Shown here piece by piece: positions 1-64,000 of a stretch of DNA of 64,000 bases (positions within the stretch are counted from its first letter, which is position 1; the number at the start of each line of letters is the position of its first letter). Position numbers and translations under genes: made by a program. The DNA is taken from assembly GCA_036001465.1 (NCBI GenBank), contig DASYUH010000032.1, positions 62,001-126,000 of the forward strand, written 5' to 3'. The notes under the pieces are model-generated. The model saw only the letters and a list, made by a program, of their open reading frames with translations, was not told where the DNA came from and made no database searches. The DNA comes from Candidatus Polarisedimenticolia bacterium (GTDB lineage: Bacteria; Acidobacteriota; Polarisedimenticolia; Gp22-AA2).

Positions 1-702
1 CAGGCCCGCCTGCACGCGCTCGGGATCGGCTCGGCCCCGAACCGCTACCTGATGCGCAAGATGGCGGCCGAGGGGCGCGGGACGTGCGAGTTCATCTCCA
101 GCTCCGCCTCCGCGGAAAACCGGGTCGAGGCGTTCCTGGCGCGCCTCGACCGGCCGGTGATGACCGGCCTCACGCTCGAGTGGGACGGGGTCGAGTCTCC
201 CGACGCCTACCCCTCCCCCCTGCCCGACCTGCATGCCGGCGAGCCGCTCTATGTCTCGGCCCGGATCGGCGGCGGTGGGTCGGTGCGCCGGGTGACCCTC
301 CACGGGCGGACTCTCGAGGGTCCCGTGTCCTTCGATCTGCGGGCGGAAGATGCCGGCACGGGGGATGGCGTGGCCACCCGCTGGGCCCGCGCCCGGGTCG
401 AGTCGCTCATGGACACTCTCCACGAGAACGCCGATCCGGAGTCGGTGCGCCGGGCAGTCATCGGCGTGTCAATTCCGTTCGGCATCGTGACGCGCTACAC
501 CAGCCTGGTGGCGGTGGAGGAGTTTCCCACCGTGACCGGAGACACGGTTCCGGTCCGGGTCGCGTCGGCCCTCCCTTTCGGCTCGACCCCCGCGGGTGAG
601 CTGCCGCAGGGAGGGACGGATGAACCGTTCCTGCTTATGGCCGGCCTGCTGCTGGTCCTTTTCGGAAGTCTCTTTTTCATCGGCGCCCGGAGGCCGGCGT
701 GA
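1..702 (+). CDS. vWA-type sortase target protein, C-terminal part (5' end outside window)
   Basis: The frame is open from base 1, so only the last 233 residues are present. The first residues (ALGIGSAPNRYLM, then GTCEFI) fit the end of a von Willebrand A domain, as in the VIT/vWA proteins called marine proteobacterial sortase targets (TIGR03788). The end carries a sorting signal: LPQGG at bases 601-615, then a hydrophobic stretch of about 19 residues and a short basic tail (ARRPA). The middle is a predicted beta-rich region of unknown role. The sortase gene begins 33 bases downstream, so the two probably form one unit with this protein as substrate. LPQGG is a loose match to LPxTG. The family call rests on the partial sequence and context. 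Confidence 0.75.
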   Translation, partial: QARLHALGIGSAPNRYLMRKMAAEGRGTCEFISSSASAENRVEAFLARLDRPVMTGLTLEWDGVESPDAYPSPLPDLHAGEPLYVSARIGGGGSVRRVTLHGRTLEGPVSFDLRAEDAGTGDGVATRWARARVESLMDTLHENADPESVRRAVIGVSIPFGIVTRYTSLVAVEEFPTVTGDTVPVRVASALPFGSTPAGELPQGGTDEPFLLMAGLLLVLFGSLFFIGARRPA

Positions 703-735
703 TCGCGCCGGACGGGCGTCCGGACGGGCGGTGAC

Positions 736-1359
736 ATGACGCGCCGCGCGGGGCTCGTTCTGACGGCGCTGCTGCTTCTCGTTCCCGGGGGGCTGCTTCT
801 CGGACGGCGCGGCTATCTCGAAGCCAAGGCGGCCATCGCCTCGTGCCTGATCGATCGGGCCCTCGAGGCTCATCTCCGGGACGGCCGGCCGCACCGGCCG
901 TGGCCCTGGGCCGACATGCACCCGATCGCCGTAATGGAGGTGGAGCGTCTGGGCGTGCGGCGCGCCGTTCTCCGGGGAGCGACCGGGGAATCCCTGGCGT
1001 TCGGGGCCGGCCACGTGGACGGCACGGCATCACCGAACGCCCACGGTCATTCGGTCCTCGCAGGCCATCGCGATCGGGGGTTTGCTTTTCTCAGGGACCT
1101 GCGGCCGGGGGACGGGCTCCGCCTGCGCACGTCGGACGGTGTCCGGGACTACCTCGTCGACGGCATCCGGGTCGTCACCGCGACCGACGTCACGGTGATG
1201 GCGGAAACGCCCGAGGACCGGCTGACGCTTGTGACCTGCTACCCGTTCGGGGGCCTCCTGCGGTCACGCCTGCGCTACGTCGTGACCGCCGCGGCCGCTC
1301 ACGGTCCGACGGCGATGGTCGTGAACGCGTCCGGCACCGGCTCTGCGCTGTCCAGGTAG
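736..1359 (+). CDS. class GN sortase
   Basis: A 207-residue sortase that should cleave the LPxTG-like signal of the preceding protein. An N-terminal hydrophobic segment (about residues 5-22) anchors it in the inner membrane. The catalytic triad is visible: His in LAGHRD, Cys in LVTCYPF and Arg in LRYVV near the C-terminus. This arrangement and length fit the class GN sortases (TIGR03784) of the proteobacterial dedicated sortase system. The two-component pair and OmpA-like protein of that system are not in the window; they may lie upstream. The 3' end overlaps the convergent secreted-protein gene by 61 bases, which is unusual. The last 20 or so residues after the catalytic Arg look non-conserved. 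Confidence 0.88.
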   Translation: MTRRAGLVLTALLLLVPGGLLLGRRGYLEAKAAIASCLIDRALEAHLRDGRPHRPWPWADMHPIAVMEVERLGVRRAVLRGATGESLAFGAGHVDGTASPNAHGHSVLAGHRDRGFAFLRDLRPGDGLRLRTSDGVRDYLVDGIRVVTATDVTVMAETPEDRLTLVTCYPFGGLLRSRLRYVVTAAAAHGPTAMVVNASGTGSALSR

Positions 1360-4300
1360 CCCCGGATGCGATAGGTGGCCGGAGCCGGGACCTGCTGGCC
1401 GGAATTGCTGGTCTGGTGCCACTCGAAACTGTAGGTCACCGTCTCCGCCGGCCGCACGGTTCTCTGGGTCAGGACGAAGAAGCAGATGGCATGCTGGAGG
1501 TCGTCGTATACCACGGCACCCGACGCGTCCATCACGGCGAAGAACGCCTCGCAGCTCGACGGAAAGTTCAGGGTCACGGGACTGGCACTCTGGTTCGTGA
1601 GCCGGAGCGTGATCAACACTCGTTCCCCGGGAACGTAGTCCGGCTTGTTCGTTTGAGCCACGGTGACCAGCGCGGGAGCCTGCTGGGTGAGCGAGATCGT
1701 CGTGAAGGCGTCCGGCACCGGCTCCTGGCTGACCAGGAAACCCCGGATCAGGTAGTTCGCCGGGGCCGGGACCGCCGCCCCTGAATCGTCGACCTGGTTC
1801 CAGCCGAAACGATAGATGACTGTCTCGTTCGGCTGGATGGTTCTCTGGGTGATGATGCCCGGGCATCCGACGTGCTGTCGGAAGTCGTAGACGATGGCCC
1901 CGGCGTCGTCTGCCACGGTGAAGAAGGCTTCGCATCCCGACGAAAAGTGAAGGGTCAACGGGTCGGCTCCCCGGTTCGTCAGGGAGAGGACGATCTGGAC
2001 CTGCTCACCCCTTCCATACGTCGCCTTGTCGGTCTGAATTGCGGTCTCCAGGGGCAGATTCTGGTAGCTGACGGTGACCGAGTCGACCGGCGAGATATTC
2101 CCCGCGTGGTCGAATGACCGGGCCTCGATCAGGTTGGGACCGAGGTCCAGCCCGACCGACAGGCTCCATGGAGACGTCCCGGTGGCCACGACCCACGGCC
2201 CGCCGTTGACGCGAACTTCCGCCCGCCGGACGCCGCTCCCCGTGTCGTAAGCGGCGCCCCGGACAATGATCGGCACCGTCGTGAACACGGCACCGTGCGG
2301 CGGCGAGGTGATCACGACGGTCGGCGGAACCGTGTCGAACTCGGAGCCGGGGAGGATCATCAAGGGATATCGATCGGAGTTGTTGTCGGGACCGATCACG
2401 TACGGCGTGTCCCCGAAGCCGTCCGGCGCGGAGCACTGGTCCTGATTCGGACCGCCGCACTGGTCGACGCCCTGGTAGTTCGTCCAGTAGTTCCCGCCGT
2501 CCGGGTAACCGTGATCCCAGGCGTTCGGTCCGCCCCGCTGATCGATCGCCTGCAGGGAGTTGTTCAGGATGTTGTTGTGATGGACCAGGGTCGAAGAGGA
2601 GCCGTCGAGGTTGATCCCGACCAGGTTCCCCGCCAGGGTGTTGCCTCTCACGAGGACCCTCGCGGCCCCGAGCACGTCGAGCCCCGATCCCTGCGCGTTG
2701 AAGGACGAGACGCTGTCCTCGACCGCGATGTCGCTGCCCGAAAAGATCCGGATGCCGTGCGTGTTGTTCGTCGCCGTGGTCCCCTCGATCCGGCCATTCG
2801 ACACGAATTGGAGGTGGACGCCGTAGTGGCCGCCATGGACCTTGACGCCGCGGATGACAAAGTGGGCGCTCGTGCCGGTGATCGAGATCCCGGCCCCTGA
2901 CGGGGGACCCGCGATGTCCCAGTACGCGATGAGGTACGGATTCTCCGGGGTCCCCGTGCCCCGAATCACGCCGTTCGCCACGGTGAAGTCTCCATTCCCG
3001 TTGATGACGATCGGAAGGTGGGGACGAAGCGCCGGCGGGCAGGCGAAGGGCGAGGCTTCGATCTCGGCGTCCCGCAAGCCGACCTGTCCCGGGCCGTCCA
3101 GATCGTAAGTGCCGACCTGCGAGGGGGTGACCCAGCGCACCAGGAACCATGAAGCCTGGCCGCGGGAGGGGACGGCCGTATAGAGGAGCGCGGTGGGCGC
3201 ATAGTCGTTCGCCAGGCATTGGGCGGTCGCGGCGCTGAAATCCCCGCGCGTCCCGAGGAGCGTGCCGAGATCTCCGCGCACGACGTCGTACCCGGTCGCG
3301 TTGGCGACAGGGGTCCATTCCAGTCCAAGCTCCTCCACCATGACCTCCAGGGGCGCCAAGGGGGAGGGGGACCCGACGGACATCCGCGTCACGAACACAT
3401 CCGAACCGCCGGCGTTGCCGGCCTGCACCGGGACGACGGCCGGGAAATCCAGCGACGTGGTCATCCCCGTCACGAACGCGTCGCCGGAATCGTTCACGGC
3501 GATGTCGGCGCAGCAGTTTTCGTCCCCGCTTCCGCCCAGGTACGTGGAGAAGAGGAACGCGGATCCGGCGGGGTTCAGGACGGTGACGAAGGCGTCCGAA
3601 GCTCCCGCATTCGTCGCTTGCAGGGCATTGGCGACCGGGAAGTCGGTCGCGATCGTGTCGCCCGTCACGAGGATATTGCCGGCTGCATCGAGCGCCACTC
3701 CCTGCGCGCGGTCGACGCCGGTCCCGCCGAGAAACGTGGAGAACAGAAGCCCCGATCCGGCGGAGTTGAACCGGGCGACGAAGCCTTCGTTGGCGGAGCC
3801 GCGGATTGGATCGACCGGAGTCACGACTGGAAAGTCGTCGGAGCCGGTCTCCCCCACCACGACGGCGCTGCCACCCTGGTCGACGGCGATCCCGTTCCCG
3901 GAATCCCAGCTTCCTCCTCCGAGGTAGGTGGAATACACGAGGCTGCTTCCCGTCGAAGCGAGCTTCGTCAGAAAGGCGTCCTCGAACCCTCCGAGGCTCG
4001 ACCGGAAGGCGCCGGCGAGCGGGAAGTTGGATGAAGTCGTGCTCCCCGTGACGTAGACGTTCCCGGACGGATCGAGGGCCACCCCGTTCGCCACATCATC
4101 CCCGGCCCCCCCGAGGTAGGTCGAATAGAGCAGGGCGGTGCCGGAGGTATTCAATCGCGTGACGAAGGCATCGTGAGATCCACCGCCGTAATTCACCTGG
4201 TAGGGGCTGACCCTTGGAAAGTCGGCCGAGTTCGTCAATCCGGCAACCACGGCGTTCCCCTGGCCGTCGAGGACGATGTCCCGGCCGTCCTCGTCGGTGC

Positions 4301-5396
4301 CGGTCCCGCCCAGAAACGTGGAGAAGGCCAGGGCCGACCCATCGGGTGTGATCCGCGCCACGAAGGCGTCACCGCCCCGGAAGGGCTGGAGCGTATTGAC
4401 AACCGGGAAATTCGCGGAATAGGTCGCCCCGGTCACCCAGGCGCCTCCGCCCGCGTCCACCTCGATGGCCCTGCCTCGATCGAGGCTGCTCCCCCCGAGG
4501 TACGTGGAATAGGCCAGGGCGCCTGTGGGATCGAGCTTCACGATGAAGACGTCGTTCGTCCCACCTCCATACACTGGCTGGCGCGCATTCGCCACGGGGA
4601 AATTGGTCGAGTTCGTCTGGCCGGTGACGTAGGCGCTGCCCTCGGAATCGACGGCGATCCCGAAGGCGGTGTCGTAGCCGCTTCCGCCCAGATACGTCGA
4701 ATAGATCATCGCCGGGTCGATGACCAGCGGACGGCCCCGGTCGTACTCTCCGACCTCGAAGCCCACCCGCCCGCGGCGCCCCAGGACGTAACGCCCGGCC
4801 ACCGTGCGACGCCCGCCGTCCGCGTCCTGATACAGGACGGGAGCCCGCAGCACGACCTCGCCGGCAGCCGTCGCCAGGACGAGGCTTCCCGTCTGGTCCA
4901 GGTGGAGGCGATCCATTCCCTTGAAGGCCATGCGAATCGCCCCCGGATCGGTCCCCGGAGCAATCTCGAAGTCGAATTCCAGCTCGTCTCGCTCGCCGTG
5001 GAAGACCAGGTCGACGCCGGGATACACTTCGCGGTAGCGCACGCGGCCGTAGCCGGGAACATGTGTCGTCCAGGTCCGCGGATCGTTGCCGATCAGGTAG
5101 TGGCTCTCGCCGGGCAGACGATCGAGGCCGGTGACGGCGCGAGCCTGGCTGGCCCCGAGGAGCCGCATCCGGACGGCGGCCTCCGGCCTGCCCGCCGGCG
5201 CCAGGACGAGCTCATCCCCCGCCAGAAACAGGGTGTGGCGGCGGCCGCGCGACAGGAAACGGACCTCCCGGTCCGTCTGCCCCCGGTTGGCCTCGAACCT
5301 CAGAGGCAGGCGGCCGAACTCTTCTCCCCGGAGGGGAGCGATTGCGACCATCGTCATGGAAAGGGCGAGAACCAGTCGGCGGGCACAGTTGGTCAT
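1299..5396 (-). CDS. Secreted mosaic protein: DUF7948, seven SBBP propeller repeats, NosD-like helix, Ig-like and two BsuPI-type domains
   Basis: A 1365-residue exported protein. I start it at the ATG at 5396, which follows a G-rich RBS and opens a signal peptide ending near LRGEEF; the frame stays open farther upstream but runs into the neighbour's promoter. Order: DUF7948 region (LPLRFEANRGQTD); seven SBBP repeats, each opening with STYLGG or STFLGG and sharing a VTGxTxSxxFP-like core; an FN3-like segment; a right-handed beta-helix with the NosD-type ending (GGNYWTNYQG, GDTPYVIG); an Ig-like domain starting PPTVVITSPPHG; and two tandem domains of about 110 residues resembling BsuPI proteinase inhibitor (PF12690). 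Seven repeats would suit one seven-bladed propeller. Role unknown; adhesion or surface display is possible. There is no LPxTG or PEP-CTERM tail. Confidence 0.88.
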   Translation of the reverse strand: MTNCARRLVLALSMTMVAIAPLRGEEFGRLPLRFEANRGQTDREVRFLSRGRRHTLFLAGDELVLAPAGRPEAAVRMRLLGASQARAVTGLDRLPGESHYLIGNDPRTWTTHVPGYGRVRYREVYPGVDLVFHGERDELEFDFEIAPGTDPGAIRMAFKGMDRLHLDQTGSLVLATAAGEVVLRAPVLYQDADGGRRTVAGRYVLGRRGRVGFEVGEYDRGRPLVIDPAMIYSTYLGGSGYDTAFGIAVDSEGSAYVTGQTNSTNFPVANARQPVYGGGTNDVFIVKLDPTGALAYSTYLGGSSLDRGRAIEVDAGGGAWVTGATYSANFPVVNTLQPFRGGDAFVARITPDGSALAFSTFLGGTGTDEDGRDIVLDGQGNAVVAGLTNSADFPRVSPYQVNYGGGSHDAFVTRLNTSGTALLYSTYLGGAGDDVANGVALDPSGNVYVTGSTTSSNFPLAGAFRSSLGGFEDAFLTKLASTGSSLVYSTYLGGGSWDSGNGIAVDQGGSAVVVGETGSDDFPVVTPVDPIRGSANEGFVARFNSAGSGLLFSTFLGGTGVDRAQGVALDAAGNILVTGDTIATDFPVANALQATNAGASDAFVTVLNPAGSAFLFSTYLGGSGDENCCADIAVNDSGDAFVTGMTTSLDFPAVVPVQAGNAGGSDVFVTRMSVGSPSPLAPLEVMVEELGLEWTPVANATGYDVVRGDLGTLLGTRGDFSAATAQCLANDYAPTALLYTAVPSRGQASWFLVRWVTPSQVGTYDLDGPGQVGLRDAEIEASPFACPPALRPHLPIVINGNGDFTVANGVIRGTGTPENPYLIAYWDIAGPPSGAGISITGTSAHFVIRGVKVHGGHYGVHLQFVSNGRIEGTTATNNTHGIRIFSGSDIAVEDSVSSFNAQGSGLDVLGAARVLVRGNTLAGNLVGINLDGSSSTLVHHNNILNNSLQAIDQRGGPNAWDHGYPDGGNYWTNYQGVDQCGGPNQDQCSAPDGFGDTPYVIGPDNNSDRYPLMILPGSEFDTVPPTVVITSPPHGAVFTTVPIIVRGAAYDTGSGVRRAEVRVNGGPWVVATGTSPWSLSVGLDLGPNLIEARSFDHAGNISPVDSVTVSYQNLPLETAIQTDKATYGRGEQVQIVLSLTNRGADPLTLHFSSGCEAFFTVADDAGAIVYDFRQHVGCPGIITQRTIQPNETVIYRFGWNQVDDSGAAVPAPANYLIRGFLVSQEPVPDAFTTISLTQQAPALVTVAQTNKPDYVPGERVLITLRLTNQSASPVTLNFPSSCEAFFAVMDASGAVVYDDLQHAICFFVLTQRTVRPAETVTYSFEWHQTSNSGQQVPAPATYRIRGYLDSAEPVPDAFTTIAVGP

Positions 5397-5529
5397 CTTG
5401 ACCCCCCTGCGGCGAGATTGTCGAATCCGGAAGGCGATTGAGCGTCGGGCGAAAATTACTCCGATCCGATTCGCCAGGCAACCCCGGAATACGTTTTCGT
5501 CATCGCCCGGCGCACGCCGCCCGCCGAGG

Positions 5530-5557
5530 TTGCAAAGACCCCCCTCCAACCTATATT
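5530..5557 (+). promoter_or_regulatory. Candidate sigma-70 promoter for the cupredoxin-kinase-barrel operon
   Basis: TTGCAA at 5530-5535 and TATATT at 5552-5557 are separated by 16 bases. They lie 33 bases before the ATG at 5590. The A+T-rich -10 stands out in this GC-rich DNA. Confidence 0.55.
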
Positions 5558-5589
5558 CCCCAAGGGATTTGACCCTCGACGGGCGGAGC

Positions 5590-6372
5590 ATGCACAGGCT
5601 CAGGCACGAGTCCCGGGGTATTCGACCCTTTCGCCGGCTGTCCCGCATCGGGGCGGCCGCGGCCGTTCTTCTACTGTCCTTCGCCCCGGCGCGCGCCGAA
5701 GAGCCGGTGCGGAACGCGGACCGGCCCTCCGGCCGCGGTGGCAGCCTGTCGGGATCCGTCGAGGTCGGGCCCGAGCTGTCCTCCAGGAAGATGCGCTTCA
5801 ATCTCTACACGGACTTCGTGCAGCCCGCGGTGGCGGCCGGTCAGCCGACCCGCGAAGAAGAGCTTCAGAACGTCGTGATCTATCTCGAGTCGACCCCTGC
5901 CGGCGTGGCGGTGCCGTCCCCTCCCGCTTCGCCGCTCAGGATGCGACAGGAGAACTCGACGTTCCTGCCGCACGTCCTGGCCGTGCAGCGGGGCTCGATT
6001 GTGGAGTTTCCCAACTCCGACCCGATCTTCCACAACGTCTTCTCCCTGTCGAAGGCGGCCTCGTTCGACCTGGGACGCTATCCCCGGGGGGAGGCGAAGG
6101 GGGTCCGCTTCGACAAGCCGGGCCTGGTCAAGGTGTTCTGCCACATTCACTCCGACATGAGCGCCGTCATCATGGTGCTGGACCATCCGTTCTTCGCCAC
6201 GCCCGATTCTCACGGCCGCTTCCAGATCGACGGCATCCCGTCCGGCACGTACCGGGCGGTCGGCTGGCACGAGCGGGCCCGGCCGCAGGTCCACGACGTC
6301 CGGATTGAATCGGGGCAGCCGGCGGTGGTCCACTTCAGGATTCCGCTCACGGGGCCGCTTTCCGGTGAGTGA
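5590..6372 (+). CDS. Periplasmic cupredoxin-like protein
   Basis: A 260-residue protein with a signal peptide (hydrophobic segment AAAAVLLLSFAPARA). It has a blue-copper (type 1) site pattern: His in FHNVFS, then VKVFCHIHSDM, which offers Cys, His and Met in cupredoxin spacing. After it comes a short segment like the carboxypeptidase regulatory fold (GRFQIDGIPSGTY). Such plastocyanin-like proteins are usually exported and bind copper or act in electron transfer. I chose the ATG at 5590 because the signal peptide follows directly and a promoter lies just upstream. The next gene begins 10 bases downstream and encodes a hybrid kinase with a periplasmic sensor, so a sensing or redox accessory role is plausible but not shown. 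Confidence 0.8.
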   Translation: MHRLRHESRGIRPFRRLSRIGAAAAVLLLSFAPARAEEPVRNADRPSGRGGSLSGSVEVGPELSSRKMRFNLYTDFVQPAVAAGQPTREEELQNVVIYLESTPAGVAVPSPPASPLRMRQENSTFLPHVLAVQRGSIVEFPNSDPIFHNVFSLSKAASFDLGRYPRGEAKGVRFDKPGLVKVFCHIHSDMSAVIMVLDHPFFATPDSHGRFQIDGIPSGTYRAVGWHERARPQVHDVRIESGQPAVVHFRIPLTGPLSGE

Positions 6373-6382
6373 GGATTTCCGC

Positions 6383-8680
6383 GTGACGTCGAGGTGGCGG
6401 GCCGCCAGCCTGGGAACCAAGCTCGTCCTGTTTACCACCGCGCTGACGGCCGTTTCGGTGCTTGCCGCCTTCCTGACGCTCAGCGTCCAGATTCGCAGGA
6501 ACACCCGGGAGCTCCTGGCGGCGACGCTGGCCCACCACCAGCGGATGCTCCTGAGCCTGGAGGAGAAGGACCTCGAGCAGCTGGTCCGGACCTCCACGCT
6601 GATGACCGACAACCCCACGCTGCGGGCGGCCATGGAGACCTATCGCCTGGAGGCCGCCCCCGGGACACACACGCGTCCCGATCTGCTGGGAACCGTGGAG
6701 ACCGAGGCGGCCAAGATCGCAGCGGGGCTGGCGCGCGATCTGCTCATCGTCACCGACCATGAGGGCCGCGTGCTCGCCAGCGGCGGCCGGCGCGGCTTCG
6801 GGCTCCATGCCGGGACGTCGCTCGGATCCTGGCCGGTCGTGCGCCGGGCCTTGGCCCAGGACGCCCCCGTCGGACCGCAGAATTTCGCGGTCATGCGCTT
6901 CGACGACCGGTACTTCCAGGTCGGCTGCGTGCCGATCGTCCTGCAGGGTTACATCATCGGAACCCTGTCGGTGGGGGACCTGCTCGACCGGGACTACGTC
7001 GCGCGACTGCACCGCGCCTTCGACAGCCAGATCGTCGTGATCGCCGCCGGCCGCATCCTGGGATCGACGTTCGACGCCGCGCTCCCGGCCGGCTCCAGGC
7101 TCGAGCTGCCTGCACCCGCCGGGACGGACGCGCCGGGCCCGCCCCCGGTCGTCCCGATCGGAGGTGAGGACTTCGTCGCGGCGCCGCTGTCGCTTGGGTC
7201 GGATCAGGGCGGGCGGCCGGTCTCGGTCGTCCTGCTGCACTCCTTGACCGGCGCCCTGGCACCGGCGAACCGGGCCCTCCTCTGGACGCTCCTCTCCTGC
7301 GGTTCGATCGCCGTCCTCCTGGCGGGGGTGGCCGCGTCGGCGACGTCGCGCTCGGTCCTCCGGCCGCTCCAGGGTTTCGTGGCGTTCATGCGCACCGTCG
7401 CCGAGACGGGCGACCACGGCCATCGCTTCGAGAGCGCGCAGGCCGGCGTCGAGGTGCGCGTTCTGAGCGACACCTACAATCACCTCATGGAATCGCTGCA
7501 GCAGCACGAACAGAAGATCCTGCAGCGCGCCAAGGAGGACCTCGAGCGCGTCGAGAGGCTGAAAGAGACCGAAAAGCTGGCGGCGCTCGGACGGATGCTC
7601 AGCGGCGCGGCGCACGAGATCAACAACCCGCTCACCGGCGTCGTCGGCAACATCGAGATGCTCATGGAGGTCGAGACGATCAGCGACTCCGTGCGCAAGC
7701 GCCTGGCGACGGTGCGCGCCGAGGGGCGGCGCATCGTCGCCCTGGTGAGGAACCTGCTCCAGGTGGCGCACCGCGACACCGGCGAGCGCCTGACCGTGGA
7801 CGTCAACCAGATCGTGCGCGACACGGTGGCGCTGCGGCAGAGGGACTTCGAGAAGTCGCGCATCGGGCTCACGCTCGACCTCGCCCCGGAGCCGGTGAAC
7901 CTGTGCGCCAGCGACCTCGAGCTGCAGCAGGTCTTCCTGAACATCGTGAGCAACGCCTACGACGCGCTTCTGGGCCTGACGCCGGCGAGGACGCTGACGA
8001 TCAGCACCCGCAACTCCCCCGGGGGGGCGACCATCGTGTTCTCGGACGACGGCCCGGGGCTGCAGGATCCGGCGCGGGTCTTCGAGCATTTCTACACGAC
8101 CAAGCCGGTCGGCAAGGGGACCGGCCTGGGCCTGAGCATCTCGCACGCCATCGTGCAGAGCCACGGCGGAACCATCGCGGCCGACAACCAGCCCCGGGGG
8201 GGCGCCCGCTTCACCATCGTTCTGCCGCGGACGGCCGGAAAGAACGTCGAGGCCGCGCCGCAGGTCCGTCCGGTCACGGTCGCGTCCGCCGGGCGCTCCC
8301 TGCCGGCGGCCATTCTGGTCGTGGATGACGAGCCCGCCGTCCTGGAGCTGCAGATGGCGATTCTCGATTCGGTGGGGGCCCGCGCGGTGGGGGCGCGGAC
8401 CGGGACCGAAGCGGTCGATCATCTCAAGCGACAGGATTTCGACCTGATCGTGTCCGATCTCAACATCCCGGGGGAGATCGGCGGCAAGGAGCTGTATCGC
8501 TGGGCGGCGAGCCACCGGAAGTCCGGCACGCACGGGTTCCTGTTCGTCACCGGCGACACGGTGGGCGAGGCGGGATTTCTCGAGGAGATCCGCTCCCGTT
8601 GCCTCCTGAAGCCGTTTTCGATGGAAGAGTACCTCACCACATTGCGGGAGGCCTGGCATGAGCTTCAGACAGCCGCATGA
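6383..8680 (+). CDS. Hybrid sensor histidine kinase (periplasmic sensor-HAMP-HisKA-HATPase-REC)
   Basis: A 765-residue inner-membrane kinase. I prefer the GTG at 6383, preceded by AGGA at 7 bases; the GTG at 6365 is an alternative. TM1 lies near residues 9-30, a roughly 260-residue periplasmic region resembles a double-Cache sensor, and TM2 lies near 298-320, followed by HAMP. The H-box is SGAAHEINNPL (His about residue 411). The ATP-binding domain has DDGPGL and GKGTGLGLS. A C-terminal receiver opens ILVVDDEP, with the probable phospho-acceptor Asp in VSDLNIP (about 692). There is no output domain, so phosphate probably passes to another protein or the receiver tunes the kinase. It sits between the cupredoxin-like protein and an outer-membrane barrel gene that overlaps its 3' end by 23 bases. 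Confidence 0.9.
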   Translation: MTSRWRAASLGTKLVLFTTALTAVSVLAAFLTLSVQIRRNTRELLAATLAHHQRMLLSLEEKDLEQLVRTSTLMTDNPTLRAAMETYRLEAAPGTHTRPDLLGTVETEAAKIAAGLARDLLIVTDHEGRVLASGGRRGFGLHAGTSLGSWPVVRRALAQDAPVGPQNFAVMRFDDRYFQVGCVPIVLQGYIIGTLSVGDLLDRDYVARLHRAFDSQIVVIAAGRILGSTFDAALPAGSRLELPAPAGTDAPGPPPVVPIGGEDFVAAPLSLGSDQGGRPVSVVLLHSLTGALAPANRALLWTLLSCGSIAVLLAGVAASATSRSVLRPLQGFVAFMRTVAETGDHGHRFESAQAGVEVRVLSDTYNHLMESLQQHEQKILQRAKEDLERVERLKETEKLAALGRMLSGAAHEINNPLTGVVGNIEMLMEVETISDSVRKRLATVRAEGRRIVALVRNLLQVAHRDTGERLTVDVNQIVRDTVALRQRDFEKSRIGLTLDLAPEPVNLCASDLELQQVFLNIVSNAYDALLGLTPARTLTISTRNSPGGATIVFSDDGPGLQDPARVFEHFYTTKPVGKGTGLGLSISHAIVQSHGGTIAADNQPRGGARFTIVLPRTAGKNVEAAPQVRPVTVASAGRSLPAAILVVDDEPAVLELQMAILDSVGARAVGARTGTEAVDHLKRQDFDLIVSDLNIPGEIGGKELYRWAASHRKSGTHGFLFVTGDTVGEAGFLEEIRSRCLLKPFSMEEYLTTLREAWHELQTAA

Positions 8681-9827
8681 TGGCCCGCGGGTGAGTCCGC
8701 GGTCGTGCCGCGCCGCGTCCCGGCGCCGGGCGCTGCGCGGCCTCCTCGCCGCCGTCTTCTTCCTGATCCCTGCAGGGCCGATCTGCGCCGAGGACAAGGT
8801 TCTGGTCCAGGGCCTGTTCGAGGCCGAGGTCTGGAAGACCGACGACGCGTCATTCCTGTTGAGCAAGAACGAAGGAGAGACCGCTCCCGCCGGACGCCTG
8901 CGGCTGTGGACCATCGGGGAGTTCCGCCCCCGGCTCCAGGGATTCGCGCTCGGCAGGCTGGAGGAGGGACGTGGGAGCTACGAGGAGGACGGCGAATCGG
9001 TCCTCGATCTGGCGGTGGTGCGCTACACGTTCGAGGCCCCGCGGCGGCTCATCATCGAGGGGGGGAAGATCCTGACGCCGATCGGCAACTTCGCGCGGCG
9101 GTACCTGTCATCCACCAATCCGCTCATCGGCTATCCGGACAGCTACGACGTGGCCTACCCCTACGGGATCCAGGTGAGCGGCCAGGTGTCGCGCCTGGAC
9201 TACCGGGTGGCGGCGATCGACCGCCCGATGGTGAACGACGCGTACACTCCGAAGCCGGGCTCCGCCGTGCGCCCCGCCCTGGCCCTGGGGGTGACGCCCG
9301 TGACCGGCCTGCGGATCGGCGTCTACTCCACCCGGGGGCCCTACCTGGGCCCCGACATCGAGGAGGACCTGCCGGCCGGAACGACGTGGAAGGACTTCGG
9401 GCAGATGATCACGGGCGCCGACCTGCAGTTCAGCCGCGGGCACTTCGAGCTGAACGCCGACTACGCCGCCTCAACTTACGAGGCGCCGACGAGCGCGTTC
9501 AAGTCCCGCGGGCGGGCCTACTTCGTGGAGCCGAAGTTCACCTTCTCGCCCCGCTTCTTCACCGCGATGCGCGTCGAGAAGAACGACTACCCATACATCA
9601 TGCCGCTCTTCGGCGGACTCTGGATCGTGAACAACTCGGAGCTGTTCGACGTGGAAGCCGGCGCCGGCTATCGCATCGGCCCCGGCGCCATCCTGAAGGT
9701 CGCCTACCGCCGGGACTACTGGAACGTCCCCGAAGCGAGCAAGTCCTTCTTCTCGAACGGCTACTCCGTGTCGGCGCAGCTGACCTACAGCTTCAGCGTC
9801 AATTCCTGGCTGGAGCGCCCCCGCTGA
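8658..9827 (+). CDS. Outer-membrane beta-barrel (porin-like) protein
   Basis: A 389-residue protein with an Arg-rich N-terminus and a signal peptide (LLAAVFFLIPAGPICA, cleavage before EDK). The mature part has alternating amphipathic strands rich in Tyr, Phe, Trp and Gly, and ends in strands of the type YSVSAQLTYSFSV, as expected of a porin-like barrel. No plug or TonB box is visible. The start overlaps the kinase gene by 23 bases, so the two are probably translated from one message. A channel or receptor for whatever the upstream kinase senses is the simplest idea, but the substrate cannot be read from the sequence. I do not recognise a named family. Confidence 0.7.
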   Translation: MSFRQPHDGPRVSPRSCRAASRRRALRGLLAAVFFLIPAGPICAEDKVLVQGLFEAEVWKTDDASFLLSKNEGETAPAGRLRLWTIGEFRPRLQGFALGRLEEGRGSYEEDGESVLDLAVVRYTFEAPRRLIIEGGKILTPIGNFARRYLSSTNPLIGYPDSYDVAYPYGIQVSGQVSRLDYRVAAIDRPMVNDAYTPKPGSAVRPALALGVTPVTGLRIGVYSTRGPYLGPDIEEDLPAGTTWKDFGQMITGADLQFSRGHFELNADYAASTYEAPTSAFKSRGRAYFVEPKFTFSPRFFTAMRVEKNDYPYIMPLFGGLWIVNNSELFDVEAGAGYRIGPGAILKVAYRRDYWNVPEASKSFFSNGYSVSAQLTYSFSVNSWLERPR

Positions 9828-9872
9828 GCTCTGGACTCGATACCCTGGCAGGCCCCTAGCGCGTTTACTTTC

Positions 9873-10089
9873 CATAGTGGCGCTCAGAGTGTGGAAACGA
9901 CCATCACCAGCTCGACGGCTGCCCGGGCCGTGTGGTCCAGTTATCAAGCCTCAAGCCAGCCCCAAACTCACACTGCAGCCGGGTTTGGTAGGCGACATCC
10001 CCCCGCGCCGCGTTCGCGGATGAACAATTGACCGTGACCAACTCCTGCCCGTGAACGGGTCTCTTCTCCACACTCTCGGCGCCACTATG
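9873..10089. repeat. 217-bp element bounded by 23-base inverted repeats
   Basis: The left arm at 9873-9895 (CATAGTGGCGCTCAGAGTGT plus GGA) and the right arm at 10067-10089 match in inverted orientation at 21 of 23 positions, with the mismatches adjacent. The 171 bases between hold no convincing gene and no transposase. No clean target-site duplication is seen. The shape fits a MITE-like non-autonomous element or a large hairpin. It fills most of the gap between the porin gene and the zinc-ribbon gene. Confidence 0.65.
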
Positions 10090-10095
10090 TATACT
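10090..10095 (+). promoter_or_regulatory. Possible -10 hexamer at the edge of the inverted-repeat element
   Basis: TATACT starts on the base after the right arm of the inverted repeat and lies 24 bases before the ATG at 10120. No good -35 is visible, so it is only a candidate start point for the zinc-ribbon gene. Confidence 0.35.
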
Positions 10096-10119
10096 CTCCC
10101 TGTCGGGAGGGTCCCGCGC

Positions 10120-10257
10120 ATGAAACCCGAAGAGTCGGCCGGCGGCGCCCGCATCGCCATGCCGTGCCCCGCCTGCGGCGGCCCGACCGAGTTCCGCAAG
10201 TGCAAGGAGGTCTGCACGAAGTGCGGCGCCCTCGTGCAGAATTGCAGCGGCGACTGA
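10120..10257 (+). CDS. Small zinc-ribbon protein
   Basis: A 45-residue protein with two CxxC knuckles, CPACGG and CTKCGA, spaced as in a zinc ribbon. A further Cys is near the C-terminus. The ATG at 10120 has GGGAGG upstream; an earlier in-frame ATG at 10051 lies inside the inverted-repeat element and is less likely. Such short proteins are conserved in many genomes without known function and may bind nucleic acid or a protein partner. The next gene starts 24 bases downstream, so co-transcription is likely. Confidence 0.65.
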   Translation: MKPEESAGGARIAMPCPACGGPTEFRKCKEVCTKCGALVQNCSGD

Positions 10258-10281
10258 AGGCCGCGACGTGACGGGAGGTCC

Positions 10282-10650
10282 ATGGGCCGCTTTCTGACGC
10301 ACTGGCTGAGCACCGCGCTGGCCCTGTTCGTGTGCTCGAGAATCCTGCCGGGTGTGCACGTCGATTCGATGTCCACCCTGGCGGTGGCGGCCCTCGTCCT
10401 GGGGTTCATCAACGCCGTCGTCCGACCGATTCTCCTGTTCCTGACCCTGCCGATCACCATCCTCTCGCTCGGCCTGTTCTACTTCGTGATCAACGGCTTC
10501 GCCTTCGCCCTGGCGGCCTACATCGTTCCGGGGTTCGGGGTCGATTCGATCGGCTGGGCGATCCTGGGTTCCCTCGTGGTGAGCCTGATCTCGTGGTTCG
10601 TGGGGGCGTTCGGGCCCAAGCGGGATCTCCAGCGCCACCCGGGGGTCTAG
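10282..10650 (+). CDS. Phage holin family 4_2 (YvlD-type) membrane protein
   Basis: A 122-residue integral membrane protein with four hydrophobic segments. The motif GFINAVVRPIL and the later GLFYFVINGFAF are typical of the Phage_holin_4_2 family (PF04020, which includes Bacillus YvlD). Members are chromosomal membrane proteins rather than lysis proteins, and their role is poorly known. An RBS (GGGAGG) precedes the ATG. The next gene starts 4 bases after the stop. Confidence 0.85.
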   Translation: MGRFLTHWLSTALALFVCSRILPGVHVDSMSTLAVAALVLGFINAVVRPILLFLTLPITILSLGLFYFVINGFAFALAAYIVPGFGVDSIGWAILGSLVVSLISWFVGAFGPKRDLQRHPGV

Positions 10651-10654
10651 GACC

Positions 10655-11566
10655 TTGGCCACGAGGCTCGAGGCGCTCCTGGCGCGCCCGGGGCCGGTCC
10701 TCCTCGACGGCGCGGTCGGCACCGAGCTGTCGCGGCGCGGCCTCGACACCACCCTCCCCCTCTGGTCGGCCCGCGCCCTCCTGTCCGACCGCGGGCTCGA
10801 GACCCTGGCGCTGATTCACCGGGAGTACGCGCGCGCCGGCGCCGAGATCCTGGTGACGAACACCTTCCGCACGACGCTCCGCGCCCTGGATCGGGCCGGT
10901 GCTCCCGGCGAGTGGCAGGCCGCCAACCGGCGCGCGGTCGAGTGCGCCCGGGCCGGGGCGGCCGCCGGGTCGGGGCGCGCCTGCCTGGTGGCCGGCGGTC
11001 TCGCGCCGCTCGAGGACTGCTACCGGCCCGACCTGGTGCCGCCGCAGGCGGAGTGCCTGGCCGAGCACCGCCGGCAGGCCGAATGCCTCGCGGGGCTCGG
11101 CGTCGACCTCCTCTTCATCGAGACGATGAACTGCGGCCGGGAGGCCGAGGCCGCGCTCCAGGCGGCCCGTGGCACCGGCCTCGATATGCTGCTCAGTCTC
11201 TGCCCGCGCGCGCCGATGCAACTGCTCTCCGGCGAGCCCCTGGCCGACGCGGTGCCGCGCCTCGTCGAACTCGGCGGGTCGCAGCTGCGCGGCATTCTGA
11301 TCAACTGCGCCACGCCCGAGGCGATGGACGCAATCTACCCGGCGTTCGCCCGGATGGCGCCTGCCCTACCTCATGGGCTCTATGCCCACCTCGGCGAGCC
11401 GGACGACGTCACGGGCTGGCGGCTGCCGGATCATCACGAGCCCGAGGCGTACGCTTCCTGGATGGAGCGCCGTCTGGCGGAAGGGGCCCGCCTGGCCGGC
11501 GGATGCTGCGGCACGGGCCCCGGCCACATCGAGGCGCTGGCGGCGATGATCGCGGGACGGGGCTAG
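10655..11566 (+). CDS. Homocysteine S-methyltransferase family protein
   Basis: A 303-residue cytosolic enzyme of the homocysteine methyltransferase (MHT/BHMT-like) domain family. It opens with the typical LLDGAVGTEL, has TNTFR, and ends with the zinc-binding GGCCGTGP; the third zinc-ligand Cys is in LINCATPE. These enzymes move a methyl group to homocysteine from S-methylmethionine, betaine or another donor; the donor is not evident. The start is a TTG at 10655, 4 bases after the preceding stop, so translation may be coupled. Confidence 0.87.
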   Translation: MATRLEALLARPGPVLLDGAVGTELSRRGLDTTLPLWSARALLSDRGLETLALIHREYARAGAEILVTNTFRTTLRALDRAGAPGEWQAANRRAVECARAGAAAGSGRACLVAGGLAPLEDCYRPDLVPPQAECLAEHRRQAECLAGLGVDLLFIETMNCGREAEAALQAARGTGLDMLLSLCPRAPMQLLSGEPLADAVPRLVELGGSQLRGILINCATPEAMDAIYPAFARMAPALPHGLYAHLGEPDDVTGWRLPDHHEPEAYASWMERRLAEGARLAGGCCGTGPGHIEALAAMIAGRG

Positions 11567-11580
11567 GGGCCTGAGCGGGC

Positions 11581-11610
11581 ATCCGGCCGGGCTTCCGGAT
11601 CCTCGTCTTT
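11581..11610 (+). terminator. Weak hairpin between convergent genes
   Basis: ATCCGG (11581-11586) and CCGGAT (11595-11600) can pair across an 8-base loop, followed by the T-containing CCTCGTCTTT. It lies between the convergent methyltransferase and ABC permease genes. The short stem and poor T tract make it a weak candidate. Confidence 0.35.
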
Positions 11611-12706
11611 AGATCGCCCGCCGCAGGAGACGGGTCGCCAGGAGACCGGATCCCAGGGCGAACATCCCGAGTATGCCGCAGGGCACGAGGACGTCGCGCA
11701 GCCCCCCGCCCCAGGAGATCAGCTCGTGCAGGCCGCGCATGGCCCAGGCGGTCGGGAAGGCGAACCCCGCCAGGCGCAGCCAGTCGGGGACGACCTCGGC
11801 GGGCCACCAGCAGCCGCCGAGCGCCGACATGATAAGGACCAGCACGATCCCCATGCCGGAGGCCGCCTCGGACGACTTGAACCAGGACCCGGACAGGAGC
11901 CCCATCGCCGCGGCGGTCAGGACGAACAGGCCGAGGATCGCCGCGAGCCCCGCCGGGGAACGACCCCAGTCGATCTTGAACAGGGCGAAACCGATGAGGA
12001 GGAACACCCCCACCTGGACCGAGGCGACCGCCGCGCGCCCGAGCGCCTTCCCGGCGATGATCTCGCCGCGCGTCAAGGGGGAGGTGGCGAGCCGGCGGAG
12101 GATCCCCTTCTTCCTTTCGGTGACGAGCAGCCCCGCGCCGTAGGTCATGGTCGAGATCAGGACGAACATCACGAGGTTCCCAGGCAGGGATTGGTAGTAG
12201 CCGGTGGGGATGGCGCGCTCGACGGCCCACGACGACCGCACGCGCACCTTGTCCTCGGCGGGCGGCATCGGGCCGAGCGCCTCCCCCGCCAGCAGCCGGA
12301 CGATGGCGCGGTGCAGGGCGACCTCCGCCGCGATCGTCCCTTCGGCGTTGGCCCTCTCCCCTTCCTTCAGGTCGAGAGTGACCTTCTGCCGCGCCGCGAT
12401 CGAGCCCGCGAATCCCGCGGGAATGGTGACCGAGCGAGCCGGGGCGTCTTTCCCGGTGGGAACCGGGCCGCCCGACGGGACGACGGTCACCTCGAAGTTC
12501 TCGGCGCGCAGGAGCTCGACCAGGCGATCGGCGAGGGCCGAAGACTCCTCCTCGACCACCTGGAGCCCGATGCGCGTGGGGGTCGAGCGGGAGATCGACC
12601 CGAACATGTACACCCACAGGACCGGCGCGATGAAGATCCAGAAGATCGAGCTGCGATCCCTAAGAGTCAGGCGCAGGTCCTGCCGGGCGAGCGTCAGGGC
12701 CCTCAC
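11609..12706 (-). CDS. ABC-2 type transporter permease
   Basis: A 365-residue permease. One membrane segment is near the N-terminus (IFWIFIAPVLWVYMF), followed by a soluble region of about 140 residues and then five hydrophobic segments, the ABC2_membrane_3 plan. It is the last of three ABC genes. Its GTG start overlaps the stop of the previous permease gene (GTGA), so the two subunits are probably translationally coupled and form a heterodimer with the ATPase encoded farther upstream. Substrates of this class are often drugs, lipids or natural products; none can be assigned. Confidence 0.88.
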   Translation of the reverse strand: MRALTLARQDLRLTLRDRSSIFWIFIAPVLWVYMFGSISRSTPTRIGLQVVEEESSALADRLVELLRAENFEVTVVPSGGPVPTGKDAPARSVTIPAGFAGSIAARQKVTLDLKEGERANAEGTIAAEVALHRAIVRLLAGEALGPMPPAEDKVRVRSSWAVERAIPTGYYQSLPGNLVMFVLISTMTYGAGLLVTERKKGILRRLATSPLTRGEIIAGKALGRAAVASVQVGVFLLIGFALFKIDWGRSPAGLAAILGLFVLTAAAMGLLSGSWFKSSEAASGMGIVLVLIMSALGGCWWPAEVVPDWLRLAGFAFPTAWAMRGLHELISWGGGLRDVLVPCGILGMFALGSGLLATRLLRRAI

Positions 12707-13962
12707 AGGGCGCCTCGCAGGTGGCGGCGCCTGAGGGCGATGACGCCGGCCAGGGTCAGGGCCAGCCCGATGATCAGGAGAATCGAGAGCTCACCCCGAA
12801 TCTTGTCCCACCCGCCACCGGCCGCCAGATCGCGCAGAACCCCGTGCGACCAGTACGTGAGCGTGAGACGGGAGATCCCCTGCATCCAGGACGGGACGAC
12901 CTGCGGCGGGAAGAACGTCCCTCCGAGGAGCGACATCAGCATGACCAGGACGCCGCCGAAGGCGTCCCCCTGCCGCTCGGTGCGCACCAGCGAGAACACC
13001 AGCGCCGCGAAGCCGGTCGCCGCCAGCACGATGACCGCCGTGGCGGCGGCGAGCGGGGCCACGGGACCCCAGCGCACGCCGAAGGCCCAGCGCCCCACCA
13101 GAAGCAGGAGGACCGTGGCGATTGCGACCACCGCGGCCACCGAGACGATTTTGGCGACGAGGACCTTGACCGCGCCGAGGGGTGCTACGAGCTGGCGCCG
13201 CAGCGTCCCGATCTCCCCTTCCCTCAGCAGGTCCCGCATCTGGGTGTTGGCGGTGAACAGCAGGCCCATGATCATCACGCCGGGGAACATCCAGATCATG
13301 AAGTTCGGCCGGCCCTTGCCGGCCTCCTTCGCGGTCTCCCGCTCGCCGGCCTTGACCTCGATGAGCGGCGGGATCAGAAAGGCGTCGATCCCCCGGACGC
13401 GCCCGTAGAGCTCCGTGACCAGGGCGGCGATCGCCTGCGGGTCGTTCCAGCCACGGCCTTCGAACAACTCCGCGATCTGCGCCCCGCGGCCGTCCAGGAG
13501 CCGGGCGCCGATCGAGATGTAGAGGGCCGCGACCTCGATCCCCTGCTGGGCGATCACCGGCATGATCGACGCGGCCGGGTTCTTCACCACTTCCAGCTCG
13601 ACGTCCCTCCCGTCGAGCAGGTCGGCGCTGAAATTCTTCGGGATCAGGATCAGCGCCGCCATCTCTTCTTCGCGCAGGAGCCTCAAGCCCTCCCCGCGAT
13701 CCTTGGCCTGCCGGATCTCCATGCGCCCCGCCGCCTCCGGGTTCTGCTGCGCGTTCCCCAGGGCGCGTCCGATCGGCCCCTCGTCCTGATTCACCACCAC
13801 GAGGTGCAGCACGGGGGTCCGCTGGCTGTCACCGCGGCCGCCGAAGGCGAGCGCCATCATCCCCGCTATGACGAGCGGAATGGCCAGGTTCAGGAGCAGC
13901 TTGGACGGGTCGACGAGCCGCCGCCTCAGGTCCTTCCGGACGAGCGTGGCCAGGGTGCCCAT
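12703..13962 (-). CDS. ABC-2 type transporter permease
   Basis: A 419-residue permease paralogous in layout to the one downstream: an N-terminal membrane segment (LLLNLAIPLVIAGMMALAF), a large extracytoplasmic region and a C-terminal block of five hydrophobic segments. The segment GVLVMLMSLLGGTFFPP is typical of ABC-2 permeases. It starts 17 bases after the ATPase stop and ends in a GTGA overlap with the next permease gene. The extracytoplasmic domain has ILIPKNFSADLL, as in MdlB/YhgE-like exporters. Confidence 0.88.
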   Translation of the reverse strand: MGTLATLVRKDLRRRLVDPSKLLLNLAIPLVIAGMMALAFGGRGDSQRTPVLHLVVVNQDEGPIGRALGNAQQNPEAAGRMEIRQAKDRGEGLRLLREEEMAALILIPKNFSADLLDGRDVELEVVKNPAASIMPVIAQQGIEVAALYISIGARLLDGRGAQIAELFEGRGWNDPQAIAALVTELYGRVRGIDAFLIPPLIEVKAGERETAKEAGKGRPNFMIWMFPGVMIMGLLFTANTQMRDLLREGEIGTLRRQLVAPLGAVKVLVAKIVSVAAVVAIATVLLLLVGRWAFGVRWGPVAPLAAATAVIVLAATGFAALVFSLVRTERQGDAFGGVLVMLMSLLGGTFFPPQVVPSWMQGISRLTLTYWSHGVLRDLAAGGGWDKIRGELSILLIIGLALTLAGVIALRRRHLRGAL

Positions 13963-13979
13963 GCGGAGAACCCCCGTCT

Positions 13980-14936
13980 CTAGTCGCGCAGCTCGCGGCC
14001 GGTCAGCTTGAGGAAGACCGATTGCAGATTAGGCTCCTGGACGCGCAGGTCGTCCAGCTTCAGCCCGCTGCCGAACAGCTCGCGCACCAGCACGGAGCAG
14101 GCGTCCGGGTCGCGCGCGGCGAACGAGGCGCTGTCGCCGTCGGCGCTCAGGAAGGAAACCCCCGGACAGCGGGCCGCCAGCGCCCTCAGCCCGTCGCCGT
14201 CGATCGATCCCCGGACGCGCACCACCGGGCCCTCACCCACCAGGCGCCGCAGCTCGGCGACCGTCCCGGCGGCCAGGACTCGGCCGTGGTCGATGATCGC
14301 CAGCCGCTCGCAGATCTGCTCCGCCTCCTCGAGGTAATGGGAGGTGTACAGCACGGCCCGCCCGCTTTGGGCCTGGTCGCGCACCACGTCCAGGATGCGC
14401 AGCCGCGCCTGCGGATCGATCCCGACCGTCGGCTCGTCGAGGAGCAGGAGGTCGGGCGAGTGCACCAGGCCGGCGGCGAGATTCAGCCGGCGCTTCAGCC
14501 CGCCGGAATAGGTCTTGACGCGCGCCTTCGCCCGGTCGGCGAGACCGACCTGGTCGAGGGACCGGCCCACCGCATCCTCGAGCCCGGCGCCCGACAGTCC
14601 GTACAGCCGGCCCCAGAAGCGCAGGTTCTCGGCCGCTGTCAGCTCCTCGTAGAGCGCGATGTCCTGGGGCACCACCCCCATCCGGGCGCGGGCCCTGCCG
14701 GAGCCGCCCGAGGCATCCTGCCCGAAGATGAGCGCCTGGCCCGAGGCCGGCGGGAGGATCCCCGAGACGATCGAGATCGTCGTGGTCTTGCCGGCGCCGT
14801 TCGGCCCGAGCAGCCCGAAGATCTCCCCCGGTCGCACGTCGAACGACACGCCGTCGACGGCCACGGTTTTCCCGTAGGCGTAGCGGATGTCGGCGACCCG
14901 CAGCGCCACCCCGCGCGACTCCTGAGGCGTCGTCAT
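13980..14936 (-). CDS. ABC transporter ATP-binding protein
   Basis: A 318-residue nucleotide-binding subunit. Walker A is GPNGAGKTT, the signature is YSGGLKRRL, Walker B is LLLLDEPTVG, and the switch His is in SHYLEEAE. The last 80 residues resemble the DUF4162 tail found in ABC-2 exporters. I start at the ATG at 14936 (GGACGG upstream); an earlier in-frame start at 15014 would overrun the terminus of the previous gene. It is the first of the three ABC genes and probably powers the two permeases. Confidence 0.92.
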   Translation of the reverse strand: MTTPQESRGVALRVADIRYAYGKTVAVDGVSFDVRPGEIFGLLGPNGAGKTTTISIVSGILPPASGQALIFGQDASGGSGRARARMGVVPQDIALYEELTAAENLRFWGRLYGLSGAGLEDAVGRSLDQVGLADRAKARVKTYSGGLKRRLNLAAGLVHSPDLLLLDEPTVGIDPQARLRILDVVRDQAQSGRAVLYTSHYLEEAEQICERLAIIDHGRVLAAGTVAELRRLVGEGPVVRVRGSIDGDGLRALAARCPGVSFLSADGDSASFAARDPDACSVLVRELFGSGLKLDDLRVQEPNLQSVFLKLTGRELRD

Positions 14937-15045
14937 CGTCCCGTCCTTGTCCTTGGTCGTGTCCGCAGTCCGGCTGAGGGGGCGGACGTTACCACGCGCC
15001 CTCGGGAGCGTCAACGTGGCGCGGCCCCAAAGGTTCCATGCCGGC

Positions 15046-17226
15046 TCACCCGGTCCAGGCGAAGCGGAGCTTGAGCGCCACCTGGTCGTTCACCGGACCG
15101 ATGTCGAGGCGCCCCTCGCCGGGCGGGTGGGTCCAGTTGCGGTTCCACACGAAGAACAGGTCGCTGCCGGGGCGCAGCGTGTAGCGCAGGCGGGCATTCA
15201 TCCCGAGCTGGCGCGATTCGGAATCGTACTGGAAGAAGCCGAAGAGGACGAGGCGCGGCGAGAAGGCGTAGATGTTTTCCATCTGCAGCAGCCGCTGGAC
15301 GAAGTCGCCCTGGGGCAGGCGGCCGAAGTCGTTCTGTAGATCGAGTTTCTGGTACAGGCGCCCCCGGAAGACGTCCCAGTTCACGAACGTCTCGATCTGC
15401 GTGAGGCGCCCGGCGTAGAAGCCGCCGAGCCAGACGGTGCTTCCGAGGCGCCATCTGCGGTTCTGCGCCGATTGCGCCTCGAAGCGGTAACGCGTGAAAT
15501 GGTAGTCCCCCGGCGGGATGACGATCCCCCCGGCGACATCGAACGGAGCGGTCAGGGACTCGAAGGTGGGGACCCAGTTGGCCTCCAGGTGCTCGCCGGA
15601 CTCCGTCTCGATGTTGAACGGGGCCGTGAACAGCCGCCGGCTCTCGGTGCGGCCGCCCAGGTCGTCCACCTGGGTGTACCGGGTCTCGAAGAACGCCTGC
15701 CGGATGAAGGCGAGCGGGCCGTCGCGTTTCGGGCGTGGCTGGACAGCGCTCCAGAAGTCGTACCAGCGCGTCCCCGGCCGGGGCAGGAACCCGAGGGCGG
15801 GGTCGAGCGCCTCGCCGAACTCCGAGAACCGGGCGTAGGCGTTCCACAGGTCGTTCGGGAAGTCGACCTTCACCCCCCAGCCGTCGCGGCGCCCGGCCGC
15901 GAGATCGCCGCTCGAGCGCGCCGCCCAGGCGCCGACGGTCATCTTCTTGTCCCCCCGGATGCGCGCGGTGTGCCAGGTGACGTCGGCCCCCGCCAGGGTG
16001 TTGCTCCGGAGCCCTTCGGGATCGCCGTGGGTGACGATCGTCCCGATCCGGAGGCTGTCGCCGACGTCGTACGTGACGCGGGCCGCCGCCAGGTTCGTCC
16101 GGGGCGCCTGGTTGGAGCTGCCGGTCTCGATGTCGAGCGCCGCGACCCCCAGGCGGCCGGCGTGTCCGAGGATCTTGGCTCCCCAGTCGATCGGCACCGT
16201 CTCCCTATCGATCAGGCCGATGCGCCGCGAGTAGAACGGCAGGAACTCCTCGCTCAGGCCGAGCCCGAAGTTGAACAGGCTCGACCCCTCCAGGAAGAAG
16301 GAGCGCTTCTCCGGGAAGAACAGGTCAAAGCGCGTCAGGTTGATCTGGCGCGTGTCGACCTCGGTCTCCGCGAAGTCGGTGTTGGCCGTGAGCACGCCCG
16401 TGAGCTGCGGGGTCAGGCTGTAGGACAGGTCGAGCCCGCCCCGGCCCACACGGTTCAGGGTGTCCTCGTCCGGCGCCCGTTCGTAGCGGGCGAGCCCGTA
16501 CGGCGTGATCGTCAGGCCGTGCCCCTGGTCCAGGTCGGCGACGCCGGACAATCGGCCGGCGCTCGTCAGGTCGAGGAAATCGCTGTCGCGGCTCAGCCCC
16601 GACCAGTGATAGAGGATCCGATCGCGCGCCACGCCGCGCAGGAGGTTCATGCCCCATTCGGGGAGGCCCTTCTTGAAATGCAGAGTCCGGGAGGGGATGC
16701 GGACCTCCGCCGTCCAGCCGTCCGCGTCCACCCGCGTCCGGGCCTCCCAGATGCCGTCCCAGTCGATCGACCACAGCCCGGGCCCCGGGATCAGGCCGTC
16801 GCTGATCCCCCCCGAGGCGCGCACGTCGAAGAAGTACGCGGTGCGGCGGTCGCCGTAGGTGTCGAAGGCGATGGAGACGAAGTCCTCGCCTAACGGGTCG
16901 TCCACGTCGCGGCGCATCGAGTGCAGGGCGATCAGCGCCGGCTCCGGATCGAAGCACCGGAACCCCAGATAGAGATCCTCGGCGTCCCGAAGCAGGAGAA
17001 TTTCGGTCCGGTAGCGGGTCGGCTCGCCGGGGTGCGGCGAGTGCTGGGTCAGGTCGGCGATGACGCCGGCGCGCGTCCAGTCCGGCTCGTCGAGCCGGCC
17101 GTCGATCCGGATCGGGCCCTCCGTCCGCACCGCCTCGACCCGCGGGCGCTCGACGTCCGGGGCGCCCAGGACCACGCCGCGAGGGCAGAGCGCCAGGAGG
17201 AGGAGAGCCCGGATCGTTCTCGTCAG
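15046..17226 (-). CDS. DUF5916 outer-membrane protein with N-terminal CBM9-like domain
   Basis: About 726 residues. After the N-terminus comes a CBM9-like sugar-binding fold (IDGRLDEPDW, then ILLLRDAEDLYLGFRC) and a long DUF5916 region with TonB-receptor-like beta strands. Members are thought to sit in the outer membrane and are common in Acidobacteriota, Bacteroidota and Gemmatimonadota. The first GTG (17175) leaves no full signal peptide. The frame upstream encodes TRTIRALLLLALC, a good signal peptide, and begins with a CTG at 17226 that overlaps the upstream stop as CTGA. Two other junctions in this operon have the same four-base overlap, so I use the CTG, with moderate certainty. Confidence 0.82.
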   Translation of the reverse strand: MTRTIRALLLLALCPRGVVLGAPDVERPRVEAVRTEGPIRIDGRLDEPDWTRAGVIADLTQHSPHPGEPTRYRTEILLLRDAEDLYLGFRCFDPEPALIALHSMRRDVDDPLGEDFVSIAFDTYGDRRTAYFFDVRASGGISDGLIPGPGLWSIDWDGIWEARTRVDADGWTAEVRIPSRTLHFKKGLPEWGMNLLRGVARDRILYHWSGLSRDSDFLDLTSAGRLSGVADLDQGHGLTITPYGLARYERAPDEDTLNRVGRGGLDLSYSLTPQLTGVLTANTDFAETEVDTRQINLTRFDLFFPEKRSFFLEGSSLFNFGLGLSEEFLPFYSRRIGLIDRETVPIDWGAKILGHAGRLGVAALDIETGSSNQAPRTNLAAARVTYDVGDSLRIGTIVTHGDPEGLRSNTLAGADVTWHTARIRGDKKMTVGAWAARSSGDLAAGRRDGWGVKVDFPNDLWNAYARFSEFGEALDPALGFLPRPGTRWYDFWSAVQPRPKRDGPLAFIRQAFFETRYTQVDDLGGRTESRRLFTAPFNIETESGEHLEANWVPTFESLTAPFDVAGGIVIPPGDYHFTRYRFEAQSAQNRRWRLGSTVWLGGFYAGRLTQIETFVNWDVFRGRLYQKLDLQNDFGRLPQGDFVQRLLQMENIYAFSPRLVLFGFFQYDSESRQLGMNARLRYTLRPGSDLFFVWNRNWTHPPGEGRLDIGPVNDQVALKLRFAWTG

Positions 17227-17639
17227 CGGGATCGGCGCCTCCGGACTCGCGGGGCCAGGATCGCCTTCTCCCCCTTGGTCAGGAGGCGCGAGGCGCCGGT
17301 TGTGCGGTCATGGGACACCAGGACCGCCTCCGCCTCGGCCGCCAGGCCGCCGCTTCGCGTGACGAGGGTCTCCTTCGTCCGGATGCTCGACCGGCCGACG
17401 CGCTCGACCCGGCAGCTGGCGACGACCTCGCCGTCCTCCTGGCGCAGCGGCCGCCGGAAGTCGATCGCCACGCGCGCCACCACATAGTCGAACTCCCCGT
17501 CCCGCCGCGCGAAGAGCCGCCGGACCATCTCGTCGCGCGCCTCCTCGAGGTAGTTGAGGAACACGGCGTTGTTGACGTGGCCGTAGGCGTCCATGTCGCG
17601 CCAGCGGATCGGGATGCGCTTCCGGTGGACCCGGCTCAC
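17223..17639 (-). CDS. Acyl-CoA thioesterase (4-hydroxybenzoyl-CoA thioesterase type hotdog fold)
   Basis: A 138-residue hotdog-fold thioesterase. The motif RWRDMDAYGHVNNAVFLNYL is the family active-site region, with the Asp in MDAYGH as the probable catalytic residue. It should hydrolyse an acyl-CoA, which fits the acyl-CoA dehydrogenase encoded across the divergent promoter. The GTG start at 17639 overlaps the dipeptidase stop (GTGA), and its own stop overlaps the next gene. A far longer open frame upstream reads through the antisense strand and is not used. Confidence 0.88.
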   Translation of the reverse strand: MSRVHRKRIPIRWRDMDAYGHVNNAVFLNYLEEARDEMVRRLFARRDGEFDYVVARVAIDFRRPLRQEDGEVVASCRVERVGRSSIRTKETLVTRSGGLAAEAEAVLVSHDRTTGASRLLTKGEKAILAPRVRRRRSR

Positions 17640-18949
17640 TCGGTCTCCAGCCTCGCCGTCCCGGGAGCCTCCGTCGACAGGCCGCGTGCCGCCTCCTCGG
17701 CTCGCGCGAAGAAGCGCAGGAAGTTCTCCCCCAGGACGCCGCGGACGACCTCCTCCGAATGGCCGCGCCGCAGGAGCTCGGCGGTGAGGGCCGGCAGCTT
17801 CGAGACGTCGTCCAGCCCCTCGGGAGGGTCCTCGATGCCGTCGAAGTCGCTGCCCAGGCCGACGGCCTGCGGGCCGGCCACCTCGATGACGTGCTCGATG
17901 TGATCGACGGCCCGCGTCCACGACGTCCGGTGCTTCGGGAGGGCGTCGAACAGCTTGCTGATCGCCTCGTCGCGCGCCTTCGGGTCGGCCTGCAGGTCCT
18001 TCTTGATCTTCAGGTAGGAGTCCATGACCGCCGCGCGATCGGCCTTCGACTGGTCGACCACCTTCTGGTCGAGGAAGTACGACCCGATGTTGATCATCAC
18101 GACGCCCCCGCCTTTGGCGATCCTCCTGATCTGGTCGTCGGTCAGGTTGCGCGGGATGTCGCTCAGGACCCGGCACGAGGAGTGGGAGGCGAACACCGGG
18201 GCGCGCGAGGTCTCGAGCACGTCGTCGATCGTCTCGTCCGACACGTGGGAGACGTCCACCAGCATCCCGATCCGGTTCATCTCGCGCACCACCTGCCGCC
18301 CGAACTCGCTGAGTCCGTGGTGGACCTGATACTCGGCCGGGTTGAAGTCGGGCAGGTAGAACCTCCCGGAGGAGTCGGCCCAGTGGTTCGTGTTGGTGTG
18401 CGTCAGAGTCATGTAGCGCACGCCCAGCCCCTGGAACTGGCGCAGCGCTCCGAGCGAGTCCTCGATGGCGTGCCCCCCTTCGATGCCCATCAGGACGGCG
18501 ATGCGGCCGGCCTTCTTGGCCGCGCGGATGTCGGCGACCGAAGCGGCCAGGACCATCTCCCGCGGGTGCGCTGAGACCACGCGCCGCGTCAGGTCGATGA
18601 GCTCGAGCGCCTCGCGCGCCGCCCCGCCCGTCTCGGCGAAGCGCGCCGGGACGTAGATGGCGAAGAACGGGGCCGTGAGCCCCCCTTCCAGGGCCCGCGG
18701 GATGTCGAAATGCGGCGTCGCCCCGCGCTCGCCCACATCGGCCCACTTCTTCTCGAGCGTGTACGGCGCGTCCACGTGGGTGTCCACCACGATGGCGCGG
18801 GCGTGCAGGCGCCGGGCAGCGGCTTCCCTGTTGCCGGCCGCCGCGGCCCCTTCCGCGCCTCGAGCCGCGGCGCCCCGCACGCCGCCGACCGCGGTGTCGA
18901 TTGCCAGGACAGCGAACAGGGTTCCCACGCCTGCGAGCCAGCGTCTCAT
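17636..18949 (-). CDS. Membrane dipeptidase (peptidase family M19)
   Basis: A 437-residue zinc dipeptidase. Metal ligands are visible: DTHVD near the N-terminus, the bridging Glu in GIEGGHA, His in DVSHVS and in ASHSSC, and Asp in LGSDFDG. A signal peptide (LAGVGTLFAVLAIDTAVGG) suggests export to the periplasm. The ATG at 18949 has GGAGGA six bases upstream. It is first in the minus-strand run that leads on to the thioesterase and the ABC genes. M19 enzymes cleave dipeptides, including some with a D-residue; the natural substrate here is unknown. Confidence 0.92.
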   Translation of the reverse strand: MRRWLAGVGTLFAVLAIDTAVGGVRGAAARGAEGAAAAGNREAAARRLHARAIVVDTHVDAPYTLEKKWADVGERGATPHFDIPRALEGGLTAPFFAIYVPARFAETGGAAREALELIDLTRRVVSAHPREMVLAASVADIRAAKKAGRIAVLMGIEGGHAIEDSLGALRQFQGLGVRYMTLTHTNTNHWADSSGRFYLPDFNPAEYQVHHGLSEFGRQVVREMNRIGMLVDVSHVSDETIDDVLETSRAPVFASHSSCRVLSDIPRNLTDDQIRRIAKGGGVVMINIGSYFLDQKVVDQSKADRAAVMDSYLKIKKDLQADPKARDEAISKLFDALPKHRTSWTRAVDHIEHVIEVAGPQAVGLGSDFDGIEDPPEGLDDVSKLPALTAELLRRGHSEEVVRGVLGENFLRFFARAEEAARGLSTEAPGTARLETE

Positions 18950-18989
18950 TTTTCCTCCTCCGGGATCGGGGGATTCTCGCACACCTGCG

Positions 18990-18998
18990 TGCTACCAT
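18990..18998 (+). promoter_or_regulatory. Extended -10 promoter element for the acyl-CoA dehydrogenase gene
   Basis: TGC (18990-18992) and TACCAT (18993-18998) match the extended -10 form seen at other starts in this window (TGCTAGCAT-like). The gene starts at 19056 with an RBS, giving a 5' leader of about 50 bases. No good -35 is seen. Confidence 0.45.
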
Positions 18999-19055
18999 CC
19001 CTCCCATCCCGCGATCCGGCGTGGTTTCACCCGCTGCTCCCGGAGGGGGACGGCC

Positions 19056-20219
19056 ATGGACTTCGACCTGACGCCCGAGCTTTTGGCCCTGCAGGAGAGG
19101 GCCCGCCGCTTCACCGAGGACGAGCTGGTCCCGCACGAGATGACCGTCGAGGAGACCGAGGCGCTCCCCGACGACGTGTCGGAGCGCCTGCGGCGCCTGT
19201 CGATCGAGCTCGGGCTGTGGGCCATGAACGTGCCGAAGGAGATGGGCGGCCTCGGGTCGTCGGTCCTGGAGCAGGTGATCGTCCAGGAGCAGGCGGGGCG
19301 CGCCACCAACGATCTCTGGGGGTACGTGGGCGGGCCGTACAACGCGCTCCTGCGCTGCAACGAGCCGCAGCGCAGGAAGTACCTCGACCCGGCGGTCCGC
19401 GGCACGGCCGCCGCGGTGGCCTACGCCATCACCGAGCCGGGGGGCGGTTCCGACACCTCCGGCCTCCGGACCACCGCCGTCAGGAACGGCGGGCGGTGGG
19501 TGATCAACGGCGAGAAGTGGTTCGTCACCAGCGGCGAGCGGGCGCCGGCGGTGATCGTCCACTGCGTCACCGGTCCGGACGAGCAGACGCTGTTCCTGGT
19601 GGATCGCGGCACGCCCGGGATGCGCATCCAGCGCATCCCGCACTTCATGACGCGCACCGAGGACAAGCACCCGGAGATGGTCTTCGAGAACTGCGAGGTG
19701 GACGAGGCGCAGATGCTCGGCGGCGCCGGCGAGGCGAACACGATCACCCGGGCCTGGTTCCGCGAGGAGCGGCTGCACATCGGCGCGCGCTGCCTGGGCG
19801 CGGCCCAGCGCCTCCTGGAGGAGGCGAAAGCCTGGTGCGCCACGCGCGAGACGTTCGGACGGAAGCTGTACCGGCACCAGGCGATCGGCGCGATGCTGGC
19901 CGATTCGGCCACCGAGCTGTTCGCGGCCCGCATGATGACCTACAAGGTCGCGTGGGAGGAGGACACCGGCCGAGCCGACCTGAAGACCCTGCACGCCAAG
20001 GCTTCGATGGTGAAGCTCTACTGCTCCGAGATGGCCAACCGGGTCGCCGATCGCGTGGTGCAGATCTTCGGCGGGCGCGGCTACTGCCGGGACTTCGCCG
20101 CCGAGCGCCACTTCCGCCACCTGCGCGTCGACCGGATCTGGGAAGGGACCTCCGAGATCATGCGGGAGATCATCGTCAACGGCGTGATGAAGCGCGATCT
20201 CGACCGCCTGGTCCGCTAG
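19056..20219 (+). CDS. Acyl-CoA dehydrogenase
   Basis: A 387-residue flavoenzyme of the ACAD family, which makes a trans-2-enoyl-CoA. Signatures are YAITEPGGGSDTSG (FAD and substrate loop), GEKWFVTSG, and the C-terminal WEGTSEIMREI, where the Glu after Trp occupies the position of the MCAD catalytic base. The ATG at 19056 follows GGAGGGGGA at a good distance. The chain-length preference cannot be read from the sequence. It lies beside a class III aminotransferase and an acyl-CoA synthetase on the same strand, and divergent from the thioesterase operon, which suggests breakdown of a carboxylic or amino acid. Confidence 0.93.
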   Translation: MDFDLTPELLALQERARRFTEDELVPHEMTVEETEALPDDVSERLRRLSIELGLWAMNVPKEMGGLGSSVLEQVIVQEQAGRATNDLWGYVGGPYNALLRCNEPQRRKYLDPAVRGTAAAVAYAITEPGGGSDTSGLRTTAVRNGGRWVINGEKWFVTSGERAPAVIVHCVTGPDEQTLFLVDRGTPGMRIQRIPHFMTRTEDKHPEMVFENCEVDEAQMLGGAGEANTITRAWFREERLHIGARCLGAAQRLLEEAKAWCATRETFGRKLYRHQAIGAMLADSATELFAARMMTYKVAWEEDTGRADLKTLHAKASMVKLYCSEMANRVADRVVQIFGGRGYCRDFAAERHFRHLRVDRIWEGTSEIMREIIVNGVMKRDLDRLVR

Positions 20220-20246
20220 GACCGTTTCACGGCGTGGTTCGGCGCA

Positions 20247-20276
20247 TTGACCGTTCCGGCGCGGCTTTGCTAGCAT
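20247..20276 (+). promoter_or_regulatory. Strong sigma-70 promoter upstream of the aminotransferase
   Basis: TTGACC (20247-20252), an 18-base spacer, then TAGCAT (20271-20276) preceded by TGC (extended -10). This nearly repeats the promoter at 41879-41908. The predicted start point falls at about 20283, where an ATG begins a tiny reading frame. Confidence 0.7.
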
Positions 20277-20282
20277 CGGCTC

Positions 20283-20318
20283 ATGCGCACGCTGCGCGTC
20301 GATCCGGAAGATCTCTGA
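20283..20318 (+). CDS. Possible 11-codon leaderless leader peptide
   Basis: A reading frame of 11 codons (MRTLRVDPEDL) starts six bases after the -10 hexamer TAGCAT and ends 77 bases before the aminotransferase start. No RBS precedes it, as expected for a leaderless start. It may be a regulatory upstream peptide, or the ATG may be there by chance. No attenuator-like codon run or terminator is obvious. Confidence 0.3.
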   Translation: MRTLRVDPEDL

Positions 20319-20395
20319 TCGTCATCCCCCGATCCTGAACGGCCGCCCTCGCATTCATTGTTCTCACCATTCCGGTCATCCGACAGGAGTCCGCC

Positions 20396-21799
20396 ATGAA
20401 TATCGACAGGAGCGCGCCCCCCCGGCCGCCGGTGACGCCGCCACCCGGCGCCGTCCCCTTCCCCGCGCCCGATCCGCTCGCCGCCGAGCTGGCGCGGTTC
20501 AAGTCCCGGTCGGCCGGCTCGATCGACGAGCTGGAGCGCGCCCGGCGGTTCCTGCCCGCGGGCGTCTGCAGCAACTTCCGGGTGATGGATCCCCACACGC
20601 TGTTCCTGCGCGCGGCGCGCGGCGCGCACGTCTGGGACGTGGACGGCCACGAGTACGTCGACTGGAGCCTGGCGCAGTCGACGCTCCTGACCGGGCACGC
20701 CCACCCGGCCGTCCTCGACGCGGTGCGCCGGCAGATGGGGAACGGCACGATGACCTGCTATCCGAACCCGCGCACGGCCGACCTGGCGCGGATCGTCTGC
20801 GAGCGCTTCCGGCTCGACCTGGTGCGCTTCGTCAACACCGGGTCCGAGGCGACCCAGTACGCGGTGCGCGTGGCGCGAGGCGCGACCGCCCGGGACACGG
20901 TCCTGAAGTTCGACGCCTGCTACCACGGCGGGGCGCCGGAGTTCTGGCTGGGCCGGCCCGAGACGGACCTGCCTCCCGGCGCCCCGGAGTGGATGGGCCA
21001 GGAGATCTACAGCGCCGGGATCCCGCGCGCCCTCGTCAGCAAGACGCTGCTCGCCGCGTACAACGATCTCGAGAGCGCGCGCGCGGCGTTCCGCGCCCAC
21101 CCGCAGGAGATCGCCGCGGTGATCCTCGAGCCGATCGTCTTCAATCTGGGCGTCCTCCTGCCGCGCGAGGGATTCCTCCAGGGGCTGCGCGATCTCTGCG
21201 ACCGGGAGGGGGCGGTCCTCATCTATGATGAGGTCAAGATGGGATGCAAGCTCGGCCTCAAGGGGGCGGGCGAGTATTTCGGCGTGGCGGCGGACCTCGT
21301 GGCGATGGCCAAGTCGATCGGCGGCGGCTTTCCGATCGGCCTGTTCGGCGGACGTCGCGACCTGATGGAGGGGATCGAGACGCGCAACGTCAAGCACGTC
21401 GGCACCTACGCCGCCAACGCGATCGGCCTGGCGGCCGCTCACGCCACTCTGACCGAGGTCCTGACTCCAACGGCCTACGACCGGATGTTCGCCGTCAACC
21501 AGGCCCTGGCGGACGGCTACCGGGAGATCATCACCCGCACCGGAATCGAGGCGCACGTGGTCACCGCGGGGGCCGCCGGCTCCCTGTTCTACGGCCGGGC
21601 GCCGGTGCAGGGCCTGGATGACTTCAAGCGCACCCGGATGGACCGGTTCCTGAGGCTCTGGGTCGGCATGGCGAACCGCGGCATCCTGCCGCAGGCCTAC
21701 GGCCCGGAGGACATCTGGACCGTCTCGGTGCAGCACAGCGACGAGGACGTCGAGGCCACCCTGCGCGCCTTCCGCGAGGTGGCGCCGATGCTCGGCTGA
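20396..21799 (+). CDS. Class III PLP-dependent aminotransferase (glutamate-1-semialdehyde aminomutase-like)
   Basis: A 467-residue fold-type I PLP enzyme most similar in motif layout to glutamate-1-semialdehyde 2,1-aminomutase. It has VDGHEYVDW near the N-terminus, NTGSEATQYA for cofactor phosphate, IYDEVKMG, and the Schiff-base Lys in AMAKSIGGGFPIG. It is longer than HemL at the N-terminus, with a Pro-rich opening (PRPPVTPPPGA). With no other haem gene near and a CoA ligase one base downstream, a catabolic transaminase is more likely than HemL itself. An AGGAG RBS precedes the ATG. Confidence 0.85.
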   Translation: MNIDRSAPPRPPVTPPPGAVPFPAPDPLAAELARFKSRSAGSIDELERARRFLPAGVCSNFRVMDPHTLFLRAARGAHVWDVDGHEYVDWSLAQSTLLTGHAHPAVLDAVRRQMGNGTMTCYPNPRTADLARIVCERFRLDLVRFVNTGSEATQYAVRVARGATARDTVLKFDACYHGGAPEFWLGRPETDLPPGAPEWMGQEIYSAGIPRALVSKTLLAAYNDLESARAAFRAHPQEIAAVILEPIVFNLGVLLPREGFLQGLRDLCDREGAVLIYDEVKMGCKLGLKGAGEYFGVAADLVAMAKSIGGGFPIGLFGGRRDLMEGIETRNVKHVGTYAANAIGLAAAHATLTEVLTPTAYDRMFAVNQALADGYREIITRTGIEAHVVTAGAAGSLFYGRAPVQGLDDFKRTRMDRFLRLWVGMANRGILPQAYGPEDIWTVSVQHSDEDVEATLRAFREVAPMLG

Positions 21800-21800
21800 A

Positions 21801-23948
21801 ATGGAGGGCGACGCACACGCCCTGGCGCGCCTGTTCGACCCGCGCGGTGTCGCCATCCTTGGCGCGTCGCAGGCCCCCGGCAAGTACGGAACCATCCTGC
21901 TCCAGACGCTCATCGAGGAGGGGTTTGCGGGGGCGATCCATCCGGTCAACCCGAAGGGGGGCGCGCTCTTGGGCCGCCCCTTCCTGAAATCGCTCGACGA
22001 CGCTCACGGGCCTGTCGACGTCGCCCTCGTCGTGAGGCCCGCCCCCGAAGTCCCGGCGGCGATCCAGGACGTCGCCCGCCGGCGCATCCCGTTCGCGATC
22101 GTCTACGCCGCCGGATTCTCCGAGCACGGCGAGGAGGGGCTCCGCCTCGAGCGCGACATGGTCGCGACGGCGGCCGCCGGCGGCACGCGCATCGTCGGCC
22201 CCAACTGCATGAACATCTTCAGCGCCCCGGCCCGATTGAACCTGAGCGCCATCGTGCCGTTTCCCGAGGGGGGCCTCGGCTTCCTGTCGGCGAGCGGCAA
22301 CCTGGGATACGCCCTGGCGCGCGAGGCCATGAGGCGGCCGGGCGTCGGGTTCTCGCGCTTCGTCTCCGCCGGCAACCAGGCCGACCTCGCACTCGACGAC
22401 TACCTCGACTACCTGCGCGCCGATCCGCACACGCGCGCCGTCCTGGTCTTCGTGGAGGGGTTCGCGCGTGGCCGCGGGCGCGCCTTTCTCGAAGCGGTCG
22501 AGGGAACCGCGGCCGAGAAGCCGGTCCTGGTCCTGCGAGGCGGGCGCACGCGCGCGGGCCGGCGCTCCGCCCGATCGCACACCGGCGCCCTGGCCGGCGA
22601 GGCGGAGGCGCTGGCCCAGGCGCTGGAGCAGGCGGGGGCCGTCCTCGTCGATCGCGCCGACGAGGCGCTGTCGATCGCTCAGGCGTTCCTGACCTCGCCG
22701 CTGCCCGCGGGCCCCGCCGTGGCGCTCGTCGGAGAGGGTGGAGGCCATGCGACCCTGACCTCGGACGCCGCCTCGGAGGCGGGGCTCCGGATCGATCCGC
22801 TTCCGGAAGGCGTCGTGGCCGCGCTGCGGGCGCACCTGCCGCCCTTCGCGGCGATCGTGAGCAACCCTGTCGAGCTCGCCGGCCGGTCGGAATACGATGT
22901 GCGGGCGTACGAGAACGTCCTCGATCCGATCCTGGACTGGCCGGGCTGCGACCAGGTGATTCTGTTCGGCGGGTACGCGCTGTACGACGAGGCGCTTGCG
23001 GGCTTCCTCGACCGCCGGCGCCGCGAGACGCGCAAGCCGATCCTGATCCATGACCTGTACGCCGACGAGGAGCGTGCGGCCTTCGCCCCGCTGCGCCGCC
23101 TCGGCCTGCCCCTCTATGCCTCCTCGGAGATCGCGGCGCGCGCCGGGGCGGCCCTGGCCCGCGGCGGGCGCGCCCGCGAGCGGGCGATCCGGACGCTGCA
23201 GTGGCGCCGCGCGGGGCGGCCGGCCGGTGACGTCGCGCCTCTTCCGCCCGACCTGCGGGCCGCGATCGACGACGGGCGCCGCCGGCCGGAGCGCGCGCTG
23301 TCCGAGGACGAGGCCGCGCGACTCCTGGCGCATTTCGGCGTTCCCGTGCTCCCCGCCCGCCTCGCCGGCGACGAGGAGTCCGCGGTCGATGCCGCCGCGT
23401 CGCTCGGGTTCCCCGTCGTCCTCAAGGTGCACGACCCGGCCGTCGTCCACAAGAGCGACGCGGGCGGGGTCCACCTCGACCTGAGAACGCCCGAGGAGGT
23501 CAGGCAGGCCTACAGGGAGACGGGCCGATCGCAGGGGGCCGCTCGGCCATCGACATCGGGCCGGGCGGCGGTCCGCCTCACTCCGTTCCGCCGCGGGGGC
23601 GTCGAGACGATCGCCGGGGCGCGGCGCGACGAGCACCTGGGGCCGGTGCTCCTCTTCGGGACGGGCGGCACCGACGCCGAGTCGGTGCGCGACGTCGCGC
23701 TCCGCACGATCCCCTGCCCCCGGGGCACGATCGACGGGATGATCGGATCCACCGGCGCCGGCCGCCGGCTCGCGGGAGGGCGCGGCCGCCCCGCGGCCGA
23801 TCGCTCCGCGGTGGCCGCGACGCTCGAGGCCCTGGCCCGGCTCCTGCTGTCCGTGGCGGAGGTCGCAGACGCCGAAGTGAACCCCCTGCTCTGTTCAGCC
23901 GACGGCGCGGTGGCGCTCGATGCGCGGGTCATTCTCCACGAACCCTGA
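21801..23948 (+). CDS. ADP-forming acyl-CoA synthetase (fused alpha and beta subunits)
   Basis: A 715-residue fused acetate--CoA ligase (ADP-forming) type enzyme. The alpha half has a CoA-binding Rossmann fold (GVAILGASQAPGKYG), the succinyl-CoA-ligase-like domain (GLGFLSASGNLG) and the phospho-His region SHTGALAGE. The beta half is an ATP-grasp domain (VLKVHDPAVVHKSDAGGV, then GPVLLFGTGG and EVNPLL). The ATP-grasp middle looks short and poorly conserved between about residues 575 and 600 (SQGAARPSTSGRAAV), where the usual VQEMV-type motif is not seen. It should interconvert an acyl-CoA, ADP and phosphate with the free acid and ATP. It follows the aminotransferase by one base, and so is probably co-translated. 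Confidence 0.85.
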   Translation: MEGDAHALARLFDPRGVAILGASQAPGKYGTILLQTLIEEGFAGAIHPVNPKGGALLGRPFLKSLDDAHGPVDVALVVRPAPEVPAAIQDVARRRIPFAIVYAAGFSEHGEEGLRLERDMVATAAAGGTRIVGPNCMNIFSAPARLNLSAIVPFPEGGLGFLSASGNLGYALAREAMRRPGVGFSRFVSAGNQADLALDDYLDYLRADPHTRAVLVFVEGFARGRGRAFLEAVEGTAAEKPVLVLRGGRTRAGRRSARSHTGALAGEAEALAQALEQAGAVLVDRADEALSIAQAFLTSPLPAGPAVALVGEGGGHATLTSDAASEAGLRIDPLPEGVVAALRAHLPPFAAIVSNPVELAGRSEYDVRAYENVLDPILDWPGCDQVILFGGYALYDEALAGFLDRRRRETRKPILIHDLYADEERAAFAPLRRLGLPLYASSEIAARAGAALARGGRARERAIRTLQWRRAGRPAGDVAPLPPDLRAAIDDGRRRPERALSEDEAARLLAHFGVPVLPARLAGDEESAVDAAASLGFPVVLKVHDPAVVHKSDAGGVHLDLRTPEEVRQAYRETGRSQGAARPSTSGRAAVRLTPFRRGGVETIAGARRDEHLGPVLLFGTGGTDAESVRDVALRTIPCPRGTIDGMIGSTGAGRRLAGGRGRPAADRSAVAATLEALARLLLSVAEVADAEVNPLLCSADGAVALDARVILHEP

Positions 23949-23959
23949 ACGGACGAGAC

Positions 23960-26130
23960 TTACCTGGCGGCCCGGCGGCGGGGCGTAGTCCCTGCGGCGA
24001 TCTTGTGACCGGCCGTCTGCTTCTCGAGCAGCGCCTTGAACTGATCGGCCGGCAGCGGCTTGCTGAAGAGATAGCCCTGCATGAGCCTGCAGCGGCGCTC
24101 CAGGAGGCAGTCGCGCTGCTCATCGGTCTCCACCCCTTCGGCGATCACCGCCATCTTCAGCCCCTCCGCCATGGCGATGATGGCCGCCGTGATGGCGGCG
24201 TCGCCGGGGTCGGTGCCGATGTCGCGGGTGAACGACTGGTCGATCTTCAGCGTGTCAATGGGGAAGCGCTTCAGGTAGGTCAGGGACGAATAGCCGGTCC
24301 CGAAGTCGTCGACCGAGATGCGCGGGCCCATCTTCCTGAGGCGCTTCAGCGAGTTGATCGTCTCCTCGACGCTCTGCACCAGGATGCTCTCGGTGATCTC
24401 GAGCTCGAGGCACTTCGGATCGAAGCCCGTCGCCTTCAGGGCGTCCTCCACGGTGTGGACCAGCTGCTGCTGGCGGAACTGGCGGCCCGAGAGGTTGACC
24501 GCGATGATCAGCCGCCCGTGGCCGGCGTCCCGCCAGGCCTTTCCCTGGGCGGCCGCCGTGCGCACCACCCACTCCCCGATCGACAGGATGAGCCCGGTCT
24601 CCTCGGCCAGGGGGATGAAGTCGGCCGGCGACACCATGCCGAGGTCGGGGTGCTTCCAGCGGATCAGGGCCTCGGCGCCGAAAATCGTCCCCGTGTCCAC
24701 GTCCACCTGGGGCTGGTAGTACAGCATGAACTCCCCGCGCTCGAGCGCCTTGCGCATGGCGTTCTCCATCGCCAGGCGCTGGAAGGCGGAGGCGTTCATC
24801 GACGTGTTGTAGAACTGGTAGTTCCCCCGCCCGGCGTCCTTGGCGTGGTACATGGCGGAGTCGGCGTTCTTGAGCAGGGTCTCGACGTCGGCGCCGTCGT
24901 GCGGGAACAGGCTGATGCCGATGCTTCCCGTGACGAACACCTCGTGCTCCTCGAGCTTGAACGGCTCGGCCATCGAGTCGATGATGCGGTGCGCGATCCG
25001 GGCCGCGTCCTCGCCGCGCGCGATGTCGGAGATGGTCACGATGAACTCGTCTCCCCCGAGGCGGGCGACGCTGTCGCTCGAAGCCAGAGGATCGCCGCGG
25101 GCGATGGTGTCGGTGCTGCGCAGGCATTTCTTGAGCCGCTCCGAAACCGCCTGCAGCAGGCGGTCGCCCACGGTGTGCCCCAGCGTGTCGTTGATCCGCT
25201 TGAAGCGGTCCAGGTCCAGGAAGAGCATCGCCAGCGTCCGCCCCTGCCGCTGGGCGTTGGCCAGCGACTGGTTGAGCCGCTCCATGAACAGCGCCCGGTT
25301 CGGCAGCCGCGTGAGCCCGTCGTAATAGGCCAGGAAGCGGATCTGATCCTCGATCTTCTTGCGTTCCGTGATGTCCTGGGTCGTGCCCTCGAGACGCAGC
25401 GCCGTGCCGTCCTCGTCGAACACGACCTGGGCCTGCTCATGCACGTGACGCACCTCGCCGTCGGGCCCGGTGGTGCGCGCGTCGAAGCTGTAGGGCCCCT
25501 CCCGGCGCACCGCGTCACCCGTGGCGCGCGCCACCAGCTCCCGATCCTGGGGATGCAGAAGCTCGAGGTAGGACTTCAGGTCCGGCTTGAACGACTTCGG
25601 GTCCACGCCGAAGATGCGGAACATCTCGTCCGACCACTGCATCCGCCCGGACTTGATCTGCCGTTCCCAGTTCCCGAGTCGGGCGATGCGCTGGGCGCTC
25701 GCGAGACGCGCCTCGCTGCCCCGCAGATCGTCGAGGGCGTGCTTGGCCCGCAGCATGTAGCGCACGCGGTGCCCCAGGACGAAGAGGTTGATCGGCTTGC
25801 TGGCGAAGTCGGTCGCGCCGGCCTCGTAGGCCTGGCGGATCGAGTCGGTGTCGTCGAGGCCGGTGAGGATCAGGATCGGCGTGGTGGCGGCGGCGGGGAG
25901 CAGGCGCAGCGCGGCCGTCGCCGCGAAGCCGTCCATCACCGGCATGCGGACGTCCATCAGGACCATCTCCGGTTTGTGGACCGTGAACGCCTCCACGCCT
26001 TCCGCGCCGTTCCGGGCCTCCACCACGGCGAACTGGAAGTGCTCGAGGGCTTCCTTGACGAGCTCGCGGATCGCGGTGTCGTCGTCCACCACCAGAATCA
26101 CGGGTTTTCGGTCCTGCGCTTCCGCGTCGT

Positions 26131-26134
<4 letters not shown>
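23960..26134 (-). CDS. Response regulator with PAS, GGDEF and EAL domains
   Basis: A 724-residue cytosolic output protein. The start is the GTG at 26134, overlapping the kinase stop (GTGA) with GGAG upstream. Order: receiver (VILVVDDD, probable phospho-Asp in VLMDVRMP), a PAS domain with PAC-like ending ([15 protein letters not shown]), GGDEF (RLGGDEFIV, intact) and EAL ([24 protein letters not shown], intact). It could make or break cyclic di-GMP; the sign cannot be told. Just before the GGDEF motif is an apparent 12-residue insertion or repeat: RSTDTIARG occurs, then SSDSVARLG. The RxxD I-site sequence is present only in the first copy. It probably receives phosphate from the adjoining hybrid kinase. 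Confidence 0.93.
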
Positions 26135-29052
<2,918 letters not shown>

Positions 29053-29071
29053 GGCCGAGCGGAATTCCTCC

Positions 29072-30043
29072 TCAATCGACCACCGCCAGCGCCCCCTGCA
29101 GGAGGCCGGACTGGATGTCGAGCTTCAGGATCCGGGCGGTCTTCATGTTGACCGAGTAGACGACCTTGCGGGGTGGCGCGGGCACGATCGACCGGGGCGC
29201 CGTCCCCTGCAGGATCTTCACCGCCATCTCCGCGCATTGCCTGCCGATGTCGCCGTAATCCCGGTCGAGCGCATAGAGGGCTCCCGCCTTGACCCAGGTG
29301 GCCGAGAGGCCGACGAAGGGGATCCGGTTGTGCAGGGAGAAGAGCAGGATGGGCCTGACCGTCTGGGGATTCAGGACCACCTGGTCCGCGACTCCCCAAA
29401 GGACATCGGCGCGATTGCCGAGGCTGTCGAGAGCTCCGGGAAGATCCCTGGGCGTGGTGACCTTGCGGGGATGCAGGGTCAGCCCCATGTCCCTCGCCGC
29501 GCGGGTGGCCTCGTCGATCCGATCCTGGTTCTCCGCAGGATTGAACAGGACGCCGATGTTCCGCAGCCCGGGCAGCATCCGCTGCAGCCAGCGCAATTCG
29601 AGCTCGACGGGAAATTCCAGGACCACGCCGGTGGCGTTGGCCGCCTCCTCCAGGTCGTCCGCCTTCAGCACCAGGCCGGCGACGATCGGGGTGTCCTTCA
29701 CTTGCCGCACCGCCTCCTGGGTGGCGAGGGAGCCGAGCGTGAGAAGGACCTGCGCCCGATCCCGGCGCGCGCTCTGCAGGGCCGCGTCGGAGCCCGCCGG
29801 GTCGCCGTGCAGCGGATAGACGTCGATCTGCACCGCCACGCCCTGTCGCTCCAAATGGCTCCTGAATCCCGAAAGCGCCTCTTCGTAGGGCACCGCGTCC
29901 TGGCTGACGATCGCGGCGACCCGCATCCCCGCCGGCAGGACGGCGGCCCCGCCCGCGCCGGCCTGAGCGATGAGCAGGACGAGCACCGTGGCGGCGATCC
30001 GGCTCGCCGTCAGGAAGGGTCCGCGCGTCGGCTCGCGTCTCAT
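29072..30043 (-). CDS. Periplasmic substrate-binding protein (ABC_sub_bind family)
   Basis: A 323-residue exported protein with a signal peptide ([17 protein letters not shown]). The body matches the ABC transporter substrate-binding family PF04392: [14 protein letters not shown]-like segment, [12 protein letters not shown], and [14 protein letters not shown] near the end. No ABC permease or ATPase is adjacent, so it probably works as a sensor subunit rather than for transport. It starts 8 bases after the TonB-dependent receptor and precedes the hybrid kinase, which suggests that it links ligand binding to the kinase's periplasmic domain. Confidence 0.85.
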
Positions 30044-30051
30044 GGAAGGCC

Positions 30052-32076
30052 TTAGAACTCGTACTTCACTTGGGCTCGAACGCTCCGGCCGTCCTGCGGG
30101 ATGGCCACCTGCAGGTGCTCGGCGCCCCCCGGATCGGCGTATTTCTTGTCGAGAACGTTGAACAGGCTCAGCGAGAGGCTGGGGCCCTTCCTCCAGGCCC
30201 GGCTGAGAAGCGTGACGTTGGCCACGCCGAACCCGCCCGCCCGGCCGCCCTGGAGCGTTTCCCGGCTGCTCGTGTATTGCATCTCGAGCGCGGCCACGAG
30301 CTTCTCGGCCAGGAAGGGGACGGTGAGGTTGACCTTGGCGAGGTGCCGCGGCGAGTTGGTGAGCGTGGCGCCGGTCGAGGCGTCCTGGCTGCGCTGCAGA
30401 GCGTAGCTCACGCGCCCCTCCAGGAAGCGGTTGAAGGCGCCCTCGATTTCGAGCTCGACTCCTTCGGCCCGGGCGCGCTCGACGTTGTCGAACACGTCGA
30501 GCCCGTCCAGCGGGTCCGTTCCGAGCGTGATCAGGTCGTTGATCCCGTACCGGTAGACCGAGGCGGAGCCGCGCACGCGGGCGCCGAAGGTGTGGTCGGC
30601 GGCGACCTCGAGCGTCCGGATCGTCTCGGGACGCAGGTCTGGATTGGCCTTCTGCGACACGCCGCCGTCCTGATAGTACAGCTCGTAGACGTTGGGCGCC
30701 CGGAAGGCCCGTCCGTAAAGAAGCTTGAGGGTCGTGGCGTCCCCGACCGCGTAGATGACGCCGACCCGCGGGTTCGTCGTGCCGCCAAAGGTGTCGTAAT
30801 CGTCGTGGCGCAGGCCGACGTTCACGATCAGGTTGTCCCGGACGCGGATCTCATCTTGAAGATAGAGCGCCCAGATGGACGACCGCCGTCTGTCCTGGAA
30901 GTAGAGGTAGTACGGCTCGGCGTCGTAGAAGCCCTGGTCCTGCCTCGAGCTGGTGCGGATCTCCGTCCCTCCGATCAGCTTCTGCCGATCGAAGCGCATG
31001 GTGATCGCCTGCACCTCTCCCGTCCACCACTCGCCGTAGCCGTAGTCCTTCGAATAGCTGGCCGCGTACGGATAGTCCCCCCGGTACCAGTAGCCGTCGT
31101 ACGAGCCGGTCCCGACCAGCCGCGACGACAACCCGAATTCCCGCTCGAAACGCAGGTCCACGAAGGCGCGCTCGTCGGAGGTCCGCTCGCGCGCGTCGTT
31201 GAAGACGGTCCCGTACGACGCGGTGGGAACGTGCTTGGCGCGGCTGGAGTAGCCGGCCACGATCCGGGCGTTTGCCCATTCGAACTTGGTGAAGGCGCGG
31301 CGGAACCGATCGCCGTCGGCGCCCCTGGCCCAGCCACCGTTCGTCGCCGGGCTGTCGTACTCGGGGTAGAACAGATCCTGGCCGCCGCTGTCGCTGAAGG
31401 TGCCGCTCAGATACATCTCGAGGCCGTTCTCCAGGCGGGCGCCGTAGGCCGCCCGGGCCTGTCCGGTCGAGAAGCTGCCACCGGAGCCGGAGACCTCCCG
31501 CCCCTTCAGGTCCCGCCCCGATTTGGTGATGACGTTGATGACCGCCAGGAAGGCGTTCGTCCCATACAGCGACGAGCTCGGGCCCCGGATGATCTCGACG
31601 CGCTCGATCGTCTCCACGTCCACGACCGCCTCCGTGCCGATCGCCGCCTGGTCGTACACGTTGTCGTTCAGCCGGTGGCCGTCCAGGAGGAGCAGGATGC
31701 GGGTGTCGTAGTCACCGGGGCGATTGAAACCCCGCACGCCGATATAGCTGTAGTTCCGGTCGTACGTGGTGAAGATGCCGCGCACGCTGCGCAGGATCTC
31801 GGAGAGGGTCCGGTAGCCGTATCTCTGGATCTCCTCGGCCGTCACGATGCTGATCGCGGCGGGCGCTTCGCTCGGCTTCTGCTCGTACTTGGACGCCCCG
31901 AACACCGAGGGCAGCTCCTGGAAGAGGATCATCTCCTCCCCGGCGGATCCCGCCGCGGGGGGGCCCCCGGTCGGCCTCGCCCCCGCGTCGCCGGAACCGG
32001 CACGGACGTCGCGAGGCCCCGACAGGAGGAGGATGCAACCGAGGCACGCCACGACGACGATTCTGTAACCGCCCAT
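30052..32076 (-). CDS. TonB-dependent receptor
   Basis: A 674-residue outer-membrane receptor. I start at the ATG at 32076 (GGAGG upstream), giving a signal peptide that ends near VRAGSGD; the frame is open farther upstream but lacks one. The plug domain shows SIVTAEEIQRYG, LDGHRLND and RGPSSSLYGTNAF. The beta-barrel follows and ends with VRAQVKYEF, a typical C-terminal aromatic. A putative TonB box would lie in the first 60 mature residues. It is the second gene of the minus-strand operon, 139 bases after the TonB-like gene and followed by the binding protein, hybrid kinase and GGDEF-EAL regulator. The ligand is unknown. Confidence 0.92.
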   Translation of the reverse strand: MGGYRIVVVACLGCILLLSGPRDVRAGSGDAGARPTGGPPAAGSAGEEMILFQELPSVFGASKYEQKPSEAPAAISIVTAEEIQRYGYRTLSEILRSVRGIFTTYDRNYSYIGVRGFNRPGDYDTRILLLLDGHRLNDNVYDQAAIGTEAVVDVETIERVEIIRGPSSSLYGTNAFLAVINVITKSGRDLKGREVSGSGGSFSTGQARAAYGARLENGLEMYLSGTFSDSGGQDLFYPEYDSPATNGGWARGADGDRFRRAFTKFEWANARIVAGYSSRAKHVPTASYGTVFNDARERTSDERAFVDLRFEREFGLSSRLVGTGSYDGYWYRGDYPYAASYSKDYGYGEWWTGEVQAITMRFDRQKLIGGTEIRTSSRQDQGFYDAEPYYLYFQDRRRSSIWALYLQDEIRVRDNLIVNVGLRHDDYDTFGGTTNPRVGVIYAVGDATTLKLLYGRAFRAPNVYELYYQDGGVSQKANPDLRPETIRTLEVAADHTFGARVRGSASVYRYGINDLITLGTDPLDGLDVFDNVERARAEGVELEIEGAFNRFLEGRVSYALQRSQDASTGATLTNSPRHLAKVNLTVPFLAEKLVAALEMQYTSSRETLQGGRAGGFGVANVTLLSRAWRKGPSLSLSLFNVLDKKYADPGGAEHLQVAIPQDGRSVRAQVKYEF

Positions 32077-32215
32077 CCCCGCCTCCACGGGGAGCCGACG
32101 CGAACGCGCGCGCACACTCCCCCCCGGAGGCAGAAACCTAAGTTCCGTCTGGAGATGGATCAAGCCGAATCGGGGCGGGGCGCGCCGATTCGAGGCCCCC
32201 GGGAAGGCGCCGGGA

Positions 32216-32611
32216 TCAGCCGGACTCGAAGTGGAAATGCACCTCGACCGACGGACGCGGATACCCCTTCGGCAAGGGATCGAAGGGGGCCGCTTTCCGG
32301 ACCGCGTCGAGCGCCGCCGCATCCCAGGTGCCGGAGCCGCTCTTGTAGTGCAGCACCGGCTCGGGGATGCTGCCGTCTTTCTGGATGACGGCGATCACCA
32401 CCGCCTTGTTGCCGGGCTTGGGCGTGTCGGCCGGCCGTTTCCAGGACGACGCCACTTTCTTGTAGGTCTTCTGCTGGTAGAGGGTGTCCTTGAATTCGGC
32501 CGCGAAGAAGACCTTGAGCTGCGGCGCCGAGGCTGTGGCGGAGACCACGCCCGCCCGCTGGAACGCGAGCGCCATGACCGCCGCGGCGACGATCGGAAAG
32601 GCTCGGTTCAC
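32216..32611 (-). CDS. TonB family protein, C-terminal domain only
   Basis: A 131-residue protein: a hydrophobic N-terminus (FPIVAAAVMALAF) and a TonB C-terminal-like domain (VVIAVIQKDGSIPEPVL, DAAALDAVRKAAPFDPLPKG, VEVHFHF). A proline-rich spacer is absent, so it is far shorter than classical TonB. It may be exported or anchored by its single hydrophobic segment. It lies upstream of the TonB-dependent receptor on the same strand, 139 bases away. The role as a dedicated energy or signal coupler is an inference from domain and position. Confidence 0.75.
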   Translation of the reverse strand: MNRAFPIVAAAVMALAFQRAGVVSATASAPQLKVFFAAEFKDTLYQQKTYKKVASSWKRPADTPKPGNKAVVIAVIQKDGSIPEPVLHYKSGSGTWDAAALDAVRKAAPFDPLPKGYPRPSVEVHFHFESG

Positions 32612-32625
32612 TGCCTTGCCCCGCT

Positions 32626-32646
32626 GCCCTGGGGGTTTTCCAGGGC
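32626..32646. other. Perfect 7-bp hairpin between recQ and the TonB-like gene
   Basis: GCCCTGG (32626-32632) and CCAGGGC (32640-32646) pair across the loop GGGTTTT. It lies just upstream of the TonB-like start at 32611 and beyond the recQ stop, both on the minus strand. It could be a 5' leader hairpin; no T tract follows in either direction that would make it a clear terminator. Confidence 0.35.
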
Positions 32647-32715
32647 CGCCTCATGGTACCAGATGAAACGGCCGGCGGCCGGGCCGGGATCCTGTCCGAG
32701 CGCCCGGACCTGTTC

Positions 32716-34806
32716 CTAGGCTTCGGGCGGACGTCCGGCCAGGACCCTCAGGAGGTCGTCGCCATAGGTCTCGAGCTTCGTGTGGCCGACTCCCTTGACC
32801 GCCTTGAGCCCGCCGCGATCGCTCGGCTTGAGTGCCGCCAGCGCCTCGAGCGTCGAGTCGTGGAAGACGACGTAGGCGGGGACGCGCCGGCGCTTCGCCT
32901 CCGCCGCGCGCCATGCCTTCAGGCGGCCGAGCAGCGCGGCGTCGGGTCTCGCCCCGGCGCCAGGCACCGCTTCGATCGCGGGCTTCCGCCGGCTGCGGGG
33001 CTCCTTCGGGGCCTCGCCACGGGGAAGCGCCAGCAGCGGGCGGTGGTCGGCGCGCATGACGGCCACCCCCTCGGCGCTGAGCGCAAGGACGAACGCGCCC
33101 GGGCGGCTCCCCTCGATGCCCCGGCGCTCCAGAAGGCCCGCCTCCACCAGCACCTCGAGCAGTCCCTTCACCTCATCCAGTTTCAAGTCGGCGAGCCGTC
33201 CAAACGTGGGAAGACGGTCGAGACCGCGATCGAGGACCGCCTGGCTCCGACTGCCCGTGAGGACCTGTGCGATCCGCTCCACGCCGAAGCGGGCGGGCAG
33301 GCGGGCCACGGCCGACAGGGCGATGCGGACGCGCTCGAACTCCCCATCGTCGAGCGGCCGCCCTTCCGCCCGCCGCCAGCCGAGGCAGACGTCGCAGGTT
33401 CCGCAGCGGACGACTGCCGCGCCTCGCCCGGCGCCGGCGAAGTAGTCGTAGATGAAGCGCGTGCGGCAGCCGCGTCCAAAGGCGTAGCGGATCATGGTGT
33501 CGAGGCGCCCCCGGTCGCGCCGCGCCTTGTCCGCCTGGGCCGCGAAATCCATGGGGGGCCCGCCGCTGCCGGGGCTCCGCCCGAGGCGCTCCGCGGCCCT
33601 CCGCAGCAGGCGCGCCGCGGTCGCCGCCGCCATGGCGCCGGCGGCGTCCCCGGAGCCGGCGGATTCGATCGTCGCGTCGTCCGCCCCGGTCCCCAGGAGC
33701 GCCCAGACCCGCCGGAACACGGCCGGCGACGGGTTCGACCCCGCCAGGAAGAATTCCTGCGTGCGCACGTCGGCCGGCCCGAACAGCAGGACTCCACGCG
33801 CCGGCAGGCCGTCCCGTCCGGCGCGCCCCACCTCCTGGTAGTACGCCTCGAGGCTTCCAGGCACTTCGGCGTGCGCCACGAAACGCAGGTCGCGCTTGTC
33901 CACGCCCATGCCGAACGCGTTCGTGGCGGCGATCGCGTCGAGCCGGCCGGCAAGGAAGTCGTCCTGCACCCGCACGCGCTCCGCATCGCCGAGCCCCGCG
34001 TGGTAGCGGCCGGATCGCAGCCCACGCGCCTCGAGGACCCCCGCCCAGAGGTCGACGCTCTTCCGGGTCGCCGCGTAGACGATGCCGGGGGTCCCGACCT
34101 CGCGCAGCAGGCGGTCGAGGGCGCGGGCCTTGTCGGCGCGGGATCGGCATGGCTCGACGGCCAGCGTGAGGTTCGGGCGGTCGAATCCGGTCACGAGCTC
34201 GAGCGGATCCGACAGGTGCAGCTGCCGGGCGATGTCGGCACGGACCTCCGGCGTCGCCGTGGCCGTGAACGCGGCGGCCGGGACGGCGAGCCTGAGGCGC
34301 AGCTCCCCCAGGCGGCCGTAGTCCGGCCGGAAATCGTGGCCCCACTGGCTGATGCAGTGGGCCTCGTCCACGATCAGCCGCGCGATGGGCACCGCGGCCA
34401 GGGCGGCGTTGAACCGCGCGCTCGCGAGCCGCTCCGGCGCGACGTAGACGAGCCGCAGCCGCCGGGCCGCGAGCTCACGCTCCACAGAGGCGCGTTCCGC
34501 GGCGCCGAGCCCCGAGTGCAGCGCCGCGGCCGCGACGCCCCGGGATCTCAGGTTGTCGACCTGGTCCTTCATGAGCGCGATGAGCGGCGACACGACCACC
34601 GACGTCCCTTCGAGCAGGAGGGCAGGCAGCTGGAAGCAGAGCGACTTCCCCGACCCGGTCGGCATGACCGCCACGAGGTCGCGTCCGTCGAGGACCGCTC
34701 CGGCGGCCTCCTCCTGTCCCGGCCGGAAGCCGTCGAAGCCGAACGTCTCGCGCAGCGCCAGCCGCAAGCGGTCCGGGGTGTCTAGGAGCCTGTCTTGAGG
34801 GGACAT
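32716..34806 (-). CDS. recQ: ATP-dependent DNA helicase RecQ
   Basis: A 696-residue superfamily 2 helicase. Motif I is PTGSGKS, motif II is DEAH (VDEAHCISQWGHDFR), motif III is FTATATPE, and motif VI is QEVGRAGRDG. The RecQ zinc-binding pattern is visible (GCRTRFIYDYF, then CGTCDVC), followed by the winged helix (RQC) and a C-terminal HRDC domain ending VAGRPPEA. It unwinds DNA in recombination and repair. The start at 34806 (ATG) lies inside the divergent promoter region, only 40 bases from the next gene. The CTAGGAGCCTGT motif overlaps codons 5-9. Confidence 0.95.
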   Translation of the reverse strand: MSPQDRLLDTPDRLRLALRETFGFDGFRPGQEEAAGAVLDGRDLVAVMPTGSGKSLCFQLPALLLEGTSVVVSPLIALMKDQVDNLRSRGVAAAALHSGLGAAERASVERELAARRLRLVYVAPERLASARFNAALAAVPIARLIVDEAHCISQWGHDFRPDYGRLGELRLRLAVPAAAFTATATPEVRADIARQLHLSDPLELVTGFDRPNLTLAVEPCRSRADKARALDRLLREVGTPGIVYAATRKSVDLWAGVLEARGLRSGRYHAGLGDAERVRVQDDFLAGRLDAIAATNAFGMGVDKRDLRFVAHAEVPGSLEAYYQEVGRAGRDGLPARGVLLFGPADVRTQEFFLAGSNPSPAVFRRVWALLGTGADDATIESAGSGDAAGAMAAATAARLLRRAAERLGRSPGSGGPPMDFAAQADKARRDRGRLDTMIRYAFGRGCRTRFIYDYFAGAGRGAAVVRCGTCDVCLGWRRAEGRPLDDGEFERVRIALSAVARLPARFGVERIAQVLTGSRSQAVLDRGLDRLPTFGRLADLKLDEVKGLLEVLVEAGLLERRGIEGSRPGAFVLALSAEGVAVMRADHRPLLALPRGEAPKEPRSRRKPAIEAVPGAGARPDAALLGRLKAWRAAEAKRRRVPAYVVFHDSTLEALAALKPSDRGGLKAVKGVGHTKLETYGDDLLRVLAGRPPEA

Positions 34807-34831
34807 CGGAGGAAGCCTACTACACCTCCCG

Positions 34832-34840
34832 TGCTAGGCT
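34832..34840 (+). promoter_or_regulatory. Extended -10 element six bases before a GTG start
   Basis: TGC (34832-34834) and TAGGCT (34835-34840) match the extended -10 form of this window. The GTG at 34847 follows after six bases, consistent with a leaderless or nearly leaderless transcript. No good -35 is seen. Confidence 0.45.
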
Positions 34841-34846
34841 CCCCCG

Positions 34847-36466
34847 GTGAACACGGTCGTCCTGCCGGCCGGGTGGGAGCATCAAGCGGCCCCGGCTGCC
34901 ACGATGTTCGATCGGCTCGGCCCACCTCTCGCCTGGTGGAGTGCGGCCTTTCTCCTTCTCGCCCTCGCCGTCCTCCTCGTCGAGCGACGTCCCGGCCTCT
35001 CCCTGGTCCTGGCGCTCCTGTCCACTCCGATCCTGGCAATCGCCGCAAACGGCTTGGTGGACGATGCCTATATCCAGTTCCGCTACGCGACCAACGTCGT
35101 GGCGGGCCACGGCCCCGTCTTCAACCCAGGGGAGCGCGTGGAGGGCGCGAGCGGCGGCATCTGGATCGGCGTCCTGGCGCTGGCCGGCGCCACGAGCGGT
35201 TTGGATACCGCCCGCTGCGGCCGGATCCTGTCTCTCGTCGCGGCTTGCTTCGCCTCGTGGTGCGCCGCCGCCTTCGGTCGCACGACCGGCGGCCCCCGGG
35301 GCGCTGCCCGGGCGGCGATCGTCTGGGCCGCGGTCCCCACGAGCGTGCTGTACGCCGCGACCGGCCTCGAGACCTCCGCGTTCGCCCTGGGACTCTGGGG
35401 GCTGGCCGCGGCCGTCGCCCGCGATCGCCGCGGTCCGGCGGCCCTTGCGGGCGTTCTCGTCGCGACGCTGCGCCCGGAAGGGGCGATCCTGGCACTCGGG
35501 GCGACGCCATTCTGGAGCCGTCTCGGCCGCGCGGGCCGCGCGGCTCTCCTCGGGACCGCCCTGGGCGCGGCGGCCATCGCCTGTGGAAGGCTCCTGTTCT
35601 ACGGTCTTCCCGTGCCGCGGTCGGCGCTGGTCAAGGGAGTGCTTGCGCCCGCGGGTCCCGACCAGGGGCTTCTCTACCTTGGAGCGGTCGCCCTCGAGTG
35701 GTGGCCACTTCTCCCGGCGCTGGCGTGGCTCGGCGCGCGCTACAAGGCGCTCCTCCCGATCCTCGCGCCGGCGGCGCTTCTCACCATCCTGGTTGTCCTG
35801 CGCGGCGGTGACTGGATGCCCGGCGGTCGCTATCTTCTGCCCCTTCTGGTCGTCCTCGCCGCGGGCGCCGCCATCCTCCCCGCGGCGCGCACGTCGCGCT
35901 GGCTGGTGGCGGGCTCGGCGGCTTGGGGCCTCCTGCTGCTTTCGCCTCTCACACCGCCGCCCACCCTGCCGGCGGTCGTGCCGCTGGGGCGCGCGTGGCG
36001 CGCGATGGCCGAGGGCCGGGCCCAGTCTCGCTGGTGGGAGTCGCTGGGTACGTGGGCCGGGAGGAGCCTGCCGCCCGGCACCCGCCTGGCCGCGGGACCC
36101 TCCGGAGCGCTGCCGTACGCTTCGCGGCTCGCGACGTTCGATCTGTACGGCCTGTGCTCCCCGGTAACGCACCAGCGCGGGGGCGAGGCCGGCCACAGGC
36201 TGTGGGGATTGAGCGAGGCGCTGGCCGCCGGCGTCGACGTGGTCTATCCCGGGCGCAGCCTGGCCATGGTCGAGGACCTGGGCGCCCTGCTCCCGGCCGC
36301 GCAGAGGCAGGTCGGAAGCGAGCCGAACCTCATGGTGGACTACCGGCCGCTGACCATCGTCCACGCGCCCGAGTACCGATTCGATTACCTGCGCGATGAA
36401 ATCTGGATTCGCAGGGAAGTTCTTCCCGCCATCCCGCATCCTGGCGCGGGTCCGCTGGGAAGGTAG
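34847..36466 (+). CDS. GT-C type membrane glycosyltransferase
   Basis: A 539-residue protein with about ten membrane segments. The periplasmic loop motif DDAYIQFRYATN, with the Asp pair and GPVFNPGERVEG, is typical of polyprenyl-phosphate-dependent GT-C enzymes (arabinofuranosyl/mannosyl transferase-like). The likely job is sugar transfer from a lipid-linked donor in cell-envelope glycan synthesis. The GTG start at 34847 is six bases after a -10; a start at the ATG at 34904 is possible. A second GT-C gene lies 15 bases downstream in the same direction, so the two are probably co-transcribed. Confidence 0.75.
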   Translation: MNTVVLPAGWEHQAAPAATMFDRLGPPLAWWSAAFLLLALAVLLVERRPGLSLVLALLSTPILAIAANGLVDDAYIQFRYATNVVAGHGPVFNPGERVEGASGGIWIGVLALAGATSGLDTARCGRILSLVAACFASWCAAAFGRTTGGPRGAARAAIVWAAVPTSVLYAATGLETSAFALGLWGLAAAVARDRRGPAALAGVLVATLRPEGAILALGATPFWSRLGRAGRAALLGTALGAAAIACGRLLFYGLPVPRSALVKGVLAPAGPDQGLLYLGAVALEWWPLLPALAWLGARYKALLPILAPAALLTILVVLRGGDWMPGGRYLLPLLVVLAAGAAILPAARTSRWLVAGSAAWGLLLLSPLTPPPTLPAVVPLGRAWRAMAEGRAQSRWWESLGTWAGRSLPPGTRLAAGPSGALPYASRLATFDLYGLCSPVTHQRGGEAGHRLWGLSEALAAGVDVVYPGRSLAMVEDLGALLPAAQRQVGSEPNLMVDYRPLTIVHAPEYRFDYLRDEIWIRREVLPAIPHPGAGPLGR

Positions 36467-36481
36467 AGAGGCTCCTAGCCG

Positions 36482-38437
36482 ATGGACAAGCTGCGGACCT
36501 CGATCGGCCCCGTGGCCTCCGTGTTCGGGCTCGCTCTGGGGCTGCGCCTTCTGGCGATGGCGCGGGCGTTCGATCCCGCCGCCGCCTTCGAGAAGTTCCC
36601 CCTGCTGGCGCACAGGCTGATGGCCGACGGGTGGGTGGCGCGCGAGCCGTTCGGCTACTCCCCGGCCTACATCTACTGGCTGGCCCTGCTCATGCGGGCC
36701 GGCGCGACACCGGCGGCGCTGTGCGTCGCGCAGGCGGTCCTGGGGGCCCTCGCCTGCGTCTTCATCCTGGATCTGGCGAAGCGGCTGTTCGGGCCGGCCG
36801 AGGCGGTCGTGGCGGGAGTCATGGCGGCGGCCTTCGGTCCGTTCCTCCTCTTCTCCATCGAGCTCGAATCGGACGGGCTGGGGCTCGTCCTTTATTGCGC
36901 CGCCGCTACGGCCTTTGTGGCGGCGCTGGACCGGCCGGTGTTCTGGCGATTCGCCGTGGCGGGGCTGCTCCTCGGCCTGCGGGCGGCGCAACGGCCCGAC
37001 GCGATGCTCCTCGCCGGATTTCTGGCGGTCGTGCTCTGGCATGACGCGCGTCCTGCGCGCCCGGGGCTCGCGGCGCTGGCGGCCCCGGCCTGCCTCCTGG
37101 CCGGGTGCCTCCTTCCGATCCTGCCGGTCGCCTGGCAGAACGTCCGGGCCTCGGGGGAGATCATCCCGGTGACGTCGTCGAGCGGGTGGGTGTTCTACAC
37201 CAGCCAGAATCACGCCGCCTCCGGCCTCGGCTACGCTCCGCCCCCCCTCGCCTACGCCTGGATGCATGCGCCTTACCGCGAGGGGGAGGACCCGCTCGAT
37301 CGACTCGATGACCGCGTCTCCCGCCGGCTCGCGGCGCTCGCCGCCGGGCGCGACCTGGCGCCGGGCGAGGCGTCCCGTTTCTGGCGCGCGGAGGGGTGGC
37401 GGAGCATCGAGCGGCGGGGCCTTGTCCGCCAGCTCGGCCTGCAGGCGCGGAAGCTCGGATACCTCCTGCGCCCCTACGAGGGGCACGACAGCCTGCCGCT
37501 TCTCCTCAAAGATCACCGCCTTTCGGCCTGGACCTCCTTCGGGATGGGGATCGTGGCCCCTCTGGCCCTGCTCGGCCTGGCGCTCTGCTGGAACAGGGCG
37601 GCGCCCGGAGGGACGCGCCGCCTCGCCCTGCCGGGCTTTCTCCTGCTTCCGGCGGTGACGATGAGCCTGTTCTACGTCGGAGCGCGCTTCCGGCTGGAGC
37701 TCGAGGCGATGCTCCTGCCGTTCGCGGCGGCGGCCCTCGTGTGGCTGGGCCGGCGGGTCCGGGCGCGGGAGGGACGCAAGCCGGCCGTGTCCGTCGTGGT
37801 GCTCGTGGTGCTGGCGGCGCTCCTGCACGCTCCCGATCGGGAGATCGCCCGGCAGCGGCGCCTGCTCTTCATCCAGCTCCACACGTTCCTCGGAGATCGA
37901 GCCGGCGGCTCCGAAGCGGCGGAATCCGAATTCCATCGGGCGGCGGACGCGGCCCGCTACCCCGCGGAGGCGGAAGGCGCATGGCGCGGCCTCGCCCTCG
38001 TCAGCCGCGGGCGCGGCGATGCGGCCGCGGCGGTGCGGTACGAGGCGCTGGCCTCGGGCCTGCTCGACGACGGGGAGCTGCGTCGCCTGGAGATGCTGCG
38101 CGACGACCCGGATGCCGTGTGGGCGATCGGACGGCACTGGATGCTGCGCCGCGACATGTCCCGGGCCGCGGACACGCTGGCGAGGGCCGCCGCCCTGGCG
38201 CCCGACGATCCCGACATTCTGCTGTCGAGGGCCCTGGCGGCCTTCGAGTCCGGAAAGGCCGAGCCCGGCGTCGTCGCGGCCTGGACGGACGAGGCGCTTC
38301 GCGGAGGCCTGCGCTTCTCTCCGAACGCGGCCACCGGCTACCGTCTGATCGCACGCTGCGACGAGCGCCTCGGACGGCGGGACGAGGCCGAGGTCTCGCT
38401 CCGCCTGGCGGCCCGCTTCGATGCGGCGCTGCGCTAG
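36482..38437 (+). CDS. GT-C type membrane glycosyltransferase with C-terminal TPR-like region
   Basis: A 651-residue protein. The first 440 residues hold about ten hydrophobic segments in the ArnT/PMT (glycosyltransferase family 39-like) plan, with a loop containing SGWVFYTSQNHAASG. The last 190 residues are soluble and repeat-like (RAAALAPDDPDILLSRALAAFESG), fitting a TPR domain. I do not know the sugar or acceptor. Its TAG stop shares the palindromic CTAG with the stop of the convergent kinase gene. Confidence 0.75.
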   Translation: MDKLRTSIGPVASVFGLALGLRLLAMARAFDPAAAFEKFPLLAHRLMADGWVAREPFGYSPAYIYWLALLMRAGATPAALCVAQAVLGALACVFILDLAKRLFGPAEAVVAGVMAAAFGPFLLFSIELESDGLGLVLYCAAATAFVAALDRPVFWRFAVAGLLLGLRAAQRPDAMLLAGFLAVVLWHDARPARPGLAALAAPACLLAGCLLPILPVAWQNVRASGEIIPVTSSSGWVFYTSQNHAASGLGYAPPPLAYAWMHAPYREGEDPLDRLDDRVSRRLAALAAGRDLAPGEASRFWRAEGWRSIERRGLVRQLGLQARKLGYLLRPYEGHDSLPLLLKDHRLSAWTSFGMGIVAPLALLGLALCWNRAAPGGTRRLALPGFLLLPAVTMSLFYVGARFRLELEAMLLPFAAAALVWLGRRVRAREGRKPAVSVVVLVVLAALLHAPDREIARQRRLLFIQLHTFLGDRAGGSEAAESEFHRAADAARYPAEAEGAWRGLALVSRGRGDAAAAVRYEALASGLLDDGELRRLEMLRDDPDAVWAIGRHWMLRRDMSRAADTLARAAALAPDDPDILLSRALAAFESGKAEPGVVAAWTDEALRGGLRFSPNAATGYRLIARCDERLGRRDEAEVSLRLAARFDAALR

Positions 38438-40422
38438 GAGCCTGGAGCCTGGCCGGTCGAACTCTTCGGGTGCGGGGAGGTGTCCCCCTGGGGCGCGTCG
38501 AGCGTCTGGCGGACCTTGACGGCGAGGGCCTTCAGCGTGAACGGCTTCTGGAGAAACGCCAGCCCGCGCTCCAGGACCCCCTGCTGCACGACGGAGTTGT
38601 CGGTGTAACCCGACATATAGAGGACCTTGATATCGGCGCGATGGGCCTGGACCCGCTGCGACAGGATCCAGCCGCTCATCTTGGGCATCACCATGTCGGT
38701 CACCAGAAGCTGGATCGGGCCCGCGTGCGTCTCCGACAGACGCAGCCCCTCCTCCGCGTCCCCGGATTCGAGGACGGTGTACCCGAACTGGCGCAGGGCC
38801 TCGCGGATGACGTGGCGGACCGCATCCTCGTCCTCCACGACCAGGACCGTCTCCGTGCCGCGCGGAGGCCGCGCCGGCTCGCGCGCCTGCGCCGCCTCGG
38901 GGTTCTCGTAGACGCGAGGCAGATAGATGTGGAAGGCGGCTCCCTTCCCCGGCTCGCTGGAAAGCCAGATGTAGCCGAGGTTCTGCTTGACGATGCCGTA
39001 GACGGTGGCCAGGCCGAGGCCGGTCCCCTTGCCCGTCTCTTTGGTGGTGAAGAACGGCTCGAAGATGTGACTCTGGATTTCCGCGTCCATTCCCACGCCG
39101 TTGTCGGTGACGCCCAGCCTCACGTACGAGCCGGCACGGGCGCCGGGATGCTGCCGGACGTACGCCGGGTCCAGCTCGGCGTTCGCCGTTTCGATCCTGA
39201 GACGCCCTCCCTGCGGCATGGCGTCGCGGGCATTGATGACCAGATTCATGATGATCTGCTCGATCTGCCCCGGATCGGCCTTGATCCGCCCGAGGTCCTG
39301 TCCCTGGATAGTGATCAGCTCGACGTCCTCCCCAATCACGCGGCGCAGCATGTTGTCCGTCTCGGCCAGCAGGGCATTGAGGTCGATCACGCGCGGCTCG
39401 ATCACCTGCTTGCGGCTGAAGACCAGGAGCTGGCGGGTGAGCCCCGCGGCCCGCTGGGCCGCCTTCTTGATCTGGTCCACGCGGGCGACCATCGGATCGC
39501 CGGCCGCGAAGTGATCCGAGAGCATCTCGCCGTAGCCCGTGATCACATTCAACAGATTGTTGAAATCGTGGGCGATCCCCCCCGCCAGCCGGCCCACCGC
39601 TTCCATCTTCTGCGCCTGCCGGAGCTGTCCCTCGAGCTGCTTCCGCTCGGTGATGTCCTGGATCGCGATGACCGCACCGAGCTTCCGGCCCTGCGCATCG
39701 ACGATCGGCCGGCCGCTCATCAGGATCGAGCGCGACGGCGCATCCTGAAGCACGATCGTGCCCTCGGCGTTACGGACCCGCTCGCCGCGCAGGGCACGCA
39801 CGAGAGGCAGCTCGTTCGCGTCTATCCGGGCCTTGCCGTCGGCCCGGAAGAGGCAGTCCCGGATCAGGTTCATCCGCGGCAGCCCGCCCAGATCGGGCAG
39901 GCCGTGGAACTCCCGCGCGGCGCGGTTGAAGTGCGTCAGCACCCCGTCGGCGTCGCAGGCGGCGACTCCGACCTCCAGGCTCTCGAGAAGGGCACGGAGG
40001 AACTGCCGGTCGTGGTGCAGAGTCTCCTCGACCTGCCGCCGCTTCCGGCGCTCGGCCGCCTCCTCGATCGCCCGTCGCACCGCGGGGCCGAGCCGGGACA
40101 GCCGGTGCTTGAGGACGTAGTCGGTCGCCCCGCTGCGGAGACTCTCGATGGCCGCCTCCTCGCCGAGCGTTCCCGAGACGATGATGAAGGGGAGCTCGGG
40201 GGTCCTCTCGCGGACGATCCGCAGGGCGGCGGGGCCGTCGAACCCCGGCAGGGCGAAGTCGGACAGGACCAGCTCCGGCTCCCCGCGGTCGAGCGCGGCC
40301 AGGAACTCCTCGCGCCGGGTCGCCACCTCGAGCTCGCAGATGAGACCGTCCCTCGCGAGCGTCTGCCGGATCAGCTCCGCGTCGTTCGGCTCGTCCTCGA
40401 GATGCAGGATGCGCAGGGGCAT
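38434..40422 (-). CDS. Hybrid histidine kinase (REC-PAS-HisKA-HATPase-REC)
   Basis: A 662-residue soluble kinase with receivers at both ends. REC1 opens ILHLEDEPND with probable phospho-Asp in LVLSDFALP. A PAS domain follows (ending AIQDITERKQLE), then HisKA (LAGGIAHDFNNLLN), the ATP domain (GKGTGLGLATVYGIV) and REC2 (Asp in LLVTDMVMP). No membrane segment is present, so input comes from REC1 or PAS. The ATG overlaps the stop of an upstream kinase remnant (TGATG), which implies that this gene was once coupled to a complete upstream kinase gene. Confidence 0.93.
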   Translation of the reverse strand: MPLRILHLEDEPNDAELIRQTLARDGLICELEVATRREEFLAALDRGEPELVLSDFALPGFDGPAALRIVRERTPELPFIIVSGTLGEEAAIESLRSGATDYVLKHRLSRLGPAVRRAIEEAAERRKRRQVEETLHHDRQFLRALLESLEVGVAACDADGVLTHFNRAAREFHGLPDLGGLPRMNLIRDCLFRADGKARIDANELPLVRALRGERVRNAEGTIVLQDAPSRSILMSGRPIVDAQGRKLGAVIAIQDITERKQLEGQLRQAQKMEAVGRLAGGIAHDFNNLLNVITGYGEMLSDHFAAGDPMVARVDQIKKAAQRAAGLTRQLLVFSRKQVIEPRVIDLNALLAETDNMLRRVIGEDVELITIQGQDLGRIKADPGQIEQIIMNLVINARDAMPQGGRLRIETANAELDPAYVRQHPGARAGSYVRLGVTDNGVGMDAEIQSHIFEPFFTTKETGKGTGLGLATVYGIVKQNLGYIWLSSEPGKGAAFHIYLPRVYENPEAAQAREPARPPRGTETVLVVEDEDAVRHVIREALRQFGYTVLESGDAEEGLRLSETHAGPIQLLVTDMVMPKMSGWILSQRVQAHRADIKVLYMSGYTDNSVVQQGVLERGLAFLQKPFTLKALAVKVRQTLDAPQGDTSPHPKSSTGQAPGS

Positions 40423-40592
40423 CAGGCCTTCTCCCTCATCTGCGGACGCGAGAAATAGAACGCGGCCCCTCTGTCCACCTCGGCTTCGGCCCAGGTCCGG
40501 CCGCCATGACGGTGGATGATGCGCCGGACGTTGGGGCCGATGCCGGTCCCCTCGAAATCCTCCTGCCTGTGCAGCCTCTGGAATGTCCGGGG
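40422..40592 (-). pseudogene. Remnant of a histidine kinase (ATPase domain C-terminus)
   Basis: Read toward its stop, about 56 residues match the end of a phytochrome-type kinase: [16 protein letters not shown], then [17 protein letters not shown] and FYFSRP. The G2-box region has lost a residue relative to its relatives (GIGPNVRRI, compared with GIGLATVQRI in the kinase at 59717-61222). Upstream of residue PRTF the frame no longer encodes recognisable kinase sequence. Its stop still overlaps the next start as TGATG. I interpret it as a truncated pseudogene. Confidence 0.7.
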
Positions 40593-40883
40593 TCGTCCGC
40601 GACGAGGGAACGGAGTGTCTCGAGCCGGTTCCGGGCCCCGATCAGGAGCGCCGCGCCGAGGCGGGGCCACCTCGGAATCAACCGGGATCTCCATCCGTCT
40701 TTCTCAACTCCGAACGGCCCCCCGCGCGAGGCCCGGTTCTCAAAGAGCCCCACGGGGCCCGCAGTCCTCTGACGGCAATCTAGTGTGATCCGGAGCGGAG
40801 TCAAGAATGCCCGGAGCCGAGGGGATCTGGAATCCGTAATCCGGCGCTCCGAGGAAGAGGTGATCGCCTGCGGCGATACGGGG
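40593..40883. other. Gap between kinase remnant and Crp/Fnr gene
   Basis: About 290 bases with no coding sequence that I can support. It may contain degraded remains of the missing N-terminal part of the kinase, but no recognisable kinase or PAS motif survives in any of the six frames. Confidence 0.4.
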
Positions 40884-40889
40884 TAGAAT
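40884..40889 (+). promoter_or_regulatory. -10 hexamer six bases before the Crp/Fnr start
   Basis: TAGAAT is followed by CAGCCC and the ATG at 40896. The predicted start point coincides with the ATG and no RBS is seen, so the mRNA is probably leaderless. A weak -35 may be GTGATC at 18 bases. Confidence 0.5.
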
Positions 40890-40895
40890 CAGCCC

Positions 40896-41594
40896 ATGAA
40901 GGACGGAACGGACCCCCAGGGGACGAAGAAGGCCGACCGGGACAGGTTCATCCGCTGCTACCCGGTGCTCAAGGAACTTCCTCCGGACCTGCTCCGCAAG
41001 GTCGACGCGAGGGCCAGGCTCGTCCAGGCCCCCGCCGGCCGGCGGCTGTTCGACGAAGGCAGCCCCTGCACCGATTACCCGCTGCTCGTCGAGGGGATCA
41101 TCCGGGCCTCGAAATTCGGCCCCGACGGCCACGAAATCCTGCTGTACCGGCTCAACCCGGGAGAGAGCTGCGTCATCACCGTTGTCGCGCTTCTGGGCGC
41201 GACCCCCTATCCGGCGGTCGGGACGGCCGAGACCAGGCTGACCCTGCTCGGCATCCCGCGCAATCTGTTCGTGGAGCTGGTGCTGAAATCAGCGGCGTTC
41301 AGGACCTTCGTTTTTCAATCTCTCTCCCAGAGGATGGCGCGCCTGATGGCCCTGATCGACGACGTGGCGTTTCGGCGAGTGGATCAGCGGCTCGCCTCCC
41401 GCCTCCTCCGCCACCGGGAGCCGATCACCGCCACGCACCAGATGCTGGCCGACGAGCTGGGGACCACCCGCGAGGTGGTGAGCCGGACGCTCGAGTCGTT
41501 CCAGGAGTCGGGCATGCTCCGGCTGGGACGCAAGCGGATCGAGATCCTGGACCGACCCGGTCTGGACCGGGTTCACCGCCCCGAAACCCAGTAA
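40896..41594 (+). CDS. Crp/Fnr family transcriptional regulator
   Basis: A 232-residue regulator. The cyclic-nucleotide-binding-type beta-roll covers about residues 25-140 (FDEGSPCTDYPLLVEGII), followed by a long dimer helix and a C-terminal winged helix-turn-helix (QMLADELGTTREVVSRTLESF). There is no four-Cys cluster for an FNR iron-sulphur centre. The roll lacks the full cAMP-contacting RGE..SE-type motif, so the effector is unknown. Start at ATG 40896, six bases after the -10. A Crp/Fnr gene between kinases and a peptidase gives no clear target. Confidence 0.92.
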   Translation: MKDGTDPQGTKKADRDRFIRCYPVLKELPPDLLRKVDARARLVQAPAGRRLFDEGSPCTDYPLLVEGIIRASKFGPDGHEILLYRLNPGESCVITVVALLGATPYPAVGTAETRLTLLGIPRNLFVELVLKSAAFRTFVFQSLSQRMARLMALIDDVAFRRVDQRLASRLLRHREPITATHQMLADELGTTREVVSRTLESFQESGMLRLGRKRIEILDRPGLDRVHRPETQ

Positions 41595-41878
41595 GTCGTC
41601 ACCATCCCCCGCCGCGCATGGCCGGGATCGAATCGCTCCCAGGGGGTGTCCGCCCTCCGGTCCCGGAGCGACGGTCAGCTCGTCCGCGTCGTCGCCAGGA
41701 CCGGAGGGGGACAATCCCTCCTGTGGGTCGAAGGGGAGAGGTTCAGGTTGCCGCGAACTTAGCCTCGTCCGGATTTCGCTATCTGTAACTTCTGGCACAC
41801 CGGGAGGCTGTTGTCCCGGCCCTCCGTGCCCCGTCTGCCCGCCCCCGCGGCGGGCCCGTCCATCATAGCCCCGCCCGG
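41595..41878. other. Long intergenic stretch upstream of the S9 peptidase
   Basis: No gene is supported in either strand. A short perfect inverted repeat is present near 41800-41820 (CCGGGA, eight bases, TCCCGG), without a T tract. The promoter of the S9 peptidase follows at 41879-41908. Confidence 0.4.
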
Positions 41879-41908
41879 TTGACAGGCCCGCGGCCCCGGT
41901 TCTAGCAT
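41879..41908 (+). promoter_or_regulatory. Consensus sigma-70 promoter for the S9 peptidase
   Basis: TTGACA (41879-41884), an 18-base spacer and TAGCAT (41903-41908) form the best promoter in the window. The leader to the ATG at 41962 is about 47 bases and includes GGAG. Confidence 0.75.
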
Positions 41909-41961
41909 CGCGCCGCGCCATCTCAGTCCAACCCTCAACCGACGTCTTGCGGAGACTGTCG

Positions 41962-44037
41962 ATGATCAGGTGTCTGTCGAAGTGCGCGGTCGGTCTTCTT
42001 CTGATGCTCGCTTTCACGGTCCCCCCGGTCCTCGGAGCGGCGATGTCCACCCCGGACCGGCTTTCCGAGATGGATGTCTTCGACCTCGAGCTGGCGACCG
42101 ATCCCCAGATGTCGCCGGACGGCCGGAGCGTCCTCTACGTCCGGAGCTTCTCGGACGTCTTCACCGACCAGCGTTACTCAAATCTCTGGATCATCAACAC
42201 CGACGGCAGCCAGAACCGGCCGCTGACGACGGGGCACCGCGGCGACGCCTCACCACGCTTCTCGCCCGACGGGAGGCGTGTGGCTTACATATCCGATCAG
42301 GACGGCGCGCCGCAGATTTACGTTCGCTGGCTCGACGGCGGCCAGACGGCGCGCCTGACCAACCTGGGGTTCCCGCCGTCCGGCCCCGTCTGGTCCCCCG
42401 ACGGCCGGCAGATCGCCTTCACCAGCTTCGTGCCGCAGGAGGCCCCGAAGATCGCCACTCTCCCGGCTCCTCCCGAGGGGGCGAAGTGGGCCGAGCCCGC
42501 GACCACCATCGACAAGCTGGTCTACCGCTACAACGGCGAGGGATATCTCAAGTCCGGGTACACGCACCTGTTCGTGGTGCCGGCGGAGGGGGGGACGCCG
42601 CGGCAGATCTCGAGCGGCGACTTCCAGCACGGGGGGACCGCCTTCACCGCCAGCGAGCCGGTCTGGACACCCGACGGCAGGTACCTGATCCTGTCGGCCA
42701 TCCGCCGCCCCGATTACGAGCTGGAGCCGCTCGACACCGAGGTGTACGAGTTCGCGGTGGCGGACGGCGCCGTCCGGCAGCTCACGCATCGCAAGGGACC
42801 GGACGACTCACCGGCCCTGTCGCCCGACGGGACGCAGATCGCCTATGTGGGGTTCGACGACCGGTACCAGGGTTACCAGGTCACGCGGCTCTACGTCATG
42901 AAGCGCGACGGGAGCGGATCGCGCCTGCTCTCGGCGAAGCTCGATCGGGACGTGACGCACCCGCTGTGGGCCCGGGACGGGAGCGGCATCTTCTTCATGT
43001 ACGACGACCAGGGGAACACCAAGCTCGGATTCATGACACTCGACGGCGCGCTCAAGACCGTCGCCGCCGACATCGGCGGGCCCGGCGGGACTTACGGAGA
43101 CGGCACGTATTCCACCGGCGGCCGGCGCGGCTACGCGATCACCTGCACCCGCCCCCATGTCCCCTGTGACGTGGGGGTCGGGACGCTCGACGGCCCGCCG
43201 GTCAAGATCATCACCGCCGTGAACGACGACCTCCTGGCCCACAAGACCCTGGGGGACGTGGAGGAGATCCGCTACGAATCATCGTTCGACAAGCGCCCCA
43301 TCCAGGGCTGGGTGGTCAAGCCTCCCCACCTCGACCCCAAGAGGAAATACCCGCTGATCCTCGAGATCCACGGAGGCCCGTTCGCCAACTACGGCGATCG
43401 GTTCGACTTCATGAAACAGCTCTGGGCCGCCCGCGGCTACGTCGTGCTCTACGTCAATCCGCGCGGCAGCACGAGCTACGGGGAGGAGTTCGGCAACCTG
43501 ATCCATCACAGTTATCCGGGGGACGATTATTACGACCTGAACTCGGGCGTGGACGCGGCGATCGCCAGAGGGTACGTCGACCCGGATAATCTCTTCGTCA
43601 CCGGCGGCAGCGGCGGAGGGGTCCTGACCTGCTGGATGATCGGCCGGACGAACCGGTTCCGCGCCGCCGCCTCGGCCTATCCGGTGATCAACTGGTACAG
43701 CTTCGTCCTCACGGCCGACATCTCGTCCTTCGTGGAGAAATACTGGTTCCCTGGATTTCCCTGGGACAACGTCGAGCACTACGAGAAGCGCTCCCTCCTG
43801 TCGGTCGTGAAGAACGTCCGGACGCCGACGATGGTCATCACCGGCGAAGAAGACTATCGGACGCCGATGTCGGAGTCGGAGCAGTACTTCCAGGCCCTCA
43901 AGCTCCTGAACATCGAGGCCGTCCTGGTGCGGGTCCCCGGCGAGCCGCATGGCATCAGCCGACGACCCAGCCACTGGATGGCGAAGATGCTGAACATCGT
44001 CGGATGGTTCGACCGGCACCGGAAGAAGGGGGACTGA
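41962..44037 (+). CDS. Secreted S9 family peptidase (prolyl oligopeptidase-like)
   Basis: A 691-residue serine peptidase with a signal peptide (AVGLLLMLAFTVPPVLG). An N-terminal seven-bladed propeller (TolB/WD40-like, with SPDGRS and SPDGRQIAF repeats) covers about residues 40-430. The alpha/beta-hydrolase domain follows: EIHGGPFANYG, the nucleophile Ser in TGGSGGG, an Asp before TPMSESEQ and the His in GEPHGIS. It resembles acylaminoacyl-peptidase or dipeptidyl-peptidase IV-type enzymes. The ATG at 41962 has GGAG upstream; a TTG at 41947 is an alternative. Confidence 0.93.
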   Translation: MIRCLSKCAVGLLLMLAFTVPPVLGAAMSTPDRLSEMDVFDLELATDPQMSPDGRSVLYVRSFSDVFTDQRYSNLWIINTDGSQNRPLTTGHRGDASPRFSPDGRRVAYISDQDGAPQIYVRWLDGGQTARLTNLGFPPSGPVWSPDGRQIAFTSFVPQEAPKIATLPAPPEGAKWAEPATTIDKLVYRYNGEGYLKSGYTHLFVVPAEGGTPRQISSGDFQHGGTAFTASEPVWTPDGRYLILSAIRRPDYELEPLDTEVYEFAVADGAVRQLTHRKGPDDSPALSPDGTQIAYVGFDDRYQGYQVTRLYVMKRDGSGSRLLSAKLDRDVTHPLWARDGSGIFFMYDDQGNTKLGFMTLDGALKTVAADIGGPGGTYGDGTYSTGGRRGYAITCTRPHVPCDVGVGTLDGPPVKIITAVNDDLLAHKTLGDVEEIRYESSFDKRPIQGWVVKPPHLDPKRKYPLILEIHGGPFANYGDRFDFMKQLWAARGYVVLYVNPRGSTSYGEEFGNLIHHSYPGDDYYDLNSGVDAAIARGYVDPDNLFVTGGSGGGVLTCWMIGRTNRFRAAASAYPVINWYSFVLTADISSFVEKYWFPGFPWDNVEHYEKRSLLSVVKNVRTPTMVITGEEDYRTPMSESEQYFQALKLLNIEAVLVRVPGEPHGISRRPSHWMAKMLNIVGWFDRHRKKGD

Positions 44038-44213
44038 GGCTCGCGATGGAGCGACGCAGGTAAAACGAGAGCGGGGTGCGGTCGCGGTATCCGGCACCCG
44101 CGGCGGGACCGGGCGGCCCGGACCTCGAATGCGGTTGACGCCTCCTCCTTGAGACGGTACATGGGGGGCACGAATCGAACGATCCACCCGCCATAGGAGG
44201 ACTGGACACCCAC

Positions 44214-44879
44214 ATGACCTCGATTCGGATGAGCGCCGTGTCCTGCCTGGCGGCGGTCCTGCTCTCGGGGGCCGCCGCCCGGGCCGGGGGCCCCGGGCAG
44301 CCAGCGCGCCCCGCCCCTCCCGGCAGCAAGGTCGCGGCGGCTGCCGGAGCCCCTGCGGCGGCCGGTGTCGAGCGCCACTCCCCGCCCGAGGGATACCCGT
44401 CCCTGGGCCCGGCCGGCGCCCCGAACACGCTCGTTTTCTTTACCGACTACCAGTGTCCTGTCTGTCCGCGCGCGGCCCGCGAGATGGAAAACCTGGTGGC
44501 GAGCTTCAAGGGGGAGCTGCGCGTCGAGCTGCACCACAACCCGCTGGTGATGCACCGGAACGCCTACGACGCGGCGGCCGCCGCCAAGGCGGCGCAGAGG
44601 CAGGGGAAGTTCTGGGAGTATCACGCCGCCCTGCTCGAAACCCGGACGTTCGATCGCAGCGCCCTCGTCGAGCTGGCGGGACGCCTCGGCCTGAATCGCG
44701 CCAGCTTCGAGCGCGACTTCGACGACCCGAAGTTGCGCGAGCGGGTGACTGCCGAGGCGAAGGAGGCCCTGGACGCCAACGCCCTCGGCACGCCGGGCTT
44801 CCTGATCAACGGCCATGTCGAGGTCGGCTGGGCGTCTCTCCCCTGGCTCGAGCAGGTCGTCCGGACCCACTCGCGCTAG
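44214..44879 (+). CDS. DsbA family thiol:disulfide oxidoreductase
   Basis: A 221-residue exported protein. A signal peptide (VSCLAAVLLSGAAARA) and an Ala/Pro-rich linker lead to a thioredoxin fold of the DsbA/DSBA-like class with the active site DYQCPVCPR and the cis-Pro loop LGTPGFLING. The helical insertion AAKAAQRQGKFWEYHAALL is typical. It should catalyse thiol-disulfide exchange in the periplasm. The gene lies 176 bases after the S9 peptidase and is preceded by GGAGG. No DsbB partner is adjacent. Confidence 0.9.
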   Translation: MTSIRMSAVSCLAAVLLSGAAARAGGPGQPARPAPPGSKVAAAAGAPAAAGVERHSPPEGYPSLGPAGAPNTLVFFTDYQCPVCPRAAREMENLVASFKGELRVELHHNPLVMHRNAYDAAAAAKAAQRQGKFWEYHAALLETRTFDRSALVELAGRLGLNRASFERDFDDPKLRERVTAEAKEALDANALGTPGFLINGHVEVGWASLPWLEQVVRTHSR

Positions 44880-44892
44880 GAGTGCTCGCGAG

Positions 44893-44935
44893 CAAAAAGA
44901 GGGGGCGCCGGGAATCGATCGACCCCGGCACCCCC
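44893..44935 (-). terminator. Rho-independent terminator for the minus-strand small exported protein
   Basis: GGGGGCGCCGGG (44901-44912) pairs with the complement at 44923-44935 across a ten-base loop. On the minus strand the stem is followed by TCTTTTTG (44893-44900), a good U tract. It lies 30 bases past the stop of the gene at 44966-45280 and may also end readthrough of the convergent DsbA-like gene. Confidence 0.8.
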
Positions 44936-44965
44936 ATCAGAACGAGCGCGAAACGACGGGTCGCG

Positions 44966-45280
44966 CTAGGATTTGTTGGTCGGGGCGGGCCTGATCGCGA
45001 TCACCCCTTCGATGGTCCCAGTCTCGGTGTCACGGCAGGTCAGGACGACCTTGTCCCCCGCCTTGACGTTCTTGAGGCTCTCGACGGCCTTGTCGAGAAC
45101 GGCGGCCGTGCTCGTCGCACCCGCATCATCCTGGAAGGTGATCTTCTTGCCCTGCGTGTCGACGGAGACGATCGTCGCCGACACGTCGTGCGTCTTGCCC
45201 GCCGCCACCACAGGATTCAGCTGGGCGGCGATCAGGCTGACCATGAGAACTGCGCCTAGGATCAAGAGTGGGTGTTTCAT
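44966..45280 (-). CDS. Small exported protein, paralogue of the protein at 56162-56503
   Basis: A 104-residue protein with a signal peptide (LLILGAVLMVSLIAAQLNPVVA). The mature part is one beta-rich domain: THDVSATIVSVD, KKITFQDDAGA, SLKNVKAGDKVVLTC and TGTIEGVIAI. The pattern (xV-x-AxIxxV, KxITF, VKAGDxVxLxC) is shared with the other copy in this window and resembles the CusF or DUF1344 type fold, but neither has the metal ligands of CusF. A hairpin (CAGGAG, AGCC, CTCCTG at 45324-45339) lies in its 5' leader, 44 bases before the start. The function is unknown. Confidence 0.85.
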   Translation of the reverse strand: MKHPLLILGAVLMVSLIAAQLNPVVAAGKTHDVSATIVSVDTQGKKITFQDDAGATSTAAVLDKAVESLKNVKAGDKVVLTCRDTETGTIEGVIAIRPAPTNKS

Positions 45281-45478
45281 CGGTCCTCCTCGGTGAACGT
45301 GATGGTTGGTCTTCGACCTTGCCCAGGAGAGCCCTCCTGCGCCTCGCTCTCAGACCTCTCCATCTAAGGTGTTCAGACAACATCAAAAGCAATTACGATG
45401 CCACGCACCGCTTCAGTGCCGTAGGTGTCCGCCTGTCAACAACTTTGCGAACCAATCACAGGGAAATGGACGTGCTAC

Positions 45479-45862
45479 TCACGTCGAACAGTCTGTCCTT
45501 CCCGGAGTGCAGGTTGCTGCAGTCCGCGTCCTGCCGGTCGTTGCGGTCGCCGCCTGGCCGGTCTGGAAGATCAGGCATGGGAGCTTCTCGTCCCCGTCGA
45601 CCGACTCCGGGCGGGACAGGAAGAGGCAACAGGACCCCGCACCGGGCCTGGGGAGCGTCACCTCGAACAAGCCGCCGCCCATCGGCCTGGCCCAGCACTG
45701 CCCCTGCCAGCCGTCGCCGGGATGGAACGCCAGGGCCCGCAGGGGCCCAAGGTCTCCGGACTGCCGCCTGACGCCGGCGCCGAACAGCTTGAACTGCAGG
45801 CGGATCTCCCTGCCGGCGAACTCTGGACTCTCGGTCTGCAGCGGGACGCTGTTGCGTGTCAT
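45479..45862 (-). CDS. Hypothetical protein
   Basis: A 127-residue protein. The ATG at 45862 has GGAGG nine bases upstream, a strong RBS; the frame is open farther out but no better start is seen. The middle reads as a beta-sandwich-like segment (EFAGREIRLQFKLFGAG, then FEVTLPRPGAGSCCLFLSRPES). The last 30 residues are low-complexity, rich in Thr and Ala with two Cys. No family is recognised and there is no signal peptide. It stands alone between two convergent or divergent genes. Confidence 0.5.
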   Translation of the reverse strand: MTRNSVPLQTESPEFAGREIRLQFKLFGAGVRRQSGDLGPLRALAFHPGDGWQGQCWARPMGGGLFEVTLPRPGAGSCCLFLSRPESVDGDEKLPCLIFQTGQAATATTGRTRTAATCTPGRTDCST

Positions 45863-46082
45863 GGTTTGCCTCCGGCTCATCACGCGCTCAGGTGACTCGA
45901 AAGGTTCGAGTCCGGAGGTCAGCAAGCACGATGCCAATCGGCAGAATCGCTCGCACAATCACCGACCGGCGCGGACTATCCTGGAGACATGGCGACGAGG
46001 AGGTTTGTCCGGAGCGATGGACAGGATGTCCACCCGGGGGAGCATCGCCCGGGTCTACCCAGGCTTCAGCGGTGGGGGCGCT

Positions 46083-47276
46083 TCAAGACGGGCGGCGCGC
46101 CCGGAACGCGAAGCGGGACAGGCGGCGGTCGGCCGCCAGGAGGGCCGCGACCTCGAGGAACCGCTGCTGTCCCTCGAACGTCGCCTCCCCTTCGATCGGC
46201 TTCAGGTCGGCGGATCTCCTTCCGCGGGCCGCCCGCCGCCGTGCCGCGAGTCGCGCCATGTTCTCGGTGCGGTCGAGGACCTCGATCCCTTCAAAGCCGG
46301 CATCGGCCAGGACCCGTTCGTCGGTCCCCGGCGGCACGAACAGGAAGAATCCGATCGAGCTTCGGATGGCGATCTCCTCGTGGGTGAGGGGGCCGGTCAC
46401 CACGATCGGGTCGGTGAAGACCAGGCGCCCGCCGGGGCGCAGGAGGCGGAGCCATTCCCGGAAGACCCGGTCGCGAGCGGGGAGGTGATTGACGGCATCG
46501 ATGCAGACGATCCCGTCGAACGAGGCGTCCGGAAAGGGAAGAGGGCGGCTCGCGTCCAGCCGATCGAACGTGACCCTGGAGGCGAGGCCGGCGCGCGCGG
46601 CGCCGGCCCGGGCCTCGGCGATCGCCTGATCGTGCGCGTCGACTCCCTGCACCGTGCATCCGGTGCGGGAGGCGATCCGGAGCGCCGGGCCTCCGGAACC
46701 GCAGGCGACGTCGAGGAGGCGGGCATCCGGAGACAGGGCGAGCCAGTCCAGGAAGAGATCCTGCTCGTCCGCGGTCAGCCAGCTGTTCTGGCCGATGTCC
46801 TCCCCGAAGGCCTCGGCCCTGATCTCCCTGTTCAGCGGAGAATCGAGGTGCCCGTACTGGGCGTCGTAGAGGCCGACGGTCGGGGGGCCCGCCGCGTTCC
46901 CCTTCCTGGCCCTGGCGTAGTCCTCCGCGCCCATGAAGTGCAGCGAGACGTACGGTGTGTCCCCGACCACCCAGCTGTCGTGCGGCACGGCGGGAACGTG
47001 GAACAGCGATCCCTCCCGGAGCTCGACGACCCGGCCGTCGTCGAACGCCACGGTCGCGACGCCCTGGAGGACCATCCCGACGTGCTCGACCTCGCAGCGC
47101 GACGCCCCTGCACCCGGGCCGACGTGCTGCGACCATCTCCAGCCCGGCTCGTAGCGCGCGCGGCCCAGGACGAGCGATCCGATGCGCACCAGCTCGAGGC
47201 GTCCCTTCTCGAAGGTGCGGACCTCGTCCGGATCGTCGAAGAGCCTCAGTGTGACCGTGTGGGCGTCGGAACCCAT
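46083..47276 (-). CDS. Cupin and SAM-dependent methyltransferase fusion
   Basis: A 397-residue fusion. The N-terminal 125 residues are a cupin-like beta-barrel (EPGWRWSQHVGP, EVEHVGMVLQG, VPHDSWVVGD). The C-terminal part is a class I methyltransferase: SAM motif I DVACGSGGPAL, then DASRPLPFPDASFDGIVCIDAVNHL, the type 11 form. The cupin has possible metal ligands (His and Glu in QHV...EVEHV). A -10 hexamer is seven bases before the ATG, with no RBS, so the mRNA may be leaderless. It may modify a small molecule that the cupin binds; the substrate is unknown. Confidence 0.88.
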   Translation of the reverse strand: MGSDAHTVTLRLFDDPDEVRTFEKGRLELVRIGSLVLGRARYEPGWRWSQHVGPGAGASRCEVEHVGMVLQGVATVAFDDGRVVELREGSLFHVPAVPHDSWVVGDTPYVSLHFMGAEDYARARKGNAAGPPTVGLYDAQYGHLDSPLNREIRAEAFGEDIGQNSWLTADEQDLFLDWLALSPDARLLDVACGSGGPALRIASRTGCTVQGVDAHDQAIAEARAGAARAGLASRVTFDRLDASRPLPFPDASFDGIVCIDAVNHLPARDRVFREWLRLLRPGGRLVFTDPIVVTGPLTHEEIAIRSSIGFFLFVPPGTDERVLADAGFEGIEVLDRTENMARLAARRRAARGRRSADLKPIEGEATFEGQQRFLEVAALLAADRRLSRFAFRARRPS

Positions 47277-47283
47277 GACTCGG

Positions 47284-47292
47284 AGAGTAGCA
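47284..47292 (-). promoter_or_regulatory. Extended -10 element for the cupin-methyltransferase gene
   Basis: On the minus strand, TGC (47292-47290) and TACTCT (47289-47284) precede the ATG at 47276 by seven bases. This geometry matches other near-leaderless starts in the window. Confidence 0.45.
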
Positions 47293-47296
47293 CCGT

Positions 47297-48535
47297 TCAG
47301 TCCGTAGTACCCGGCAGGCGGATGAAATCCTGTTCTCCCCCCTCGAGGTACAGGACGAGCAGCAGGTAGTCCCGGAGCTGCCTCGTCAGGAGGAAGTGCT
47401 GCCGCACGCTCTCCCGGCCATTGGCCCCCAGCCAGTTGGCGTACGCCGGCTCCTTTAACAAGTGTTTGATCCAGTACGCCGTCCCTTCGATGCTGTGCGT
47501 CAGGATCCCGGAGTGCTTGTGGCCGATCTGGTTCGGCAGGCCGCCGACCGACCCGGCGATGACCGGCTTCCCCTTCCAGAGCGCCTCCGAGACGGTCAGC
47601 CCGAAGCCTTCCCGAAGGGACTTCTGAACAATGATCGTGGAGGCCCTCTGGATGGCGTTGATCTCCAGGTGGCTCGTGGGGGGAAGGCAGAGGACCCGCA
47701 CGCTGTCGTCCCCCTGCGCCCGCTCCCGGACCTCCGCGAGCACCTGCGCCCCCTCCGGGTCGTCGTCCGCCGGCCCGCCGACCAGGACCAGCCGCGCCAT
47801 GGCGGACGCCTTCGACAATCGGAAGGCCTCGATCACCCCCAGGGGATCCTTGAGACGATCGAAGCGGGAGACCTGCGTCACGAGCGCCCGGTCGGTCGGC
47901 AGTTCGAGACGCTGCAGGATGGCGTCGACCTCGCTCCCCTCGAGCTCCCGGTTCTTGTCGGACAGCGGATCGATGGAGGGGGAGATCAGCGCCTGCGGGA
48001 TCGGCAGGCTGCGGGCGAACGCCGGAGCGGAGAAGACGCAGGCGTCGTATCTCTCGACGTAAGGACGGAAGAACTCCCAGACGTCCGGATCGGGCCGCGA
48101 GAGGTCGATGTGGCAGCGCCAGATCCAGCGGTGCCCCGATCCGTTCCGCATCTGGACGAGGCCCGCGGGCTGGGGATCGTGGATGAACACGATGTCGGCG
48201 TCCAGGTTCAGCGAGGGGAGGTTCTCCCGGAGCGTCCGGTCATACGCCTCGTAGTCCCCCGCCGTCACCGTCTCGGCGGCCCCGTGGAGCGCATTGTGGA
48301 ATCGCTTGGTGGCCGCGTGGAAGGCCTCCCCTCCCCTGATGACCTCCCAGCGGGCGTCCAGCCCCAGCTCCCGCATGAGGGGAACCATCCGGCTCAGGAT
48401 CTCGGCCACCCCTCCGCCGACCGCCGTCGAGTTCACGTTCAGGAGCGAACGGCCCGTGAGGCGCCCCGCGAGCAGGTGGAGCTCGTCGAGCGTGTCCGCC
48501 CCGACGATGTCGCGATAGTCGTCAAGCCCCGGCAC
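47297..48535 (-). CDS. treT: Trehalose synthase, TreT-type GT4 glycosyltransferase
   Basis: A 412-residue GT-B retaining glycosyltransferase. The segment LLNVNSTAVGGGVAEIL is typical of the TreT/trehalose synthase group, and the E-x7-E motif (REGFGLTVSE) binds the nucleotide sugar. It should make trehalose from NDP-glucose and glucose, reversibly in archaeal homologues. The GTG at 48535 has GGAGGAG upstream and overlaps the end of the DUF5752 gene by 14 bases. This is the last gene of the trehalose operon. The family call is strong; the direction of use is not known. Confidence 0.85.
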   Translation of the reverse strand: MPGLDDYRDIVGADTLDELHLLAGRLTGRSLLNVNSTAVGGGVAEILSRMVPLMRELGLDARWEVIRGGEAFHAATKRFHNALHGAAETVTAGDYEAYDRTLRENLPSLNLDADIVFIHDPQPAGLVQMRNGSGHRWIWRCHIDLSRPDPDVWEFFRPYVERYDACVFSAPAFARSLPIPQALISPSIDPLSDKNRELEGSEVDAILQRLELPTDRALVTQVSRFDRLKDPLGVIEAFRLSKASAMARLVLVGGPADDDPEGAQVLAEVRERAQGDDSVRVLCLPPTSHLEINAIQRASTIIVQKSLREGFGLTVSEALWKGKPVIAGSVGGLPNQIGHKHSGILTHSIEGTAYWIKHLLKEPAYANWLGANGRESVRQHFLLTRQLRDYLLLVLYLEGGEQDFIRLPGTTD

Positions 48536-49202
48536 GGGAGTGCTCCTCCAGCCGCCGGTCCACCATCGTGATGAGCATCGATCGCAGCCCTTCCAGGGTG
48601 TGGGTGTAGGGATCGAGGTTCGAGACCTTCCTGGCCAGGGCGGGCTCGTCCAGCTCCCCCTCGAGCCAGGTCGCGAAATCATTGTGCCCCAGGGGAGGGC
48701 GCAGCAGGGACTCGAAGAGGTGCAGGTAGAGGCTCGACGGGCTGACCCTCCTCAGGCAGCGCGCGAAGCCGGCGAGATCGCGGGCCTCGTGCGCGGTCGG
48801 GACCGAGAACCGGATGGCCTGCATGAAGTGAAACTCCTTCCCCTCGGGGACCTCCCCGCCGTTCCCCCGGTCCGCGCCGCCTCGCCTGATCGCCTCGACC
48901 AGAGCGCGCTTCAGATCGTCGAGTGAATCGAACGTCAGGGTGTCGACCGACGCCAGCTGCTCTCCCAGCCTCTCGTCTCCCAGGACGTTCGTGACCCAGT
49001 ACGCGAAGTCGTTCGGAGGCTCGGGCACGAGGTACTGGTGCTGCCGCAGGAAGCGATACGTGTGCTGGTAGATGACCGGGTCGGGGGCGGCCTCGAGATG
49101 GCCGAGCAGCTCCCCGAGGTTCCTGGCCTTGAGCCCGGTCAGGCGGGTGAGGCAGAGCCGCGTGAAGAAACGGAACGGCCGGCGCGCCCGCGCGAGCTTC
49201 AT
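48522..49202 (-). CDS. DUF5752 family protein
   Basis: A 226-residue helical protein without signal or membrane segments. Motifs are YQHTYRFLRQHQYL, PNDFAYWVTN and GHNDFATWLEGELDEPALA, repeated in part as two similar halves, as in the DUF5752 family. Members are often encoded next to trehalose synthesis genes; the function is unknown. Its ATG overlaps the otsB stop (ATGA) and its 3' end overlaps treT, so it is probably made in step with both enzymes. Confidence 0.82.
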   Translation of the reverse strand: MKLARARRPFRFFTRLCLTRLTGLKARNLGELLGHLEAAPDPVIYQHTYRFLRQHQYLVPEPPNDFAYWVTNVLGDERLGEQLASVDTLTFDSLDDLKRALVEAIRRGGADRGNGGEVPEGKEFHFMQAIRFSVPTAHEARDLAGFARCLRRVSPSSLYLHLFESLLRPPLGHNDFATWLEGELDEPALARKVSNLDPYTHTLEGLRSMLITMVDRRLEEHSRAGA

Positions 49203-49936
49203 CCTCTCCCCTCCAGGGCGGCACGGGTCTCGCGGAGGAACCGCGCCACCTGCCCCTGGTCGATCAGGTAGTAATCCGCCCGGGAGGACTTCAGGCGGCC
49301 GACCCGGATGCTGAGCCCTCTTCCCTTCAGGGCTGAGAAGATGTCCTCGTCGGTCGTGTCGTCACCCAGCGCGATCGGAAACGGATTTCCCAGGTGCCGC
49401 ATCAGGTAGAGGGACGCGGCTCCCTTGTGCCACTTCACTCGAGGGAGGAGCTCCCAGACCTTCCTCCCGGCCCCCCACCTCACCGGAAGCCCGGACGCAT
49501 CCACCCGGATGCGGGAGCGCAGCCATGCCAGGGAACGCCGGGAGCGCCGCGCCACCCGCCGGTAGTGCACGCTCAGGGTCAGCCCCTTGTTCTCGAGGGA
49601 CGCGCCCGGGACGCGCCCGAGATCGCTCTCGATCCGGGCGGCCAGATCCTGGACGATCGACCGCCGCGCGACCGCCCCGGCATGCCGGAACGAGATTCCC
49701 GGACCCGCGATCTCCAGTCCGTGGTTTCCGCCGTAGTAGAGGGCGGGCATATCGACGCGCGCTTGCAGATCCTTCAGCGATCGCCCGCTCAGGACCGCCA
49801 CCCCGACCCCCGGCCGGGCCTGGAGCGAGCCGAGGAGCCCGCGGATCTCCTCCGAGAGCCGCGCCGCGTCGTTCCTCCCGGACAGCGGGGCCAGGGTGCC
49901 GTCGAAATCGAACAGCAGGAGGACGCGCTTCTGCAT
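49199..49936 (-). CDS. otsB: Trehalose-6-phosphate phosphatase
   Basis: A 245-residue HAD-superfamily phosphatase. Motif I is LLFDFDGTLAP, the trehalose-phosphatase marker YYGGNHGLEI is present, and motif IV is GDDTTDEDIF. It removes phosphate from trehalose 6-phosphate. I use the ATG at 49936; a GTG at 49984 is possible but its AGGAG is too close. The gene follows otsA by 52 bases and overlaps the DUF5752 gene by four bases (ATGA). Confidence 0.93.
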   Translation of the reverse strand: MQKRVLLLFDFDGTLAPLSGRNDAARLSEEIRGLLGSLQARPGVGVAVLSGRSLKDLQARVDMPALYYGGNHGLEIAGPGISFRHAGAVARRSIVQDLAARIESDLGRVPGASLENKGLTLSVHYRRVARRSRRSLAWLRSRIRVDASGLPVRWGAGRKVWELLPRVKWHKGAASLYLMRHLGNPFPIALGDDTTDEDIFSALKGRGLSIRVGRLKSSRADYYLIDQGQVARFLRETRAALEGRG

Positions 49937-49988
49937 CGCGATCCGGCCCCTGACTCGCGGCCAATCCGGCCACAGGCTCCGCACGCTC

Positions 49989-52247
49989 CTACTCGCTCCT
50001 CGCCACGACCTGATCGAGGCGCACCTGCGACAGCGCTTCGATCAGGTTGCCTGCCCAGCGATAGATATTGTGCTCCCGGACCGTCTCCCTCATCCGGGCC
50101 ATGCGAGTGGCCTGATCCTCCCGGCTCATCTGCAGCGCGCTGTCAATCGCACCCGCCATCTCCTCGATGTCGTAGGGGTTGACGATGAGGGCGTCCCGCA
50201 GCTCTCGCGACGCGCCGGTGAAGCGACTCAGGATCAGGACCCCTGCGCCGTCGTCGCGCGAGGCGACGAACTCCTTGGCGACCAGGTTCATCCCGTCGTG
50301 CAGGGACGTGACCATGCAGAAGTCGGCGTGCCGGTAGAACGGCAGGATCTCCCGGTGGCTGTGGTGTCTCTTCAGGAAGACGATCGGCTTCCAGTCCCTC
50401 GCCTGGAATTTCCAGTTGATGCGCTCCGCCTCGGACTCCACTTCCGCCAGGAAGTCGTGGTAGCGCTTGATGTGCGTGCGGCTCGGCGCCCCGAGCTGGA
50501 CGAAGGTCAACTCCCCCCGGAACGTGGGATGGATCTCCAGGAAGCGCTCGATCGATCGGAAGCGCTCGAGGACCCCCTTGGTGTAGTCCATCCGATCCAC
50601 TCCGATGCCCAGATACCTTCCGGTGATTCCCATTTCCTTCAGGAAGGTCTCGCGATCGGTTTCCGACGCGCGATCGGGCGCCACGTCCTGAAAGGTTTCG
50701 GGAAACGCCACGCTGATCGGGTAGGGATGGACGGCCGTGGCGTGGCCCGAGCGCCTGACCTCGAACCGCTCCCAGTCGACACGCGATTCCAGCGTGCGAT
50801 CGACGGTGTCGAGAAAGTTGTTGCAGTGAACCTGGGTATGGAATCCGATGAGGTCCGCCCCCAGCATTCCCTGCAGGAGCTCCCTCCTCCAGGGGCAGAC
50901 CCCGAAGGCCTCCGGGTTCGGCCAGGGAATGTGCCAGAAGATCGCGATCCGCGCGTCCGGCCGCCGCTGCTTGAGAAGCTCGGGCAGGAGCGCGAGATGG
51001 TAGTCCTGGATCAGGATGCACGGCTCCTGCAAGCCCTCCATTTCTTTCGCGGCGGCGTCCGCGAACTTCTGATTGGCCTTCTCGTAGTGGGCCCAGTCCT
51101 CCGGCCTGAAGACGGGCCGCGTGTGGGCGATGTGGCAGAGAGGCCAGAGCCCTTCGTTGGCCAGCCCGTAGTAATAGCCGTCCTCCTCCTCCTTCGTCAG
51201 GGCCACTCTCCTGAGGGTGTAGAGCGGGTCGTCGGCCGGCACCCTGATGCGGTTCTCGCGATCGACGACCTGCCAGTCGGCATCGCCGGCTCCATGGGCG
51301 ATCCAGGTGCCGCCGCTCGCCCGCATGATCGGATCGAGGGCGGTGACCAGCCCCCCGGCCGGCACGATGCACTCGACGCTTCGCCCCCGGCGGACGTGCA
51401 TGTACGGCTCCCGGTTTGAGACGACGAGGAGCGGCCTTCCCTGCAGCCTGTGACGCACGTGCTCGGCGAGCCTGTCCGGCGTCCACCGCGCCTCGCCGGC
51501 CTGCCTGAGCCTCGCCTCCTCTTCGACTGCGGCCCGGGCGCGGGCCAGCTGCCGGGAGAACGTCTCGACTTCCCGCGTCAGGGGGGAGAACAAGTGAACG
51601 TTCGGCGGCGCCGGCCGCAGGGCCGGCTCTCCCGTGCGCAGCTGCTTCATCCAGAGCGCCATCTGGGCGATGGGGCCTGCGATGCTGAAACGCAGGACGA
51701 GAATCGTCACGAGCACGATGAGGGCCGTCTGCGCCAGGGCCATCAGGAAGGCGCGGCGCCAGGCCGATCCGAGGCGCGGCGGGGCCGGGGTCGGCCCGTG
51801 CACAACCGCCAGAGCGCCCAGCGGCTCGCCGTGGATCGTGAGCGGCAGGGCGTCGACCTGGATCGACCGGTCCTTCAGGCCGGCACTCCCTCTCGCCGGT
51901 GACCCGTTCCTGAGCGCCTGGCGCACCGGATCGGGCGGGGAGGAAGGGGCCGCCTGGAGCCGGGACGAGCGGGAGATGAGTTCCCCCTTCGGGCCATAGA
52001 CTGCCAGACCGGCGACTCCTCCCCCGTCCCCGACGGCCTCCGCTAGACGGTCGAGGCCCTTCCGGTCGCCCCGTTCCACGAGCTCCAGCACCACCCCCTC
52101 GAGACCGTCGGCCAGGAGCCTCGCCCGGCGCGCGAAGGCCTCCTCCTGCGCGCGGCCGTCACGGCTTACCTGGAAGAACGCCCCCAGGGAAGCCAGCGCG
52201 ATGGCGACGATGGCCAGCGAGACGACGATTCTGCGGGTGATGCGCAT
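49989..52247 (-). CDS. otsA: Membrane-anchored trehalose-6-phosphate synthase with sensor and HAMP segment
   Basis: A 752-residue fusion. Residues 1-260 look like a sensor-kinase front end: TM1 (VVSLAIVAIALASLGAFF), a periplasmic region of about 120 residues, TM2 (FLMALAQTALIVLVTILVL), then a HAMP-like stretch and a helical linker. The GT20 catalytic domain follows: LLVVSNREPYMH, PAGGLVTAL, FWHIPWPNPE, LIQDYHLALLP and VDRMDYTKG. NREPY replaces the usual NRLP, so the acceptor could differ from glucose 6-phosphate. It is first in the operon with otsB, the DUF5752 gene and treT. Confidence 0.9.
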   Translation of the reverse strand: MRITRRIVVSLAIVAIALASLGAFFQVSRDGRAQEEAFARRARLLADGLEGVVLELVERGDRKGLDRLAEAVGDGGGVAGLAVYGPKGELISRSSRLQAAPSSPPDPVRQALRNGSPARGSAGLKDRSIQVDALPLTIHGEPLGALAVVHGPTPAPPRLGSAWRRAFLMALAQTALIVLVTILVLRFSIAGPIAQMALWMKQLRTGEPALRPAPPNVHLFSPLTREVETFSRQLARARAAVEEEARLRQAGEARWTPDRLAEHVRHRLQGRPLLVVSNREPYMHVRRGRSVECIVPAGGLVTALDPIMRASGGTWIAHGAGDADWQVVDRENRIRVPADDPLYTLRRVALTKEEEDGYYYGLANEGLWPLCHIAHTRPVFRPEDWAHYEKANQKFADAAAKEMEGLQEPCILIQDYHLALLPELLKQRRPDARIAIFWHIPWPNPEAFGVCPWRRELLQGMLGADLIGFHTQVHCNNFLDTVDRTLESRVDWERFEVRRSGHATAVHPYPISVAFPETFQDVAPDRASETDRETFLKEMGITGRYLGIGVDRMDYTKGVLERFRSIERFLEIHPTFRGELTFVQLGAPSRTHIKRYHDFLAEVESEAERINWKFQARDWKPIVFLKRHHSHREILPFYRHADFCMVTSLHDGMNLVAKEFVASRDDGAGVLILSRFTGASRELRDALIVNPYDIEEMAGAIDSALQMSREDQATRMARMRETVREHNIYRWAGNLIEALSQVRLDQVVARSE

Positions 52248-52270
52248 GGATGAGGCTGGCCCCCCCAGTG

Positions 52271-52316
52271 GTCACGGACGGGCCGGGGGATTGCGGGGGG
52301 CTGGCCCGCCCGTGAC
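52271..52316. other. Long hairpin between the barrel gene and otsA
   Basis: GTCACGGACGGGCC (52271-52284) pairs with GGCCCGCCCGTGAC (52303-52316) at 13 of 14 positions, with an 18-base loop. No T tract follows. It lies upstream of otsA and downstream of the barrel gene on the minus strand, so it could attenuate readthrough, act as a leader structure or end transcription with Rho. Confidence 0.5.
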
Positions 52317-52362
52317 GCACGCGCGCTCGATCGCCGAAGCGCGACCGGGCGCGACTCTCGGA

Positions 52363-52854
52363 TCAGAACCGGACGCCGACTCCCAGGACCGCCGCGGAGT
52401 CGTCCGCGACGATGACCTTCATCTGGCCGTACGGCCGGGCCTCGCCCTTCATCGCGCCGACGCCGAGGACCAGGTTGACGCCGGGATCGGTGGAGTCGCT
52501 GTTGCCGGGACCGCTGTCGTCGCGGAAGAGGACGGTCGGTCCCGCCCCCGCCCACACAGTGTACTCCTGGGTCTGGTGGAAGTCGTAGTGGAAGTCGAAG
52601 CTGACGGTGGTGAGGTCGCCGCGATCGGCGAACGCGTGCTCGACGTTGGGGTTCCCGTACCAGTGCTTCGTGGAACCAACCTGGAACAGCGCCTCGGCGC
52701 CCAGGAACGGATCGCTCTCGTCGCTGTAGGCGCCGCCTCGCACGCCGAAATCGGTCTTCGCGTGGGCGGGCACGAGCGACAGGGACACCGCGAGAGCTGC
52801 GGCGCAGGCGTACGACAGGACACGAACGACAGGGTGCTTGCGATTCAGCTTCAT
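52363..52854 (-). CDS. Small outer-membrane beta-barrel protein
   Basis: A 163-residue protein with a signal peptide (LSYACAAALAVSLSLVPAHA). The mature part has alternating Gly, aromatic and polar residues (DFGVRGGAY, TTVSFDFHYDFH, YGQMKVIVADDS) and ends in VLGVGVRF, a terminal aromatic typical of barrels. With only about 140 mature residues it fits an eight-stranded OmpW/OmpA-like or general porin-like barrel. No family is recognised. It lies between otsA and a BON lipoprotein on the same strand. Confidence 0.65.
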   Translation of the reverse strand: MKLNRKHPVVRVLSYACAAALAVSLSLVPAHAKTDFGVRGGAYSDESDPFLGAEALFQVGSTKHWYGNPNVEHAFADRGDLTTVSFDFHYDFHQTQEYTVWAGAGPTVLFRDDSGPGNSDSTDPGVNLVLGVGAMKGEARPYGQMKVIVADDSAAVLGVGVRF

Positions 52855-52936
52855 GGTGCGGACCTCCTTCCGGCGGACGGTTGCTCCGCCTTTCGACTGC
52901 GAAGTTCCTCCCGCCGGATGCGGCGGGAGGGTCGTA

Positions 52937-53521
52937 TCAGCCGCGTATCTGAATCTGGCTGACCACGTGCTTGACGCCTTCCGTGTCGCGGGCGACGCGC
53001 GCGGCGAGCTGGCGCTCGGCGTCGGAGCCGGCCTCGCCCGTGAGGATCACCGTGCCTCGGTCGGTGCGAACGCTGATCCTCGATCCCCTGACCCCGGGCT
53101 CGAACGCCAGCGCCATTTTCACGGAGGCGGTGACCGAGGCGTCGTGAACGGCCTCGCCGAATGTCCTGTCGGACTCCTCGAGGCCGTCGCCGCCGCTCTC
53201 GGCCAGCACGAGATCGTTCCGGACCTCCCGGACGCCGTCCGCGTTGCCGGCGATCGCCGCGGCGAGATCACGATGGATGTCGCTGGGGACCGTTCCGCGC
53301 AGGGTCACCACGCCGTCGTGGGTTCCGACCTGGATTCGGCACGCATCGAGGTGTCCGTTGAACAGATAGGTCGTCTTGATGCGCATGGTGATCGATGCGT
53401 CGTGAATCGCATCCCCGGCTTCGGGCTTCACGTCCGCCCGCGGAGCGGACTCCGAGCAGCCGAGAACCAGGGCCGCGATGCCCAGAAGCACGATGTCCAC
53501 GAAGCCGCCAGGGCGATGCAT
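52937..53521 (-). CDS. BON-domain lipoprotein
   Basis: A 194-residue protein. It starts at the ATG at 53521 (AAGGAG upstream). The N-terminus ends in the lipobox-like LVLGCSES, so it is probably lipid-anchored. Two BON domains follow: the first around DGVVTLRGTVPSDIHRD, the second around RGTVILTGEAGSDAER. BON proteins bind phospholipid or protect the envelope and are often osmotically induced (OsmY type), which fits the adjoining trehalose operon. Confidence 0.87.
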   Translation of the reverse strand: MHRPGGFVDIVLLGIAALVLGCSESAPRADVKPEAGDAIHDASITMRIKTTYLFNGHLDACRIQVGTHDGVVTLRGTVPSDIHRDLAAAIAGNADGVREVRNDLVLAESGGDGLEESDRTFGEAVHDASVTASVKMALAFEPGVRGSRISVRTDRGTVILTGEAGSDAERQLAARVARDTEGVKHVVSQIQIRG

Positions 53522-53780
53522 GATCGTCTCCTTCCTGGCCGCGACCGCTCCCCGGTGCACTGGACGCGGGAGCGATTCGCAACCGATTGCGCGTGATGAA
53601 CAGGTCCGGTGCGCGATTGTGATCAGCAAGGTCGATGCCACCCGGCAGCTCGAGGACGCCGCCGCGGAGCAAATCGCTGTGATTCAGTGAGATGCAGAGA
53701 TCCGGAGCCGAGGCCCGCGCGTCCTTCCCGGTGAGCATGATGTCCTCCAGGAGAGATAGAGGCGAGGGGGCATTTCCCGA
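53522..53780. other. Gap between the BON and FG-GAP genes
   Basis: About 260 bases hold no gene that I can support. On the minus strand an ATG at 53738 has a good RBS (GGAGG, five bases) and opens a frame that would overlap the BON gene by about 250 bases in another frame. That overlap, and the lack of any family match, make it doubtful. Confidence 0.35.
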
Positions 53781-53809
53781 TTGACGGCCCGATTACCTCA
53801 AGGTATATT
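53781..53809 (+). promoter_or_regulatory. Sigma-70 promoter for the FG-GAP protein gene
   Basis: TTGACG (53781-53786), 17 bases and TATATT (53804-53809) precede the ATG at 53854, which has GGAGG upstream. Confidence 0.65.
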
Positions 53810-53853
53810 CCGGCCACTGCGCTTCGAGATCCTTACGAGAGCAGGAGGTTGCC

Positions 53854-55383
53854 ATGCGAACCCGGCTGTTGCTCCCTCTCATGCTGGCCTCGGGCGTCCT
53901 GTATCCCGGCTCGTTTCTTCGGGCCCAGCTCGTCTTCTTCGATCCGGTGACCCTGGCCGTCGGCTCGGGTCCCCGAGGCATGGCGACGGCCGACCTCAAC
54001 GGCGACGGCCGTGCCGACGTCGTGGTCGCCAACTTTGACTCGATGAACCTGACCGTCTATCTCGGGATGGGGCCCGCCGGCTTCGCCACGCCGCGGACCA
54101 TCCCGGTCGGCGGTGGGAACCCGACATACGTGACCATCGGAGATTTCAACCGGGACGGAAGGCTCGATCTCATCACCTCCCTGAGTTTCCAGAGGCTCAT
54201 TTCCTTCAAGCCTGGAGACGGGGCAGGTGGGTTCGGCCCCGATCGGTTCATCGATCCGGGACTGCTCCCGCTCCTCACCGTGGCGGCCGATTTCAATGGC
54301 GACGGGCGTCTGGATCTGGCGGCCGCGTCGACGGCGTACGCCAACCTGCAAATCCTGCTCGGGGACGGCACTGGCGGCTTCACACCGGGTGCGAGTTTCG
54401 GTCCGTACCAGAACTTCGGCCTCGCCGTTGCCGATTTCAACGAAGACGGACAGCCCGATCTGGCGGTGCCTGACACCCGCAACAATCGGGTGAACATCCT
54501 GCTTGGGGACGGCACCGGGAGCTTCACCTCCAGCTCGATGCCAAGCGGAGCTGTCGCACCGAGGGCCGCCCTGGTCGCGGACTTCGACCAGGATGGAAAC
54601 GTCGATCTCGCGGTCATGCACAACATCTCGCCCATCATTTCCGTGTTTCCGGGGAACGGATCGGGAGGGTTCGGGAGTCCAACAAGCGCCACCGCTCCAA
54701 ACGCGGTGGCGTCGTTCGCCGTCCTCGACGTCGATGGCGACGCGAACCTCGATTTGGCCACGACGTTGGGCCCGACGACCGGCATCCTCCTCGGAAACGG
54801 TGCCCTGGGCTTCGGCCCGCCGCAGTCGATGCCGGGTGGCGGAACGTCCCTGATCGTCGGAGACTTCAATGCCGACGGGAGCCCCGACCTTTCGGCGATC
54901 GTCGGCAACCCCCCCGATAGCATCGTCGTTCTTCTCAACCTCACCTATGACACGGACGGAGACGCCGTCCTGGACTCGTTCGATAACTGTCTTACGGTGC
55001 CGAACCCCGAGCAGGTCGACGTCGACCACGACGGGCCAGGTGACGCGTGCGACAACTGCATCCCACTCTTCAATGATGACCAGGTGGACCGGGACGGCAA
55101 CGGCACCGGGGACGCGTGCGACGCGCTGGTCGCCTTTCTGTCGACCGTGCCGGAAATCGCCTCCCTGCAGGCGGATCTTGAGGCCCTGACCACCCGGATC
55201 GGGCTTCTCGAGTCCCAGCTCCTGTCGAGCCAGGAGCGATTCGTGCCGCTCGAGATTTCGGATCGGACACAGGCCGGCGACATCGCCATTCTGAAGAGCC
55301 AGGTGGCGGATCTGCAGCAGAAGGTCCTGTTTCTAATCAACACGCTGTCGATCGTAAGGCCGCGGCCCACGCTCGTGCCCTAG
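53854..55383 (+). CDS. Secreted FG-GAP/VCBS repeat protein with thrombospondin type 3-like Ca-binding repeats
   Basis: A 509-residue exported protein. After a signal peptide (LLLPLMLASGVLYPG) come about seven VCBS/FG-GAP units with the calcium loop DxNxDGxxD (DLNGDGRADV, DFNRDGRLDL, DFNGDGRLDL, DFNEDGQPDL, DFDQDGNVDL), likely a beta-propeller. Next are two thrombospondin type 3-like motifs (DTDGDAVLDSFDNC, DRDGNGTGDACD). The last 80 residues form a coiled coil (LQADLEALTTRIGLLESQ). The final tail (RPRPTLVP) is unrelated to a sorting signal. Adhesion or cell-surface binding is possible; the role is unknown. Confidence 0.85.
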   Translation: MRTRLLLPLMLASGVLYPGSFLRAQLVFFDPVTLAVGSGPRGMATADLNGDGRADVVVANFDSMNLTVYLGMGPAGFATPRTIPVGGGNPTYVTIGDFNRDGRLDLITSLSFQRLISFKPGDGAGGFGPDRFIDPGLLPLLTVAADFNGDGRLDLAAASTAYANLQILLGDGTGGFTPGASFGPYQNFGLAVADFNEDGQPDLAVPDTRNNRVNILLGDGTGSFTSSSMPSGAVAPRAALVADFDQDGNVDLAVMHNISPIISVFPGNGSGGFGSPTSATAPNAVASFAVLDVDGDANLDLATTLGPTTGILLGNGALGFGPPQSMPGGGTSLIVGDFNADGSPDLSAIVGNPPDSIVVLLNLTYDTDGDAVLDSFDNCLTVPNPEQVDVDHDGPGDACDNCIPLFNDDQVDRDGNGTGDACDALVAFLSTVPEIASLQADLEALTTRIGLLESQLLSSQERFVPLEISDRTQAGDIAILKSQVADLQQKVLFLINTLSIVRPRPTLVP

Positions 55384-55385
55384 GC

Positions 55386-55952
55386 TCAGTGGGTGAGATA
55401 GGCGTACAGGTTCACGCTGGCTGTCTTGTCCGTGGTGTTGTAGAGGAACACGCGATACCGCGGGAAGGCGATGGTGAAACGCTCGGGCGCTGAGGCGAAA
55501 TGAAGCGACGCGCCGGTGACCGCCGGCGCGGCGATCTCGATCGGAAACTGCGCCATCCCCTCGTCCTCGAACGCCTGCAGGATCGCCTCGTCGTCCGGGA
55601 TCAGGAGCGCGCCGACCGCGCCCGGCCGCGCCGCCCTGGCCCGCGTCTGGCCGGCCAGGCTCAGGACCACCGACGTGAAGCCGTCCGTCGCGAGCGTGCC
55701 GGCCTGGATCAGGCGCGTGGTCTCGCGGGGCCCGACCGGCGAGACCAGGATCTCCTTCAGGCGTTGCGTCGCCGAATGCCGGATCACGCCCTCGACGGAG
55801 ATCGACCCCGCCACCTGCTGTGTGGCGGGGAAATTGGTCACGCGGACCGCCTGCACCTCCTCCTGGGATTGGAGAGGCCCGGCCGGAGCCAGGGAGGCCA
55901 GGAATGTGGCGGCGAGGGCGGTCAGGACGACCGGTGTGCCAGGACGCGTCAT
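55386..55952 (-). CDS. Exported hypothetical protein
   Basis: A 188-residue protein with a signal peptide (VVLTALAATFLASLAPAG). The mature part looks beta-rich (VRVTNFPATQQVAGSISVEG, FPRYRVFLYNTTDKTASVNLYAYLT) and has no membrane segment or known domain. It lies two bases from the convergent FG-GAP gene. I do not recognise a family. Confidence 0.6.
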   Translation of the reverse strand: MTRPGTPVVLTALAATFLASLAPAGPLQSQEEVQAVRVTNFPATQQVAGSISVEGVIRHSATQRLKEILVSPVGPRETTRLIQAGTLATDGFTSVVLSLAGQTRARAARPGAVGALLIPDDEAILQAFEDEGMAQFPIEIAAPAVTGASLHFASAPERFTIAFPRYRVFLYNTTDKTASVNLYAYLTH

Positions 55953-56105
55953 GAGAGTCTCCTTCGGGGACGGCCTGGTGTAAGTGGCCCGCAGGGGTCA
56001 CGGAGGCCATCGAGTGGAATACGGACCGGGGCCCGCGTGCGTTTAGGTCTGGATTCGTTTCGACCGTCCCCCGGGCCCGCCAGACTCGCCGCGGCGGTTT
56101 CCTTG

Positions 56106-56114
56106 TGCTAGCAT
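56106..56114 (+). promoter_or_regulatory. Extended -10 element for the small exported protein at 56162
   Basis: TGC (56106-56108) and TAGCAT (56109-56114) match the extended -10 form. No good -35 is seen. A perfect palindrome follows at 56124-56142. Confidence 0.5.
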
Positions 56115-56123
56115 CCGGTGTCG

Positions 56124-56142
56124 CTGAGTCATCCTGACTCAG
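56124..56142. promoter_or_regulatory. Perfect palindrome in the leader of the small exported protein gene
   Basis: CTGAGTCA (56124-56131), TCC, then TGACTCAG (56135-56142) form an 8-bp perfect inverted repeat that starts ten bases after the -10 and ends 19 bases before the ATG. An AAAAAGGAGGGG RBS follows. It could be an operator or an mRNA hairpin. Confidence 0.6.
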
Positions 56143-56161
56143 AGCAAAAAGGAGGGGTGCG

Positions 56162-56503
56162 ATGAAGAAATCGTTACAGCTGTTCAGCCTGCTCGTCATC
56201 CTGGCGCTGGTGGCCGCGCCGATGTCGACGGCGTGGGCCGGCGCCAGCGCCGTCAAGAAGCACGACATGACGGTCACCGTTGTCTCCGTCAACTCCGAGG
56301 CGAAGACGATGACCTTCAAGACCGACACCGGAGAGGAAAAGACCGCGCCGGTGATGGGTCAGGCGATCGGCAAGATCAAGAACGTCAAGGCGGGTGAAAC
56401 GATCACGATCACCTGCACGGACAAGGAAACCGGCGAGCACGAAGGCATCAGCGACATCAAGGTGCCGAAGGAGTCGAAGGCCTCCGACAAGGGCAAGAGC
56501 TAG
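56162..56503 (+). CDS. Small exported protein, paralogue of the protein at 44966-45280
   Basis: A 113-residue protein with a signal peptide (LLVILALVAAPMSTAWA). The mature domain (KKHDMTVTVVSVN, KTMTFKTDTGEEKTAPV, KIKNVKAGETITITCTDK) is clearly the same fold as the gene at 44966-45280, with about the same spacing but a Lys-rich, highly charged tail. A strong RBS, a leader palindrome and a strong terminator mark it as an independently regulated single gene. The function is unknown. Confidence 0.85.
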   Translation: MKKSLQLFSLLVILALVAAPMSTAWAGASAVKKHDMTVTVVSVNSEAKTMTFKTDTGEEKTAPVMGQAIGKIKNVKAGETITITCTDKETGEHEGISDIKVPKESKASDKGKS

Positions 56504-56527
56504 AACGCCGCTTTCCGTCCTCGATTC

Positions 56528-56572
56528 ACGCGGGATGTCCGGCTCGGCCGGGCACCCCGCGTTCGCTTTTTT
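56528..56572 (+). terminator. Rho-independent terminator after the small exported protein gene
   Basis: ACGCGGGATGTCCGGC (56528-56543) pairs with its near-complement at 56547-56562 across the loop TCG, followed by CGCTTTTTT (T run 56567-56572). It lies 25 bases after the stop codon. Confidence 0.85.
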
Positions 56573-56600
56573 GGCCTTCGCGAGGCGGCCCGGAGCGGGC

Positions 56601-56834
56601 TCAGGCGCAGTTCAGCTCCCCCTCGTCGGTTCCGCCCGCCGGCCTGACGCGCAGGTCGCCCATCCGCTCCGCCTGATACAGCAGGAGGGCGGCGAGCCGG
56701 CGGGCCTCCTGCCGGGTCAGCTGTACGATTTGGTAATCGTCCGGGTTCAGGCCCCTGATGTGCACCGCCACGCACGAGCGGAACGGATCGCGCACGACGA
56801 GGATCTCTCCCGCGCTTTCGTCCATGATGTCCAT
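56601..56834 (-). CDS. Small hypothetical protein
   Basis: A 77-residue soluble protein. The ATG at 56834 has AGGAG close upstream. The core (FRSCVAVHIRGLN, then LTRQEARRLAALLLYQAERM) suggests a beta hairpin and helix with a conserved look, but no family is recognised. It stands alone, convergent with the preceding small exported protein gene. Confidence 0.5.
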   Translation of the reverse strand: MDIMDESAGEILVVRDPFRSCVAVHIRGLNPDDYQIVQLTRQEARRLAALLLYQAERMGDLRVRPAGGTDEGELNCA

Positions 56835-56981
56835 TGCTCCTCTCCGGAGGGGATGGGCCCCCTCGGACCGGGGACCGGACCGCCCGATCCCCGCGGGTCA
56901 AGGTAGGCCAGGTTGGTGGAGGTCCTGTGACCCTTCGGTTGCAGGACGGTGAAGCCCCTGGCCGAACGCAGCCCATCATTC

Positions 56982-57009
56982 TTGACTTGGCCCTCCCGGA
57001 CATTAGATT
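56982..57009 (+). promoter_or_regulatory. Sigma-70 promoter of the second receptor-kinase operon
   Basis: TTGACT (56982-56987), a 16-base spacer and TAGATT (57004-57009) lie 90 bases before the TonB-dependent receptor start at 57100. Confidence 0.6.
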
Positions 57010-57099
57010 GAAGCGCCGACGGGTCTCCCCTGGAGACTCTCGGGCGCCGCGCGCCCTCCGGGAATTTGAAGCGAAACCTGGCTCCTAGAGGGTGATCCA

Positions 57100-59127
57100 A
57101 TGTCCCAACAAATGACCCATCGCAAGACTCCCCTCCGGTTTCATCCTGGCCGCCTGATCGGGATGGCGCTTCTGGCCGCGTTCGGGGACGGCGGTCGGGC
57201 CCTGTGCCAGGACACCCCTCCCGACCTCACGACCCTCGGGATCGAGGCGGTCATGAACATGGAGGTGACCTCGGTCTCCAAGAAGCCGGAGAGGCTCATG
57301 GACGCCGCGGCGGCGGTGCAGGTCATCACCTCCGAGGACATCCGGCGGTCCGCGGCCACCACCCTTCCCGACCTCCTCCGCCTGGTGCCGGGCGTGCAGG
57401 TCGCCCGCGTCAACTCGAGCACCTGGGCCGTCGGCGTGCGCGGCTTCACGAGCACCCTCTCCCGGTCGCTCCTCGTCCTCATCGACGGGCGGAGTGTCTA
57501 TTCCCCGTTGTTCGCCGGCGTCTACTGGGACGTGTTGGACGTCCCCCTGAACGACATCGAGCGGATCGAGGTGATCCGCGGACCCGGGGCGACCCTCTGG
57601 GGGACGAACGCCGTCAACGGCGTCATCAATATCATCACCCGGAGCGCGCAGGCGACGCAGGGCACCTACGCCTCGCTCCGCGGCGGGAACGAGGACCGCG
57701 CGGTCGCGACGGGGCGCTTCGGGGGGAAGACCGCGGGCGGTCTGGCCTTCCGGGCCTACGGCAAGTTCTCCGACCGGGACGCGGAGTTCCATCAGGGCAC
57801 GAACGACTACGACGGCTGGAACATGGGGCTCGCCGGGTTCCGTGCGGACGCGGACCCGCGCGACAAGGACCACGTCATGCTCCAGGGAGACTTCTACAGC
57901 GGCAACACGGGGCAGCGCGTGGTGAACTCCACCTACACCGCCCCCTATTTCGACGTCGTGGAGGAGGACGGCGACCTGTCGGGCGGGCACCTGCTGGGTC
58001 AGTGGAAGCACGAGGCGCACGAGGACTCGGATACGACGCTTCAGGCCTACATCGACCGCACGCATCGCGCCCAGCCGAATTTCCGGGAGAATCGCAACAC
58101 CCTGGACTTCGATTTCCGGCACCGCCGGAACTTCGCATCACGTCACGAGTTCGTCTGGGGGGCCGGCTATCGACTGACCATGGACGACACCGAGTCCGTG
58201 CCGACCATCGAGTTCGACCCGGCGAGCCGGACCGACGATGTCTTCAGCGCGTTCGTGCAGGACGAGATCCGGATCGTCCCGTCGAGATGGACCCTGACCC
58301 TCGGATCGAAGTTCGAGCACAACGATTACAGCGGATTCAACTCCCAGCCCAACGTGCGCCTGCTCTTCGTACCGGCGTCGAGGCACGTCCTCTGGTCGGC
58401 GGTCTCGCGCGCCTTGCGCGTCCCGTCGCGACTCGAAAGCGATCTGTCCCTGACGGCGCTCCTCAGCCCGGCCACGCCGACCTTCGTCCGCCTGACCGGG
58501 ACGAAGGACTTCCAGCCGGAGCGGCTCACCGCGTACGAGATCGGCTACCGGGTGCAGCCGACCGATCGCCTGTTCGTCGACCTCGCCCTGTTCCACAATG
58601 ACTATGCCCGATTGCTGAGCCTGGAACCGGGAACCCTGTTCACCGAGACGACCCCTCCACCGTCCCATGACGTGATCCCCTACTTTCTGCTCAACCGGAT
58701 GAGGGGGGACGCCCGGGGCGCGGAGGTCGCCGCTGAATGGCACCCGGCGGCATCCATACGCCTGACCGGCTCCTACTCGTATCTCGACATCAACCTCCAG
58801 CCTGCCACCAACAGCGTGGACACCACGACGGAGCCATCGACCGAGGGAGGGACCCCGCAGCACCTGGCGAACGTCCGCTCCTGGTTCGACCTTCCGTGGC
58901 AGCTGGGGCTGGACGTGACCCTCCGCTACGCCGGCAGGCTGGAGAGCACGAGTGTCGATGCCTACACGGAGATGGACCTGGTCATCAGACGGGACCTGCC
59001 TCTCGGGTTCGAGGTCTCCCTCGCAGGACAAAACCTGCTCTCGCGCCATCACCGCGAATTCGGTGGGGCCAGTACGGCGATCGAGGTCGAGCGCAGCCTC
59101 TACGGACGGCTCGTCCGGCGATGGTAG
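57100..59127 (+). CDS. TonB-dependent receptor
   Basis: A 675-residue outer-membrane protein. A signal peptide (MALLAAFGDGGRALCQ) leads to an N-terminal segment (LTTLGIEAVMNMEVTSVSKK) found in receptors that are encoded with YfiR-like proteins. The plug has VQVITSEDIRRS, LIDGRSVYSPL and RGPGATLWGTNAVNG; the barrel ends near VERSLYGRLVRRW. The stop overlaps the start of the YfiR-like gene by seven bases. The ligand is unknown. It heads an operon with the YfiR-like protein, a CHASE8-type kinase and a response regulator. Confidence 0.92.
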   Translation: MSQQMTHRKTPLRFHPGRLIGMALLAAFGDGGRALCQDTPPDLTTLGIEAVMNMEVTSVSKKPERLMDAAAAVQVITSEDIRRSAATTLPDLLRLVPGVQVARVNSSTWAVGVRGFTSTLSRSLLVLIDGRSVYSPLFAGVYWDVLDVPLNDIERIEVIRGPGATLWGTNAVNGVINIITRSAQATQGTYASLRGGNEDRAVATGRFGGKTAGGLAFRAYGKFSDRDAEFHQGTNDYDGWNMGLAGFRADADPRDKDHVMLQGDFYSGNTGQRVVNSTYTAPYFDVVEEDGDLSGGHLLGQWKHEAHEDSDTTLQAYIDRTHRAQPNFRENRNTLDFDFRHRRNFASRHEFVWGAGYRLTMDDTESVPTIEFDPASRTDDVFSAFVQDEIRIVPSRWTLTLGSKFEHNDYSGFNSQPNVRLLFVPASRHVLWSAVSRALRVPSRLESDLSLTALLSPATPTFVRLTGTKDFQPERLTAYEIGYRVQPTDRLFVDLALFHNDYARLLSLEPGTLFTETTPPPSHDVIPYFLLNRMRGDARGAEVAAEWHPAASIRLTGSYSYLDINLQPATNSVDTTTEPSTEGGTPQHLANVRSWFDLPWQLGLDVTLRYAGRLESTSVDAYTEMDLVIRRDLPLGFEVSLAGQNLLSRHHREFGGASTAIEVERSLYGRLVRRW

Positions 59128-59711
59128 CCGGCGCCCGCCTGCGGCTTGCCGGCCTCGTGCTCTGTGTTGGCTCCTTGGTCCTCCCGGCCGCGAGGGGCCA
59201 GGCGCGCGGCGTGGAGTCTTCCCCCGGGGCGCTCTCCGATTACCAGGTCAAGGCCGCGTACCTTTATTACTTCTCGACCTTCGTGGACTGGCCTCCCGAG
59301 GCCTTCGCGCAGACCGGCAACGAGATGGTCATCGGCGTTCTCGGGGACGACCCCTTCGGGGGAATCCTCGACGACACGCTGCGCGGCAAGAGCGTCAACA
59401 ACCGCAGGCTCGTCGTCAGGCGCTTCGCGAACATCAAGGACGCCCGCGACAGCCACATCCTGTTCATCAGCGCCTCCGAGCGGGACCGCATTCCCTCCAT
59501 CCTCAAGGCCCTGGACGGCACCGCGGTCCTGACCGTCGGCGACCTCGAGAGCTTCGCCACCCGCGGAGGGCAGATCGCGTTTCACACGATTGACAAGAAA
59601 GTCCGCTTCGACATCAACGTCGCCGCCGTGGAGCGCGCCCGGATCAAGATCAGCGCCCAGCTCATGAAGCTCGGCCGGATCGTGCGGGGATCGGGACGCG
59701 AGGGGGTCTAG
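59121..59711 (+). CDS. YfiR-like periplasmic protein (DUF4154)
   Basis: A 196-residue exported protein with a signal peptide (LAGLVLCVGSLVLPAARG). The DUF4154 hallmarks are present: YQVKAAYLYYFSTFVDWP, GVLGDDPFG, ILFISASERDRI, VLTVGDLESFATRGGQIAF and FDINVAAVERARIKISAQLMKL. YfiR in Pseudomonas represses the membrane diguanylate cyclase YfiN. Here the neighbours are a TonB-dependent receptor and a histidine kinase, so it may control the kinase. The ATG at 59121 overlaps the receptor's end; the kinase starts five bases after its stop. Confidence 0.9.
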   Translation: MVAGARLRLAGLVLCVGSLVLPAARGQARGVESSPGALSDYQVKAAYLYYFSTFVDWPPEAFAQTGNEMVIGVLGDDPFGGILDDTLRGKSVNNRRLVVRRFANIKDARDSHILFISASERDRIPSILKALDGTAVLTVGDLESFATRGGQIAFHTIDKKVRFDINVAAVERARIKISAQLMKLGRIVRGSGREGV

Positions 59712-59716
59712 GTCGC

Positions 59717-61222
59717 ATGAGACTGCCCAGCGCCTCGACGGTCAGGGGCAAGCTGATCCTGGCCAGCATCCTGAGCAAGGCTGCCGCCTTCCTCGTCGCA
59801 GGCGCCGTCATCACCGGGTACGACCTGATGGCGCTGCGGGCGAAGCTGGAGCGGCGGCTGTCGATCCAGACCGACATCGTGGGGGCGAACTGTCTTTCCG
59901 CGCTCCTCTTCAGCGATCCGAAATCCGCCGAGACCACGCTCGCGGCCTTGAGAGCCGATCCGCGGGTCCGAGCCGTCGGGCTGTACTCCGCCGACCGGCG
60001 CCTGTTCGCGACCTATGTCCGCGACCGGTCCTCCGAAGGGATCCTCCCTTCCGAGAGCCCGGGCGAGACCGGCCCCGTCTACCGCGGGGGGGACGACCAG
60101 TTGCGTCTGTCCAGGAACATCCTGTTCGACGGGAAACCGATCGGGAGCGTCGTCATCGTCTCCGACCTCAGCGAGATCACCGACACGATCACCCGCGACG
60201 TCGCGATCTTCGCCGGCGTCCTGTTCGTCGCGCTCCTGATCGCCCTCGCCATCTCCATCCGGCTGCAGCGGAGCATCTCGGGGCCGATCCTCAGCCTGGC
60301 CGGGACGGCCAGAAAGATCTCACAGGACAAGGACTATTCGGTCCGGGCCTCCGGGACGAGCGGCGACGAGATCGGATCGCTCATCGTGGCCTTCAACGAG
60401 ATGCTCGAGGAGATCCAGCTGCAGCAAGCGGAGCTCCGGACGGCGCACGACCGGCTGGAGCAGCGGGTCGCCGAGCGCACGGCGCAGCTCGAGACGGCGA
60501 ACAAGGAGCTCGAGGCCTTCTCCTACTCGGTGTCGCACGACCTGCGCGCTCCGCTGCGCAGCATCGAGGGGTTCAGCCGGGCCCTGATGGAGGATTGCGC
60601 CGATCGGCTCGACGACGCCGGCACGGATTCGCTCAAGCGCATCGTCGCGTCGACCGTCCGGATGGGCCAGCTGATCGACGGGCTCCTGAACCTGTCCCGG
60701 GTGACGCGGGCCGAGATCCGGGGCCGGCGCGTCGATCTGAGCTCGCTCGCGCGCGAGATCGTGGACGAGCTGCGCCAGGGCGAGGACGGGCGGCGGGTGG
60801 AGTGCGACGTGGCCGGAGGCGCGGTCGTCGAGGGGGATCCGGCCCTCCTGCGCGCGGTCCTGCAGAACCTCCTCGGAAATGCCTGGAAGTTCACGCGCAA
60901 GCGGGACGAGGCCCGCATCGAGTTCGGCGTCGCGAAGGAATCGGGCGAAACGGCGTACTTCGTCCGGGACAACGGCGCCGGGTTCGACATGACCTATTCG
61001 GACAAGCTCTTCGGCGCATTTCAGCGCCTGCATGGCCAGAACGAGTTCCCGGGGATCGGAATCGGCCTCGCCACCGTCCAGCGCATCGTGAGCCGGCACG
61101 GCGGCCGCGCATGGGCCACCGGCGCCCCCGACAAGGGGGCGACCATCTATTTCACGCTCGGCAAGGGAGGCAGCAATGGCGGACAAGCGAATCGTGTTGC
61201 TGGTGGAAGACAATCCGGATGA
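59717..61222 (+). CDS. Sensor histidine kinase (CHASE8-HAMP-HisKA-HATPase)
   Basis: A 501-residue kinase. TM1 (LILASILSKAAAFLVAGAVI) is followed by a periplasmic CHASE8-type domain (SIQTDIVGANCLSALLFSDP), TM2 (VAIFAGVLFVALLIALAISI), HAMP and a coiled coil (RVAERTAQLETANKELEAF). The H-box is YSVSHDLRAPLR, and the ATPase ends FQRLHGQNEFPGIGIG. The 3' end overlaps the response regulator gene by 47 bases. It probably phosphorylates that regulator; the signal may come from the YfiR-like protein. Confidence 0.93.
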   Translation: MRLPSASTVRGKLILASILSKAAAFLVAGAVITGYDLMALRAKLERRLSIQTDIVGANCLSALLFSDPKSAETTLAALRADPRVRAVGLYSADRRLFATYVRDRSSEGILPSESPGETGPVYRGGDDQLRLSRNILFDGKPIGSVVIVSDLSEITDTITRDVAIFAGVLFVALLIALAISIRLQRSISGPILSLAGTARKISQDKDYSVRASGTSGDEIGSLIVAFNEMLEEIQLQQAELRTAHDRLEQRVAERTAQLETANKELEAFSYSVSHDLRAPLRSIEGFSRALMEDCADRLDDAGTDSLKRIVASTVRMGQLIDGLLNLSRVTRAEIRGRRVDLSSLAREIVDELRQGEDGRRVECDVAGGAVVEGDPALLRAVLQNLLGNAWKFTRKRDEARIEFGVAKESGETAYFVRDNGAGFDMTYSDKLFGAFQRLHGQNEFPGIGIGLATVQRIVSRHGGRAWATGAPDKGATIYFTLGKGGSNGGQANRVAGGRQSG

Positions 61223-61622
61223 CGAGGCCCTGACGCTGCGGGCGCTGAAGAAGAACAACATCCTCAACGAGGTGGTCGTGGCGCGCGACGGCGCCGAGGC
61301 TCTCGACCTTCTTCTCGGCACGAACGGAAAGTCCGGGCAACTGCGGCTCGACCAGCTGGCGGTGGTCCTCTTGGACCTGAAGCTGCCCAAGGTGAACGGA
61401 CTGGAGGTCCTCCGCCGCCTCCGGGCGGATCCGCGCACCAAGCTGCTGCCGGTGGTGGTCCTGACCTCGTCCAAGGAGGAGCAGGATCTGGTCGGGGCCT
61501 ATAATTCCGGCGCCAACAGCTACGTCCAGAAACCGGTGGAATTCGCGGAGTTCGTCCAGGCCGCGGGCCACCTCGGGCTGTACTGGCTCGTGACCAACGC
61601 GCCGCCGCCGATGTCGAGATAG
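61176..61622 (+). CDS. Single-domain response regulator (Rcp1-like)
   Basis: A 148-residue receiver-only protein. It opens LLVEDNPDDEALTLRALKK and has the phospho-acceptor Asp in VVLLDLKLPKVNG, the Thr in VVLTSS and the Lys in YVQKPV. There is no output domain, so it acts by protein contact or passes phosphate on. The gene overlaps the kinase gene by 47 bases and is the last of the operon. Confidence 0.93.
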   Translation: MADKRIVLLVEDNPDDEALTLRALKKNNILNEVVVARDGAEALDLLLGTNGKSGQLRLDQLAVVLLDLKLPKVNGLEVLRRLRADPRTKLLPVVVLTSSKEEQDLVGAYNSGANSYVQKPVEFAEFVQAAGHLGLYWLVTNAPPPMSR

Positions 61623-61997
61623 GGTCCGCGCGCCGGTCGCCACGGCCCGATCAGTCTTCCGATGACCTCGGGGGAGCTCCCGCGTCCCGCTCCGCAATCG
61701 CGTCGGCGAGATCCGGTGACGGGTTCGAGAGGATGTCGAAGGAGTGTGCCGGGTCGCGTTCCGGACGCCGTGGGGCCGGATGCGAGGCGCCGCGACGACG
61801 TCCGATGCCTGCGCATCGTCGAGGCGCGGCAACGAAGCAGACGACCCCACGCCGCCGGAACCCGAAGGGCGCATGGGGATTGCGGCCGCATACCGCGTCG
61901 CTCGTCGTCGGCGATCGACCGACATTGATGCCTTCGCTCCTTGTCTGCAATCCGCAAGCCCCATGCGCGCGACCCGGCCGAATACTCGGACAGGCTC
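61623..61997. other. Intergenic region between operon end and ECF sigma factor
   Basis: About 375 bases. Several short open frames exist on both strands, but none has a good RBS or a recognisable domain, so I support no gene. The CTAGGAGCCTGT motif lies at its right end (61990-62001, minus strand). Confidence 0.45.
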
Positions 61998-62570
61998 CTA
62001 GCGCAGGGCCCGGTAGAGGAACCCGCGCGCCTTGCGCCAGTCGCGCTTCACGGTGCTCTCCGAGATCTCCAGCAGGCGCGCCGTCTCCTCCTCCGACAAC
62101 CCGGCGAAATAGCGCATCTCGACCAGCCGCCCGAGCCGCTCGTCGAGTTTTTCGAGCTGCTCCAGCGCCTCGTGCACCGCCAGGACCTCGGTCGCGCTTT
62201 GCGCCGCGGGCGCGTCGGACTCATTCATCGCGGTGTGCGCCACCCCGCCTCCCCTGCGGGCGGCGGCCTTGCGCCGGGCATGGTCCACGACGATTTGCCG
62301 CATCGCGCGCGCCGCGGTGGCGAAGAAGTGGACCCGATCGGTCGGCGTGATTCGGTTGTGCCCGACCAGCTTGAGGTAGGCCTCGTGAACCAGCGCCGTC
62401 GTATCGAGCGTCCGGTTTTTCCAGTCGCGACGAGCCTGGCGCCGGGCCAGCCTCCGCAGCTCCTCGTACACGATGGCGAAGAGCCGATCGAACGCGGACT
62501 CGTCGCCGGCCCGCCAGGAGTTCAAGAGCCCGGTGATCTCGCCAGGGCTGGGATCGCGAGGTTCGCTCAA
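61998..62570 (-). CDS. ECF-family RNA polymerase sigma factor (TIGR02999 type)
   Basis: A 190-residue sigma factor. Region 2 is near residues 30-95 (YEELRRLARRQARRDWKNRTLDTTALVHEAYLKL, as separate parts of the pattern), and region 4 is GLSEEETARLLEISESTVKRDWRKARGFL. The TTALVHEAYLKL and FFATAARAMRQIVVDHAR segments are typical of the TIGR02999 group, common in Acidobacteriota and Planctomycetota. The start is a TTG with GGAGAG upstream. No anti-sigma gene is adjacent. A tandem 12-base repeat lies about 100 bases upstream. Confidence 0.9.
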   Translation of the reverse strand: MSEPRDPSPGEITGLLNSWRAGDESAFDRLFAIVYEELRRLARRQARRDWKNRTLDTTALVHEAYLKLVGHNRITPTDRVHFFATAARAMRQIVVDHARRKAAARRGGGVAHTAMNESDAPAAQSATEVLAVHEALEQLEKLDERLGRLVEMRYFAGLSEEETARLLEISESTVKRDWRKARGFLYRALR

Positions 62571-62927
62571 CGGCTCTCCGGCCTGAAGAAGTCGGGGAAT
62601 CTCCGATGAGCCGCGATCCTACCCCCATCCTGAGATCCGCAGCAAGATTCATGCGCTCTCCCCTCGCTTCCTCTTACGTGAAAACTTACGTGAAAACGGC
62701 GATCCGGGGGCCAGCCGTCCATGCGGTCACCCACAGTCCACTCGGGATGACATTCCCGACCGTCCGCAAGGTCCCGTTCCGCTCCTGACCTGACCCCTGA
62801 TCCGTTTCCTAAGAGCCTGAATGGCGGGGCCTTGAGTGCCGGAGCAGGACATTCGATGCTCCGTGGCACCACCCTTGCACACGGCAGCGGATCAGTTTGC
62901 AACGACATCGTCAAGGAGGGGCCGCAG
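62571..62927. other. Intergenic region upstream of the ECF sigma and phosphatase genes
   Basis: About 357 bases without a gene that I can support. It contains the tandem repeat at 62673-62696 and a variant of the recurring motif (CTAAGAGCCTG at 62809-62819). Confidence 0.45.
62673..62696. repeat. Tandem 12-base direct repeat upstream of the ECF sigma factor
   Basis: CTTACGTGAAAA occurs twice in direct succession (62673-62684, 62685-62696). The A-rich repeat stands out in GC-rich DNA and is 103-126 bases upstream of the sigma factor start on the minus strand. It looks like a double protein-binding site. Confidence 0.6.
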
Positions 62928-63017
62928 ATGAACAGCCTGCCGCGCAGGATTGCCGCGCGGGCGCTCTCACTGACGTGCATGTCCGTCACCGTCCCGGCGC
63001 GTGACGACTCAACCTGA
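62928..63017 (+). CDS. Possible 29-residue peptide upstream of the phosphatase
   Basis: An ATG at 62928 follows a strong RBS (AAGGAGGGG). It encodes 29 residues (MNSLPRRIAARALSLTCMSV, then TVPARDDST), with a basic start and a hydrophobic middle. The phosphatase gene starts 17 bases after its stop with its own RBS. It may be a leader peptide, or a real small protein. Confidence 0.4.
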   Translation: MNSLPRRIAARALSLTCMSVTVPARDDST

Positions 63018-63034
63018 CCTCACAGGGAGGAACG

Positions 63035-63847
63035 ATGGCAACCAACATGCACCTTGCCCCCGAAGTCGAGAGGCGCCCGGCGGGGACTGCCGGGCCTGTC
63101 GATGACATCTGGCTCGCCGCCTACACGCGCGGCGGGCCGATCGCACGCGGACTCCCCGCCCCCGACACGGAGGCGCCGGGGGTCGAGATCGGCTCGATCT
63201 CGCTGCCGGCCCAGGCGGGGGCGTGCGATGTTCACGACGTGTTCCGGCTCTCCGAGGACACGCTCGCCCTGGTCATCGCCGACACGTGGTGCGTCGGCGC
63301 GCCCCGGGGGGCCCTGAGCACCTTCACCCGATCGATGGTCCGCGACCTGTGTTCGATCAGCAGGTCGCCGGAGGAGGTGTTGACACGGCTCAGCCGGATG
63401 CTGCTCGATGCCCGGCTGGAAGCCCTCATCGTGACCCTGTTCCTGGGGTGGCTGGACCTGCGCGCCGGCCGCCTGCACCACGCCAACGCCGGCCACCCGC
63501 ACCCCCTCCGCGTGACCCTCGGGGGGGAGGTCCGATCGTTCGGCGAGGTGACGGGACCGAGCCTCGGGATCCAGGGCGTTCCCGTCCACACGGGCGGAAT
63601 CGTCACCTTCGAGCCCGGCGAGACCGCCGTTCTGTACACGGACGGGGTGGTCGAATCCCGGGGCGCCGCGCGGCGCTTCCTGGGGAACAAGGGGCTGGCG
63701 GACATTCTCATGGGCCACGCTGCCCGGCCGGCCGCGGCGATCTGCGATGCCGTCGCCCGGGAGATCACGCACGACTCATCCGGCCAGCGCGACGAGGATG
63801 CGACGCTCGTGGCCGTCCGCTGGGAGGGACCCGCGACCGCGTGCTAG
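63035..63847 (+). CDS. PP2C/SpoIIE-type serine phosphatase
   Basis: A 270-residue soluble protein that matches the SpoIIE phosphatase fold: LVIADTWCVG where active members have DxSGHG, then FTRSMVRDLC, LHHANAGHPHPL, LYTDGVVESRG and DEDATLVAV. Such enzymes dephosphorylate anti-sigma antagonists in partner-switching systems. The first metal motif has DTWCVG, so the enzyme may have reduced or altered activity. RBS GGGAGG at the start. An ECF sigma factor lies upstream in the opposite direction, but no RsbV/RsbW pair is in the window. Confidence 0.8.
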   Translation: MATNMHLAPEVERRPAGTAGPVDDIWLAAYTRGGPIARGLPAPDTEAPGVEIGSISLPAQAGACDVHDVFRLSEDTLALVIADTWCVGAPRGALSTFTRSMVRDLCSISRSPEEVLTRLSRMLLDARLEALIVTLFLGWLDLRAGRLHHANAGHPHPLRVTLGGEVRSFGEVTGPSLGIQGVPVHTGGIVTFEPGETAVLYTDGVVESRGAARRFLGNKGLADILMGHAARPAAAICDAVAREITHDSSGQRDEDATLVAVRWEGPATAC

Positions 63848-63872
63848 AAATCTGACCTGGGCGGGAGCGATG

Positions 63873-64000
63873 TCAGTGGTCGGTCTGCCGCGTCGGTGGA
63901 GCGCCTTCGGACGCCGCGGCGTCGAGGGCCTCGCTGAAGGCCTGCCGCGCCGCCCGGGCGGCGCGCGTGTAGGCGTCGTTCAGTCTGGGCGTCGCGCGGC
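63873..64000 (-). CDS. C-terminal fragment of a gene cut by the window edge
   Basis: On the minus strand, a frame open to the end of the window ends with a stop at 63873. It encodes about 42 residues, rich in Ala and Arg, helical (LNDAYTRAARAARQAFSEAL, then DAAASEGAP). The function cannot be assigned from this piece. It is convergent with the phosphatase gene. Confidence 0.5.
   Translation of the reverse strand, partial: RATPRLNDAYTRAARAARQAFSEALDAAASEGAPPTRQTDH

Follow-up and report, generated by a model that had tools for sequence, protein, structure and literature searches.

DUF5752, a family of unknown function, is a dedicated partner of the trehalose synthase TreT, not of the trehalose-6-phosphate phosphatase OtsB, and its genomic pairing with one TreT clade is near-obligate. 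It accompanies TreT almost invariably, across several phyla. With this, the family gains a concrete partner, a solved relative (OrfY) and a physical link to a mechanosensitive channel. The pair is described here from the window, the whole 64,000-nucleotide stretch of bacterial DNA analyzed, where it belongs to what is probably a compact trehalose operon with a putative role in osmotic or desiccation stress.

Organization of the trehalose locus

The genes otsA, otsB, DUF5752 and treT are arranged head to tail in that order, all on the minus strand and with short overlaps (Table 1). Pfam matches confirmed the gene order behind the initial annotation's description of two trehalose routes with DUF5752 between them, although otsA falls outside the interval 47297-49984 to which that description was confined. 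The end of otsB covers the start of DUF5752 by 4 bp. The treT frame, as first called, ran from 48682 to 47297 (minus strand, 461 aa), but relatives align only from about GTG 48535 onward; ATG 48682 was therefore rejected as probably not the start, and the overlap with DUF5752 becomes about 14 bp, not 161. DUF5752 thus overlaps both of its neighbors, as had been claimed. Judged from its translation, OtsB may truly start at ATG 49936.

Table 1. Trehalose genes of the window
Feature	Position	Strand	Basis
OtsA-type trehalose-6-phosphate synthase, GT20, 752 aa	49989..52247	-	ORF and Pfam Glyco_transf_20, E 2.9e-118
OtsB trehalose-6-phosphate phosphatase, HAD, 261 aa	49199..49984	-	Pfam Trehalose_PPase, E 2.6e-37
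DUF5752/OrfY-family protein, 226 aa, two tandem homologous halves	48522..49202	-	Pfam, E 1.1e-55
TreT trehalose synthase, GT4, start placed at GTG 48535	47297..48535	-	Pfam TreT_GT1, E 6.4e-55

The GT20 domain of OtsA spans residues 274-740 and scores 396.1 bits (Pfam cut-off 32.5); against the equivalog TIGR02400, OtsA reaches 434.7 bits, below the cut-off of 564.85. OtsB exceeds the TIGR00685 trehalose-phosphatase cut-off (135.3 versus 68.05 bits), as TreT does that of PF21269, the N-terminal domain of TreTs (185.2 versus 27 bits). The closest solved relatives of the window TreT are themselves TreTs (6ZJ4, E 4.9e-125; 2X6Q, E 7.8e-96), and its EGFGLTVSE segment, which we take to be the conserved catalytic E-x7-E region, aligns with the corresponding region of both. 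Its score against the NCBIfam equivalog NF041139 (TreT_Thcocales) is 343.6 bits against a cut-off of 775, so it is not assigned to that equivalog.

BON lipoprotein and barrel genes just upstream had suggested a wider stress island. Their homologues were found in one of the best 80 of 295 related loci (L002), many of these loci being short, and the island was rejected as a general feature.

Genomic pairing of DUF5752 with treT

In the window's phylum, treT lies next downstream, on the same strand, of all 25 counted DUF5752 genes (24 of 247 genomes); in the Nitrospirota lineage, the phylum of the genome of L006, it lies downstream on the same strand of 46 of 47 (43 of 148 genomes). Among the latter pairs, 35 are adjacent and 11 are separated by one gene, identified as treS in the 10 fetched. 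The 47th DUF5752 gene stops 25 bases short of its contig end, and another contig of the same genome starts with treT. TreT is present in every genome with a counted DUF5752 in both phylum samples, with Fisher p values of 1.9e-27 (window's phylum) and 3.6e-31 (Nitrospirota lineage). Among the best 80 of 295 related loci, treT occurs within 6 kb on the same strand in 79; in the exception, L043, it lies about 9 kb downstream, with other genes intervening. This recurrence in related loci and two phylum samples places the order far beyond chance. Some samples overlap: the TreTs of L142 and L131 are identical to those of L002 and L010, and L204 comes from the genome of L006.

The phylum counts kept DUF5752 rows with E <=1e-40. 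Dropped from the window's phylum were a match at a contig end (G034:C25:10-306, profile 3-101) with no treT match on that contig, two overlapping pieces in G095:C4 that form a broken copy beside a treT scrap, a single weak row from a 103-aa frame in G020, and the half-length matches that lie within frames of about 820-1356 aa. For the Nitrospirota lineage, the rows dropped were fragments in G285, G305 and G325 together with half-length matches within frames of some 577-665 aa. One of the 25 kept genes (G034:C203) is truncated by its contig start (profile 58-208).

The initial annotation had supposed that DUF5752 acts with one of its two neighbors, and these counts identify that neighbor as TreT. 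OtsB was rejected as the partner, as it is often not nearby: otsB occurs within 6 kb on the same strand in at least 64 of the best 80 of 295 loci, at least 16 of 25 in the window's phylum and at least 7 of 29 in the Nitrospirota lineage. These and other neighbor counts are lower bounds because many loci end within 6 kb (in 52/80, 9/25 and 28/29 loci, DUF5752 has less than 6 kb of sequence on one or both sides). The 29 Nitrospirota-lineage loci, for which wide context was fetched out of 47 genes, were partly picked for odd features and so are no random sample. The second trehalose route near DUF5752-treT differs by locus, being OtsAB, TreS, TreYZ or none seen. Whole DUF5752 genes were not found mostly away from trehalose genes; copies elsewhere are half-length.

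Joint loss was observed in three genomes (L206-L208), where the DUF5752 remnant behind MscS comprises only its first 39-44 residues and treT is either missing or reduced to a 37-aa scrap. A TreT tree of 97 rows, built with 79 of the 112 partnered TreTs (L030-L081 being sampled at every fourth locus), places all 79 partnered rows in one starred branch together with 6ZJ4; the tree is midpoint-rooted, carries SH-aLRT support only and has some long branches. Within that branch, the only unpartnered rows are L043 and L144; the treT match of L144 has only some 250 bp of contig upstream of it. Only four columns separate partnered TreTs from 14 unpartnered ones, so no TreT interface stands out.

The DUF5752 protein and the OtsA extension

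The window protein matches the DUF5752 profile (PF19027) over positions 2-207 of 208 with 188.7 bits (gathering score 23) and belongs to the same family as Thermoproteus tenax OrfY, whose structure is solved (PDB 4CSO); the match covers the full length (phmmer E 1.4e-18, profile E 1.5e-44). Its AF2 model (pLDDT 89.6) is predicted to share the 4CSO fold, with a TM of 0.71-0.74 and a Z of 18.9 over 211 residues (Foldseek, VIA-align 2); these searches returned no other clear fold neighbor, which is no proof of absence. The protein arose by internal duplication, with two homologous halves in tandem, and D65, F66, W69, H161, D175 and W179 are invariant across 99 DUF5752 sequences, in both halves. 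The pI has a median of 6.4 and is below 7 in 79 of these 99 sequences; that of the window protein is 7.1. No match to DUF5752 was found on plasmids, and none was confirmed on viral contigs.

A full DUF5752 continuous with MscS, a fusion absent from the initial annotation, occurs in four Nitrospirota-lineage genomes (L173, L194, L195 and L196). In at least 13 others of that lineage's 47 genes, an MscS profile match lies 348-378 bp upstream on the same strand, 7 of these 13 reading as touching or close genes. MscS lies near DUF5752 in at least 16 of the best 80 of 295 loci, at least 4 of 25 and at least 13 of 29, most genes having no MscS seen nearby; in the window's genome, the sole PF00924 match is on another contig. 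Together with the TreT pairing, the fusion suggests that DUF5752 connects trehalose metabolism with water stress. The module also occurs at half length in other proteins with no known trehalose link, where it adjoins either a receiver and PPDK_N or a HAD phosphatase together with a HerA-type ATPase. The Pfam matches of these proteins include no DNA-binding domain.

OtsA carries an N-terminal extension (residues 1 to about 255), likewise absent from the initial annotation, composed of a TM segment, a Cache/PAS-like extracytoplasmic domain, a second TM segment and HAMP-like helices, with hydropathy peaks at 1-19 and 167-185. Its model predicts a helix, a Cache-like alpha/beta domain, a helix and then two more helices. 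The best fold match is 9a5d (WalK; rank 1, TMq 0.65), an integrative model, not a crystal structure; crystal structures of the WalK sensor domain rank next. At E up to 0.01, the window OtsA itself matches neither a Cache nor a HAMP family in Pfam; among 39 relatives, sCache_3_2 is matched by 20 and HAMP by 8. Of the 65 loci in which the OtsA match is long, 37 have an extension of at least 150 aa, each with two predicted TM segments, and 23 have one shorter than 50 aa. The modeled architecture suggests that the window OtsA is membrane-anchored, with a sensor-like Cache-HAMP-type region that may sense an external cue. This predicted fold is shared with WalK and similar Cache-HAMP sensor kinases, whereas the output domain is a histidine kinase in WalK and a trehalose-6-phosphate synthase here. 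A search of the open-licence literature found no paper on a trehalose-6-phosphate synthase or otsA with a HAMP domain.

Possible roles of DUF5752 and relation to known systems

DUF5752 may plausibly regulate TreT or serve as its adaptor, in connection with osmotic sensing; both binding and regulation are putative. In the operon, OtsA and OtsB would form trehalose from NDP-glucose and glucose 6-phosphate, and TreT would form it from NDP-glucose and glucose or catalyze the reverse. DUF5752 would most likely bind TreT and tune its activity or location to the osmotic state. In some lineages, DUF5752 is a physical part of an MscS mechanosensitive channel. We consider this reading, a trehalose operon with DUF5752 as TreT-clade partner adjusting TreT by osmotic state, evenly poised between right and wrong.

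A mechano-osmotic extension is tentative and, on balance, doubtful: membrane tension would set a TreT-binding DUF5752, and a Cache-HAMP receptor would drive trehalose-6-phosphate synthase as its output domain. Where DUF5752 forms the C-terminal domain of an MscS channel, tension would act on it directly; elsewhere the effect would run through a neighboring channel or a free protein. Turgor would turn TreT on, off or toward trehalose breakdown. An extracellular signal could likewise set trehalose-6-phosphate synthesis directly, with no transcription step, by a synthase built as a membrane receptor. The TreT partner, the solved relative, the channel link and the receptor-like synthase together make direct coupling of water stress to protective sugar synthesis in bacteria testable, along with the reason for several trehalose routes per operon.

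The 4CSO molecule was deposited as 'OrfY protein, transcription factor', and the profile similarity and shared predicted fold speak for the rival reading that DUF5752 binds DNA and controls the trehalose operon as a transcription factor. OrfY is archaeal, whereas the window protein is bacterial, and the open-licence literature searched yielded no paper on either OrfY or DUF5752 (4CSO gave one unrelated listing). The mostly neutral to acidic pI argues indirectly against such activity, as does the MscS fusion, an unusual location for a transcription factor, and the company of the half module includes no DNA-binding Pfam domain; we judge this reading rather unlikely.

A non-regulatory structural subunit or folding partner required by one TreT clade would suit the near-perfect pairing with that clade, the joint loss and the tight gene coupling, yet 6ZJ4, a solved TreT-type enzyme of the same branch, is listed under its own name, and fusion to MscS suggests a role beyond that of a folding aid; we consider this explanation improbable. 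It is quite improbable that DUF5752 is an enzyme or small-molecule binder in trehalose metabolism, with, for example, a sugar phosphate or a nucleotide sugar as ligand. The polar and aromatic residues kept in both halves speak for such a role, but they may be core positions of the repeat; no enzyme is prominent among the fold matches, a weak test, and its use in several proteins as a side module fused to other domains fits binding better than catalysis.

The trehalose locus has partial parallels in archaea. Among the matches listed in the open-licence literature, only PMC3634074 seems, by its title or the start of its abstract, to concern these architectures. Its available excerpt describes a group of T. 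tenax genes for a T6P synthase/phosphatase, a glycosyltransferase of family GT4 and a small mechanosensitive channel, in which the glycosyltransferase activates the synthase through complex formation (PMC3634074). According to that excerpt, TPSP is a single fused protein and the glycosyltransferase is PimA-like (TTX_1305), whereas the window has separate OtsA and OtsB ORFs and a GT4 that is TreT; the TPSP-GT account there makes no mention of DUF5752 (PMC3634074). An excerpt on Sulfolobus acidocaldarius reports several trehalose routes including TreT (Saci_1827), with a role in salt stress; that species has TreY/TreZ and a GT4 TPS where the window has a GT20 OtsA (PMC7688234). The trehalose genes there carry distant gene numbers, and the excerpt describes no DUF5752 partner (PMC7688234). 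With S. acidocaldarius as a control genome, the DUF5752 and TreT profiles both gave matches.

The trehalose operon

OtsA, OtsB and TreT are each of a known kind; new are the pairing of DUF5752 (PF19027, OrfY family) with one TreT clade, the fusion of DUF5752 to MscS and a receptor-type OtsA. The trehalose gene arrangement described in the initial annotation, with DUF5752 between otsA-otsB and treT, is real. The otsB and DUF5752 genes have 4 bp in common. In the ORF list treT begins at ATG 48682, 161 bp within DUF5752, but alignments with relatives begin no earlier than about GTG 48535, which shortens the overlap to about 14 bp. One DUF5752 match is present in the window's genome. The closest relative by DUF5752 (77%) is L002, titled Acidobacteria gp22; L002 and G193, a sampled member of the window's family, have identical TreTs. 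The further proposal of a stress island including the upstream BON and barrel genes finds support only in a near relative.

Genes in and around the trehalose operon, and MscS-DUF5752 fusions in related loci
Feature	Position	Strand	Basis or setting
FG-GAP repeat protein, weak match to thrombospondin type 3 repeat	53854-55383	+	Pfam
Double-BON protein	53641-52937	-	Pfam search; first in transcription order
Small protein ("barrel" in the initial annotation)	52854-52363	-	no Pfam match
OtsA	52247-49989	-	ORF list, Pfam
OtsB	49984-49199	-	ORF list, Pfam
DUF5752	49202-48522	-	ORF list, Pfam
TreT	end at 47297	-	ORF list, Pfam; last in transcription order
Protein matching a methyltransferase and, weakly, a cupin	46083-47276	-	Pfam; directly downstream of treT
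MscS-DUF5752 fusion	L173:5474-6868	-	otsAB-treT neighbourhood
MscS-DUF5752 fusion	L194:5152-6546	+	otsAB-treT neighbourhood
MscS-DUF5752 fusions	L195, L196		otsAB-treT neighbourhoods

Pairing of DUF5752 with one TreT clade

Among 247 genomes of the window's phylum, with DUF5752 genes counted at E 1e-40 or better, DUF5752 is present in 24 (25 genes) and TreT in 31; all 24 are within the 31, and every DUF5752 gene (25/25) has a same-strand treT match at most 400 bp downstream. A second sample, 148 genomes from the phylum of the genome carrying locus L006 (titled Nitrospirae), has DUF5752 in 43 (47 genes) and TreT in 49, with all 43 within the 49. Here 35 of 47 DUF5752 genes are adjacent to treT, and in 11 cases the two matches are ~1.8-2.3 kb apart, separated by treS in 10 of the 10 such loci fetched (NCBIfam TIGR02456, E 1.5e-280 and 1.1e-281, in the two scanned). 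In the remaining case DUF5752 stops 25 bases short of a contig end and treT begins another contig. No genome with a counted DUF5752 but without TreT was found in either sample, and TreT occurs without DUF5752 in 7 of the 247 and 6 of the 148 genomes. One genome from the window's phylum also has a second, broken DUF5752-TreT copy (G095:C4:183529-184351).

By title, the best 80 of 295 relatives span Elusimicrobia, Omnitrophota, Planctomycetes including Brocadia, Nitrospirae, Acidobacteria and Colwellbacteria, and 79 carry a same-strand treT within 6 kb of DUF5752. In the exception, L043 from Brocadia pituitae, treT is ~9 kb away, and genes resembling a restriction-modification set, judged from sequence, lie between (L043:11008-18768). 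OtsB was seen within 6 kb in at least 64 of these 80 loci, at least 16 of 25 from the window's phylum and at least 7 of 29 Nitrospirota-lineage loci partly picked for odd features, and treS, treY or treZ is present near some loci (TreY confirmed in L168, L175 and L138; TreZ in L175 and L138). DUF5752 thus accompanies TreT irrespective of the other trehalose route. The suggestion of a dedicated partner was right, for TreT, which is encoded downstream in 25/25 and 46/47 cases, with otsB often not seen. Locus L168 (1705-10995, - strand) holds a co-directional run of TreY, a 205-aa ORF, DUF5752, TreS, TreT, GT2 and an MscS-like gene. L120, on a Halopiger xanaduensis plasmid, encodes a TreT relative without a DUF5752 match among several universal stress protein genes.

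On a TreT tree of 97 rows, all 79 partnered rows and the solved TreT-type enzyme 6ZJ4 fall in a single branch, and the partner label changes 3 times, against a shuffle mean of 16.9 (0/500 as low). This branch holds two unpartnered rows, L043 and L144, and the L144 locus is truncated by the end of its contig. DUF5752 and treT are also lost together in three genomes (L206, L207 and L208), where DUF5752 is reduced to its first 39-44 residues behind an MscS gene and treT is gone, with a 37-residue scrap remaining in L207. The L206 remnant is followed by GT2 and an MscS-like gene.

MscS channels and extended OtsA proteins

Each of the four fusions is a single open frame of 458-465 residues, in which the MscS membrane part and beta domain come first and a complete DUF5752 after them. 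No match to the MscS C-terminal domain was obtained in the three scanned. At least 13 further genes of the 47 in the Nitrospirota lineage have a same-strand MscS profile match upstream, ending 348-378 bp away, and in the 7 fetched of these and L174 the genes range from 7 bp overlapping to 50 bp apart. Same-strand MscS lies within 6 kb in at least 16 of the 80 best relatives and at least 4 of the 25 loci from the window's phylum. DUF5752-bearing genomes of the Nitrospirota-lineage sample have zero to six MscS matches each, among the matches listed; at that density we estimate that chance would place MscS so close in far fewer than 1 gene in 100. A related order, msc-gt-tpsp, is described for T. 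tenax (PMC3634074); there the GT forms a complex with the synthase and so activates it.

In the window OtsA, ~255 residues precede the catalytic domain; they include two predicted membrane segments and match no family at E 0.01. Long OtsA matches were obtained at 65 loci: 37 have extensions of at least 150 residues, all with two predicted segments, 5 have shorter ones of 74-137 residues, and 23 have fewer than 50 residues. Of 39 members, 20 match sCache_3_2 and 8 HAMP. The N-terminal model (pLDDT 84.2) predicts a long helix, a Cache/PAS-like alpha/beta domain, another long helix and HAMP-like helices. In structure it comes closest to the sensor kinase WalK (an integrative model first, sensor-domain crystal structures next). 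No paper joining trehalose-6-phosphate synthase, HAMP domain and otsA was found in the open-licence literature searched.

Nature and proposed working of DUF5752

OtsA-OtsB would make trehalose, perhaps under the control of an external signal via the modelled sensor region, and TreT would make trehalose or turn it back to NDP-glucose; some TreTs are reversible. From the observed gene associations we infer that DUF5752 most likely modulates TreT, in the simplest case through direct binding, and couples it to osmotic state; in some lineages an MscS channel would form the link.

The main rival reading is an OrfY-type transcription factor: the sole solved relative found is T. tenax OrfY (4CSO), labelled as such, and no paper on OrfY was found in the open-licence literature searched. 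The family's median pI is 6.4. DUF5752 is an internal duplication, its two half profiles aligning at probability 99.7 (E 4e-26), and the structure model predicts a long strand then helices, twice over. A half-length copy lies between a receiver-like region (match below the Pfam cut-off in 3) and PPDK_N, of PEP-synthase type, in 6 of 6 scanned ~1000-residue proteins of the Acidobacteriota sample (L105-L110), some of whose host genomes are without TreT. Another half forms the C-terminus of HAD phosphatase plus HerA-type ATPase proteins (574-608 aa) in 5 of 5 scanned from the Nitrospirota lineage (L163-L167), the DUF5752 match being below cut-off in 2. Such a spread of half copies fits a portable module with a regulatory or binding role.

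Follow-up and report, generated by a model that had tools for sequence, protein, structure and literature searches.

The gene at positions 49989-52247 (minus strand) of the 64,000-nucleotide stretch of Candidatus Polarisedimenticolia DNA analyzed here (the window) raises the question of whether a trehalose-6-phosphate (T6P) synthase of the GT20 family is joined to the front end of a membrane receptor and, if so, whether that front end could control the enzyme. The open frame starts with an ATG at 52247, ends with a stop at 49989, and encodes 752 amino acids; inspection of the frame and its translation revealed no internal stop or frameshift, and full-length relatives back the same reading. Because this frame is unbroken, the junction between the sensor and GT20 lies inside a single protein.

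Hydropathy analysis of the window protein identified exactly two transmembrane (TM) segments upstream of GT20, and the same two-TM pattern was found in all 36 aligned relatives. TM1 (residues 5-27, 52167-52235; hydropathy peak 2.64), which lies within a modeled helix spanning residues 2-59, is followed by a periplasmic domain with a predicted Cache fold (residues 28-160, 51768-52166), assigned from the model and matches to PDB structures and eroded in this protein, and by TM2 (residues 164-187, 51687-51758; hydropathy peak 2.61). Next come a divergent HAMP (residues 188-237, 51537-51686), a short signaling-type coil with the conserved motif ARxAxEEEARLR (residues 238-254, 51486-51536), a linker helix beginning with W255-T256 (residues 255-271, 51435-51485), and the GT20 T6P synthase domain (residues 272-744, 50016-51434), all encoded on the minus strand. 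W255 and L260 of the linker are invariant, and this helix is retained even in members that lack the sensor. The AlphaFold2 models of the whole protein and of residues 1-268 reached mean pLDDT values of 82 and 81, respectively, and both show a long helix and, after it, a mixed sheet. The sequence-only reading had described two TM segments flanking a periplasmic region, a HAMP-like stretch, and a full GT20 domain in one protein, and had considered that the N-terminus might be a separate protein produced through a frameshift or an internal start. The single ATG-initiated frame is free of frameshifts, the described architecture was borne out, and its front end turned out to be related to kinase sensors. 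The fusion is thus real, with TM1, Cache, TM2, divergent HAMP, coil, and GT20 following one another in one polypeptide.

The source of the front end is indicated by frames other than fusions that were returned by the genome search with the window protein and that matched residues 5-279. The frames that we read are NtrB-like histidine kinases with significant HAMP, HisKA, and ATPase domains, and one of them (L112; PF00672 at 4.6e-14) is encoded in the same genome as the window protein. A profile of the N-terminal region of the fused family could be aligned, almost without gaps, to five kinases of this type along 253 columns (probability 99.8%, E-value 3e-30; 0.6% for the reversed control). The N-terminal model aligned with full-length WalK from the PDB over 264 residues (TM-score 0.71 over the query, Z-score 14.3), and residues 29-163, approximately, matched the sensor domains of WalK, CitA, DcuS, and DctB (Z-scores 13.9-15.1). 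The modeled periplasmic fold is of the single Cache (PAS-like) sensor type, and some of the relatives match the Pfam sCache and dCache models. In the Pfam search, the window protein contained neither a DHp nor a HATPase domain, the only domain after the coil being GT20. Judged by sequence profiles and predicted structure, the fused front end and the kinase sensor-HAMP modules share a common ancestry.

The HAMP assignment required additional scrutiny because the window protein gave no PF00672 match, even at an E-value limit of 10. The earlier reading had placed HAMP at residues 200-260 and regarded failure of HAMP models in that region as decisive against it. For the Pfam model, that failure was observed with the window protein, but it is overturned by the relatives, 9 of 36 of which match PF00672 weakly (best E-value 3e-4), among them L099, where the match covers residues 192-236, directly after TM2. 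A comparison limited to the HAMP portions of the fused family and the kinases yielded a probability of 96-97% (E-value of about 1e-9), compared with 0.5-1.7% for the controls (the reversed segment, the kinase DHp helices, and the kinase TM1 helix). Given the matches in relatives and the alignment with kinase HAMPs, the assignment stands despite the Pfam miss, with the position shifted to approximately residues 188-237; a divergent HAMP is the best reading of this segment. The window protein keeps P192, G206, L223, E226, and L234, and the DExG motif is mostly reduced to a lone D, which is present in 21 of the 36 family members and is replaced by His in the window protein.

At least 80 fused full-length relatives were found. 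Fused proteins of the same length are encoded in Elusimicrobiota, Omnitrophota, Nitrospirota, Nitrospinota, Acidobacteriota, Rokubacteria, Bacteroidota, and further groups including Myxococcota and other deltaproteobacteria. In a phylogeny of GT20s, the fusions formed a single clade (SH-aLRT 95-96), with soluble NREP-type GT20s outside. As judged from this distribution, the fusion family is old, widespread, and conserved in many phyla, most of them uncultured. Geobacter sulfurreducens GSU2337, a T6P synthase that according to PMC2700814 has a domain resembling the Mycobacterium tuberculosis enzyme, may be a cultured member. The literature searched contained no paper linking HAMP with T6P synthase.

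The NREPY motif (residues 278-282), which the sequence-only reading had singled out as a variant of the substrate motif, is indeed present, and the OtsA arginine that binds glucose 6-phosphate, the acceptor, is preserved as R279. The motif also occurs in soluble GT20s that do not belong to the fused clade (those of Deinococcus, L009, and L139), so it was rejected as a marker of the fusion. Since such NREP-type enzymes lacking a front end fall outside the fused group, the motif predates the fusion.

Nested within the fused clade are an Aminobacter enzyme with one TM segment and a soluble enzyme from genome G095, which the tree topology suggests are losses of the front end. The Aminobacter protein, encoded on plasmid pAA02 (L121:3282-5096, plus strand), has a single N-terminal TM segment and neither Cache nor HAMP. 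Together with a member of the clade devoid of any front end (L140), it implies that the sensor is not indispensable to the enzyme. The window protein itself groups with sequences from Elusimicrobiota, whereas two genomes of the same genus (G001 and G002) carry proteins on a deep, different branch and a third (G003) encodes a soluble enzyme. This discrepancy suggests that the window gene was acquired horizontally.

The sister clade of the sensor-HAMP-GT20 fusions in the GT20 tree includes proteins in which a Na+/H+ antiporter (PF00999) is joined to an NREP-type GT20 in a single frame (L010:1471-4203, minus strand; L125-L130; L137; L138). In L010, the antiporter domain (82 bits) runs in frame into GT20. 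Nine such frames were read from nine genomes, and matches spanning the junction were listed in 14 genomes. One genome, G089, encodes an antiporter-GT20 fusion along with two sensor-HAMP-GT20 fusions (L130, L131, and L132). The antiporter fusion is perhaps the more striking of the two arrangements, and these findings favor a general tendency for this GT20 lineage to become linked with membrane stress machinery.

Within the lineage of the window protein, the parts of the fusion appear to have evolved differently. The window protein keeps 91% of the conserved GT20 positions (family median, 89%) and 76% of those in the TM2-HAMP-coil region (median, 81%), but just 49% of the conserved periplasmic positions (median, 77%). 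Residue 151 is Asp in 33 of 36 members, and the window protein is the only member with Gly. In a sister protein with 79% identity (L003:1498-3414, minus strand), the periplasmic domain has been lost in frame with TM1, TM2, HAMP, coil, and GT20 all kept, although this deletion is thin evidence, coming from one sister genome, and might conceivably reflect a misassembly. The dN/dS values between these two proteins, the pair to which this evidence is limited because dS is saturated for most others, are 0.21 for TM2-HAMP-coil and 0.19 for GT20. Selection thus maintains HAMP and membrane attachment while the sensor decays. These counts and comparisons show that erosion of the periplasmic domain is under way in this lineage, and the combination of the eroding Cache with a sister that lacks the sensor makes an external ligand doubtful here.

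We propose that a single fusion event placed a kinase-type TM-Cache-TM-HAMP module N-terminal to a soluble GT20, producing a membrane-bound T6P synthase. HAMP functions in dimers, and the protein is likely to be dimeric. In the model, the HAMP/coil helix (residues 218-253) is followed by a helix at 257-268 and then by a strand at 273-277 that ends beside R279, so that the shortest signal route would lead from HAMP into the acceptor-binding strand. The HAMP bundle and the coil would relay a conformational change by way of helix 257-268 to the N-terminal Rossmann domain, entering it at the first beta strand some ten residues ahead of Arg279, which binds the acceptor phosphate, and would thereby set T6P synthase activity post-translationally. 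OtsA enzymes are dimers or tetramers in which the N-terminal domain, and helix 1 especially, moves during catalysis (PMC6879718). The retention of HAMP under purifying selection favors such coupling, and we give direct HAMP-dependent control, as predicted from sequence comparison and modeling, somewhat better than an even chance. Weighing against it are the degenerate HAMP, the erosion of the periplasmic domain here and its deletion in L003, and the clade members that have one TM segment or no front end. That an external ligand exerts control in this organism is less probable than HAMP control as such; in this lineage, membrane state or assembly would be a likelier input than the periplasmic ligand of the ancestral sensor. 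Osmotic stress has weak circumstantial support as the signal, from the trehalose chemistry and an upstream gene encoding BON domains. The wider proposition, that there is a class of one-component metabolic receptors in which T6P synthase is under the allosteric control of a HAMP receptor, or of a Na+/H+ antiporter in the case of the sister clade, is tentative and falls short of an even chance.

The strongest competitor is that the front end serves mainly as a membrane anchor, which would place T6P synthesis and OtsB at the membrane, with HAMP acting as a dimerization scaffold that transmits no signal. Loss of family-conserved positions from the sensor of the window protein fits this possibility, as do the retention of both TM segments after sensor loss in L003, the single TM segment of the Aminobacter enzyme that lacks Cache and HAMP, and the tethering of the sister GT20 clade to the membrane by an antiporter instead. 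However, the Cache domain is conserved across the wider family, as position 151 illustrates, the kinship with kinase sensors is gapless from end to end, and a mere anchor would need neither Cache nor HAMP over so many phyla; we regard this possibility as rather unlikely. Several natural variants, namely, proteins with an intact sensor, with the sensor deleted and HAMP kept, with one TM segment, or with an antiporter, make the role of HAMP and the membrane directly testable.

PF00982 (Glyco_transf_20) matched residues 274-740 of the window protein with 396 bits (cutoff, 32.5) over profile positions 4-472 of 473. The NCBIfam OtsA model TIGR02400 scored 435 bits, under the equivalog cutoff of 565, which places this GT20 outside the OtsA equivalog core. 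Eleven substrate-binding residues of Escherichia coli OtsA, with roles taken from PMC1769515 and PMC6879718, are all identical at the aligned positions (Arg9, Gly22, Tyr76, Trp85, Asp130, His154, Arg262, Lys267, Arg300, Asp361, and Glu369), and most are invariant throughout the alignment of the fused family. By numbering, no position could be assigned to the published Trp40; OtsA Trp39 aligns with W315 and Trp42 with H318. The latter position, the second Trp of the OtsA WFGW motif, is occupied by His, Gln, Ser, or Ala across the fused family. This replacement and the subthreshold OtsA score would be compatible with a GT20 that is no longer an efficient T6P maker, having acquired a metabolite-sensing or regulatory output or another acceptor. 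Such a change is improbable, given that all eleven substrate residues are present, that the OtsA model outscores the glucosylglycerol-phosphate synthase model (435 versus 304), that otsB lies directly downstream, and that the genome holds no other GT20. At the residue level, the active site is intact, and T6P synthesis is predicted.

The fusion gene is immediately followed by otsB, encoding trehalose-6-phosphate phosphatase (49199-49984, minus strand, likely ATG at 49936; PF02358 and TIGR00685 above cutoff), then by a gene for a DUF5752 protein (48522-49202, minus strand; PF19027, 189 bits), the start of which overlaps the otsB stop, and by a gene for a TreT-like GT4 glycosyltransferase (47297-48682, minus strand; PF21269, 185 bits), the latter two being conserved neighbors. 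Among 80 related loci, many of which end at contig edges, same-strand homologs of OtsB, DUF5752, and TreT were found in 67, 49, and 45, respectively, a few of these counts stemming from upstream matches or matches to other genes; most OtsB matches are no farther than about 140 bases downstream of the fusion gene. The segment 47297-49202 thus brings two trehalose routes together, with the TreT-like GT4 and DUF5752 in an otsA/otsB operon, as in about half of the related loci. No mention of DUF5752 was found in the literature searched. The trehalose operon adjoins a gene for a protein with a cupin-like N-terminus and a SAM methyltransferase domain (46083-47276, minus strand). A two-BON-domain (OsmY-like) protein is encoded upstream of the fusion (52937-53641, minus strand) and also near the gene in the sister L003. 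Among 54 upstream proteins from 16 loci, no conserved upstream gene was detected, only a Na+/H+ exchanger and TrkA_N occurring twice each, and upstream neighbors were rejected as a clue to the signal.

An annotation artifact, in the form of a chance frame or of two neighboring genes mistakenly joined, found no support and is extremely improbable given the single stop-free frame, more than 80 independent full-length relatives, and protein-level purifying selection across the junction.

Trehalose synthesis is usually described as regulated by gene expression or small-molecule effectors. If the GT20 is controlled by HAMP, the envelope would be wired directly to the production of compatible solutes, and the outputs of HAMP would extend to a glycosyltransferase of central metabolism. 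Should the one-component proposition hold, such a receptor would let envelope or ionic stress set compatible-solute synthesis without transcription or phosphorylation.

What is new here is the joining of a kinase-type receptor front end to OtsA, each part being already known. The fusion shares with OtsA (E. coli, 1GZ5; M. thermoresistibile, 5JIJ) the full GT-B domain, the substrate residues, and the partnership with otsB, but about 270 residues of TM-Cache-TM-HAMP-coil stand ahead of that domain in the fusion, whereas classical OtsA is a soluble protein whose sequence starts with the first Rossmann strand. Kinases of the WalK, CitA, DcuS, and DctB type, as well as L112, have the same gapless order of TM1, Cache, TM2, HAMP, and coil, and differ in that their output is DHp and ATPase rather than a sugar-making enzyme and that their HAMP is less divergent. 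In the antiporter-GT20 proteins, a membrane front end is joined at the same place of a GT20 from the sister clade, but it is a PF00999 transporter and not a receptor. HAMP is joined to enzymes elsewhere, in class III adenylyl cyclases, GGDEF/EAL proteins, and PP2C phosphatases, which likewise couple a membrane receptor directly to a catalytic domain; the outputs of those enzymes make or break signals, whereas the GT20 domain here is predicted to make a metabolic intermediate, the precursor of a compatible solute.
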